NCBI GenBank assembly: GCA_005798405.1
Contig: SYJQ01000011.1
Location: 1 to 37,254 of the forward strand
From: Nitrosopumilaceae archaeon
GTDB lineage: Archaea > Thermoproteota > Nitrososphaeria > Nitrososphaerales > Nitrosopumilaceae
Reading direction: 5' to 3'
Length of the DNA: 37,254 nt
The notes below the pieces were generated by a model. The model saw nothing but the letters and a program-made list of their open reading frames with translations, did no database searches and had not been told where the DNA came from. Position numbers and translations under genes: made by a program. Shown here piece by piece: positions 1 through 37,254 of the stretch; within the stretch, counting starts at the first letter, position 1; every line of letters starts with the position of its first letter.

Positions 1-321
1 AAAAAAGGAATAATGGGTGAATACATGCGAACTGGAGTGCAATTTGCGATAAATGTAGCAGTATTCAAACTTCTGAAAATGAATTCAATCTATCCTGTGG
101 CTGATGAGAAACACATGGCAGATAAGAAAGGGCGCGTATTGCCTGACGTAATCTTGCTTAAGGCTGGAGCCACAATAGCTGATCTTGCAAAGGAGATTCA
201 TACTGATCTTACCAAAGGGTTGCTTTATGGAAAAGACTTGAGATATAATTTGAGATTGCCTGTGGACTATCAACTAAGGGACAGAGATGTAGTGTCTTTG
301 GTTAGTGCATCAAAAAAGTAG
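1..321 (+). CDS. YchF/OBG-like GTPase, C-terminal TGS domain (5' truncated)
   Basis: This is the end of a gene that enters from the left edge; the frame is open from base 1, so the ATG at 13 is probably internal. What remains is a TGS-type domain with a run like 'KKGRVLPDVILLKAGATIAD' followed by a predicted beta-grasp ('DLRYNLRLPVDYQLRDRDVVSLVSA'). That is how archaeal YchF-like (OBG family) GTPases end. YchF proteins are ribosome-associated P-loop NTPases. The G domain with the Walker A motif lies outside the window, so the family call rests on the C-terminal domain alone. A related TGS GTPase such as Drg is a weaker alternative. Confidence 0.75.
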   Translation, partial: KKGIMGEYMRTGVQFAINVAVFKLLKMNSIYPVADEKHMADKKGRVLPDVILLKAGATIADLAKEIHTDLTKGLLYGKDLRYNLRLPVDYQLRDRDVVSLVSASKK

Positions 322-347
322 TAGCGTTTTAAAATTATATTTTTAAA

Positions 348-488
348 TTATTTTGTGCTCTGACGAATAATGTTATTTTCAGCATCTACGTAATTACCAC
401 AACTTTCACAAAGCCACTGGGTCTTGTTTTCTTCTTTTATCCATCTCGGCAGTCTTCTATTATTACATGTTTCACAAAATAATGACAT
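348..488 (-). CDS. 46-residue zinc-ribbon microprotein
   Basis: A short minus-strand frame starts at ATG 488 and stops with TAA at 348. It has two CxxC pairs: C5-E-T-C8 and C27-E-S-C30, spaced like a zinc ribbon, with a basic linker between them. It fills the gap between the YchF-like gene and the secreted protein at 657. Tiny four-cysteine proteins of this kind are common in thaumarchaea and usually have no assigned function; a nucleic-acid or protein-binding role is only inferred. The cysteine spacing argues against a chance frame. Confidence 0.6.
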   Translation of the reverse strand: MSLFCETCNNRRLPRWIKEENKTQWLCESCGNYVDAENNIIRQSTK

Positions 489-656
489 GGTTTATTCTGT
501 TTCTTCCTCTATTTGTACCGGCGTTATCTGATTTTGTTTTATGCTCCCTGTCATCTATGTATTTCTTCTTTTTTTAATTAATCTAAACATGATCATTCCA
601 ACATTGATAATTGAAGATTATTCCTTAATACAACATGACTGTATTTACATTCAACA

Positions 657-1283
657 ATGAACCATAAGATACTTGCAAGTATTGCCGTTTTTGTATTATT
701 GGCAGGTGCAGTTGGCACTCCTATAATGCAATCTGTGCATGCTGTTACATATAACGAAGCAGCCGAAAAGAAAGCAATGGCTGACGCAAAGAAGGCAGCT
801 GACGCAAAGAAGGCAGCTGACGCAAAGAAGGCAGAGGAAAATAAAACATCAATCAAACCTATCATAACTCCAAAACAAACAGGTGATTTTACTCAAGCTT
901 TGAATGGAAAATATCACGGAACTGCAAAATGGGATGCTAGTTTTGAATATTATTATAAAGACCGAGGATCTTACCACGAAGTTTGTCAATATTCTGGTAG
1001 TATTATAGTACAACTAGTACGGGATGGCAATCATGTCACTGGTAATGTAGATCTTACAAATTATCAATTAACTGGTGCTGTAGAACGAAGTGTTTGTGAT
1101 ACTGAAGCATTTGGTTTTGATGGGGTCGTAGATGTTACTATATTTGGTTCAGGATTTTCAGGTAAAGTAGGACTTTTAGATGTAGATGGACAATTTACAT
1201 CAGACCTTCTAAGAGGTCGAGTATCTGGAGACTATGGAGATGTGGCAATAACAGGAGAATTTACAACAAACAGAGTAAACTAA
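657..1283 (+). CDS. Secreted protein with Lys/Ala repeat linker and beta-rich domain
   Basis: This is a 208-residue protein of unknown function. Residues 1 to about 29 form a signal peptide (hydrophobic run ending near 'SVHA'). Next comes a charged, probably helical linker rich in A, D and K (about residues 35-62), which contains three perfect copies of the six-residue unit ADAKKA. The rest (about 75-208) is glycine-rich and looks beta-stranded, with two cysteines (in 'EVCQYSG' and 'RSVCDTE') that could form a disulfide. An AT-rich TATA-like element (about 622-630) lies roughly 28 bases before the ATG, consistent with its own leaderless promoter. It is probably exported to the pseudoperiplasm or cell surface. 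I do not recognise the family. Confidence 0.75.
   Translation: MNHKILASIAVFVLLAGAVGTPIMQSVHAVTYNEAAEKKAMADAKKAADAKKAADAKKAEENKTSIKPIITPKQTGDFTQALNGKYHGTAKWDASFEYYYKDRGSYHEVCQYSGSIIVQLVRDGNHVTGNVDLTNYQLTGAVERSVCDTEAFGFDGVVDVTIFGSGFSGKVGLLDVDGQFTSDLLRGRVSGDYGDVAITGEFTTNRVN
780..833 (+). repeat. Three perfect 18-bp tandem repeats
   Basis: The unit gctgacgcaaagaaggca occurs three times back to back with no mismatch (780-797, 798-815, 816-833). It is in frame within the secreted protein and encodes ADAKKA each time. Identity at the DNA level, including third positions, points to recent slippage or expansion. Confidence 0.95.
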
Positions 1284-1362
1284 TTTGTAAAGTTATTCAA
1301 AGTCTGTTCAAGTATCAAATGAACACGAGATACATCATGCATTCTAATTTTTTTGTCTGATT

Positions 1363-2754
1363 TTATGAGTCTGCCTTTATCCTTTCTTTTCTCATCCAGA
1401 TTGTTTTTCCCTTATGGTCAATTAACTCTATATTCATCTCGTTGAGATTATCGCGAATTTTATCTGCATCTTGAAATTTTTTTTCTTTTCTTAATTGCTC
1501 TCTTTCTATGATCCAATTGTCGATTTGTTGTTTTTGCTCCGACGTTATTTTTGGAATGACTAATCCTAAAATGTTCAGCATTCTTTCAAATTCCGGAATG
1601 ATTATTTTGGCATCATTTGAGCCTAATTTTTCTTCAGCCGCCAAGTAGTTTACTTCCTTGACTAGTTTGAAAAATGCTAAAAGTGCAAGATGTGTATTAA
1701 AGTCAGACTTTAATGCATTATCAAAATCATCACTTGTTTCTTTAACTGATGATTTGATTTCATTATTGTGATTTTCATTATTTGCATGAATTAATTCATA
1801 ATAACATGTCTCAGCTTGACGCCATTTTATGAGATTTTCTTTTAGTAATTCTTCAGAATAATCTATTGGTTTTGAATAATGTCCTGACAAACAAAATAAT
1901 CTAATTATGTTTGGTCCCCAGTTATCCAAGACATGTTTTATTGTTCTGATGTTGCCAAGTGATTTTGACATTTTTTCACCATTGATTGTGACCATGCCCA
2001 CATGCATCCAAATTTTTGCAAACTGCTTTGATGTAAATGATTCTGACTGCGCAATTTCGTTTTCATGATGTGGAAATATCAAATCCCTGCCTCCACCATG
2101 TATGTCAAAGTTTTCTCCAAGATATCGTATGCTCATTGCGGAGCATTCAATGTGCCATCCTGGTCTGCCTTTGCCCCATGGGCTATCCCAAACAGGTTCG
2201 ACATCTGAAAACTTCCATAATGCAAAGTCCAGTGGATCCTTTTTTGCCTCATCTACTTCTATTCTTGCCCCTGATTGTAGTTCGTCTATCTTCTTTTTTG
2301 ATAATTTTCCATAATCTGGAAATTTTGATACTGAAAAATACACACCATTTTTTGTCACATATACTATGTCTTTTTCAATTAGTCTTTTGATAAAATTTCT
2401 GATATCTTCTATGTGTTCAGTAGCTTTTGGGTAGTTTGTCGCACGTTTTACGTTTAATCTGTCAAAATCTGTAAAATAATTTTGAATGTACTTTGAACTA
2501 ATTTGCTCTGCAGTGGTGCTTTCTAATTTTGCACGATTTATTATTTTATCATCGACATCTGTAAAATTTTGAATGAATTCTACCATGATTTCTTTGCTCT
2601 CCAGGTATTTTCTTAAAACGTCAAAAACAATTATCGTTCTTGCATGTCCTATATGTGATTCGTCATAAACTGTGACGCCGCATAGGTAAATTCGTACCTT
2701 TTTTGAAATGTCCAGTGTTTGTTCAGAATTACTAAGAGTGTCTTGCAGTTTCAT
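1363..2754 (-). CDS. cysS: Cysteinyl-tRNA synthetase
   Basis: This class I aminoacyl-tRNA synthetase charges tRNA-Cys with cysteine. It has 463 residues, the usual length for CysS. The sequence shows the 'HIGH' signature in 'DESHIGHART' (about residues 31-40), the 'KMSKS' loop in 'NGEKMSKSLGN', and the segment 'GGGRDLIFPHHENEIAQS', which is diagnostic of CysS. Zinc ligands of the family appear intact: Cys25, the Cys of 'HIECSAM', and the His/Glu of 'HHENE'. Its ATG overlaps the stop of the upstream nadE by four bases, so the two are almost certainly cotranscribed and translationally coupled. Nothing is missing or unusual. Confidence 0.97.
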   Translation of the reverse strand: MKLQDTLSNSEQTLDISKKVRIYLCGVTVYDESHIGHARTIIVFDVLRKYLESKEIMVEFIQNFTDVDDKIINRAKLESTTAEQISSKYIQNYFTDFDRLNVKRATNYPKATEHIEDIRNFIKRLIEKDIVYVTKNGVYFSVSKFPDYGKLSKKKIDELQSGARIEVDEAKKDPLDFALWKFSDVEPVWDSPWGKGRPGWHIECSAMSIRYLGENFDIHGGGRDLIFPHHENEIAQSESFTSKQFAKIWMHVGMVTINGEKMSKSLGNIRTIKHVLDNWGPNIIRLFCLSGHYSKPIDYSEELLKENLIKWRQAETCYYELIHANNENHNNEIKSSVKETSDDFDNALKSDFNTHLALLAFFKLVKEVNYLAAEEKLGSNDAKIIIPEFERMLNILGLVIPKITSEQKQQIDNWIIEREQLRKEKKFQDADKIRDNLNEMNIELIDHKGKTIWMRKERIKADS

Positions 2755-3548
2755 TGTCTGTCATCAAATGGTTTTTGTTGCGTCTCTCTCTTGTGTGTAC
2801 TATTAAGATACAATTTATGCACTTTATCTACAATTTGTTTTTCAATTTGTAATGTTTCGGTAGTTTTTTCAACTGAAAATTTCTTGTCAAAAATACAATA
2901 AAGTACAGAATCTATATCTTCATATGACATTCCTAATTCCTTTTCAGCTCCATGATCTTTCCATAAGTGAGGACTGCTCTTTTTTTCAATGACGTTTTGT
3001 GGCACGCCTAAAAATTTTGCAATCTCTCTTACTTGTAATTTGTAAAATGAGATTATTGGAACAATATCTGATGCACCGTCTCCATATTTTGTAAAATACC
3101 CAATCATGTACTCGCTTTTGTCACTTGATCCTAATACCAGATAGTTTTTTGCATTTGCGTAATAATACAAAATATTTGCCCTTATTCGTGCCCTGAGATT
3201 TCCTTTGGCCCATTCATTTGGTTCCAAATAATGCAGATATTCATTTACAATTGGTTTTATGTCAACTAGTTTGTATTCTAATCCTGTAAGTGCTATCATT
3301 TTCATCGCATCTTCTGTCTCAGTACTTGGTGTGATTTGTGTATCTGGCATTATGAGTGCCAATGTTTTTTCTTTGAGCACTCTCTTGCAAATATACGCCA
3401 ATACTGCAGAGTCTATTCCACCACTTAGGCCAAGAATCACTCCTTTTGCATTGTTGTTTTCAACTTGCGCTACTAGAAATTTCTCAATGTTATTTGTAAT
3501 GGCAGCATAATCTTGATGAATTATCTCATCTAAAATTTTCTGATTCAA
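2751..3548 (-). CDS. nadE: NAD synthetase (ammonia-dependent)
   Basis: This enzyme makes NAD from nicotinic acid adenine dinucleotide and ammonia, using ATP. At 265 residues it has the size of the single-domain form; no N-terminal glutaminase (nitrilase) domain is present, so free ammonia is the likely nitrogen donor, which suits an ammonia oxidiser. The PP-loop 'GLSGGIDSAV' lies at about residues 39-48, and 'GSSDKSEYMIGYFTKYGDGASD' carries the NaAD/ATP-binding residues typical of NadE. The start is TTG at 3548, with a TATA-like 'cttttat' 25-31 bases upstream, suggesting a leaderless message. It overlaps cysS by four bases downstream. nadM, the preceding step of the same pathway, lies further along at 9498. 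Confidence 0.95.
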   Translation of the reverse strand: MNQKILDEIIHQDYAAITNNIEKFLVAQVENNNAKGVILGLSGGIDSAVLAYICKRVLKEKTLALIMPDTQITPSTETEDAMKMIALTGLEYKLVDIKPIVNEYLHYLEPNEWAKGNLRARIRANILYYYANAKNYLVLGSSDKSEYMIGYFTKYGDGASDIVPIISFYKLQVREIAKFLGVPQNVIEKKSSPHLWKDHGAEKELGMSYEDIDSVLYCIFDKKFSVEKTTETLQIEKQIVDKVHKLYLNSTHKRETQQKPFDDRQ

Positions 3549-3572
3549 TATATTATTTTTAGAAATCGTTAG

Positions 3573-3579
3573 AATAAAA
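3573..3579 (-). promoter_or_regulatory. TATA-like box of nadE-cysS
   Basis: On the minus strand this reads cttttat. It sits 25-31 bases before the TTG start of nadE, the archaeal TATA spacing for a transcript that begins at or next to the start codon. The assignment is by eye. Confidence 0.45.
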
Positions 3580-3594
3580 GTTGTGCCGAGTCTC

Positions 3595-3641
3595 AGATTT
3601 GAATTTACTCCCCGTCATTACGTAACACGTGAGTTGAATCT
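3595..3641. other. Imperfect inverted repeat with nested palindromes, 5' of nadE
   Basis: AGATT (3595-3599) and ACTC (3607-3610) are mirrored by GAGT (3631-3634) and AATCT (3637-3641). In the centre lie two abutting palindromes, TTACGTAA (3618-3625) and CACGTG (3626-3631). The element sits just behind the nadE TATA box. I tested it by eye as a tRNA on both strands and it does not fold as one. It could be an operator, a small RNA or a terminator region of the Rieske gene. Confidence 0.3.
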
Positions 3642-3681
3642 TTAGATCATTTACACTATACATTCAAGCGCTTTTTTAAAT

Positions 3682-3984
3682 TTAGACGTCTACGTAAATT
3701 CCATCGCTTCTTGCTTCTACAGGGTATGTGGCCAATTTTACATCTTTGAGATAGTCTTTCAATTCACCTGTCTTGATGTTATAATGCCAGAAATGTAGTG
3801 GGCATTCTACGATGTATCCTTCTAGTTTTCCTGGCGCAATTGATCCATCCTGATGGACACAAAGATCATCCATTGCATGATACCCATCTTGATTAAATAT
3901 TGCAATTTGTTTATTGTCAATTTTAAATGCCTTGCCTTTGCCTGCTGCTATCTCTCCTTTCTCAGCAATTTTTTTCCAAGCCAT
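3682..3984 (-). CDS. Rieske [2Fe-2S] ferredoxin
   Basis: This 100-residue soluble Rieske protein has both cluster-binding boxes: C42-V-H44 in 'DLCVHQDG' and C61-P-L-H64 in 'VECPLHFWHYN'. The first box reads C-x-H and the second C-x2-H, as in Rieske ferredoxins of oxygenases and of the nitrite reductase small-subunit type. There is no transmembrane anchor, so it is not the bc1 Rieske subunit. It stands alone, divergent from ahcY, with no oxygenase beside it. Its role as an electron carrier is known for the family, but its partner cannot be deduced here. Confidence 0.92.
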   Translation of the reverse strand: MAWKKIAEKGEIAAGKGKAFKIDNKQIAIFNQDGYHAMDDLCVHQDGSIAPGKLEGYIVECPLHFWHYNIKTGELKDYLKDVKLATYPVEARSDGIYVDV

Positions 3985-4058
3985 ACTGTTGATTTGATGA
4001 TTTTGTCATTTATTTAGATTCGCATGATAGAATTTTATACCCTTTATGAAGCCAATTT

Positions 4059-5303
4059 GTGTTGAGTAAGGTAAAGTCTAGTGCAAAATTGATCCAAGAC
4101 GGTAAATTGTCTTACGAATGGGCTAGATCTCACATGCAAATTTTAGATAATACGATTAACAGATTAAAAAAATCGAAACCCCTCAAAGGAATCACACTGG
4201 GATTTTGTTTACACATTACAAAGGAGACATCTGTTCTTTTAATGGGTGCAAAGGAATTAGGAGCTACAGTAGCTTGCTGCGGTGGAAATCCACTTACTAC
4301 CCAAGATGATATTGCAGCATTTCTGGTATCACAGGGAATCCATGTTTATGCATGGCATGGACAATCTGTGAAAGAATATGATTGGTGCATTGATCAAGTG
4401 CTAAACCACAAGCCAACTATTTTGACTGATGATGGGGCTGACATGAATGTAAAAGCTCATTTTGATGATAGATACAAAAACATGAAAATTCTTGGTGCAA
4501 CTGAGGAGACAACTGCAGGTGTAACTAGAATCAGAGCAGTTGAAGATCAGGGAAAACTTCGATACCCTGTAATTTTGGTAAACGAGGCATACACAAAACA
4601 CATGTTTGATAATCGATATGGCACAGGCCAAAGTACAGTTGACGGATATCTGCGTGCAATGAATTTACTTTTAGCGTCAAAGAGAGTAGTAGTTGTTGGA
4701 TATGGTTGGGTAGGACGTGGCGTTGCAGCAAGATGTCATGGAATGGGCTCTAAAATCATAGTGACTGAAATTGACCCTGTAAAAGCACTTGAAGCTCACA
4801 TGGATGGATTTGAAGTAATGCCAATGGAACAGGCCTGCAAAATCGGTGATATCTTTATCACTTGCACTGGAATGACTAGCGTAATTAGAAAAGAACACAT
4901 TTTACAAATGAAAAATGGTGCCATCATGGGAAATGTTGGACACTTTGATGTTGAAATTGATAGCAAGTTTTTGCTCAAAGAATCAAAATCAGTAAAAAGA
5001 GTAAGAGCAAACCTCGATGAATGCACACTCAAAAATGGTAAACGCGTTTATCTTATTGGTGAAGGACGATTGGCAAATCTCGTTGCAGCAGAAGGCCATC
5101 CGCCAGAAGTAATGGCTCAATCATTTTCTAATCAAATTCTATCTGTCTTGTATATTCTCAAAAATCACGCAAAAATTGGTAATAAAATTATCAATGTTCC
5201 AGAGGAGATTGACAAGCAAGTTGCAGTTGACGCATTAAAGGCAATGGACGTAAAAATAGACAAACTCACACCAGCACAAGTCAAATATGCACATAGTTGG
5301 TAA
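4059..5303 (+). CDS. ahcY: S-adenosylhomocysteine hydrolase
   Basis: The enzyme splits S-adenosylhomocysteine into adenosine and homocysteine, clearing the inhibitor left by methyltransferases. It has 414 residues, typical for archaeal SAHH. The NAD-binding Rossmann segment is 'VVVGYGWVGRGVAARCHGMG' (about residues 210-229), followed by 'VTEIDP'. The substrate-domain elements 'DDGADM' and 'GATEETTAGVTR' are also present. The C-terminus ends in 'VKYAHSW', like the K/Y-containing tails of this family that complete the neighbouring NAD site. The start is GTG at 4059, with TTG at 4062 an equally good choice. metG follows 37 bases later in the same direction, and both serve methionine metabolism. 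Confidence 0.96.
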   Translation: MLSKVKSSAKLIQDGKLSYEWARSHMQILDNTINRLKKSKPLKGITLGFCLHITKETSVLLMGAKELGATVACCGGNPLTTQDDIAAFLVSQGIHVYAWHGQSVKEYDWCIDQVLNHKPTILTDDGADMNVKAHFDDRYKNMKILGATEETTAGVTRIRAVEDQGKLRYPVILVNEAYTKHMFDNRYGTGQSTVDGYLRAMNLLLASKRVVVVGYGWVGRGVAARCHGMGSKIIVTEIDPVKALEAHMDGFEVMPMEQACKIGDIFITCTGMTSVIRKEHILQMKNGAIMGNVGHFDVEIDSKFLLKESKSVKRVRANLDECTLKNGKRVYLIGEGRLANLVAAEGHPPEVMAQSFSNQILSVLYILKNHAKIGNKIINVPEEIDKQVAVDALKAMDVKIDKLTPAQVKYAHSW

Positions 5304-5340
5304 AACTTCTTAACCCCAATTAGGTTCCAAACTGTAACTG

Positions 5341-6996
5341 ATGAAAAATAAAGCAATTATTACTAGTGCATTGCCTTATGCAAATGGAGAAATCCATCTA
5401 GGACATGCTGCATCAACATATCTGCCTGCAGATGTCACTACAAGATTTTTGAAGTTGAAAGGAGTTGAAGCATATTATTTTTGTGCATCTGATGATTTTG
5501 GCACTCCTATTTTGATACAATCTGAAAAAGAAGGAAAGACACCCACTGAATATGTGGCACATTGGAATAAACGTGATTATGATGATTTTACTTCATTTGG
5601 TATTGATTTTGATTTTTTTTACAAAACAAGCTCATCTGAAAATATCGCATTTGTCCAAGACGTATTTAAAAAACTCAACAGTAAAGGTCACATCTACGAA
5701 AAAGAAATTATTCAATTTTACTGTAATAATGACAAAAAATTTTTACCTGATCGATATGTTAAGGGCATTTGTCCTTACTGCAATGCCTCTGATCAATACT
5801 CTGATCTTTGTGAGAGTTGTGGACGTGTCCCTGAAGAAATATCTGATCCAAGGTGCTCTATATGTGGACAAACTCCTACTAAAGAAAAGACAACTCATTT
5901 CTTTTTCAAGCTTAAAACTTTTGGTGATTCTCTATACAAATGGCTAGATGAAAATGAAAGTCTGCAAAAGGATGTCAAAAAATATGTTCAAAATTGGATA
6001 AAATCTGGCTTGATTGACTGGGATATCACGCGTGATATCTCTTGGGGTGTTCCAGTTCCTCTTGATAGTGCCAAAGACAAGGTATTCTATGGTTGGTTTG
6101 ATAACCATTTGGCGTACATATCCACGGCATTGAAGTTTCTTAATGATAAGGGCATAGATGGAAAAGAGTTTTGGAATTCTGCAGACATTTATCATTTTAT
6201 TGGCAAGGACATCGTTTATCATCACTATCTATTCTTACCTGCAATGCGTTTGGGACTTGACAGCGAATACAAGCTGCCTGATTTTATTCCGACCAGAGGA
6301 CATCTTACATTACAGTCAAAGAAAATCTCAAAAAGCAGAAATTGGTACATTGGATTAAGACAATTCTTACAATATTATCCTGCAGATTATCTGAGATATT
6401 ACCTGGTTGCAATTAATCCGTACTCTCAAGATGACTTGAATTTTGACTGGGATGAATTTACAAATAGAATCAATTCTGAGTTAATTGGTAATCTCGGAAA
6501 TTTTGTTAATCGTGCATTGGGATTTACGAAAAAAACATTTGATGGAATAATTCCTGAAACTGAAAATTACGATGAAAAAGACATTGAAGCAGAAAGCAAG
6601 ATTAAGAATCTCTCTGGTGAAATAGGATTATTGATGGAACAAAATCATTTAGATAGATCTTTAAAGAAAATCATGGAGTTTTCATCCTTTTTCAATCAGT
6701 ATTTTCAACACAAAGAACCTTGGAAGAAGGGGCCTGGAACTGTAAACTGTGTATTTTTATCCGTAAACGCAGCTCGTAGCATTGCAATTGCACTATCTCC
6801 ATTTCTCCCAGAATCTTCACAAAAAATTTGGGAGCAAATTGGGCTTTTTGGTAAAATTAATGAAAACAAATGGGATTCAATATCTAACATTGGCTTGAAA
6901 TCTGGGCACACTTTAGGCAACGTATCTCCATTATTTGTTAAAGTGGAAGAGGAAGACATTTCAAAATACAAAAAACAACTAGGCCTGTCAGAATGA
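5341..6996 (+). CDS. metG: Methionyl-tRNA synthetase
   Basis: This class I synthetase charges both initiator and elongator tRNA-Met. The 'HIGH' motif reads H19-L-G-H22 in 'GEIHLGH', and the KMSKS loop reads 'KISKS' (about residues 328-332). Between them lies a zinc knuckle with four CxxC pairs (in 'CPYC', 'CESC' and 'CSICG' contexts, about residues 142-182). At 551 residues it has the catalytic and anticodon-binding domains but not the C-terminal tRNA-binding (EMAP/Trbp111-like) extension found in many MetRS. Its last codon overlaps the next gene by four bases. Confidence 0.96.
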   Translation: MKNKAIITSALPYANGEIHLGHAASTYLPADVTTRFLKLKGVEAYYFCASDDFGTPILIQSEKEGKTPTEYVAHWNKRDYDDFTSFGIDFDFFYKTSSSENIAFVQDVFKKLNSKGHIYEKEIIQFYCNNDKKFLPDRYVKGICPYCNASDQYSDLCESCGRVPEEISDPRCSICGQTPTKEKTTHFFFKLKTFGDSLYKWLDENESLQKDVKKYVQNWIKSGLIDWDITRDISWGVPVPLDSAKDKVFYGWFDNHLAYISTALKFLNDKGIDGKEFWNSADIYHFIGKDIVYHHYLFLPAMRLGLDSEYKLPDFIPTRGHLTLQSKKISKSRNWYIGLRQFLQYYPADYLRYYLVAINPYSQDDLNFDWDEFTNRINSELIGNLGNFVNRALGFTKKTFDGIIPETENYDEKDIEAESKIKNLSGEIGLLMEQNHLDRSLKKIMEFSSFFNQYFQHKEPWKKGPGTVNCVFLSVNAARSIAIALSPFLPESSQKIWEQIGLFGKINENKWDSISNIGLKSGHTLGNVSPLFVKVEEEDISKYKKQLGLSE

Positions 6997-7748
6997 TAAA
7001 AACAATACCGAGAATTTCTACTAGGGGATACTATGATTTGAAACATGGTAAAACAATCAAACGGGGTTCTTATTTTTTATACCCGAAAAAAGATTTTAAG
7101 AAATTTATCGGTTCTAAAGAACTTGTTATAATGATCCATGGATTGAGAAATGATAATTCTGGCGCTATTGCAAAAATCATCTTGGCAAAAAACAGACTAT
7201 CTCAACTAGGATATTCTTTTCCAGTGACTGGATTTAGCTATGACTCCAATACTACGGGGGCACATCTGCTCAAACATGCTAAACGTGCACTTTCTGCAGG
7301 TCAAATAATTGCAAAGAAAAATGGTCGCAATCTTGCTATGTTTATTGAGGATTTCAAATCCAGCAGTCCTGAAACTAAGATTCGTCTCATGGGACACTCT
7401 TTAGGATCACAGGTGATTCTAAGTGCGGTAGAATATTTGGCAAAAAAAAGTCGAAACAATGAAATTATTGAAAGCATTCATTTTTTTGGTGCATCTATTA
7501 CAAATGATATACCATCTTCAAAAAAATATGGAAAATTGCTTGATAAGATCATTAAAGGAAAAATTGTGAATTATTTTAGTCCTACTGATGAGGTGTTAAA
7601 TTGGGCCAATAGCGAAAAATTTGTTAGATGCCCACTTGGACTAAACGGAGCGGTGGGAAAAACAATTTCAAAATATCATCAAAAGTCAGTCAAGCCAAAA
7701 AATCATCGATTTGCAAGTTATGCTGCCGTGTTGAACTCCTTTCCGTAA
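6993..7748 (+). CDS. Alpha/beta-hydrolase (DUF726-like), coupled to metG
   Basis: This is a 251-residue alpha/beta-hydrolase. The nucleophile elbow is G134-H-S136-L-G138 in 'LMGHSLGSQV', and an oxyanion-type 'MIHGLRND' lies near residue 47. Plausible acid and histidine partners are D199 ('SPTDEV') and H238 ('KNHRF'), in the right order and spacing. The overall pattern ('IHFFGASI' after the elbow) resembles the DUF726/TMCO4 hydrolase group, but I see no transmembrane segment. The start codon overlaps the metG stop as ATGA, implying translational coupling. The substrate is unknown; esterase or lipase activity is only a family inference. Confidence 0.8.
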   Translation: MIKTIPRISTRGYYDLKHGKTIKRGSYFLYPKKDFKKFIGSKELVIMIHGLRNDNSGAIAKIILAKNRLSQLGYSFPVTGFSYDSNTTGAHLLKHAKRALSAGQIIAKKNGRNLAMFIEDFKSSSPETKIRLMGHSLGSQVILSAVEYLAKKSRNNEIIESIHFFGASITNDIPSSKKYGKLLDKIIKGKIVNYFSPTDEVLNWANSEKFVRCPLGLNGAVGKTISKYHQKSVKPKNHRFASYAAVLNSFP

Positions 7749-7816
7749 TTAGACTTTTTAAAATCAATCATAGTGTAATTTATTCGTCATTCTTTTATAT
7801 CTATGATTAAACTCAT

Positions 7817-7936
7817 ATGTTATTACCAAAACGGAGATGTTTTAATTTGTCTTATGGAAAAACAATTCTTTATCATTTACACATAATAGACGAAAAATTA
7901 GATGAATGTGAAGAATTATCTGAATATCCATGCTGA
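7817..7936 (+). CDS. Possible 39-residue microprotein
   Basis: A short frame from ATG 7817 to TGA 7936 lies in the gap between the hydrolase and the EF-Tu-like gene. The product has a basic, Cys-containing start ('MLLPKRRCFN') and an acidic end ('DEKLDECEELSEYPC'). A TATA-like run, cttttatatc, lies about 20 bases upstream. There is no recognisable domain. It may be a real small protein or a chance frame. Confidence 0.3.
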   Translation: MLLPKRRCFNLSYGKTILYHLHIIDEKLDECEELSEYPC

Positions 7937-8006
7937 TTAAAAGTATTGATTATTTTTGGTGTACTGTTTAGTATGGTTTTTACATCGTAATGCTGTTTCT
8001 GAATTA

Positions 8007-8927
8007 TTGGTAAACTCCATAAATTTTGTAGTTTTAGGAAAGCAAGACATTGCAGCAGAATTTGGCAAAAAAGGGACCGTGACTGATCTCTCCCTTTATG
8101 ACCGAAAAGAATCTGACGTTATCAAGACTTGGGTTGCCCCTAGCGGCTTTCCTGACAAGATTCAGCCCCTTTTGCAAGCAATCAATCTTGCAGAATATGT
8201 TATATTTTGCGTAGATAAACTGGACAAATTCACTGGCGAGCAAATCATAGCCCTTGATACTCTGAAAAAAGACAAAGGAATTCTTTCTCATACTTTTGAT
8301 GTAGATGAATCAAAATTAAATTCCATGATAAAAGGAACAGTAGTTGAAAAATATCTCAAAGTAGAACAAGACAAACTCAAAGAGGAAATGGACAAAATTC
8401 AACCAATATCAAATAATGATCCGCCAAAAATGGTAGTTGATCACTGCTTTGATGTTAAAGGAGTTGGAACTGTGATTCTTGGCAAAGTGATTAGTGGAAA
8501 AATCAAGCAATACGACAATCTCAAACTATATCCTGCAGGAATTGATGTTATGATAAAATCAATTCAGATGCATGACGACCCTGTTGAGGAGTCTGTATGT
8601 CCTGCAAGAGTTGGCTTGGCAGTAAAGGGTGCAAAACCCGACGAAGTTGGAAGGGGCGATATCATTGCTCAAAATGGTACAGTTGATGTAAAATCTGAAA
8701 TTGAGATTGATTTTACAAAGAATCCGTTTTATAAAACTGACATTGCACAAAACCAAGGCTGTCTAGTTAGTGTTGGCCTGCAAATAAAAGCAGCAAAATT
8801 CTCATCTATTACTCCCTTAAAATTGACATTTGAAAAACCAATTGTTTGCAATTCTGGTGATATTGCAGTAATTCTAAAACCTGAATCCCCCACAATTCGA
8901 ATTCTTGGCAGCGGTCAAATTAAATGA
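8007..8927 (+). CDS. EF-Tu/SelB-like protein with degenerate GTPase domain
   Basis: The middle and C-terminal parts match translation-GTPase beta-barrel domains: 'DHCFDVKGVGTVILGKVISG' (start of an EF-Tu domain 2), 'YPAGIDVMIKSIQMHDDPV', and 'RVGLAVKGAKPDEVGRGDII', all much like archaeal SelB. The N-terminus has the strand and spacing of a G domain ('INFVVLGKQD'), but no GxxxxGK[ST] P-loop, DxxG or NKxD, so GTP binding looks lost. The frame can be extended to TTG 7956. I prefer TTG 8007 because it begins right at the conserved first strand. A family of such pseudo-GTPases occurs in other archaea; its role in translation is not established. It is not a selenocysteine factor on present evidence. 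Confidence 0.75.
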   Translation: MVNSINFVVLGKQDIAAEFGKKGTVTDLSLYDRKESDVIKTWVAPSGFPDKIQPLLQAINLAEYVIFCVDKLDKFTGEQIIALDTLKKDKGILSHTFDVDESKLNSMIKGTVVEKYLKVEQDKLKEEMDKIQPISNNDPPKMVVDHCFDVKGVGTVILGKVISGKIKQYDNLKLYPAGIDVMIKSIQMHDDPVEESVCPARVGLAVKGAKPDEVGRGDIIAQNGTVDVKSEIEIDFTKNPFYKTDIAQNQGCLVSVGLQIKAAKFSSITPLKLTFEKPIVCNSGDIAVILKPESPTIRILGSGQIK

Positions 8928-9016
8928 CTTATTTTCAAATTTTCATATCTGTGTATTAAATCCCCATTTCATACAAAATTAGAAAACCTTAAGTTTTTGC
9001 TAATCTTTTTTATGTA

Positions 9017-9463
9017 ATGGGATTTTTGGGACTATCTGGCAAAGGACAAAACACATCAAATAATAATTCAGAAAAACCCCTGATTGGAATTCTGGTTAAA
9101 GATATCATGTCAAAACAGTTGATTACTGCATCTTCTTCCACAACTGTATATCAAATATCTAAAATGATGGAGCAAGGCATAGGTGCTGTTTTGGTAAAAA
9201 AAGACTCTGTCACCATAGGAATTATCACTGATAGGGATTTTGCAATTAAAGTTGCAGCAAACAAGTATCCACTGGATACACCAGTTGAAAAGATTGCATC
9301 TATTCCATTACAAACAATTGGCTCAAATGAATCTATATTGGATGCAGCAAAGCAGATGTCATCTAAAAAAATTCGCAAGCTTGCAGTAGTTCAAGATAAT
9401 ATAGTAGTTGGAATAATCACCTCAAGTGACCTAGTCCATCAACTCTCCAAAATTAAAAAATAG
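9017..9463 (+). CDS. CBS-domain pair protein
   Basis: This 148-residue protein is essentially two CBS motifs. The first is 'VKDIMSKQLITASSSTTVYQ...GIGAVLVKKD...GIITDRDF' (about residues 27-78) and the second 'PLQTIGSNESILDAAKQMSSKKIRKLAVVQDN...GIITSSDLV' (about 95-142). CBS pairs bind adenosine nucleotides such as AMP, ATP or SAM and act as energy or ligand sensors. The first 25 residues are Gly/Ser/Asn-rich and probably flexible. A TATA-like 'cttaagttt' (about 8988-8996) gives a near-leaderless ATG start. The target is unknown; nadM follows 34 bases later on the same strand. Confidence 0.88.
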   Translation: MGFLGLSGKGQNTSNNNSEKPLIGILVKDIMSKQLITASSSTTVYQISKMMEQGIGAVLVKKDSVTIGIITDRDFAIKVAANKYPLDTPVEKIASIPLQTIGSNESILDAAKQMSSKKIRKLAVVQDNIVVGIITSSDLVHQLSKIKK

Positions 9464-9497
9464 ACTGATTTAATTAAATCAAAATTTATCATATTTT

Positions 9498-10028
9498 ATG
9501 CGCGGATTGATGATGGGAAGGTTTCAACCCTTTCATTTGGGACATTTGGATTTGACAAAACAAATCCTTGAAGAATGCGATGAGATAATCATTGCAATAA
9601 CTAGCTCTCAATTCAATTATTTGGAAAAAGATCCTTTTACAGCTGGAGAGCGAATTGAAATGATTCATAATTCATTAAAAGAATCCGATGTTGATTTGTC
9701 ACGATGTTTTATTGTGGCAATTGAAAACCAATTCAATATAGCAACCTGGGCCTCTTATCTGAAAACTACATTGCCTCATTTTGATAAAGTGTACAGCGGA
9801 AATGATTATGTCAAAATGTTATTGGCAGACTCTGCAATTGATGTAGTTTCACCAAAATTTTTAGACCGAAAACAATACAATGCAACTCGTATTCGACTAA
9901 TGATACTATCTGGCGATAACTGGCAAAACCTTGTTCCCATTTCAGTTGTTAAATTTTTAGATAAAATTAACGCCAAAAAAAGACTGGGCATAATATCAAA
10001 ATCAGACACAAAACCTACTGAATACTAA
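9498..10028 (+). CDS. nadM: Nicotinamide-nucleotide adenylyltransferase (archaeal NadM type)
   Basis: The enzyme joins NMN or nicotinate mononucleotide to ATP, giving NAD or its deamido form. The nucleotidyltransferase signature is 'GRFQPFHLGH' with H13-x-G-H16, and the second motif is 'QYNATRIRLMI' (the ISxTxxR-type loop). 'FNYLEKDPFTAGERIEMIH' is typical of the archaeal family. It has 176 residues, the expected size. The TAA stop shares its last base with the ATG of a zinc-ribbon gene, so the two are one transcription unit. Together with nadE at 2751 this covers the last two steps of NAD synthesis. Confidence 0.94.
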   Translation: MRGLMMGRFQPFHLGHLDLTKQILEECDEIIIAITSSQFNYLEKDPFTAGERIEMIHNSLKESDVDLSRCFIVAIENQFNIATWASYLKTTLPHFDKVYSGNDYVKMLLADSAIDVVSPKFLDRKQYNATRIRLMILSGDNWQNLVPISVVKFLDKINAKKRLGIISKSDTKPTEY

Positions 10029-10147
10029 TGAAACCATTACGTGCTTGTCCTATTTGTCCAAATTGTGGCTCTAAGAGATTTGAGAGACTCTCAGGAGATG
10101 TTGTAACAGTAAAATGCCGCAGTTGTAAAAAAATAATCACGATCTGA
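10028..10147 (+). CDS. 39-residue zinc-ribbon microprotein
   Basis: The frame starts at ATG 10028, overlapping the nadM stop by one base (TAATG), and ends with TGA at 10145-10147. It carries paired cysteines: 'ACPICPNCG' (C7, C10 and C13) and 'VKCRSCKK' (C30 and C33), separated by 16 residues, as in a small zinc ribbon or rubredoxin-like knuckle. The overlap with nadM suggests translational coupling. The function is unknown. It resembles the stand-alone zinc ribbons of transcription or RNA-modification factors only in a general way. Confidence 0.65.
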   Translation: MKPLRACPICPNCGSKRFERLSGDVVTVKCRSCKKIITI

Positions 10148-10185
10148 ATTCCATAGTTAATATTTGCAATATTTTCAGTAATATC

Positions 10186-11184
10186 ATGGCAAAGACATGG
10201 AAAGATAAAGACATCAGTTTGGCTCCTTTAAAAGATCAAACAATAGCTGTAATTGGTTATGGAATTCAAGGCGATGCACAAGCCAATAACATGAAAGATT
10301 CAGGTCTGAACGTTATTGTAGGTCTAAAGAAAGGTGGACAGAGCTGGAAAAAGGCAGAATCTGATGGTCATACAGTAATGTCTGTATCTGATGCATGCAA
10401 AAAAGCCGACATAATTCACGTTTTACTTCCTGACATGATCCAGTCACAGGTATACAAAGATGAGATTGGACCAAATCTTTCCAAAGGAAAGGCATTATCG
10501 TTTTCACATGCAGCTGCAATTCATTGGAAATGGATTGACGCTCCAAACAATGTCGATATTATCATGGTTGCACCAAAGGGACCTGGCTCTAAAGTAAGAG
10601 AGACATATCTTGAAAACTTTGGAACTCCGTCAATTGTTGCAGTACATCAAGACTTTACAGGAAAAGCCTGGGATAGAACACTTGGAATTGCAAAAGCAAT
10701 TGGCAGTGCACGAGCAGGATTAATTCAAACAACTTTCCAAGAAGAAGTTGAAACTGATTGGTTTGGAGAACAAGCAGATCTTTGTGGAGGTTCTGCATCC
10801 ATGGTAAAGGCAGCATTTGAAACACTTGTCGAAGCTGGTTACCAGCCAGAAATTGCATACTTTGAGGTTTTACATGAACTAAAATTAATTGTAGATATGA
10901 TTCAAAGATATGGAATCAATGGAATGTGGAGACGTGTAAGTGAAACTGCAAGATATGGTGGTCTTACTCGTGGTCCAATGGTAATGACTAGCGAAACCAA
11001 AGAAAACATGAAAAAAGTTCTAACCATGATACAAGATGGCACCTTTAACAAAGAATGGATTAGTGAATATCAGAAAAATGGTAAAGATGCATTTGACAAA
11101 TACATGAAAGAAACTGATGCACACCAAATTGAAAAAGTCGGAAAGCAAATGCGTAAGATGATGTGGCCTGACTCTACGGAATAA
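10186..11184 (+). CDS. ilvC: Ketol-acid reductoisomerase
   Basis: This is the second step of valine, leucine and isoleucine synthesis, an alkyl migration plus NAD(P)H reduction of acetolactate or acetohydroxybutyrate. At 332 residues it is the short class I form. The Rossmann loop is 'AVIGYGIQGDAQANNMKDSG' (about residues 21-40); the phosphate-selecting stretch 'VGLKKGGQSW' follows. 'VAPKGPG' and 'EVETDWFGEQADLCGG' carry the conserved Mg-binding Asp/Glu, and 'ELKLIVDMI' lies in the knotted C-terminal domain. It stands alone here; no ilvB or ilvD is nearby. Confidence 0.97.
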   Translation: MAKTWKDKDISLAPLKDQTIAVIGYGIQGDAQANNMKDSGLNVIVGLKKGGQSWKKAESDGHTVMSVSDACKKADIIHVLLPDMIQSQVYKDEIGPNLSKGKALSFSHAAAIHWKWIDAPNNVDIIMVAPKGPGSKVRETYLENFGTPSIVAVHQDFTGKAWDRTLGIAKAIGSARAGLIQTTFQEEVETDWFGEQADLCGGSASMVKAAFETLVEAGYQPEIAYFEVLHELKLIVDMIQRYGINGMWRRVSETARYGGLTRGPMVMTSETKENMKKVLTMIQDGTFNKEWISEYQKNGKDAFDKYMKETDAHQIEKVGKQMRKMMWPDSTE

Positions 11185-11188
11185 TTTT

Positions 11189-11611
11189 TTAGATTTTTCT
11201 TAATTTTGAAACGCCAGTTGTAATATGATCAATGATATCTTTTAGTGGAGTACCAGGACCGAACACTTCGTTAACTCCTGATTTTTTTAAGTCATTTTTA
11301 TCTTCTTCAGGGATAACTCCTCCACCCACTACTAAAACATCTTTGATGCCTTTTTTGTTTAATGCTTGCACTACTCTGGGAAATAATGTTCCATGAGCAC
11401 CATTTAGTAAACTCATTGCAATTGCATCAACGTCTTCATCTTCTGCAATTTGTGCAACTCTATCTGGAGTAGCAAAAAGACCCGAGTAAATTACCTCCAT
11501 CCCTGCATCTCTAAATGCTCTGCATAACACTAGAGCGCCTCTGTCATGACCATCCAATCCCAATTTTGCCACTAGAATTTTGACACGTCTGGAATCTGTC
11601 TTTTGTTTCAT
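11189..11611 (-). CDS. mcmB: Methylmalonyl-CoA mutase, B12-binding small subunit
   Basis: This is a 140-residue stand-alone cobalamin-binding domain. The base-off motif is D20-G-H22-D-R-G25 in 'KLGLDGHDRGA', where H22 should be the cobalt ligand; 'AMSLLNGAH' (the SxL motif) and 'VVGGGVIPEED' complete the B12 fold. In thaumarchaea the mutase is split into this subunit and the catalytic subunit encoded at 17610 in this window. It converts methylmalonyl-CoA to succinyl-CoA in the 3-hydroxypropionate/4-hydroxybutyrate cycle. It runs opposite to, and 6 kb away from, the meaB-mcmA-mce operon and converges with ilvC with only four bases between. Confidence 0.93.
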   Translation of the reverse strand: MKQKTDSRRVKILVAKLGLDGHDRGALVLCRAFRDAGMEVIYSGLFATPDRVAQIAEDEDVDAIAMSLLNGAHGTLFPRVVQALNKKGIKDVLVVGGGVIPEEDKNDLKKSGVNEVFGPGTPLKDIIDHITTGVSKLRKI

Positions 11612-11730
11612 GGTTTGTGCTTGTTAGTCATTATTTTAAAGCCTTTATTTGATTTTCGTCTACGTCAAACAGCAAAAAATCACAAATTATCAAATCTATA
11701 CATGGAAGATTAATTGTATTCTTCTAATTC

Positions 11731-12129
11731 CTAGGGCTTTATGTCTGGAAGCATGGTAAATGAACTGTTTACTTTTTTTATTACTTCTTCTATATTTACA
11801 TCTCTTTGAGCCGAAATTAAAACCAAGTATTCTTTAGTTGGGATGCTTATCATGGTGACCTTTCCCCTTCTTGAGGCAATATAATCAATTGATCCTAATT
11901 CTTTGTCAAAGTCTTTTCTCATCAAAAATTCCAAAGATAACTGAATGTACATTCTGCGATTGTCTGGATCTTGTAGATACGACACTAGCCCCTTTTTGAA
12001 ACCTCCTGCTATTCTATTGCCCATTTTATCTAAAACCCCTACAAATCGGATAAGAGGCAACTCTAAAACTTTCTTGCAAGACTCATCAAGTGATTTAATC
12101 TTGTCTTGTTGTGACATAGATATTTTCAA
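11731..12129 (-). CDS. Thaumarchaeal small protein (DUF6659-like, possible roadblock-type fold)
   Basis: This 132-residue soluble protein has the core 'IRFVGVLDKMGNRIAGGFKKG' (about residues 27-47), then a helical stretch and 'VTMISIPTKEYLVLISAQRDVN'. The pattern of a beta strand with 'G(V/L)xDxxGxxIAGG' resembles roadblock/LC7-like or profilin-like regulators, and I recall similar small families in Nitrosopumilus. Both are recollections of pattern, not a search. It has no catalytic motif, signal or membrane segment. The function is unknown. Confidence 0.7.
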   Translation of the reverse strand: MKISMSQQDKIKSLDESCKKVLELPLIRFVGVLDKMGNRIAGGFKKGLVSYLQDPDNRRMYIQLSLEFLMRKDFDKELGSIDYIASRRGKVTMISIPTKEYLVLISAQRDVNIEEVIKKVNSSFTMLPDIKP

Positions 12130-12221
12130 AAACTCTCAGATAAAAACATAGATGACAAAAATCAAAAAATTTCTTAAACGCAAAATATGATTAAATCAAA
12201 GATAATTAGGATAAACAGAGA

Positions 12222-12377
12222 TTATTTAAGGGATTTTGCAAGACAATCGCTGATTACCTTGGAAAAACTCACTGATTCTGTAGATTCTTTGATTTGTTTG
12301 GCTTGAAGTGTTCTTAATTTTTTAATAATATCTTCATCTAGCATTATTGTAATTCTTTGATTCATAAAATTGCTCAT
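12222..12377 (-). CDS. 51-residue ribbon-helix-helix (CopG-like) protein
   Basis: The frame runs from ATG 12377 to TAA 12222. Its sequence fits a ribbon-helix-helix repressor: an N-terminal strand 'RITIMLDED' (about residues 8-16), a first helix 'IIKKLRTLQAKQIKES', then 'SVSFSKVISDCLAKSLK', where the S-x-S-x-V-I pattern caps helix two. A second in-frame ATG at codon 5 could be the real start. RHH proteins bind DNA as dimers through the strand. No toxin partner is visible next to it, so an autonomous regulator is more likely than an antitoxin. Confidence 0.65.
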   Translation of the reverse strand: MSNFMNQRITIMLDEDIIKKLRTLQAKQIKESTESVSFSKVISDCLAKSLK

Positions 12378-12507
12378 TTCAAATTAGATTTAAACCTAGT
12401 GGCAAATTTTTAATTTAGAAAATGTTATTTTTACTAATCACATACATCTTTTTAAAACGATTTTATCTCAAAAATTCTAAATTATTTTATAAATCTATTA
12501 TCTAGTC

Positions 12508-12617
12508 ATGTCTGATGATTCATTTTTTTATTTCTCAAAATATTTTACCTGACATTGATTCTTGTGCTCATTACAGTTAATCTCATTTTGCACTTCTATG
12601 TTGCACCAAATCCTTAA
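12508..12617 (+). pseudogene. Possible frameshifted small membrane protein
   Basis: From ATG 12508 the frame reads 'MSDDSFFYFSKYFT' and stops at 12550-12552. A second frame then continues with 'LTLILVLITVNLILHFYVAP' and ends at TAA 12615-12617. Joined, they would make one natural-looking protein of about 35 residues with a single transmembrane helix and a short polar head. A TATA-like ttttataaatc lies about 20 bases before the ATG. It may be a frameshifted remnant, a sequencing error, or two unrelated short frames. Confidence 0.3.
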
Positions 12618-12641
12618 GTTTATACAAAATTTAAAAAATTA

Positions 12642-13649
12642 TTGAAATTCCCCTTAGTCCTTATGTTAATTGTAACTGTTTTAGTTTTTCTCACGCCTGC
12701 ATTTGCGCAAACCTATGAACCATTACATGTATGCACCAAAAAAATATCTGATACTTCGCCAATAATTAATGAAAATCAAAAGAAACGACTAATCAGTGAA
12801 ACCCAATCTGCTATTGCCGAATGGGAACAGATGTTAAAAAACTCTGACCGTGTTAACCCAGAAATATGGAGTATTGATACAAGTATTTTTGAATCAGATG
12901 AATCATTTGCTGAAAATTGTCAAATCAAAATAATCTTTGCTCCAAATAGAGGCGATGCTAGAACATTAGGAATTGCTTTTAGAAATAGTACTGAAATTGT
13001 AGATATTGAGATTTATTACCAGCAAATTAATAATTGCCAAAAAACCTGGAAAGACGAAAAGTATCGCTACACTGAAAATTATGCTTGTTATTCGGATTCT
13101 TCATTTACAACTCAGGAAATTGGTGCAACAGTACGTCATGAATTTGGCCATGCACTAGGTCTAAATCATTATCCACTGAATGTGGAATTTGGTTCTATAA
13201 GCAGCTCTCCGTCAATCATGGTTGCGCATTCATGGGAAACAGTTCACATGTCAAGAATTACTCAATATGATATAGATTCGGTAAAAAAAATCCATCCAGA
13301 GGGAATAGCAAAATTAAAAATTTACAAATCATCTGAACCTAAACCATCGTTGGAGTCTTTGCCAGTCTCACTCTCAGAAAAACAATCTATTCCAAATTGG
13401 GTGAAAAACAATGCGCTGTGGTGGTCAGATGGTACTATTGACGATCAAACATTTGTTGGTGGTATTCAGTTTTTAATCAATGAAAAAATTATTCAAGTTG
13501 ATTCTAAAGAAAAATCCACCTATGATCAACAAATTCCATTATGGATTAAAAACAATGCGCGGTGGTGGGCAGATGATCTTATCTCCGACGATGATTTTCT
13601 CAATGGAGTAGAATTTTTAGTTAATGATGGAATAATTGATGTACGTTAA
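12642..13649 (+). CDS. Secreted metzincin-type metalloprotease with two C-terminal W-rich repeats
   Basis: The protein has 335 residues. Residues 1-22 are a signal peptide ending 'TPAFA'. The zinc site is H166-E-F-G-H170-x5-H176 in 'HEFGHALGLNH', a matrixin-like HExxHxxGxxH, with a Met-turn candidate at 'PSIMVAHS' (about M193). Glu167 is the expected catalytic base. The C-terminus carries two repeats that each begin 'IPxW(V/I)KNNAxWW' (about residues 249 and 299) and run about 40 residues. This repeat is common in thaumarchaeal surface proteins, and its role is unknown. The start is TTG 12642, with a TATA-like ttaagtttatac about 25 bases before it, so probably leaderless. It probably acts outside the cell membrane. 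Confidence 0.9.
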   Translation: MKFPLVLMLIVTVLVFLTPAFAQTYEPLHVCTKKISDTSPIINENQKKRLISETQSAIAEWEQMLKNSDRVNPEIWSIDTSIFESDESFAENCQIKIIFAPNRGDARTLGIAFRNSTEIVDIEIYYQQINNCQKTWKDEKYRYTENYACYSDSSFTTQEIGATVRHEFGHALGLNHYPLNVEFGSISSSPSIMVAHSWETVHMSRITQYDIDSVKKIHPEGIAKLKIYKSSEPKPSLESLPVSLSEKQSIPNWVKNNALWWSDGTIDDQTFVGGIQFLINEKIIQVDSKEKSTYDQQIPLWIKNNARWWADDLISDDDFLNGVEFLVNDGIIDVR

Positions 13650-13749
13650 TTGATTTTTTTATCTACACAAAACAAGCAAAATTTAGATTATTCTTCGCTT
13701 TTTTCGTTATTAGAAATTTACATAAAGCGCTAGAAAAGTACCCTTCACT

Positions 13750-16248
13750 GTGAAGGTAATTCCTGTAAATTATACACTTGAATTTGAGCCTATTTTCAAA
13801 AATTTTACCTTTAATGGGAAAGAGACCATCACTGTTGAGTGCAAGGAGTCTGTAAATTCAATTACTTTGCACTGCGCTGAGATCAAGATAAGATCCTGTT
13901 ATGTGAGACATGATGGTATATCTGAAAAGGCAGTAACAAAAACTGATGTAAAAAAAGAAGAACTGACAATTCTAATTAAAAACAAAATCAAAGGCGTGGT
14001 CCTTATTGAAATTGATTTTATTGGAGAGTTAAATGATCGCTTACTTGGATTCTATAGAAGTCAATACAAACAAAATGGCAAGACAAAATATCTTGCAACA
14101 TCTCAATTTGAGGCATCTGATGCAAGAAGGGCATTTCCCTGCTGGGACGAACCGAAAGCCAAGGCAACATTTGACATCTCTATAATTGCAGAAAATAAAT
14201 TTACTGCAATTTCCAACATGCCCGTAATATCAAAAAAGAAAATAAAAAATAAAACAATTTACAAATTTGCAAAAACCCCTGCCATGTCCACCTATCTAGT
14301 GTATCTTGCCGTAGGAGAATTCGAATATCTTACAGGCAAGATTGGTAAAATTCAAGTCCGTGTAATTACTACAAAGGGAAACAAATCAAAAGGCAAGTAC
14401 TCCCTTGAACTTGGAAAGAAGTTACTTTTGTCATACGAGAAATATTTTGGAATAAAATACCCTCTACCAAAATTAGATCTGATAGCAATTCCAGATTTTG
14501 CAGCAGGTGCAATGGAGAACTGGGGAGCAATAACCTTTAGAGAAACTATCTTACTTTATGATCCAAAGACATCCTCAACTAGAACAAAACAATACATTGC
14601 AGAAGTCATATCTCACGAAATTGCACATCAGTGGTTTGGAAATCTTGTCACTATGAAATGGTGGAATGATCTGTGGTTAAATGAAAGCTTTGCAACATTT
14701 ATGGCAACAAAGTTTGTTGACAAGTTTTATCCTGAATGGGATTTGTGGAATCAATTTGTTGAAGATGCGATGAACACTGCAATGGGACTGGATTCGTTGA
14801 AAAATACACATCCAATTGATGTAAAAGTAAACTCTACATCTGAAATTCGTGAAATATTTGACGCGATATCTTACGATAAAGGTGGATGTGTTTTAAGAAT
14901 GTTGGAGCACTATGTGGGAGAATCAAATTTCCAGAAAGGATTAAAGCAATATCTTGCTGATTTCAAATACAAAAACGCTGAAGGCCAAGATCTTTGGGAC
15001 GCAATAGGCAAAATTTCCAAAATGCCTGTACGTGCAATGGTGTTGACATGGTTAAAACAACCTGGATTTCCAGTAGTTGAAATAGAAAAACAAAATTCGA
15101 CATTACATCTAAAGCAAAGGCGATATGTGCTTGAATCTGATAAAAAATCAAACAAGGGATTATGGACAATTCCTCTTTCTATTGGGTTAAAAGAGGAATC
15201 ATCTCAAAAACTTTTCACAAAAAAATCAATGTCTGTGAAATTACCAAAAGACAGTATTGGATTTGTGGCAAATTTTGGAAGAAAAGGATTCTATCGCGTA
15301 AAATACGATGAAGGAATTCTACTTGATCTTAAAATGCTTGTGGATCAAAAACAAATCCCACCAATCGATAGATGGGCAATTCAAAATGATCTGTTTTCAT
15401 TATGTATTTCTGGTGATCAAACTGTTCGTAATTATCTTGATTTTTCTGATGCATATTACGATGAGGATAGTTACTTGGCATCAGTGAATGTCGCACACAA
15501 TCTGACTTCGTTGTATTTCAGAGTATTTGGTGAAGATTTTTCTGATGAAATTCGAAATTATGCTATAAACTATCTCAAGAAAATTTTGTATGATTTGGGA
15601 TGGACTCCTAAAAAAACAGACAAACACACTGATGCTATGATGAGGGGATTTGCAATATTCACATTGGGTAAATTAGATGATGACGAAGTTATTATTGAAT
15701 CCGAAAATCGATACCGAGAATTCTTGAAAAATCCAAGTTCGTTACCTCCTGACTTGATTGAACCTGTATGTTCCGTTGTGGCATGGAATGGAAATTCTAA
15801 AACTCATGAAGAATTAACTAAACTTTACAGAAATGCAAAAACAATGGAAGAGAAACTTCGATTCCTTGGAGCAATGTGCAGTTTCAAAGATGAAAAATTA
15901 TTGCTAAAATCTTTGAATTTTTCTCAGACTTTTGAGGTTCGTTCCCAAAACATGCAGCTACCAATCATGAAAGTAGCCGCCAATCCATACGGTAAAAAAA
16001 TTCTATGGCCATGGCTAAAGACTAACTGGACAAAACTTAGCAAGAAAGTTGGTCGTGGCAATCCTCTTTTTAACAGAATTGTTGCAAGTATCTCTTCTAT
16101 CGCAGATGACTCTATGGAAAAAGAGATACGCCAATTTTTCAAAAAGAATCCCACACCAGGCACTGAAAGAACACAAGAGCAAACACTTGAACGAATTAGA
16201 ATTAATTCCAAATTCTTACGTAGAATGAGAAAAGAGTTCACATCATAG
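13750..16248 (+). CDS. M1 family aminopeptidase (tricorn-factor F2/F3-like)
   Basis: This 832-residue zinc aminopeptidase removes N-terminal residues from peptides. The substrate-binding 'GAMENWG' starts at about residue 253. The zinc site is H289-E290-x2-H293 with Glu312 in 'HEIAHQWFGN...NES'. The remaining length gives the N-terminal beta saddle (1 to about 200) and a C-terminal helical domain (about 500-832), as in the tricorn interacting factors of archaea. There is no signal peptide, so it is probably cytoplasmic, finishing proteasome products. The start is GTG 13750, with TATA-like tttacataaa about 28 bases earlier. A small membrane-anchored protein follows after two bases. Confidence 0.95.
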   Translation: MKVIPVNYTLEFEPIFKNFTFNGKETITVECKESVNSITLHCAEIKIRSCYVRHDGISEKAVTKTDVKKEELTILIKNKIKGVVLIEIDFIGELNDRLLGFYRSQYKQNGKTKYLATSQFEASDARRAFPCWDEPKAKATFDISIIAENKFTAISNMPVISKKKIKNKTIYKFAKTPAMSTYLVYLAVGEFEYLTGKIGKIQVRVITTKGNKSKGKYSLELGKKLLLSYEKYFGIKYPLPKLDLIAIPDFAAGAMENWGAITFRETILLYDPKTSSTRTKQYIAEVISHEIAHQWFGNLVTMKWWNDLWLNESFATFMATKFVDKFYPEWDLWNQFVEDAMNTAMGLDSLKNTHPIDVKVNSTSEIREIFDAISYDKGGCVLRMLEHYVGESNFQKGLKQYLADFKYKNAEGQDLWDAIGKISKMPVRAMVLTWLKQPGFPVVEIEKQNSTLHLKQRRYVLESDKKSNKGLWTIPLSIGLKEESSQKLFTKKSMSVKLPKDSIGFVANFGRKGFYRVKYDEGILLDLKMLVDQKQIPPIDRWAIQNDLFSLCISGDQTVRNYLDFSDAYYDEDSYLASVNVAHNLTSLYFRVFGEDFSDEIRNYAINYLKKILYDLGWTPKKTDKHTDAMMRGFAIFTLGKLDDDEVIIESENRYREFLKNPSSLPPDLIEPVCSVVAWNGNSKTHEELTKLYRNAKTMEEKLRFLGAMCSFKDEKLLLKSLNFSQTFEVRSQNMQLPIMKVAANPYGKKILWPWLKTNWTKLSKKVGRGNPLFNRIVASISSIADDSMEKEIRQFFKKNPTPGTERTQEQTLERIRINSKFLRRMRKEFTS

Positions 16249-16250
16249 TA

Positions 16251-16655
16251 ATGGCAAAAAAAATAATACCTGTAATTTCTATTGTCATTATTACCGCATT
16301 TGGATTGTTTTTTCTTTCTGATTCCAGTTTAAACAAGGATGTCTTAAAATCGACATTTGAAATTGATGCAACGTATTATGATGAAGGATATGTCCAGATT
16401 TCATATCTTGATAAAACGGCAAAGACTAATCATGTAGTGTTGGAAATTTTGGGAATGGATGAATCTTTTCAAAAAACTTTGTCTGGTTCTAATTTTGTAG
16501 AAACTGTACCGTTTCCCATCACTCCAAAATATGGGTGGCAAGTGCATCCTGTGACATTTCTAATAGATCATGAAGACCTTGGTAAAGTTTCACTTAAAAC
16601 TGAAATACATCCACATGGCAAACCCGCACCCCCAATTGTCTATGGTAATCCTTAG
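16251..16655 (+). CDS. Membrane-anchored small protein, unknown function
   Basis: This 134-residue protein has one N-terminal hydrophobic segment (about residues 5-22, 'IIPVISIVIITAFGLFFL') and a soluble, beta-rich remainder. The anchor or signal suggests the bulk faces outside. It begins two bases after the M1 aminopeptidase stop and is surely cotranscribed with it. The C-terminus is His/Pro-rich ('IHPHGKPAPP'). I do not recognise the family. Confidence 0.75.
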   Translation: MAKKIIPVISIVIITAFGLFFLSDSSLNKDVLKSTFEIDATYYDEGYVQISYLDKTAKTNHVVLEILGMDESFQKTLSGSNFVETVPFPITPKYGWQVHPVTFLIDHEDLGKVSLKTEIHPHGKPAPPIVYGNP

Positions 16656-16695
16656 ATCACACACAAGATTTTATTGCAGCTTCTAAAATTATTAT

Positions 16696-17613
16696 GTGTT
16701 GGATATTTCTGATTTAAAAAAAGGAAAAAGAGGCTCTATTGCCAAAGCAATCACTATAGTTGAAAATGATCCTATCGAAGCAAGAAAACTATTAAAAAAA
16801 ATATTCAAAGAAACTGGCAATGCCTCAATAATTGGAATCACGGGACCAGCAGGTGCTGGAAAAAGTTCACTTATCAATAAAACATCTGTAGCATTAAAAA
16901 AACTTCATACAAAACCTGCTGTTCTTGCAATTGATCCTTCAAGTCATGTGACAGGCGGTGCAATATTGGGCGATAGAGTCAGGATGACCGAATCTACTGA
17001 TTCTGGAACTTATATTCGCAGTATTGCATCAAGAGGTGCAACCGGTGCAGTTTCTAGATCATTGAGAAATAGCATCAGAATTTTAGAATATGCTGGATTC
17101 AATCCGATAATTATTGAAAGTGTTGGTGCTGGTCAAACAGAAGTGGAAATTTCAAATATTGCAGATATTACAGTTGTTGTTTTTAATCCTAATACTGGCG
17201 ATAGCATACAAACGATAAAGGCAGGGTTGACTGAGATTGGGGATATCTATCTTATTAACAAAAGTGATCTTGATGGGGCAAATCAACTCTTTGATGCAGT
17301 TCGTGAATACATCGGCTCCTCTGAGAAGAATCCTGTAATCCTAAAGACATCCGTCAAGAAAAACTCTGGCATAACTGAATTTGCCAAGACACTAAAAGAA
17401 ATGATGGCTATAAAAAATAAGAGCAAGCAAGAAAAGGACATGCTTAGACTCGAAAATGAATTAAAAGATATTATTTTAAATAATATGAGTGAAAAGATCG
17501 AAACAATGCTAGAATCTGATAACACCTTTTCCAAGTATCTTAAAAAAATCCAATCAAAAGAAATGGACCCTTTTGAGGCTGCAGATAAAATTACAAAGTC
17601 TTTGATAAAGTGA
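16696..17613 (+). CDS. meaB: MeaB/ArgK-type GTPase, chaperone of methylmalonyl-CoA mutase
   Basis: G3E-family GTPases of this type load and protect the cobalamin of methylmalonyl-CoA mutase. The P-loop is 'GPAGAGKSS' (about residues 50-58), followed by 'AIDPSSHVTGGAILGDRVRM', a hallmark of MeaB. 'IIESVGAGQTEVEI' covers switch II, and 'NKSD' gives the base-specificity motif. It has 305 residues, as expected. The start is GTG 16696, or TTG 16699. Its end overlaps mcmA by four bases, which ties it to the mutase. Confidence 0.95.
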   Translation: MLDISDLKKGKRGSIAKAITIVENDPIEARKLLKKIFKETGNASIIGITGPAGAGKSSLINKTSVALKKLHTKPAVLAIDPSSHVTGGAILGDRVRMTESTDSGTYIRSIASRGATGAVSRSLRNSIRILEYAGFNPIIIESVGAGQTEVEISNIADITVVVFNPNTGDSIQTIKAGLTEIGDIYLINKSDLDGANQLFDAVREYIGSSEKNPVILKTSVKKNSGITEFAKTLKEMMAIKNKSKQEKDMLRLENELKDIILNNMSEKIETMLESDNTFSKYLKKIQSKEMDPFEAADKITKSLIK

Positions 17614-19220
17614 AAAATATGGTCAAAAAACAAATTACAAAAAAGGAAACTGCAAAACAATACGTAACTGATTCTAATTTTCCAGTGAAGAGAATCTATC
17701 AAAGATCCTCCAAGAAATACATCAAAGAAGATTCTGGGGTATATCCATTCACACGTGGAATTCACCCTGAAATGTTCCGTGAACGATTCTGGACGATGAG
17801 ACAGTATTCTGGTTTTGGCGATGCTAAACTAACAAATGAGCGATTCAAATTCATGTTAGAAAAAGGACAGACTGGTCTTAGCATGGCTTTTGATCTTCCC
17901 ACCCAAATAGGGTATGATCCTGATTCTCCACAAGCCGAAGGCGAAGTGGGAAAAGTTGGAGTATCCATAGCATCACTTAAAGACATGATGATTGCATTTG
18001 ATGGAATTCCTTTGGGCAAAGTTAGCTCTTCAATGACTATTAACTCAACTGCATCTACCTTACTTGCATACTATATCGTAGTAGGCGAAACACAAGGATT
18101 CAAAAGCACAGAATTAAGAGGTACGACACAAAATGACATCCTAAAAGAATACATTGCAAGAAATACCTACATCTATCCTCCAAAACCTTCAATGAGATTA
18201 ATCGGAGACATGATTGGATACTGTGCTGAAAAAGTTCCACAATGGTATCCAGTTTCAATTTCTGGTTATCACATGAGAGAAGCTGGATGTACTGCTACAC
18301 AAGAAATTGCATTTACAATTGCAAATGCCATTGCATATATTCAAACATGCATTGATAGGGGATTAAAAATTGATGATTTTGCACCAAGACTTTCGTTTTT
18401 CTTTTGTTGCACAATTGAATTCTTTGAAGAAGTTGCAAAGTTTAGAGTTGCAAGAAAAGTTTATGCTAAAATTCTAAAAGAAAAATTCCATGCAAAAGAC
18501 CCTCGTTCATTACAATTAAAATTCCACACTCAAACAAGTGGAGAATCTCTAACTGCACAACAACCTGATAATAACATTGTACGCGTTGCCATACAAACAA
18601 TGGCTGCAGTGATGGGTGGAACCCAGTCACTCCATACTAATTCAAGAGATGAGGCTCTTGCTTTACCTACTCAGGAATCTGCAAAAATTGCCCTTAGAAC
18701 ACAGCAAATTGTAGCACATGAAAGTGGAGTTACTAAAACAGCTGACCCGATGGCTGGTTCATACTATCTTGAGGAATTATGTGATCAGATTGAAGAGGAT
18801 GTCTGGAAATATCTAAAACAGATTGAAAAAATGGGGGGATCAATTAAGGCAATTGAAAAAGGATTCTTCCAATCTGAAATTAGACAAAACGCATATCGCC
18901 TAAAAAAAGAGGCAGATGCTGGAGATAGGGTCATAGTTGGTGTAAACAAGTATTCTGAAGTAGAAGGAAAATCTCCTGAATTATTACGAATTGATGGACG
19001 AATTGAAATCCAACAAAAGAAAGCACTCAAAGAACTACGAGCATCAAGGGATAATAAAAAACTCGAAAAGGCATTATCTGCAATGAAGAGTGCAGCTGAC
19101 ACTGATGAGAATTTAATGCCGTACATCATTGCGTCTGCAAAGGCATATGCTACTACTGGTGAAATCAGTAATACATTCAGAGAAGTGTTTGGCGAATATC
19201 GACCAAAAGAGGTCTTTTAG
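17610..19220 (+). CDS. mcmA: Methylmalonyl-CoA mutase, catalytic large subunit
   Basis: This is the TIM-barrel catalytic part of the adenosylcobalamin mutase that interconverts (R)-methylmalonyl-CoA and succinyl-CoA. At 536 residues it lacks the B12-binding domain, which is encoded separately at 11189. Family stretches are clear: 'RERFWTMRQYSGFGDA', 'MAFDLPTQIGYDPDSP', 'SISGYHMREAG' (His near the substrate), 'TQTSGESLTAQQPDNN' and 'GGTQSLHTNSRDEALALPT'. The first 30 residues are a basic extension. In thaumarchaea this enzyme serves the HP/HB carbon-fixation cycle. It overlaps meaB by four bases, and the epimerase begins immediately after its stop. Confidence 0.97.
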   Translation: MKNMVKKQITKKETAKQYVTDSNFPVKRIYQRSSKKYIKEDSGVYPFTRGIHPEMFRERFWTMRQYSGFGDAKLTNERFKFMLEKGQTGLSMAFDLPTQIGYDPDSPQAEGEVGKVGVSIASLKDMMIAFDGIPLGKVSSSMTINSTASTLLAYYIVVGETQGFKSTELRGTTQNDILKEYIARNTYIYPPKPSMRLIGDMIGYCAEKVPQWYPVSISGYHMREAGCTATQEIAFTIANAIAYIQTCIDRGLKIDDFAPRLSFFFCCTIEFFEEVAKFRVARKVYAKILKEKFHAKDPRSLQLKFHTQTSGESLTAQQPDNNIVRVAIQTMAAVMGGTQSLHTNSRDEALALPTQESAKIALRTQQIVAHESGVTKTADPMAGSYYLEELCDQIEEDVWKYLKQIEKMGGSIKAIEKGFFQSEIRQNAYRLKKEADAGDRVIVGVNKYSEVEGKSPELLRIDGRIEIQQKKALKELRASRDNKKLEKALSAMKSAADTDENLMPYIIASAKAYATTGEISNTFREVFGEYRPKEVF

Positions 19221-19616
19221 TTGAAAATTGATCATATTGCAATTGCAGTAAATGATGTGGAGGAATCTGCCAAAGTTTACCAGCAAGCGCTTGGTGTTCA
19301 TGAGGTTGAATTTGAAACAGTTGAATCAGAAGGTGTCAAAGTGGCAATTATTCATCTTGAAAATGGACGAATTGAACTGATGCAACCCACAAATGATTCA
19401 AGTCCAATCAAAAAATTTCTTGATAAAAAAGGACCAGGTCTTCATCACATGGCTCTGGAAACTGATAATATTGAAGGTGAAGTTTCAAGAATGGAAGGAT
19501 GTGGAATACAATTTCTAGGAAAAATTAGACCAGGTTCCGCAGGTACAAAAGTTACATTCATTCATCCAAAATCACTTCATGGAGTTTTGGCAGAGCTTTG
19601 CTCTCATCCTGAATAA
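19221..19616 (+). CDS. mce: Methylmalonyl-CoA epimerase
   Basis: This 131-residue vicinal-oxygen-chelate protein converts (S)- to (R)-methylmalonyl-CoA for the mutase. Metal ligands typical of the family are visible: His4 in 'KIDHIAIAV', the 'IELMQP' Glu, His in 'GLHHMAL' and Glu in 'HGVLAELC'. It begins at TTG 19221, directly after the mcmA stop, with no spacer. The gene order meaB-mcmA-mce makes a single functional operon. Confidence 0.95.
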   Translation: MKIDHIAIAVNDVEESAKVYQQALGVHEVEFETVESEGVKVAIIHLENGRIELMQPTNDSSPIKKFLDKKGPGLHHMALETDNIEGEVSRMEGCGIQFLGKIRPGSAGTKVTFIHPKSLHGVLAELCSHPE

Positions 19617-19633
19617 TTCTTTTATTTTCTAAT

Positions 19634-20191
19634 CTACTCCATCATCTTTAATGTGTCTGATGCCGTAATTATTCCAATGATCTTTGATTTTTTTGATACA
19701 AGAATGCACTTTGAATACCTAATTAATGGAACAAGAACATTTGCAGGTGTGTCATAATCAACAATTGGTGGTACTGGTTCCATGGTATCTTCTAGCTTAG
19801 CATTTTTTAATTCTGATTCTCCCACATCTGCAAGATGCTTGACAATTCCATCTTCCGATATAACTCCTACAAGGTCTTGACCGCTGAAAATAGGAATTTG
19901 ACTAATTGATGATTCATGCATTTTTTTTATTGCGTCATGTAATGTGTTAGTTGGTTTTAGTTTTACTACATCTTTACTGCAGAAATCTCCTGCTTTATGA
20001 GATGATGACTTACCCTCAAGACTTGCAAGACTGTCGAAAATTTTTTTAGCAGTATCATAACTTGGTTGACTTCTACCTGACTCTATTTGGTTGATCATTG
20101 AAGTACTCACTCCTACCATAGTAGCAAGTTTTTTCTGTGTAATACCGATTTTCAGTCTAATTTGCTTGATAGAATCAATTCTCGGCAACAA
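19634..20191 (-). CDS. XRE-type HTH regulator fused to a CBS pair
   Basis: Residues about 8-60 form a Cro/C1-type helix-turn-helix ('IRLKIGITQKKLATMVGVST' then 'SMINQIESGRSQPSYDTAKK'). Residues about 70-183 form two CBS motifs ('DAIKKMHESSISQIPIF...GVISEDGIV' and 'TMEPVPPIVDY...GIITASDTL'). CBS pairs bind adenine nucleotides, so this is a plausible energy-responsive transcription factor, a combination known in archaea. The start is TTG 20191. It converges on the mce gene and lies upstream-to-downstream with ppdK on the same strand. The target genes are unknown. Confidence 0.9.
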   Translation of the reverse strand: MLPRIDSIKQIRLKIGITQKKLATMVGVSTSMINQIESGRSQPSYDTAKKIFDSLASLEGKSSSHKAGDFCSKDVVKLKPTNTLHDAIKKMHESSISQIPIFSGQDLVGVISEDGIVKHLADVGESELKNAKLEDTMEPVPPIVDYDTPANVLVPLIRYSKCILVSKKSKIIGIITASDTLKMME

Positions 20192-20238
20192 TTCGTATTA
20201 TGGTGTATTGAACTAGTTTTAAAATGTGCTTTGTATGA

Positions 20239-22965
20239 TTATCTTCTTTTGGATTTATTCTTTCTAGCTGCCTTCTTTACTGGTTTTCTAGCTGCCTTCT
20301 TTACTACGTGCCCTAATTTCTTTGGTTGTTCGATTGCCGCCTGTGCAGCTGCAATTATCGCAATTGGAATTCTATGTGGTGATGCACTAACATAACTTAG
20401 ATTTGCATTATGACAGAATTTTATTGAATTAGGATCTCCTCCATGCTCTCCACAAATTCCAATCTCCATGTTTGGTTTTATGCCTCGTCCCCCAGCAATT
20501 CCTATCTTCATTAGGCTTCCAACTCCATTTACATCAATTGATTGGAATGGATTTCTCTCTAGAATTTCTTTATCCATATATTCTGGAAGGAATTTTCCTT
20601 CTACATCCTCACGACTAAAACTAAATGTTCCTTGTGTAAGATCATTTGTTCCAAAGCTAAAGAATTCTGCCGTATCTGCAAGTTCATTTGCAGTCAATGC
20701 GGCTCTTACTACTTCTATCATTGTTCCAAAGTTTATTTTTAATTTCATATTGTGTTTTAACTCCATTTCTTTTTTGATGGTGTCATAGATTTTTTTGATG
20801 TGGTTTAATTCCGCAATGCTGCTAATTTGTGGAATCATAATTTGTGGATGTGCATCTACTTTGTTTTTAGATAATTCAGCTGCTGCTTCAAAGACTGCTC
20901 TGATTTGCATTTCATAAATTTCCGGATATGTAATTCCTACTCTGACTCCTCTGTGTCCCATCATTGGATTGATTTCTGCTAGTTCTCTTGCTCTTTTTAG
21001 TAAAATTTTTGCTTTCTCTATCTCTCCAACTTCATTTCTTTGCTCTAATTTGTGAATCTTTTCAGCCAACTCTTCTGGATTTGGCAGAAACTCGTGTAAT
21101 GGCGGGTCCAATAATCTTATGGTCACTGCATATCCTTCCATTGCTTTTAGAATTTCAATGAAGTCACTCTTTTGTAATTCGCCTAATTTAGTTAGAACTT
21201 TTTTTCGCTCTTCGATGTTTTCTGCCATGATCATTTCTACAAACAATCCTATTCTGTCACTTCCATTGAACATTCTTTCTGTTCTGCACAAACCAATTCC
21301 TTGTCCACCAAATTCTCTTGCTAGTTTTGCCCCTTCTGGAGTATCTGCATTTGCTCTGATTCCGATTTGTTTGACTTTTTGTGCCCATTCAAGAATCGTC
21401 TTGAAATCTTCGGTGATTTTTGGCTCTATTGTTGGAATTTCTCCGAGATAGACAGAGCCTGTACTGCCGTCAATTGTAATTGCGTCTCCTTCACGTACTA
21501 TTTTTCCATCTACACTACATTGTTTATTGTCATAATCTATTCTCAAATCTGAGCATCCCACGATACACGGTTTACCCATTCCTCTTGCAACTACTGCTGC
21601 ATGTGATGTTTTTCCACCTCTACTGGTAAGAATTCCTACTGACTCAAAGAATGCTGGAACGTCCTCTGGTTTTGTTTCTTCTCTGATTAAAATGACCTTG
21701 ACTCCGTTTTCTCCCATGGCAGTTGCTCTTTTGACATCCAGTACTGCTATACCACTTGCTGCACCAGGCGATGCCGCAATTCCTTTTACTAGTAGGGTAT
21801 AATTTTTGATAGATTTTGAATCGATTGTTCTATGAAGTAACTGTTCTAGTTGTTCTGCATGCAATCTTGTCAATGCTCTGTTTTTGTCAATTAATTTTTC
21901 ATTAAACATATCAACTGACGTCTTTACCATTCCAACTGCGTTCATCTTTGCATTTCTTGTTTGTAGCAAGTAGAATTTTCCTTGTTCAATTGTAAATTCT
22001 ATATCTTGAGGTTCTTTGTAGTGTTTTTCTAATCTTTCACATGTTTGTGCTAGCTGTTCATATGATTTTGGCATTTCTATTTTCATCTCATCTACTGGCT
22101 TTCCAGTTCTGACTCCTGCCACCACATCTTCTCCTTGTGCATTAACTAAATATTCTCCAAAAAGATGTCTTGTCCCATCTCCTGGATTTCTTGTAAATAC
22201 TACTCCTGTAGCACTATCATTTCCCATGTTTCCAAATGCCATTGAAACTACATTTACTGCAGTACCGTCTGCAATGTCTTTTGTGATGTTGTTTCTTTCT
22301 CTGTATACTACTGCTCTTTCTCCCATCCAACTTCCAAATACAGCTTTGATTGCTAGCTCTAATTGCTCTGATGGATCAGAAGGAAATTTCAGACCTGTAT
22401 GTTTTTCACAAATCTTTTTGTATTCTGAAACAACTGTTTTTAGAGATTTTTCATTTAATGCGCTATCTGCTTGAACTGCTTGATTCATCTTTGCATGTTC
22501 TAAAACCTCATCAAACTTCTTATCGTCAACACCGAATACAACTTTGCCAAATAATTGGACAAATCTCCTGTATGAGTCCCATGCAAATCTTGGGTTGTTG
22601 CTTTTCTTTGCAAGGCCTTCTACTGTTTCATCATTTAACCCCAAATTCAAAATGGTGTCCATCATTCCAGGCATGGATATTGCAGCACCTGATCTTACAG
22701 ATACAAGCAATGGATTTTCTTTAGAATTCCATTTTTTTCCTGTTCTATTTTCAATTTTTGTAATATTCTTTTTTACTTCTGGAATCAATGTTTTTGGCAA
22801 TTTTTTATTATTTGCATAATATTCTTTGCAGACTTCTGTAGTAATTGTAAATCCAGGAGGTACTGGCAATTTGAGTCTGGTCATCTCACAAAGACCCGCT
22901 CCTTTTCCTCCTAGGAGTTTCTTGTTTTTCCCGTCTCCTTCGTCATAAAAGTAAACTTGCTTCAT
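20239..22965 (-). CDS. ppdK: Pyruvate, phosphate dikinase with basic C-terminal tail
   Basis: This enzyme interconverts pyruvate, ATP and phosphate with PEP, AMP and pyrophosphate. In an autotroph it supplies PEP for gluconeogenesis. It has 908 residues. The N-terminal ATP-grasp part begins 'LLGGKGAGLCEMTRL'. The phosphohistidine swivel is 'GGKTSHAAVVARGMGKPCIVG' minus its last residues (about 450-470), and the PEP barrel includes 'GQGIGLCRTERMF', 'FGTNDLTQGTF' and the catalytic-Cys segment 'IGICGEHGGDP'. After the normal end ('AAAQAAIEQ') comes an extra tail of about 27 residues, almost all K, R, A and P, with the tandem unit KKAARKPV/KKAARKNK. The rest is ordinary for the family. Confidence 0.96.
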   Translation of the reverse strand: MKQVYFYDEGDGKNKKLLGGKGAGLCEMTRLKLPVPPGFTITTEVCKEYYANNKKLPKTLIPEVKKNITKIENRTGKKWNSKENPLLVSVRSGAAISMPGMMDTILNLGLNDETVEGLAKKSNNPRFAWDSYRRFVQLFGKVVFGVDDKKFDEVLEHAKMNQAVQADSALNEKSLKTVVSEYKKICEKHTGLKFPSDPSEQLELAIKAVFGSWMGERAVVYRERNNITKDIADGTAVNVVSMAFGNMGNDSATGVVFTRNPGDGTRHLFGEYLVNAQGEDVVAGVRTGKPVDEMKIEMPKSYEQLAQTCERLEKHYKEPQDIEFTIEQGKFYLLQTRNAKMNAVGMVKTSVDMFNEKLIDKNRALTRLHAEQLEQLLHRTIDSKSIKNYTLLVKGIAASPGAASGIAVLDVKRATAMGENGVKVILIREETKPEDVPAFFESVGILTSRGGKTSHAAVVARGMGKPCIVGCSDLRIDYDNKQCSVDGKIVREGDAITIDGSTGSVYLGEIPTIEPKITEDFKTILEWAQKVKQIGIRANADTPEGAKLAREFGGQGIGLCRTERMFNGSDRIGLFVEMIMAENIEERKKVLTKLGELQKSDFIEILKAMEGYAVTIRLLDPPLHEFLPNPEELAEKIHKLEQRNEVGEIEKAKILLKRARELAEINPMMGHRGVRVGITYPEIYEMQIRAVFEAAAELSKNKVDAHPQIMIPQISSIAELNHIKKIYDTIKKEMELKHNMKLKINFGTMIEVVRAALTANELADTAEFFSFGTNDLTQGTFSFSREDVEGKFLPEYMDKEILERNPFQSIDVNGVGSLMKIGIAGGRGIKPNMEIGICGEHGGDPNSIKFCHNANLSYVSASPHRIPIAIIAAAQAAIEQPKKLGHVVKKAARKPVKKAARKNKSKRR
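20261..20305. repeat. Two 21-bp direct repeats, 24-bp period, in the ppdK tail
   Basis: The 21-bp sequence tttctagctgccttctttac plus a final t occurs at 20261-20281 and again at 20285-20305, without mismatch. On the minus strand each copy encodes the KKAARK units of the PPDK tail, so the tail contains a recent 24-bp duplication. Confidence 0.9.
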
Positions 22966-23001
22966 TTTTTATCTAGATTATCAAATCAAAATCAGGGGTT
23001 T

Positions 23002-23658
23002 TTAAAGCATTGCCTTTGAAAACTCTTCAATTATTTTTGTCCAGTCTTTTGCTTTGATTATCCCACTTGCAACCAAAATTCCTTTGGAACCCAATTCCAG
23101 GGCTTTTGCAACATCTTGTCCTGAAATTATCCCTGCACCGCAAAGCAGATGTGTTTTGTTATTTGCACTGTTTACTGCATCTGCTGATTTTGTAATGAGT
23201 TCTGGCCTTTCTTTTGAAACTGCCTTTCCAGATCCAATAAGTTCTGGTGGCTCAATTGCAATATAGTCTGGGTTCAATTTTGCATATTTTTTAGCTTCTG
23301 CAACATCTTTTACACAAACAACTGACATCATCTTCAATTCTTTTAATCTTAAAACCAGCGCAATGATCTCTTTTTCTGAAATTCTGTGTTCACTGTGATT
23401 AATCAAAGAACCACTAATTTTAGATTTTTTTAACAACTCTGGAATCATGTATCCTGTTGTACTTCCGACACTGAAATTATCTACGTGCTGAGCCAAAATA
23501 GGGATTGAACTATTTGATACTAGTCCAATTAGATGCTGTGGCGGAGCAATCGCAATTTTTATTTTATGTTTTTTTGCAATCTTCTCTGCAATTTTTACAA
23601 ATTCTATTATTTTATTTCCTGCAATCTCTTCATAGTTTTTACAATTAATTATGAACAT
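23002..23658 (-). CDS. tpiA: Triosephosphate isomerase (archaeal short type)
   Basis: This enzyme interconverts dihydroxyacetone phosphate and glyceraldehyde-3-phosphate. The short archaeal form (218 residues) is seen here. The substrate-binding Asn-Lys is in 'FIINCKNY', the catalytic His in 'SLINHSEHR' (about residue 87), and the catalytic Glu in 'YIAIEPPELIGSG' (about residue 135). 'LLCGAGIISGQDV' and 'GILVASGI' are the phosphate-binding loops. It sits 36 bases before ppdK in the same direction, which supports a gluconeogenic pair. Confidence 0.95.
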   Translation of the reverse strand: MFIINCKNYEEIAGNKIIEFVKIAEKIAKKHKIKIAIAPPQHLIGLVSNSSIPILAQHVDNFSVGSTTGYMIPELLKKSKISGSLINHSEHRISEKEIIALVLRLKELKMMSVVCVKDVAEAKKYAKLNPDYIAIEPPELIGSGKAVSKERPELITKSADAVNSANNKTHLLCGAGIISGQDVAKALELGSKGILVASGIIKAKDWTKIIEEFSKAML

Positions 23659-23706
23659 TCTTTCTTTGAAAATTTCAACATTGTATTTAATCCTTGATTG
23701 ATTATT

Positions 23707-23994
23707 TTATTGATTTATTTTTGATATATTTTCGTATCTTTTTTTCATAAATAATACTATCATCATAAGAAAAATCGCCGCAATATTTGTGCCTATAATG
23801 AAGACATCTGAAACAACAATTCCGTAAATTAACCAAAGAATAGATCCGCCTGAGATGAATACCATTAGATACTTTGAAACATCTTTGAGGCTCTTTGTTT
23901 TGTATCCTTTGATGATCTGCTCTACCCATCCTGATAAAATTAAAACTCCTGCAGCTATTCCAAGTATGGTCAGTAAAGTTCCGTCAATTTCCAC
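23707..23994 (-). CDS. SemiSWEET-like three-helix membrane protein
   Basis: This 95-residue protein has three predicted transmembrane helices (about residues 8-25, 42-60 and 66-84). The motif after the first helix, 'GWVEQIIKGYKTKSLKDVSK', matches the SemiSWEET/MtN3 pattern 'PQIIKTxxTKS', but the proline of the PQ pair is a glutamate here. 'GGSILWLIYGIVVSDVFIIG' minus its ends fits the second half of the repeat. SemiSWEETs dimerise into a sugar carrier. It starts nine bases after polB stops, so it shares that transcript. The substrate is unknown. Confidence 0.75.
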   Translation of the reverse strand: MEIDGTLLTILGIAAGVLILSGWVEQIIKGYKTKSLKDVSKYLMVFISGGSILWLIYGIVVSDVFIIGTNIAAIFLMMIVLFMKKRYENISKINQ

Positions 23995-24003
23995 AACTAC
24001 TCA

Positions 24004-26562
24004 CTAGCTCCAAAAAAATTCGTCTAATCCAGTTTGTTTTGGCTTGCCTAGCATAGTCTGAAAATCCAAATCCATCGACGATGTAATTTGATCCAATGTG
24101 GCTTCCATAAACTCCATGTATTTCTTTGAATCTATCTCTTCTTTTTTTGCCATCTCCACTGGTTTTACTCCAGGTTTGTTTAAAATTTTAACATATGATA
24201 TCTTGTCTCCTTTCTTTACCTCTCTAATTGACTCAAGTAATTTTGCGGCTCGAATGTGCTGTGGAACTGTTTTGATGTATTCAGATGGTGCTTTACTGAT
24301 CATCACATTAAATGTCAAGTCTTGCAACGGTATTTCTTTTGCTTCTACTTTTTTTGCACATGTTGCAATCTTATCTGTAATGTCTTTTTTTGCTCGCTCA
24401 AAATCTGCAACCGTCTGAACTTTGGACAGTACATCAAGTAGTTCGTAAAACAATTTTCTGATAAATGGTGGTGTATGGGATTTTTTTCCAGTTAAACCTT
24501 TTACGTCTACCGTTCCTGCCTTAGTTACACCAAGATAGTTTTTCTTTCTGTTGCTTAATACACAGTATCTGTAAACTTTGTCAATTTCTAAATCTACACC
24601 GTGATCTTTTTTTGCTTGCTCTATCACATTGTGAATTTGTTCATCTGTGGGTTTTTTGATAAATAATGAATCTGTATCACCATAAAGAACTTCAATTCCT
24701 ATCGCTTCACATTTTTTAATTGTCTCTAGAATTGTAAATCTCCCAATAGCAGTTGTCGCTTCTGCTGCAGGAAGAAAATATAATGGAAAAATCTCAGCAC
24801 CCATTACCCCATAACTGGCGTTTAAAATCACTTTGAGTGCTTGACTTACTACTGTGTATTGCTGTCTTTGGTCCTCTGTGAGTGTCTCTTTTTTTGAGAG
24901 ACTCTTGTAGTAATTTACTCTCAAATCTCGTAGTGACCCGATAATTATCGCTGTAATCCCATTTCTTTTCGTACATGCCCAATGGTTTGTTTGAGGTATG
25001 GTGTTTTTCTTGCATTCCTCGTGAGAACATCTCACTGTTTCATATGATATGTTTCGAACCTTGATGATACTTGGGTATAGACTTGCAAAATCCATTACTA
25101 CTACATCAAAATGGATTCCCTCTTTTGGATCTATGACTAATCCCCCTCGATATTTTTTATCTTTGATCACTGCATCTGATGATACTCCTTCTGATCTTCT
25201 CTCCAATTCTTCTCTTTTTGGAATCAATGCATTTCTTTGTCTGTGTTCATAATACAACAAACTCCTAATCCATTGTGATACTCCCATTCTAGCAATGTCA
25301 TCTATTGGCATTCTTCCAATTCTAGAAATGATTACAAGCAAATCCATCAAAAGATCTTTGTTGAAACTTGTAAGCTCGTATGTTAGCAGTGCATCATTGT
25401 AACAATAGTTTGCAATTTGATACAGGCTTAGTTGATCAAATTCTAATCCGTAATCTATTTTTTCTTTGTTTAAGAGTGCCTTTGAGACACTGTTTAATGA
25501 AAAATCTGTATATTTTTGACTAAATGCATAAATTTGAAATGAGCGATTTGACAGTGTTCTATACAAATCAAGATGCACTCCGTGCTTTAGAGTTGCAGAA
25601 TCTTTCATCATGTATAGTGGATTATTTTCATTTTTTATCCCCAATCTTTCTGCTCTGTTAAACAAATACGGTAAATCAAATTCGTCTCCGTTGTATGTTA
25701 CAACAAAAGGAAATTCTTCAATTATTTTAAATGCGTCTAAGATCATCTCTTTTTCTTTACTCTGTTCATAAAATACAATCTTGATGTTCTGACCAAGTTC
25801 GTTTGTTCCTTGATCTGTCCCTTCTGTTCTTAGCACAAAAATCTGGTCAAACCCATCTGTCCCCTTTAGCCCTATGGCTGTAACTTTTTTTTCTGCAATC
25901 TTTGGGTCTGGAATTCTTCCAATTTCAGCCTCGACTTCTATATCTACGCTCAATCTTTTGATTCTGGGTATTGGTTGATTCAGTAAATCTGCCCAATCTG
26001 AAATTAATTCTTTGAATTCTTTTGGGTCTACCATGTTTTCACTATCTACCTTATCCCACAGCAGACTCTTTAGAGCGAGTTTGACCTCACTTGATATTTC
26101 TAAATCATGTGGTTTTATTTCTCCATTGATTACTTCATAATATTTTCCAACAATTAATGATCTATCATAAAGATAATTTTCATAATATTTGATATCTGAT
26201 TCCCATGTCTCAATTATGTTTCTGATACTTTTGTCTCCAGTAGTGCCACCAATTGTAAGCGGATCTGCAACTGTGATTTTTGACATGGTTATCTCTTCAT
26301 CTTTTATTAGATCATGACGTTTCACTGATTTTATTTCTAAAATATCATCTCTTTCTTGTAGAAAGTCTAATTCATCTGGAGATAATCTAGAATAGCAGTA
26401 TGGCTTGTGTTCTGTTTCATCATGCCATAAAATTAATTTCTGTGATGTCGGCTCGTAGAATTTTAACACTGCCTTTCTTGTTATGTTGTCATATGTTGCA
26501 GAAACTAACATTGATGGTGGCATTGAATTAATTTTTTCTGTTTCTTTAACGTTAATCTGCAT
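24004..26562 (-). CDS. polB: DNA polymerase, family B
   Basis: This is a replicative-type B-family polymerase of 852 residues. The exonuclease motifs are present: Exo I 'SVDIEVEAE' (about residue 205), Exo II 'VTYNGDEFDLPY', Exo III 'YCYNDALLTY'. Polymerase motif A is 'VVMDFASLYPSII', motif B 'KVILNASYGVMGAE' and motif C 'YGDTDS', so the catalytic Asp residues are intact. The last residues 'KQTGLDEFFWS' are a PCNA-interacting PIP box (Q-x-x-L-x-x-F-F). No split or intein is seen. It follows the dCMP deaminase gene by eight bases on the same strand, giving precursor supply and polymerase in one operon. Confidence 0.97.
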   Translation of the reverse strand: MQINVKETEKINSMPPSMLVSATYDNITRKAVLKFYEPTSQKLILWHDETEHKPYCYSRLSPDELDFLQERDDILEIKSVKRHDLIKDEEITMSKITVADPLTIGGTTGDKSIRNIIETWESDIKYYENYLYDRSLIVGKYYEVINGEIKPHDLEISSEVKLALKSLLWDKVDSENMVDPKEFKELISDWADLLNQPIPRIKRLSVDIEVEAEIGRIPDPKIAEKKVTAIGLKGTDGFDQIFVLRTEGTDQGTNELGQNIKIVFYEQSKEKEMILDAFKIIEEFPFVVTYNGDEFDLPYLFNRAERLGIKNENNPLYMMKDSATLKHGVHLDLYRTLSNRSFQIYAFSQKYTDFSLNSVSKALLNKEKIDYGLEFDQLSLYQIANYCYNDALLTYELTSFNKDLLMDLLVIISRIGRMPIDDIARMGVSQWIRSLLYYEHRQRNALIPKREELERRSEGVSSDAVIKDKKYRGGLVIDPKEGIHFDVVVMDFASLYPSIIKVRNISYETVRCSHEECKKNTIPQTNHWACTKRNGITAIIIGSLRDLRVNYYKSLSKKETLTEDQRQQYTVVSQALKVILNASYGVMGAEIFPLYFLPAAEATTAIGRFTILETIKKCEAIGIEVLYGDTDSLFIKKPTDEQIHNVIEQAKKDHGVDLEIDKVYRYCVLSNRKKNYLGVTKAGTVDVKGLTGKKSHTPPFIRKLFYELLDVLSKVQTVADFERAKKDITDKIATCAKKVEAKEIPLQDLTFNVMISKAPSEYIKTVPQHIRAAKLLESIREVKKGDKISYVKILNKPGVKPVEMAKKEEIDSKKYMEFMEATLDQITSSMDLDFQTMLGKPKQTGLDEFFWS

Positions 26563-26570
26563 GTGATCAC

Positions 26571-27134
26571 TTAGATGACGTTTTCGTATTTGCTAACTAA
26601 TTCTTTTGCCCATTTTGTAATTCTGCTTTTATCCAGATGAACAACTTCGACTCCCGCTTCTTTTAATAATTCGAAATCTGTTTCTGGATAAGAATCAAGG
26701 CAGACAAATTTTTTAATCCCGATTGTAATTGCCATCTTTGTACATTCTAAACATGGAACAAATGTAGTGTATAAAACAGCCCCTGCAATTCCAGCTTCAA
26801 TTCCTAGTATTGCACAATGCATTATGGCATTGGCCTCAGCATGATTGCAAAGACATCTGTCCAACGAAGCTCCTGACTCTATCTTTCCTTCCATTCTCAG
26901 TTGACATCGCTTGCATCCTCCATCAAAACAGTTTTTGATTCCCGGGGGTGTTCCATTATATCCTGTTGCTAATTGTCTGTTCTTGCGTACTATTACCGCA
27001 CCTACTTGTCTTGTCATACAATTTGAGCGAAGCTTGGCCAGCTCTGCTTGAAGCATAAAATATTCATCCCAATTTGGTCTCTCAAAAGACTTGCTCACAC
27101 AAACCATGCCTATTTGTTCAATATATTGATTCAT
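26571..27134 (-). CDS. dCMP deaminase family protein (ComEB-like)
   Basis: This zinc deaminase converts dCMP to dUMP, feeding dTMP synthesis. The active site is H98-A-E100 in 'CNHAEANAI', with C128-x-x-C131 in 'PCLECTK'. Extra cysteines in 'CFDGGCKRCQLRMEGKIES' with 'LDRCLCNHAE' are as in the dCMP deaminases that carry a second zinc site. It has 187 residues. The N-terminal 'RPNWDEYFMLQAELAKLRS' is typical of this family. It is the first gene of the operon with polB and faces away from the ESCRT-III gene, with only about 80-110 bases for two divergent promoters. Confidence 0.92.
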   Translation of the reverse strand: MNQYIEQIGMVCVSKSFERPNWDEYFMLQAELAKLRSNCMTRQVGAVIVRKNRQLATGYNGTPPGIKNCFDGGCKRCQLRMEGKIESGASLDRCLCNHAEANAIMHCAILGIEAGIAGAVLYTTFVPCLECTKMAITIGIKKFVCLDSYPETDFELLKEAGVEVVHLDKSRITKWAKELVSKYENVI

Positions 27135-27247
27135 GAAATTCCTTAACTATGCCTGGAATTGCCAAAATAACCTAAAACTATCTTTTTTGTGTAATATCTT
27201 AGACACCTCCAATTATGATCTTGTTTTATGACGTAAAAGAGAATTTA

Positions 27248-27871
27248 ATGAATCAGAATTGGAATAACCCACAATCAAAAGGAATCTCTGAGCATCTCCA
27301 TGGACTGAAAAAAGAAGCACCATTAAAACCAAGAATTCAAAATTCTCTTGTACAATTGAACAAAACCGTGTCCTCTCTTGATTACAAAGTAAAAAGTCTA
27401 GATGAAAAAGACGCAAAATTATTTAGCAGAATCGTATCTGCAAAAAAGAATCACGACTCTACAACTGGTAAAGTACTTGCAAACGAATTAGTGGAATTAA
27501 GAAAAAATAAAAAAATTCTAAACACATTGAAATTATCATTAGAACAAGTTAATCTAAGATTGTCAACAGTTTCAGATGTAGGTGATGTCATGGCCTCATT
27601 AGGTCCAATAATGGCAACAATGAATGCATTAAAGCCATCATTGGGAAGAATCATGCCTGAAGTAAGCCATGAATTTGAATCATTATTTGGAATTCTAAAC
27701 GAATCCATATCTGGTTCATTTGAAGGAAGCTTTGAATCTGATGGAGTGTCTAATGAAGAAACTGAAAGTATCTTACGAGAAGCAGCAGTAGTAGCTGGAA
27801 ATCGTGTCGGTGATAAATTCCCATCAACTCCAAGTGGAATCTCATCTTCAAGCTCAATTGGGCTAGAATAA
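27248..27871 (+). CDS. ESCRT-III (CdvB-type/Snf7) protein
   Basis: This is a 207-residue all-helical protein with the archaeal CdvB/Snf7 layout. It opens with 'KEAPLKPRIQNSLVQLNKTV' (helix 1), then long amphipathic helices with 'KDAKLFSRIVSAKKNHDSTT' and 'ANELVELRKNKKILNTLKLS', then 'VGDVMASLGPIMATMNALKP' and an acidic C-terminal part with a Ser-rich end. ESCRT-III proteins polymerise on membranes and drive scission, and in Crenarchaeota and Thaumarchaeota CdvB does this in cell division. No winged-helix CdvA-binding domain is present, so this is a CdvB1/B2-like paralogue. An ATG at 27215 would add 11 residues; I prefer 27248 because the alignment-like core begins there. The tubulin-like gene is next. 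Confidence 0.85.
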   Translation: MNQNWNNPQSKGISEHLHGLKKEAPLKPRIQNSLVQLNKTVSSLDYKVKSLDEKDAKLFSRIVSAKKNHDSTTGKVLANELVELRKNKKILNTLKLSLEQVNLRLSTVSDVGDVMASLGPIMATMNALKPSLGRIMPEVSHEFESLFGILNESISGSFEGSFESDGVSNEETESILREAAVVAGNRVGDKFPSTPSGISSSSSIGLE

Positions 27872-27968
27872 TTCATCTCTGTTTTAGAGTCAATTTTTAA
27901 ATCTAAAAACATCAAAATACGATATGGTTGGTATAATTTCTTCTACTCTCTTATTAATGAGCAGCGAG

Positions 27969-27990
27969 ATATCTTGGATGGTTAAGATAT
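27969..27990 (+). promoter_or_regulatory. Inverted repeat just before the tubulin-like gene
   Basis: ATATCTT (27969-27975) and AAGATAT (27984-27990) are perfect seven-base mirror copies around an eight-base loop, ending four bases before the ATG at 27995. In the message this would form a hairpin next to the start codon; in DNA it could be an operator. A 27-codon frame (27924-28007) crosses it and ends inside the gene. Confidence 0.4.
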
Positions 27991-27994
27991 TCCA

Positions 27995-29380
27995 ATGTCA
28001 AAATTAGCTCCACTTCCACCAGCCCCTGTACTGATGATCTGTTTTGGTCACTGCGGTATTGGATTAGGAGCTGAATCTTATCGTAGGCTATTGCTAGATG
28101 TTGGCGCAGATCCACTAAAACCAACACTTAATCCAAAAGATGAATCACGTGTTCTAAAAAGATACGGTAGCACAATTCTGAGATTCTCACCTTCTTATGG
28201 TGCTGGAAACATTCCACTTATTCCCAGAGCATTACTTGTTGACTTGGATCCAAGGGCAGCTAATCTCATTTTGCAATCATATCCTGATCTTTTTGCCCTA
28301 CGTGATCAGCATGTAATTCATGGTGCGGGAGGGGCTGCAAGAAACTGGGCAGAAGGAAAGACTAGATTTTTAGAAGAAATGAGGACCAAAGTTGACATCA
28401 AAAAACAACTATCTGCGATTTCTCCAGAACCCGTAAGGGGATATGTTGTTCCATTTGCTATGGGTGGTGGAACTGGCAGCTCTTTTTCAAGTGCGTTTAT
28501 TGAATACATAAAAAATGATACCAAAGAACATGCTACTATTGCAACTTTTGGCTTACTACCTGAATTTGGCTGGGATCCTGTAATTTTTGAAGCTGCTGCA
28601 ATTAACATTGTGATGAATTTAGAATACCAAATAAAATACAGTGATTGTTCAATTTTAGTTTCAAATAAAGCCCTTAGACAACTTGCACATCAACACGAAA
28701 AGAAATTACAAAAAATTCCTTCCATCATAGATGATTTGCCAAAAGAACATGAAGTAGGTTGGAAAGATTACAAAGGAATGAACTTGATAGCTGCAAATAC
28801 AATTTCCATGTTTATCTCATCATTTGCAAGGGAAACAGAATGGGACATGTCTAATTATCGTACATGGCTTGCAACAAAAAAACCAAAATTTGCAGTTCCT
28901 TGGATAATGCCAGTCAGTCCATCTGAAAGTCAATGGGGCAAAGACATGCTAACATCTACAAAAAACAATACAATGGAAGACGTTCTAAGTAAAATTGGCA
29001 AGAAAGAAGACGCACTGCTCTTTGACATTGATGAAAATGATATTCGAAACAATGGTGGCTCTCGTGACTCTTGTTGTATTTTAGTCAAAGTAAAAGGAGA
29101 ATTTGATATCAAAGAACGTGAGGCAATTAAAAGAATCATCAAAGACAAATTTAACATCGAAGAATCCAGAATGATCTTTGTAAAAATTCCGATAATGGAA
29201 GGAGAGCAAGCAAGTATCGCCGCACTTGTAAACACAAAAGCAATAGGCCCAAAAATTTTAGAGATTGCAAAAGAGGCTGAAGAGGCATGGGATGGATATA
29301 AAGACGAATATGGTCGATGGGGACTTTCAACTGAAGAATTTAAACAGGGTTTGATGGACGTAATCCACCAATTTAGCTAG
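27995..29380 (+). CDS. Tubulin-like GTPase (artubulin type)
   Basis: This 461-residue GTPase is from the tubulin/FtsZ superfamily. By eye it follows tubulin better than FtsZ: 'FGHCGIGLGAESY' (17-29) matches tubulin 'AGQCGNQIG', 'PRALLVDLDP' (77-86) matches 'PRAxLVDLEP', 'GAGGAARNWAEG' (110-121) matches 'SGAGNNWAKG', and 'SNKALR' (223-228) matches 'DNEALY'. The nucleotide signature is 157-GGGTGSS-163; the usual final Gly is Ser. 'MNLIAANT' (262-269) matches the base-binding 'LNxLVS' region. The T7 stretch (about 284-291, 'DMSNYRTW') lacks an obvious catalytic acid at the tubulin/FtsZ position. Such genes were described as artubulins in Nitrosoarchaeum. A TAA upstream in frame fixes the start at 27995. 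It runs 123 bases behind the ESCRT-III gene and two before the next one. Confidence 0.88.
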   Translation: MSKLAPLPPAPVLMICFGHCGIGLGAESYRRLLLDVGADPLKPTLNPKDESRVLKRYGSTILRFSPSYGAGNIPLIPRALLVDLDPRAANLILQSYPDLFALRDQHVIHGAGGAARNWAEGKTRFLEEMRTKVDIKKQLSAISPEPVRGYVVPFAMGGGTGSSFSSAFIEYIKNDTKEHATIATFGLLPEFGWDPVIFEAAAINIVMNLEYQIKYSDCSILVSNKALRQLAHQHEKKLQKIPSIIDDLPKEHEVGWKDYKGMNLIAANTISMFISSFARETEWDMSNYRTWLATKKPKFAVPWIMPVSPSESQWGKDMLTSTKNNTMEDVLSKIGKKEDALLFDIDENDIRNNGGSRDSCCILVKVKGEFDIKEREAIKRIIKDKFNIEESRMIFVKIPIMEGEQASIAALVNTKAIGPKILEIAKEAEEAWDGYKDEYGRWGLSTEEFKQGLMDVIHQFS

Positions 29381-29382
29381 AC

Positions 29383-29928
29383 ATGTCTGATTTTGAGTTT
29401 CTTGAAAATCTTGCAATCCAAATCAAAGAAAACCGATCAAAACTCTACGATGTGGAGGATTCTTTATCAAATGTCAACATACAACTACGTGAAATTCCCC
29501 TAAAACGATCAACTGAATCAACCTTTGCAAAAATGATCGGAGTAAATTATGACGATAAACTATCTGAACTTGAAAAGGCAAAAGAGCAACTGGAAAGAAC
29601 AAAAACAGATCTCAAAACTTCTATTGGGAAAGACACTGATAATTTTATCTCCGAAGTAAGCTCACCTAATTTGATTATTCCACTTGATGAAAATCCCAAA
29701 ATAATTGACGGAAATACTGTTTACAAGTATAGAAACGGAGCGAAATTCAAAAATGTTTTTGATATTCTATGTGAAATCTTGGGTCTAAGCTCTCCGCTAG
29801 TTGTAAAAGATGTAATGTTATCTCCAACTGAGATCGTAATAGCTGTAAAAGATGAATTTGAAGCAAAACAAAAATTCATCAACAGTTTTCATGAAGTCCA
29901 AAACACACTCCTTCTTAAAAAAAAATAA
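29383..29928 (+). CDS. Coiled-coil partner of the tubulin-like gene, unknown
   Basis: This is a 181-residue protein I do not recognise. Residues about 10-32 and 55-82 ('SELEKAKEQLERTKTDLKTS') have a charged heptad pattern of coiled coils. Between them lies a basic stretch near 'LREIPLKRSTES'. The C-terminal half ('NGAKFKNVFDILCEILGL' and 'LVVKDVMLSPTEIVIAVKDE') looks like a small alpha/beta domain ending in a helix and a lysine tail. There is no signal or membrane segment. It starts two bases after the tubulin-like stop and must be cotranslated from the same transcript. An adaptor or regulator of the GTPase filament is a guess from position alone. Confidence 0.8.
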   Translation: MSDFEFLENLAIQIKENRSKLYDVEDSLSNVNIQLREIPLKRSTESTFAKMIGVNYDDKLSELEKAKEQLERTKTDLKTSIGKDTDNFISEVSSPNLIIPLDENPKIIDGNTVYKYRNGAKFKNVFDILCEILGLSSPLVVKDVMLSPTEIVIAVKDEFEAKQKFINSFHEVQNTLLLKKK

Positions 29929-29993
29929 ACTCATTTTGTGCTTTGAGATCATAAAAAACCCAAAAATAAAGACGGAAATACTTTATCATACAT

Positions 29994-30016
29994 GATCTGA
30001 TATGGCAAATCAGATC
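29994..30016 (+). promoter_or_regulatory. Perfect inverted repeat GATCTGAT, candidate operator
   Basis: GATCTGAT (29994-30001) and ATCAGATC (30009-30016) are exact mirror copies with a seven-base loop. A third half-site, GATCTGAT, lies at 30051-30058. They sit before the MscS-like gene and around the start of a tiny zinc-finger frame. There is no T-run after the repeat, so a terminator is unlikely. Confidence 0.45.
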
Positions 30017-30094
30017 TACTGTGAAATATGTCATAAACTCAAGTACACTAGATCTGATAAACAAAAAAAATGTGAATGCAAAGACACTGTTTAG
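30002..30094 (+). CDS. 30-residue zinc-finger microprotein
   Basis: From ATG 30002 to TAG 30094 the frame encodes C7-E-I-C10-H and, 13 residues further, C24-E-C26 with basic residues between: a possible CxxC...CxC zinc knuckle. It lies between the tubulin-like cluster and the MscS-like gene, and its ATG is in the loop of an inverted repeat. Such tiny zinc proteins occur elsewhere in this window. The small size makes chance possible. Confidence 0.45.
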   Translation: MANQIYCEICHKLKYTRSDKQKKCECKDTV

Positions 30095-30149
30095 ATCATA
30101 TTTTGAAGTAGCAAGGTATAATAATTCAATTAATAGTTTGAAAAAAGTA

Positions 30150-31073
30150 ATGCAAAGTTCAAAAAATTATTTGTTTGCCGTTTTAGCATTTTCATTAATT
30201 GTAATTAATTTTAATTCTGCATTTGCACAAGAAGATTTTCTTGAAGGAATCTATGTTCCAACAGCTGATGCATTACAACAATTTGCAGTAAGTGTTGCTG
30301 AAAGTATTCCAAAGATTATTGCAGCTGCAATATTGCTCATAATTGGTTTCATTGCTGGTAAACTAGTAGGCAGAGCTGCAAAGAGAGCTGCAACTGCAAT
30401 TCTCCAAAAAACTAGTCAACAAAATCAAGAATTACATGTTGCAGAGGGTGTATATGGTAAATTTGACTCTGTAAAGTTAATTTCAGCCACAATTCGTTGG
30501 TTTGTATATTTATTTTTCATAGTTGCAGCAGTAAACGCTTTACAGTTTGAGCAACTTTCATCCGGACTTACAAGTTTATGGCTTTGGGTTCCTAACCTCA
30601 TTGCCTTTGTGTTAATCATTGTAGTTGGCTCTATCGTTGTTAGTTATGTTAGCAAATGGATTGAGCACCAACTATTAGATCGTCAGATTGCCAGCCCAAG
30701 AATTATCATCTCTATTATCAAGGCAGTTATTTATGGCATAATCTTTGCAATAGGCTTCACACAACTCGGTGTTGGGGAGAGTATAATTCCAATTCTAGTC
30801 TCTGCATTTGCATGGAGTATTGCAGTCGCTATTGGTGCATCAATTGCTGTGGGATTGGGATTTACCTTAAAAGACATACTACCAGGTTCAATCATGGGAG
30901 CATCAACTCAACGCTCTATTCTCAAGGTAGGACAAAAAGTCAAAATTGGTGAAGTCACAGGAACTATCACTGCATCACACTTACTACATGTAATTGTGAC
31001 AAATGATAGAAATGAAAGCATTGTAATTCCAACCAAAACATTGATCAACCAATCAATCACAATTTATAACTAA
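30150..31073 (+). CDS. MscS-like mechanosensitive channel family protein
   Basis: The frame opens at 30021 (GTG), but the ATG at 30150 begins a clear signal-like sequence ('NYLFAVLAFSLIVINFNSAFA'-type; minus-end cut after FA), so I place the start there (307 residues). Four or five hydrophobic helices follow, including 'IIAAAILLIIGFIAGKLVGR' near residue 55. The C-terminal segment 'ILKVGQKVKIGEVTGTIT' and 'SIVIPTKTLINQSI' match the beta domain of MscS-family proteins. These channels release solutes on osmotic downshock. Whether it gates by tension here is a family inference. The start choice is the main uncertainty. Confidence 0.82.
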   Translation: MQSSKNYLFAVLAFSLIVINFNSAFAQEDFLEGIYVPTADALQQFAVSVAESIPKIIAAAILLIIGFIAGKLVGRAAKRAATAILQKTSQQNQELHVAEGVYGKFDSVKLISATIRWFVYLFFIVAAVNALQFEQLSSGLTSLWLWVPNLIAFVLIIVVGSIVVSYVSKWIEHQLLDRQIASPRIIISIIKAVIYGIIFAIGFTQLGVGESIIPILVSAFAWSIAVAIGASIAVGLGFTLKDILPGSIMGASTQRSILKVGQKVKIGEVTGTITASHLLHVIVTNDRNESIVIPTKTLINQSITIYN

Positions 31074-31144
31074 ATTTTCTCATCAAATAATTCCATAACT
31101 TATAACACATCTAATCATCAAAAACTCCATTAAGGTGATATCTA

Positions 31145-31160
31145 GCAACATATCTGTTGC
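31145..31160 (+). promoter_or_regulatory. Inverted repeat over the start of the VIT1-like gene
   Basis: GCAAC (31145-31149) and GTTGC (31156-31160) are mirror copies with a six-base loop. The TTG start at 31157-31159 lies in the right arm. Partly complementary GATAT/ATATC stretches flank it. It could be a hairpin that hides the start or a repressor site. Evidence is by eye. Confidence 0.3.
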
Positions 31161-31879
31161 ACGATATATCTGAACCAAGACATCTTGAACCACATCTAAA
31201 GGAATCAAGTGCAATGAGAGATTTTGTTTTTGGATTTGGTGATGGAATAAACACATCGCTAGGTATTGCTGCCGGTGTCGGTGGGGCTGATGTGTCATCT
31301 AATATTATTATTCTTGCTGCTCTTGTTGGAATGTTTACTGGCGCAAAAGCAATGGCTGTTCAAAATTATCTTGCAGTAAAAACACAAAGACAGTTACTGA
31401 CATCAGAAATTAAGCGTGAGAAATGGGAAATTGAACACAAGCCAGATGATGAAAGAAAAGAAATTGAAGACATCTACAAAGCTAAGGGTTTTTCTGGAAA
31501 GGAACTTGAAATGATTGTTGATAAAATAACTTCTGATAAGAAAGTATGGCTTGATACAATGCTTACAGAAGAACTAAATCTGAATTTAGATATTGCAGGA
31601 AGCCCTCTGAAAAGTGCTCTTCGAATGTTTGTATCTTTTCTAGTGGGTGGAATGTTGCCAATACTACCATTCTTTTTCTTTTCTGGATTGGATGCGCTAT
31701 TTGTTGCAATTGGAATTAGTATCTCTACATCTTTTACAGTTGGCGTGATTAAATCAAAAATGGCAAACACCAGTAAAATAATCGGAGGCTTGGAAATGGC
31801 AGGGCTTGGTACCGGAGTAGCCTTGATTGGATATGGTATTGGTAGCGAATTATCTAATTTAGGAATAATTAGTATCTAA
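31157..31879 (+). CDS. VIT1/CCC1-family (iron/manganese) transporter
   Basis: This 240-residue membrane protein begins with an acidic, His-containing leader ('PRHLEPHLKESSAMR'). The first helix, 'DFVFGFGDGINTSLGIAAGV', has the family's F-G-x-x-D-G-x-x-x-x-L-G-I-x-x-G pattern. A cytoplasmic helical insert (about residues 75-145, rich in E and K) separates it from the last three helices. In VIT1/CCC1 proteins this part binds metal; here it has several Glu residues, as in the known pattern. Family members export or store Fe2+/Mn2+. The TTG start at 31157 is needed to include the whole leader. It lies after the MscS-like gene on the same strand with its own upstream AT-rich region. Confidence 0.88.
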   Translation: MHDISEPRHLEPHLKESSAMRDFVFGFGDGINTSLGIAAGVGGADVSSNIIILAALVGMFTGAKAMAVQNYLAVKTQRQLLTSEIKREKWEIEHKPDDERKEIEDIYKAKGFSGKELEMIVDKITSDKKVWLDTMLTEELNLNLDIAGSPLKSALRMFVSFLVGGMLPILPFFFFSGLDALFVAIGISISTSFTVGVIKSKMANTSKIIGGLEMAGLGTGVALIGYGIGSELSNLGIISI

Positions 31880-31967
31880 TCGCTTAGATGGTATTTAGCA
31901 CATACTGATCAATAATATGAATGACTCCTACGCAGTTGTTATATTCAAAAAACATGATGTCTAAATT

Positions 31968-32075
31968 ATGAAATCATGGAAATGTTTTAGATGTGACCTT
32001 ACATTCAAGCAAGAACTACATGCCCATATACACCAGGATATTACCAATCACCCATTTAATCAGATTGGAGTTTAG
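31968..32075 (+). CDS. 35-residue C2H2-like zinc-finger microprotein
   Basis: The frame from ATG 31968 to TAG 32075 encodes C6-F-R-C9, then after 12 residues H22, and H28; further His residues lie at 18 and 20. This is the outline of a single C2H2 finger ('KCFRCDLTFKQELHAHIHQ'). The stop lies three bases before the proposed CTG start of the TBP gene, so the two may be coupled. The role is unknown; nucleic-acid binding would be the family guess. Confidence 0.6.
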   Translation: MKSWKCFRCDLTFKQELHAHIHQDITNHPFNQIGV

Positions 32076-32078
32076 ACT

Positions 32079-32639
32079 CTGGTATTTACAACTCCGCTCG
32101 TTTGTGTTGAGAATGTAGTTGCTACTGCAAACATTGATCAAAGTTTGGATTTAAATGAAATCAAAAGAAAGTTTCCTAAAATCAGTTATAATCCACAAGA
32201 GTTCCCTGGAGCTGTCTTTAAGCTAGATCTTCCAAAGACTACTACGTTGATTTTTAGAACTGGCAACATGGTGTGCACTGGTGCAAAATCTGAAAAACAT
32301 GCGCATATTGCAATAAATAACGTAGTCAAACAACTGCGCTCTAAAAACATCAAAATCAAAAATGATGCAAATATTCTCATTCAAAACGTAGTGACAGCTG
32401 TAAATCTTGGTGGCAAAATTCTCATTGAGGATGCGGCAAGAACTCTGCCTAGAAGTATGTATGAACCAGATCAATTTCCTGGATTGATTCACAGACAACT
32501 TAATCCAAAAACAGTTATGTTGCTTTTTGCATCTGGTAAATTGATCTGCACTGGAGGTAAATCCTCTGAACAAGCATTCCAGGCAATTCACCAGATTCAT
32601 TCTGCATTGGAAGAAAAAAAATTAATTTTATATAACTAA
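32079..32639 (+). CDS. TATA-binding protein, second-type TBP
   Basis: This is a general transcription factor with two TBP repeats. Repeat 1 reads 'VCVENVVATANIDQSLDLNE' through 'VFKLDLPKTTTLIFRTGNMVCTGA' in order. Repeat 2 reads 'ILIQNVVTAVNLGG' with 'YEPDQFPGLIHRQL' and 'VMLLFASGKLICTGGKSSEQ'. The first beta strand ('ENVVATA') needs the frame upstream of the nearest TTG (32145), but no ATG, GTG or TTG is in frame between the previous stop (32073-32075) and there. The only near-cognate is CTG 32079. I use that as a provisional start (186 residues). Conserved Phe pairs seem partly changed (e.g. 'FPGAVFKLD'). A paralogue with altered promoter choice is plausible. Confidence 0.9.
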   Translation: MVFTTPLVCVENVVATANIDQSLDLNEIKRKFPKISYNPQEFPGAVFKLDLPKTTTLIFRTGNMVCTGAKSEKHAHIAINNVVKQLRSKNIKIKNDANILIQNVVTAVNLGGKILIEDAARTLPRSMYEPDQFPGLIHRQLNPKTVMLLFASGKLICTGGKSSEQAFQAIHQIHSALEEKKLILYN

Positions 32640-32742
32640 TATTTATTTTTTCTAATTTGTGATTTGTTTCAAAATATCGATCAAAAGATCATCATCAATT
32701 TGTATAGGATAATTAATATACAAACAGTTTCTGATAAATAAA

Positions 32743-33546
32743 GTGCTCAAGATTGTATTGTTGGTTTTAATTGCAATATCTATTCCAATTTCCGCTTTTG
32801 CAGAACCAATGATAGAACTGAGTAGTTCTCAAACCGAAGTAAAATCTTTGGATTCTGTATTGGTTGTTGGCAAGATTACTGGCGTGTCTGTTTTCAAACC
32901 TGTAACCTTAACCGTTATAGCTCCTGACGGAGAAGTCGTCTATGCACCAAAAGTATCATTTGATAATGACGGTGTGTTTAAACGACTGATCCAGCCCACT
33001 CTCCCAAGTTTCAAGGAGGGGATGTACACCATAGTTGCAAGTCATGAAGATACCGAAAAAATTGCACAAATACAATTTACGGTAATCGGTTCAACTTTAT
33101 CTCCAAAAGGTTCTCCAATCAAATTGCCGGAAACTGAAATAATTGAAAAACCTAGTGCTATTACACTATCCACTGAAACAACATTTGGCGATAACAAAAT
33201 TGTTGTAACTGGAAGTACCTCTAGTTCTTCTACAGATATTACGTTTACCGTAACTTCACCCAATGGAAACCTGATTTCAATTGCACAAGTCACTCCAGGC
33301 ACAAACGGTGAATTTTCAACAGAAATCATTACCGGTGGACCAATGTGGAAAGAAGATGGATTTTACACTATCACTGCAAATCAAGGTCTTTCATCAGAGC
33401 ATAAACAGTCTGTGAAAGTTGAGATAAACAATGGTGTAGTTGTACCTGAATTTGGTTCATTAGCCGTAATGATTTTGGTCGTGGCAATAATATCTATAAT
33501 TGCCATATCTTCAAAGTCCAGACTTAGTATTTCACCTAGATTATAA
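32743..33546 (+). CDS. Secreted surface protein with PEFG-CTERM sorting signal
   Basis: This 267-residue protein has an N-terminal signal peptide (1-20, ending 'SAFA'). Two Ig-like beta domains follow (about 25-118 and 135-228), each with the pattern 'VVGK(I)TG...VTLTVIAPDG'. The C-terminus has P235-E-F-G238 followed by a hydrophobic helix and basic tail ('SSKSRL'), the thaumarchaeal PEFG-CTERM signal recognised by an archaeosortase. The start is GTG 32743, with TATA-like ttaatatac (32713-32721) 25 bases before, so leaderless. It probably ends up linked to the cell surface. No archaeosortase gene is in the window. Confidence 0.88.
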   Translation: MLKIVLLVLIAISIPISAFAEPMIELSSSQTEVKSLDSVLVVGKITGVSVFKPVTLTVIAPDGEVVYAPKVSFDNDGVFKRLIQPTLPSFKEGMYTIVASHEDTEKIAQIQFTVIGSTLSPKGSPIKLPETEIIEKPSAITLSTETTFGDNKIVVTGSTSSSSTDITFTVTSPNGNLISIAQVTPGTNGEFSTEIITGGPMWKEDGFYTITANQGLSSEHKQSVKVEINNGVVVPEFGSLAVMILVVAIISIIAISSKSRLSISPRL

Positions 33547-33613
33547 TTAATTTTTTAATTTCATCTTTTGTTGTTTGATTATTTGTTATTTTTATTTAGA
33601 AAAATTATGGTTG

Positions 33614-34885
33614 TCAGATAACTCTGTGAGACAGTTTGTATTTCAAGTACATTCTAAACATTACTAGTGATGATAATATTATGCAAACTGCTATTGTAAA
33701 TGCTGCTGAATAACTTATGGCATTTGAAACATACCCTGCAGTCAAAGCTCCTAAGAATATTCCCACACCTGTCATGAAACTATTCACACCAAGATATGTT
33801 CCTTCAAAACCTTTGGGAATTGATTTGAATATGATGATTGAATTTGAAACACTGAAAATAGAAAATGCCGAAACCATCAAACACGATGAAATCATTGCCA
33901 TTAAAAGTGAATTAGTTCCTGTCATTATAGGGATCAATGATCCTGCTATAATGATTCCTAGAATTCTTGGTAAATACGATATTTGTATTGCACGCTCTTC
34001 AGTTAAAAGTGAAATCAAGCGTGGAACAAAGAAAAATATTGTAAGCAATACAATTGTCTGAACCATATACACCAGAAATACTTCGGAATTTGTAAAATCA
34101 AATTTTTTCAAAAACGGTATGAACGCTGTAAAGAAAATATTACTTCCAAAATAAAACAAAAAATTTGTAAGAAACAGTATGCCTATCTCATGAGACATCT
34201 TTCTTTGAAAAATCGATATGATTGGTTTAAAATCATGTGGATGAGGAATTTTAGTAAAGATAAATTGAAAGTTTAATCGAGTATGATCAAAAATATGCCT
34301 CACTCCGTGTATGGAATGTACTATGGTATGTCTTTCTATGGTGCTTTTGCTGCCCACTCCCAGGCTTAGAATAGTTGAAACTGCACTTACTATTGCACAA
34401 AAGAGAAAGTATGGTCTAAGATCAAAAAACGTATCCCATACAGAACCCACTAAAAATGCAGTAAGGCTTCCTAAGCTAGTTATGATTGAAATTTGTGTGA
34501 ACAGTCTACTCCATTGATTGTTTGGAACTGATTCCATTACTAGAACTTGCGTCACTGGGTTTTTTCCGATAATGAAAAATCCTGCAACTGAAGAAATTAT
34601 AAAAACCAAATTCAAATCATTTGTAAAAAACAACCCCATACTGCAAATTGTGATTGCTGAAAAACAAATAAACAATATTGCTCTTTTTATGTGAAATTTG
34701 TCAATAATTTTCCCCCAGAAAACTGCACCTATTGCTGACAGTGCATAATGGAGTCCTATCACAATACCGACGTCTACTACACTGCCTCCAAGAAAAAGAA
34801 CGTATAACGGTATGACTATGTGCAATCCTTCTGCAGTAATGCTTGCAGGCAAGACAAAAAACATCCACTTTCTACTCTGTTTCAA
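33614..34885 (-). CDS. Major facilitator superfamily transporter
   Basis: This 423-residue membrane protein has about 12 hydrophobic helices in two halves, separated by a loop of some 60 residues ('RHTIVHSIHGVRHIFDHTRL' and 'IPHPHDFKPIISIF' near 185-230). The first half contains 'YALSAIGAVFWGKIIDKFHIKR', cut here to its core 'GAVFWGKIIDKFHIKR', a motif A-like G-x-x-x-D-R/K loop between helices 2 and 3. The substrate is not evident; drug-efflux or sugar-type members look alike at this level. The start is TTG 34885. It is divergent from the helicase gene. Confidence 0.85.
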   Translation of the reverse strand: MKQSRKWMFFVLPASITAEGLHIVIPLYVLFLGGSVVDVGIVIGLHYALSAIGAVFWGKIIDKFHIKRAILFICFSAITICSMGLFFTNDLNLVFIISSVAGFFIIGKNPVTQVLVMESVPNNQWSRLFTQISIITSLGSLTAFLVGSVWDTFFDLRPYFLFCAIVSAVSTILSLGVGSKSTIERHTIVHSIHGVRHIFDHTRLNFQFIFTKIPHPHDFKPIISIFQRKMSHEIGILFLTNFLFYFGSNIFFTAFIPFLKKFDFTNSEVFLVYMVQTIVLLTIFFFVPRLISLLTEERAIQISYLPRILGIIIAGSLIPIMTGTNSLLMAMISSCLMVSAFSIFSVSNSIIIFKSIPKGFEGTYLGVNSFMTGVGIFLGALTAGYVSNAISYSAAFTIAVCIILSSLVMFRMYLKYKLSHRVI

Positions 34886-35180
34886 TCTTTTACTACCAAC
34901 CTTCTTTGAATTATATTTGATATATTATATGAAGTCAATATTTTGATGTATGAACTTGAATTGAAAAAGACATTATGACTTGAAGATTTGACATGTTAAC
35001 AAAAAGAATTGATTATTTCTATTTGTACTATATTAACAAATGAAAATTTATGCTTGATAGACTCTGCATATGTATAAAATTTTTATTAATCAGAAACAAG
35101 AAACTATACAATAGCTAATACTTTGCTACACGAAAGCATAAAATCAATAAAATTTCTTCATTAGTTCAGGGATACTGATT
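34886..35180. other. Divergent intergenic region, MFS transporter / helicase
   Basis: About 295 AT-rich bases without a convincing gene. A palindrome TGTTAACA is at 34994-35001, with a related ATTAACA at 35032-35038. TATA-like runs cataaaat and aataaaat (about 35139-35155) suit the TTG start of the helicase at 35181. I see no RNA gene. Confidence 0.5.
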
Positions 35181-36686
35181 TTGGAATACATTGATAGGAA
35201 ATACGTGAAAAAAAACTCAATTGAAAAAAGAGATTATCAGGTAAATCTGGCAAATCAGGCAATGCGGGAAAACTGTATTGTGGTATTACCAACTGGTCTG
35301 GGAAAGACTGCTATAGCATTGCAAGTCATTGCAGAGTATCTGTCAAAAGGAGTGGGGGGCGTTTTATTTTTGGCACCAACTAGAGTTCTAGTCAATCAAC
35401 ACTATGAATTCTTAAAACAGCATCTTACAATTGATGATATTTCCCTAATAACAGGAGAAGACCCAATACAGAAAAGGGCAAAACTTTGGGGTAGTAGCGT
35501 AATATGCGCAACACCTGAAATTGCAAAAAATGATCTAGATAGAGAGATTGTGTCTACCAATCAATTCAGTCTTGTGATATTTGACGAAGTACATAGAACT
35601 GTAGGTGATTACGCATATTCAGGAATCGCAGAGAGATTTGCAAATTCTAATTTAAGAATTCTTGGAATGACTGCAACACTTCCAAGTGAAAAAGACAAAG
35701 CAACTGAACTTCTCACCAAATTACGAATTTCAAGTGTAGCTGAAAGAACCGAAGACAGTCCTGATGTAAAGCCATACACGCAAGAGACAAACACCGAATG
35801 GATCAGCGTAGAACTTCCGCCTGAAATGAAAGCGATTCAAACATTACTAAAATTATCTTTGGATGAACGATATGACACACTGAGAAAAAATGGGATTAGA
35901 CTTGCAGATCAGCAATCATTGTCTGCACTATTGAGGATTAGACAGTTTGTACTGAACCAAAACAGACGTTCTGCAAAACCTCTATTCACTGCAATTAGAA
36001 TTCACTATGCCTTGAATATTTTGGAGGCTCATGGAATAACTTCTTTTTTAAAGTTCTGTGAACGTGCAAAAATAAAAAAAGGTGCAGGTGTAAAGGAACT
36101 TTTTGAGATTGATCCTAATTTTACAAGAGCGATACATCTTGCAAAAGATGCTCAATCAAAAGGAATAGAACACTCTAAAATTCCAAAACTAAAAGAAATA
36201 GTCGATTCTGTTCCTGGAAAAGCTTTGATATTTACAAGTTATCGTGATTCAGTAGATGTAATTTTTAACAAATTAACTGAAATGGGAATCTCTGCTGGAA
36301 TACTAATTGGAAAATCCGGTGAGACTGGATTAAAGCAAAAAAAGCAAATCCAAACAGTACAAGATTTTCGTGACGGTCTCTTTAGAGTATTGATTGCAAC
36401 ACGTGTGGGGGAGGAAGGGCTGGATATTTCTGAAGTAAATCAAGTTGTTTTCTATGATAACGTCCCAAGCTCAATTCGTTATGTTCAAAGAAGAGGCAGA
36501 ACTGGACGAAAAGATACTGGTAAATTAGTTGTGCTAATTGCAAAAGATACGATAGATGAGACCTATTATTGGATTGGAAAAAGAAAGATGACTGCTGCAA
36601 AATCAATGGGTGAGAAAATGACAAAAGTTTTGGAAAAAAATCAGGAAATCGAATCCGAAAAATCAGGATTGGATGCATTTCTCTAG
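35181..36686 (+). CDS. Hef/FANCM-type superfamily 2 DNA helicase (helicase part only)
   Basis: This 501-residue SF2 helicase has motif I 'LPTGLGKT', motif Ia 'LAPTRVLVNQH', motif II 'FDEVHR' (DEVH box), motif III 'MTATLP', motif IV-V 'ATRVGEEGLDI' and motif VI 'QRRGRTGR'. The insert between the RecA domains and the 'ILGMTATLPSEKDKATELL' style are as in archaeal Hef and FANCM, which process stalled forks. The C-terminal XPF-like nuclease and HhH domains of euryarchaeal Hef are absent. The tail 'EKSGLDAFL' is a PIP-like ending (L-x-x-F-L). The start is TTG 35181, probably leaderless. In Thaumarchaeota the nuclease may be encoded elsewhere. Confidence 0.92.
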   Translation: MEYIDRKYVKKNSIEKRDYQVNLANQAMRENCIVVLPTGLGKTAIALQVIAEYLSKGVGGVLFLAPTRVLVNQHYEFLKQHLTIDDISLITGEDPIQKRAKLWGSSVICATPEIAKNDLDREIVSTNQFSLVIFDEVHRTVGDYAYSGIAERFANSNLRILGMTATLPSEKDKATELLTKLRISSVAERTEDSPDVKPYTQETNTEWISVELPPEMKAIQTLLKLSLDERYDTLRKNGIRLADQQSLSALLRIRQFVLNQNRRSAKPLFTAIRIHYALNILEAHGITSFLKFCERAKIKKGAGVKELFEIDPNFTRAIHLAKDAQSKGIEHSKIPKLKEIVDSVPGKALIFTSYRDSVDVIFNKLTEMGISAGILIGKSGETGLKQKKQIQTVQDFRDGLFRVLIATRVGEEGLDISEVNQVVFYDNVPSSIRYVQRRGRTGRKDTGKLVVLIAKDTIDETYYWIGKRKMTAAKSMGEKMTKVLEKNQEIESEKSGLDAFL

Positions 36687-36774
36687 ACATGAAAAACATC
36701 TGTTTATAATTTTGATAATTTAGGCACCAAAAATTACCCTACACCCATAATTTCTGACCTGTCTTTGTATTGTA

Positions 36775-36933
36775 TTGCCTTCAAAACATGACTCTGTAAA
36801 ATTAAATGAAATGCCTGATTTACTCAAAAAAGAGAAAGCATTACACAAAGAGATTCGTAAAGATTACAAAAAAATCAGTGAAAAAATAAACCTTGATTTT
36901 ACCAAAATACAAAAATCAAAAACTAACCAGTAA
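36775..36933 (+). CDS. 52-residue charged helical protein
   Basis: The frame from TTG 36775 to TAA 36933 encodes a lysine-rich, probably helical peptide ('KKEKALHKEIRKDYKKISEK' with no cysteine or membrane part). An in-frame ATG at codon 13 is a shorter alternative. It lies between the helicase and the parvulin, which is on the other strand. I do not recognise it. Confidence 0.45.
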   Translation: MPSKHDSVKLNEMPDLLKKEKALHKEIRKDYKKISEKINLDFTKIQKSKTNQ

Positions 36934-36946
36934 AATCTACACTGTT

Positions 36947-37225
36947 TTATCCAAATCTTTTGATTATATGATATCCAAATTCCGATTTAATTGGCTCTGA
37001 CATCTCTCCAATTTCTAATTTGAATGCAGCCTCTTCAAAAGGCTTTACCATCATCCCCTTTGTGAAATATCCTAAATTTCCATCTTTTTTTGCACTACCT
37101 GTGTCTATTGATAGTTCTTTTGCTAACTTTCCAAATTTTTCTCCGTTTTTAAGTCGTTCATGAATTACTATGGCCTCACTTTGTTTTTGTACCAAAATAT
37201 GAGAGCATTTTATTTTATTTGACAT
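36947..37225 (-). CDS. Parvulin-type peptidyl-prolyl isomerase
   Basis: This 92-residue stand-alone parvulin domain catalyses cis-trans isomerisation of prolyl bonds. 'KCSHILVQKQSEA' at the start holds the first active-site His, 'GNLGYFTKGMMVKPFEEAAF' the substrate pocket, and 'SEFGYHIIKRFG' the second His. Stand-alone parvulins of this size are known from thaumarchaea (the Cenarchaeum and Nitrosopumilus Pin proteins). No signal peptide is present. The start is ATG 37225, complete within the window. Confidence 0.95.
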   Translation of the reverse strand: MSNKIKCSHILVQKQSEAIVIHERLKNGEKFGKLAKELSIDTGSAKKDGNLGYFTKGMMVKPFEEAAFKLEIGEMSEPIKSEFGYHIIKRFG

Positions 37226-37254
37226 TCTGTATTTTAAAATTAATTTCGTCTTTT

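Follow-up and report, generated by a model that had tools for sequence, protein, structure and literature searches.

Artubulin, an archaeal tubulin-family GTPase, and the small gene directly downstream of it, here called gene 3, share one evolutionary fate, and the ESCRT-III-type Snf7 gene that precedes them does not. This conclusion concerns a locus within the window, a 37,254-nt stretch of DNA from an ammonia-oxidising Nitrosopumilaceae archaeon (contig SYJQ01000011.1, assembly GCA_005798405.1). A preliminary description of the window had joined three genes into one tight cassette, and had proposed a joint cytoskeletal and membrane-remodelling system in which the third protein might act as an adaptor. 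All three open reading frames are real and lie on the same strand in the ORF listing of the window (Table 1). Their flanks are also as described there, with dCMP deaminase and polB genes on the opposite strand and an MscS-like gene downstream.

Table 1. Features of the Snf7–artubulin–gene 3 locus, in window coordinates
Feature	Position	Strand	Basis or remark
Snf7/CdvB-type ESCRT-III paralogue, 207 aa	27248..27871	+	Pfam Snf7; the ORF reaches up to 27215
Intergenic region, 123 bp, TATA-like TTTTTAAATC, candidate promoter of artubulin–gene 3	27872..27994	+	Sequence; putative function
Artubulin, 461 aa	27995..29380	+	Pfam Tubulin (E 1.9e-16), tubulin-first structure matches, tree
Artubulin G-box GGGTGS, residues 157-162, GTP phosphate-binding loop	28463..28480	+	Alignment to tubulin GGGTGSG
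Artubulin T7-like loop RETEWDMSNYRTWL, residues 279-292	28829..28870	+	Alignment to human tubulins and FtsZ
Gene 3, probable artubulin partner, 181 aa, family without a name	29383..29928	+	Adjacency, AlphaFold model
Gene 3 helical hairpin, residues 4-92	29392..29658	+	Predicted helices 4-51 and 60-92
Gene 3 hairpin tip motif FAKMIGVNYDD, residues 48-58	29524..29556	+	Conservation
Gene 3 C-terminal alpha/beta head, residues 97-181	29671..29925	+	AlphaFold model; part retained in short homologues

The 461-residue GTPase had been said to follow tubulin rather than FtsZ, and both structure matches and phylogeny agree with this assignment. Its best matches among solved structures are Asgard, gamma and alpha/beta tubulins, with no FtsZ among the best 60 listed. 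In a maximum-likelihood tree of 12 artubulins, 3 human tubulins and 19 FtsZ (17 from the same archaeal order, 1 from E. coli and 1 from M. jannaschii), the artubulins and the human tubulins split from all 19 FtsZ with support of 100/100, which leaves the protein of the window outside FtsZ, and the artubulins form a single group on a long branch. Among the reference sequences added to this tree, E. coli ftsZ was compared with database records as DNA and agreed at 100% across 756 bases. The tree was built without CetZ, TubZ and Asgard tubulins, so that the position of artubulin within the tubulins is left to PMC13394414, where it was not resolved. By sequence, the closest solved relatives of artubulin are the Asgard tubulins AtubA/B (PMC13394414; PDB 9f6t). 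These are paired paralogues that build microtubules, whereas artubulin, with its long branch, is usually a single gene whose companion encodes a protein of unrelated type.

The N-terminal nucleotide motif of artubulin, CFGHCGIGLG, aligns with tubulin GQCGNQIG. Among 29 aligned artubulins, which span all four families that carry the gene, G158, G159, T160 and G161 of the G-box are invariant, M156 and G157 are conserved in at least 90%, and the T7 loop RETEWDMSN is invariant throughout. Within this loop, Asn287 aligns with Glu254 of alpha-tubulin and Asp212 of FtsZ, and the catalytic acid is thus replaced in all 29. The missing acid does not exclude artubulin from the tubulin family, because beta-tubulin, which has a Lys at this position, is also without it.

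Artubulin was found in 95 of 400 genomes sampled from the order Nitrososphaerales (16 of 66 genera, 4 families), with genus identities taken from matches to named records. Named carriers include Nitrosarchaeum, Nitrosotenuis and Nitrosotalea (N. devanaterra), besides less characterised metagenome-assembled genomes (MAGs) labelled Thaumarchaeota or Nitrososphaeria. Many of the loci analysed here come from MAGs. No artubulin was found beyond the order in a wider phylum sample. A mobile-element origin was rejected, as phage and plasmid records yielded no artubulin; there were two weak matches in viral contigs, and the one that was checked looks like a phage head-tail protein and is a chance match. 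Artubulin loci are also present in records labelled Gammaproteobacteria (BMAH01000059.1, L149) and bacterium (DAIDAO010000036.1, L199), which are probably mislabelled or contaminated. One MAG (G374) holds two Nitrosarchaeum-type artubulin contigs, probably JAEMQG010000186 and JAEMQG010000049, at 98% and 93% identity, probably as a mixture of strains. In the genome from which the window derives, artubulin is the only tubulin/FtsZ-domain protein found, possibly owing to an assembly gap (the genome is 96% complete); other Nitrosarchaeum genomes hold a divergent FtsZ besides artubulin. This divergent thaumarchaeal FtsZ (loci L113, L120 and L123-L135) has a degenerate G-box, for example LAGKSG, and no recognisable T7 loop, which suggests that it is not an active GTPase.

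Directly downstream of artubulin, a gene 3 homologue is present in 113 of 116 loci from 15 genera and 4 families (some genomes were retrieved, and are counted, twice), and the other 3 loci end at contig edges. An immediately downstream gene 3 homologue was likewise seen in a set of 40 neighbourhoods, and gene 3 is present in 95 of the 95 artubulin genomes in the 400-genome sample. The 2-bp spacing noted in the window is confirmed, and across loci the gap is at most 20 bp once start codons are corrected, with a GAGGT-like sequence inside it in several of them. Two apparent exceptions to this adjacency were discarded, one as an ORF start artefact (L152) and the other as a contig break (G296). 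Regular separation of the genes, which the preliminary description had named as evidence against its own proposal, is seen for Snf7, whereas artubulin and gene 3 are separated in none of the testable loci.

The two genes of this pair are also lost and duplicated together. Artubulin is deleted and gene 3 broken in three separate lineages: a Nitrosarchaeum (G220), a Nitrosotalea (G183) and a member of family f13 (G013). In the Nitrosarchaeum genome, the sequence downstream of Snf7 picks up again where gene 3 begins, and gene 3 is a pseudogene there. Conversely, one genome (G002) carries the artubulin–gene 3 pair twice, at separate loci. Within the artubulin-bearing families, an intact gene 3 without artubulin occurs in a single genome, G027, and there the gene is found at the edge of its contig. 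Vertical descent in a single order might keep two genes side by side, and the adjacency could then be the relic of an old operon whose members are expressed together but do not work on the same task. We regard this as very improbable, given the joint losses and duplication, the differing genomic surroundings of the pair between genera, and the absence of any other artubulin neighbour that stays close across the 15 genera. The shared loss and duplication, together with the retention of Snf7, indicate that the functional unit consists of artubulin and gene 3, with Snf7 as a neighbour.

The identity of the Snf7 gene itself stands: its product scores 38.1 bits against Pfam Snf7 (E 1.6e-9), where 27.3 bits is the curated cut-off, and falls below the NCBIfam CdvB1/B2 equivalog cut-off (147.6 versus 350 bits). 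Its start, first placed at 27215, is probably the ATG at 27248, because the alignment with its orthologues begins at MxxNWNNPQS and, in several of them, a stop codon interrupts the extension upstream. Each of the 11 Nitrosarchaeum genomes tested has an orthologue of this paralogue, 81-100% identical, whether it carries artubulin or not. Snf7 adjoins artubulin in Nitrosarchaeum only, and the three-gene order is therefore not kept across thaumarchaeal genera; outside Nitrosarchaeum, the neighbourhood loci hold one Snf7 gene near gene 3, 2.8 kb off on a contig of family f13 (L077). In five Nitrosarchaeum genomes that lack both artubulin and an intact gene 3, Snf7 occupies the same site and MscS comes next. 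Snf7 is thus a Nitrosarchaeum-specific extra paralogue that lies beside the unit and does not belong to it. Of the cassette first described, the tight spacing holds for artubulin and gene 3 and fails for Snf7, since 123 bp separate Snf7 from artubulin. This gap suggests separate transcription, and the TATA-like region within it is, from its sequence, a candidate promoter of the artubulin–gene 3 pair.

These observations bear on a published suggestion. In 2012, the artubulins of Nitrosarchaeum were reported next to Snf7, and cooperation of the two in division was suggested (Yutin and Koonin, PMC3349469). Those artubulins belong to the same family as the one in the window and are surrounded by the same genes, namely Snf7, dCMP deaminase, polB, triosephosphate isomerase and TBP. 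Gene 3 is not discussed in the passages of that paper covered here; the present survey also gives artubulin a far wider distribution and confines the Snf7 link to one genus. The artubulin of Nitrosotenuis uzonensis lies away from Snf7 (PMC3835317). A 2023 review of the family restates the link to Snf7, for a single genome, and notes coiled coils in many neighbours of archaeal tubulin-like genes, naming no conserved partner (PMC9871819). A three-gene system, in which gene 3 would be the adaptor that lets artubulin and the ESCRT-III protein beside it cooperate in division or membrane remodelling, would account for the arrangement of these genes on one strand, which the window shares with other Nitrosarchaeum, and its artubulin–Snf7 part has the 2012 suggestion behind it. 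We consider it unlikely nonetheless, in view of the single-genus adjacency, the unlinked artubulin of N. uzonensis, the five Nitrosarchaeum with Snf7 and no artubulin, and the intergenic gap. In particular, the natural deletions of artubulin and gene 3 make cooperation with ESCRT-III unlikely. Across the titles, abstracts and text passages of the artubulin literature covered, we found no mention of a conserved artubulin partner, no report of experimental work on artubulins, polymerisation included, and no earlier description of gene 3 as such a partner.

Gene 3 has no family match of note in Pfam or NCBIfam. Its AlphaFold model (mean pLDDT 92.5, pTM 0.81) predicts two long helices folded as a hairpin, followed by a small alpha/beta head. 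No match to this fold was found among solved structures (PDB, best E 0.2), and a comparison with viral predicted structures gave nothing below E 0.16. At the hairpin tip, F48 and G53 are invariant and D58 is nearly so, and in the head P100, L133, G134, P138, V144 and K162 are invariant. A model of an artubulin–gene 3 fusion, with the stop codon read through as a modelling device, reached pLDDT 59.5 and pTM 0.47 and says nothing on contact between the two proteins. Kinship with ESCRT proteins or with a neighbour of cdvC was also considered and rejected: the coiled-coil gene upstream of cdvC is arCOG08707 (PMC10936438), and the best match of gene 3 to any ORF around cdvC in 8 genomes had E 0.32.

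Homologues of gene 3 without artubulin occur in two families, f2 and f8; where these genomes were searched, they held FtsZ-type relatives only, or none. Family f2 retains the whole length of gene 3, hairpin included, which shows that the gene can be of use where artubulin is missing. In family f8, the first short helix and the head are retained and most of the hairpin is lost. The loss of most of the hairpin in f8, where no artubulin was found, points to a hairpin that serves artubulin and a head with another role, with f2 as an unexplained exception. The f2 genes (L071-L076) follow a radical-SAM-like gene, with archaellum-like genes close by. The short f8 homologues encode about 125-158 aa (for example L079, 9642-10058; L080-L090), and at many loci they lie between RNase P (Rpr2)-like and EMG1/Nep1 genes, a site without gene 3 in the other families. 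This site was considered as the ancestral location of gene 3 and rejected, since gene 3 is found there in f8 only. Beyond the order, the one homologue match (E 8e-4) contains an internal stop and was taken as chance.

We conclude that artubulin and gene 3 probably form a two-component accessory module, in which gene 3 would be a dedicated protein that binds or regulates artubulin. The adaptor role first proposed for the third protein thus survives in part, as a plausible dedicated partner of artubulin, and not as an adaptor within a three-gene ESCRT system. By homology and from its intact G-box, artubulin would be expected to bind GTP and to form tubulin-type protofilaments. Gene 3 would bind these filaments or their subunits, probably through the hairpin with its invariant Phe48 and Gly53 at the tip, while the head may link to something else or dimerise. 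Because Asn replaces the catalytic acid in the T7 loop, artubulin filaments are expected to turn over slowly on their own, and gene 3 may then also control filament stability. The module could serve cell shape, polarity or positioning rather than act as a division machine; it has been lost repeatedly in lineages that keep Cdv genes, which argues for an accessory role and against an essential one in division.

Two other roles for gene 3 have to be weighed against that of a filament-binding regulator. Gene 3 might be a folding or storage chaperone, like eukaryotic tubulin cofactor A or prefoldin, whose hairpin holds unassembled artubulin. The predicted helical hairpin architecture fits such a role, as do the lack of any artubulin without gene 3, the decay of gene 3 after artubulin loss and the 2-bp spacing, which would suit co-translational delivery. 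This possibility is weakened by the lack of a notable sequence or fold match to cofactor A or prefoldin, by the conserved C-terminal head, which it does not explain, and by the persistence of the gene 3 family without artubulin in f2 and f8, and we hold it to be rather doubtful. Alternatively, gene 3 might supply or complete the GTPase step missing from the Asn287 T7 loop, as a disassembly or GTPase-activating factor. The uniform replacement of the catalytic acid across four families and the status of gene 3 as an obligate partner with invariant residues are consistent with this idea, but the Lys of beta-tubulin implies that Asn alone need not require an activator, and no catalytic-looking invariant pocket was found in gene 3; we judge it improbable. 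A bolder form of the regulator reading is also tentative, and on balance we doubt it: artubulin would be a single-gene, acid-less tubulin relative with no turnover of its own, run by a partner of new fold, and among lineages near the base of the tubulin family this partner might be the sole known protein dedicated to binding a tubulin.

Since 2012, the literature has named artubulins as candidates for the ancestor of eukaryotic tubulin and has paired them with ESCRT-III in division. Our results weaken the ESCRT-III link and highlight instead an always-present partner, without a known fold, that is lost with artubulin. The question of artubulin function thereby becomes a test on two defined, co-expressible proteins, and Nitrosotalea devanaterra, Nitrosotenuis and Nitrosarchaeum provide cultured or enriched hosts. 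Should gene 3 control assembly, it would join the small number of proteins outside eukaryotes that are known to be dedicated to binding tubulin.

A filament-forming GTPase with a dedicated small binding protein is known from FtsZ with SepF or ZapA. Gene 3 differs in that it has no sequence match to these proteins and is tied to artubulin, whereas the divergent thaumarchaeal FtsZ occurs without gene 3. The plasmid-partition protein TubZ, with TubR and TubY (PMC7762940), is likewise a tubulin-superfamily GTPase beside small helical accessory proteins. TubR and TubY, however, have DNA-binding HTH motifs, and gene 3 has no HTH or other Pfam match, while artubulin is in no plasmid record. SepF, ZapA, TubR and TubY were each rejected as identities for gene 3, with no sequence or fold match. 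The FtsZl1 operons, with vWA and coiled-coil FtsZ-like proteins (PMC2875224), place a tubulin-superfamily gene in a membrane-remodelling-type context; they involve another GTPase family, and a vWA-like gene beside artubulin is not conserved outside family f10. In that family (L047-L050 and L064-L070), four genera have a vWA-like gene immediately upstream of artubulin and in divergent orientation, which recalls the vWA genes of these operons.
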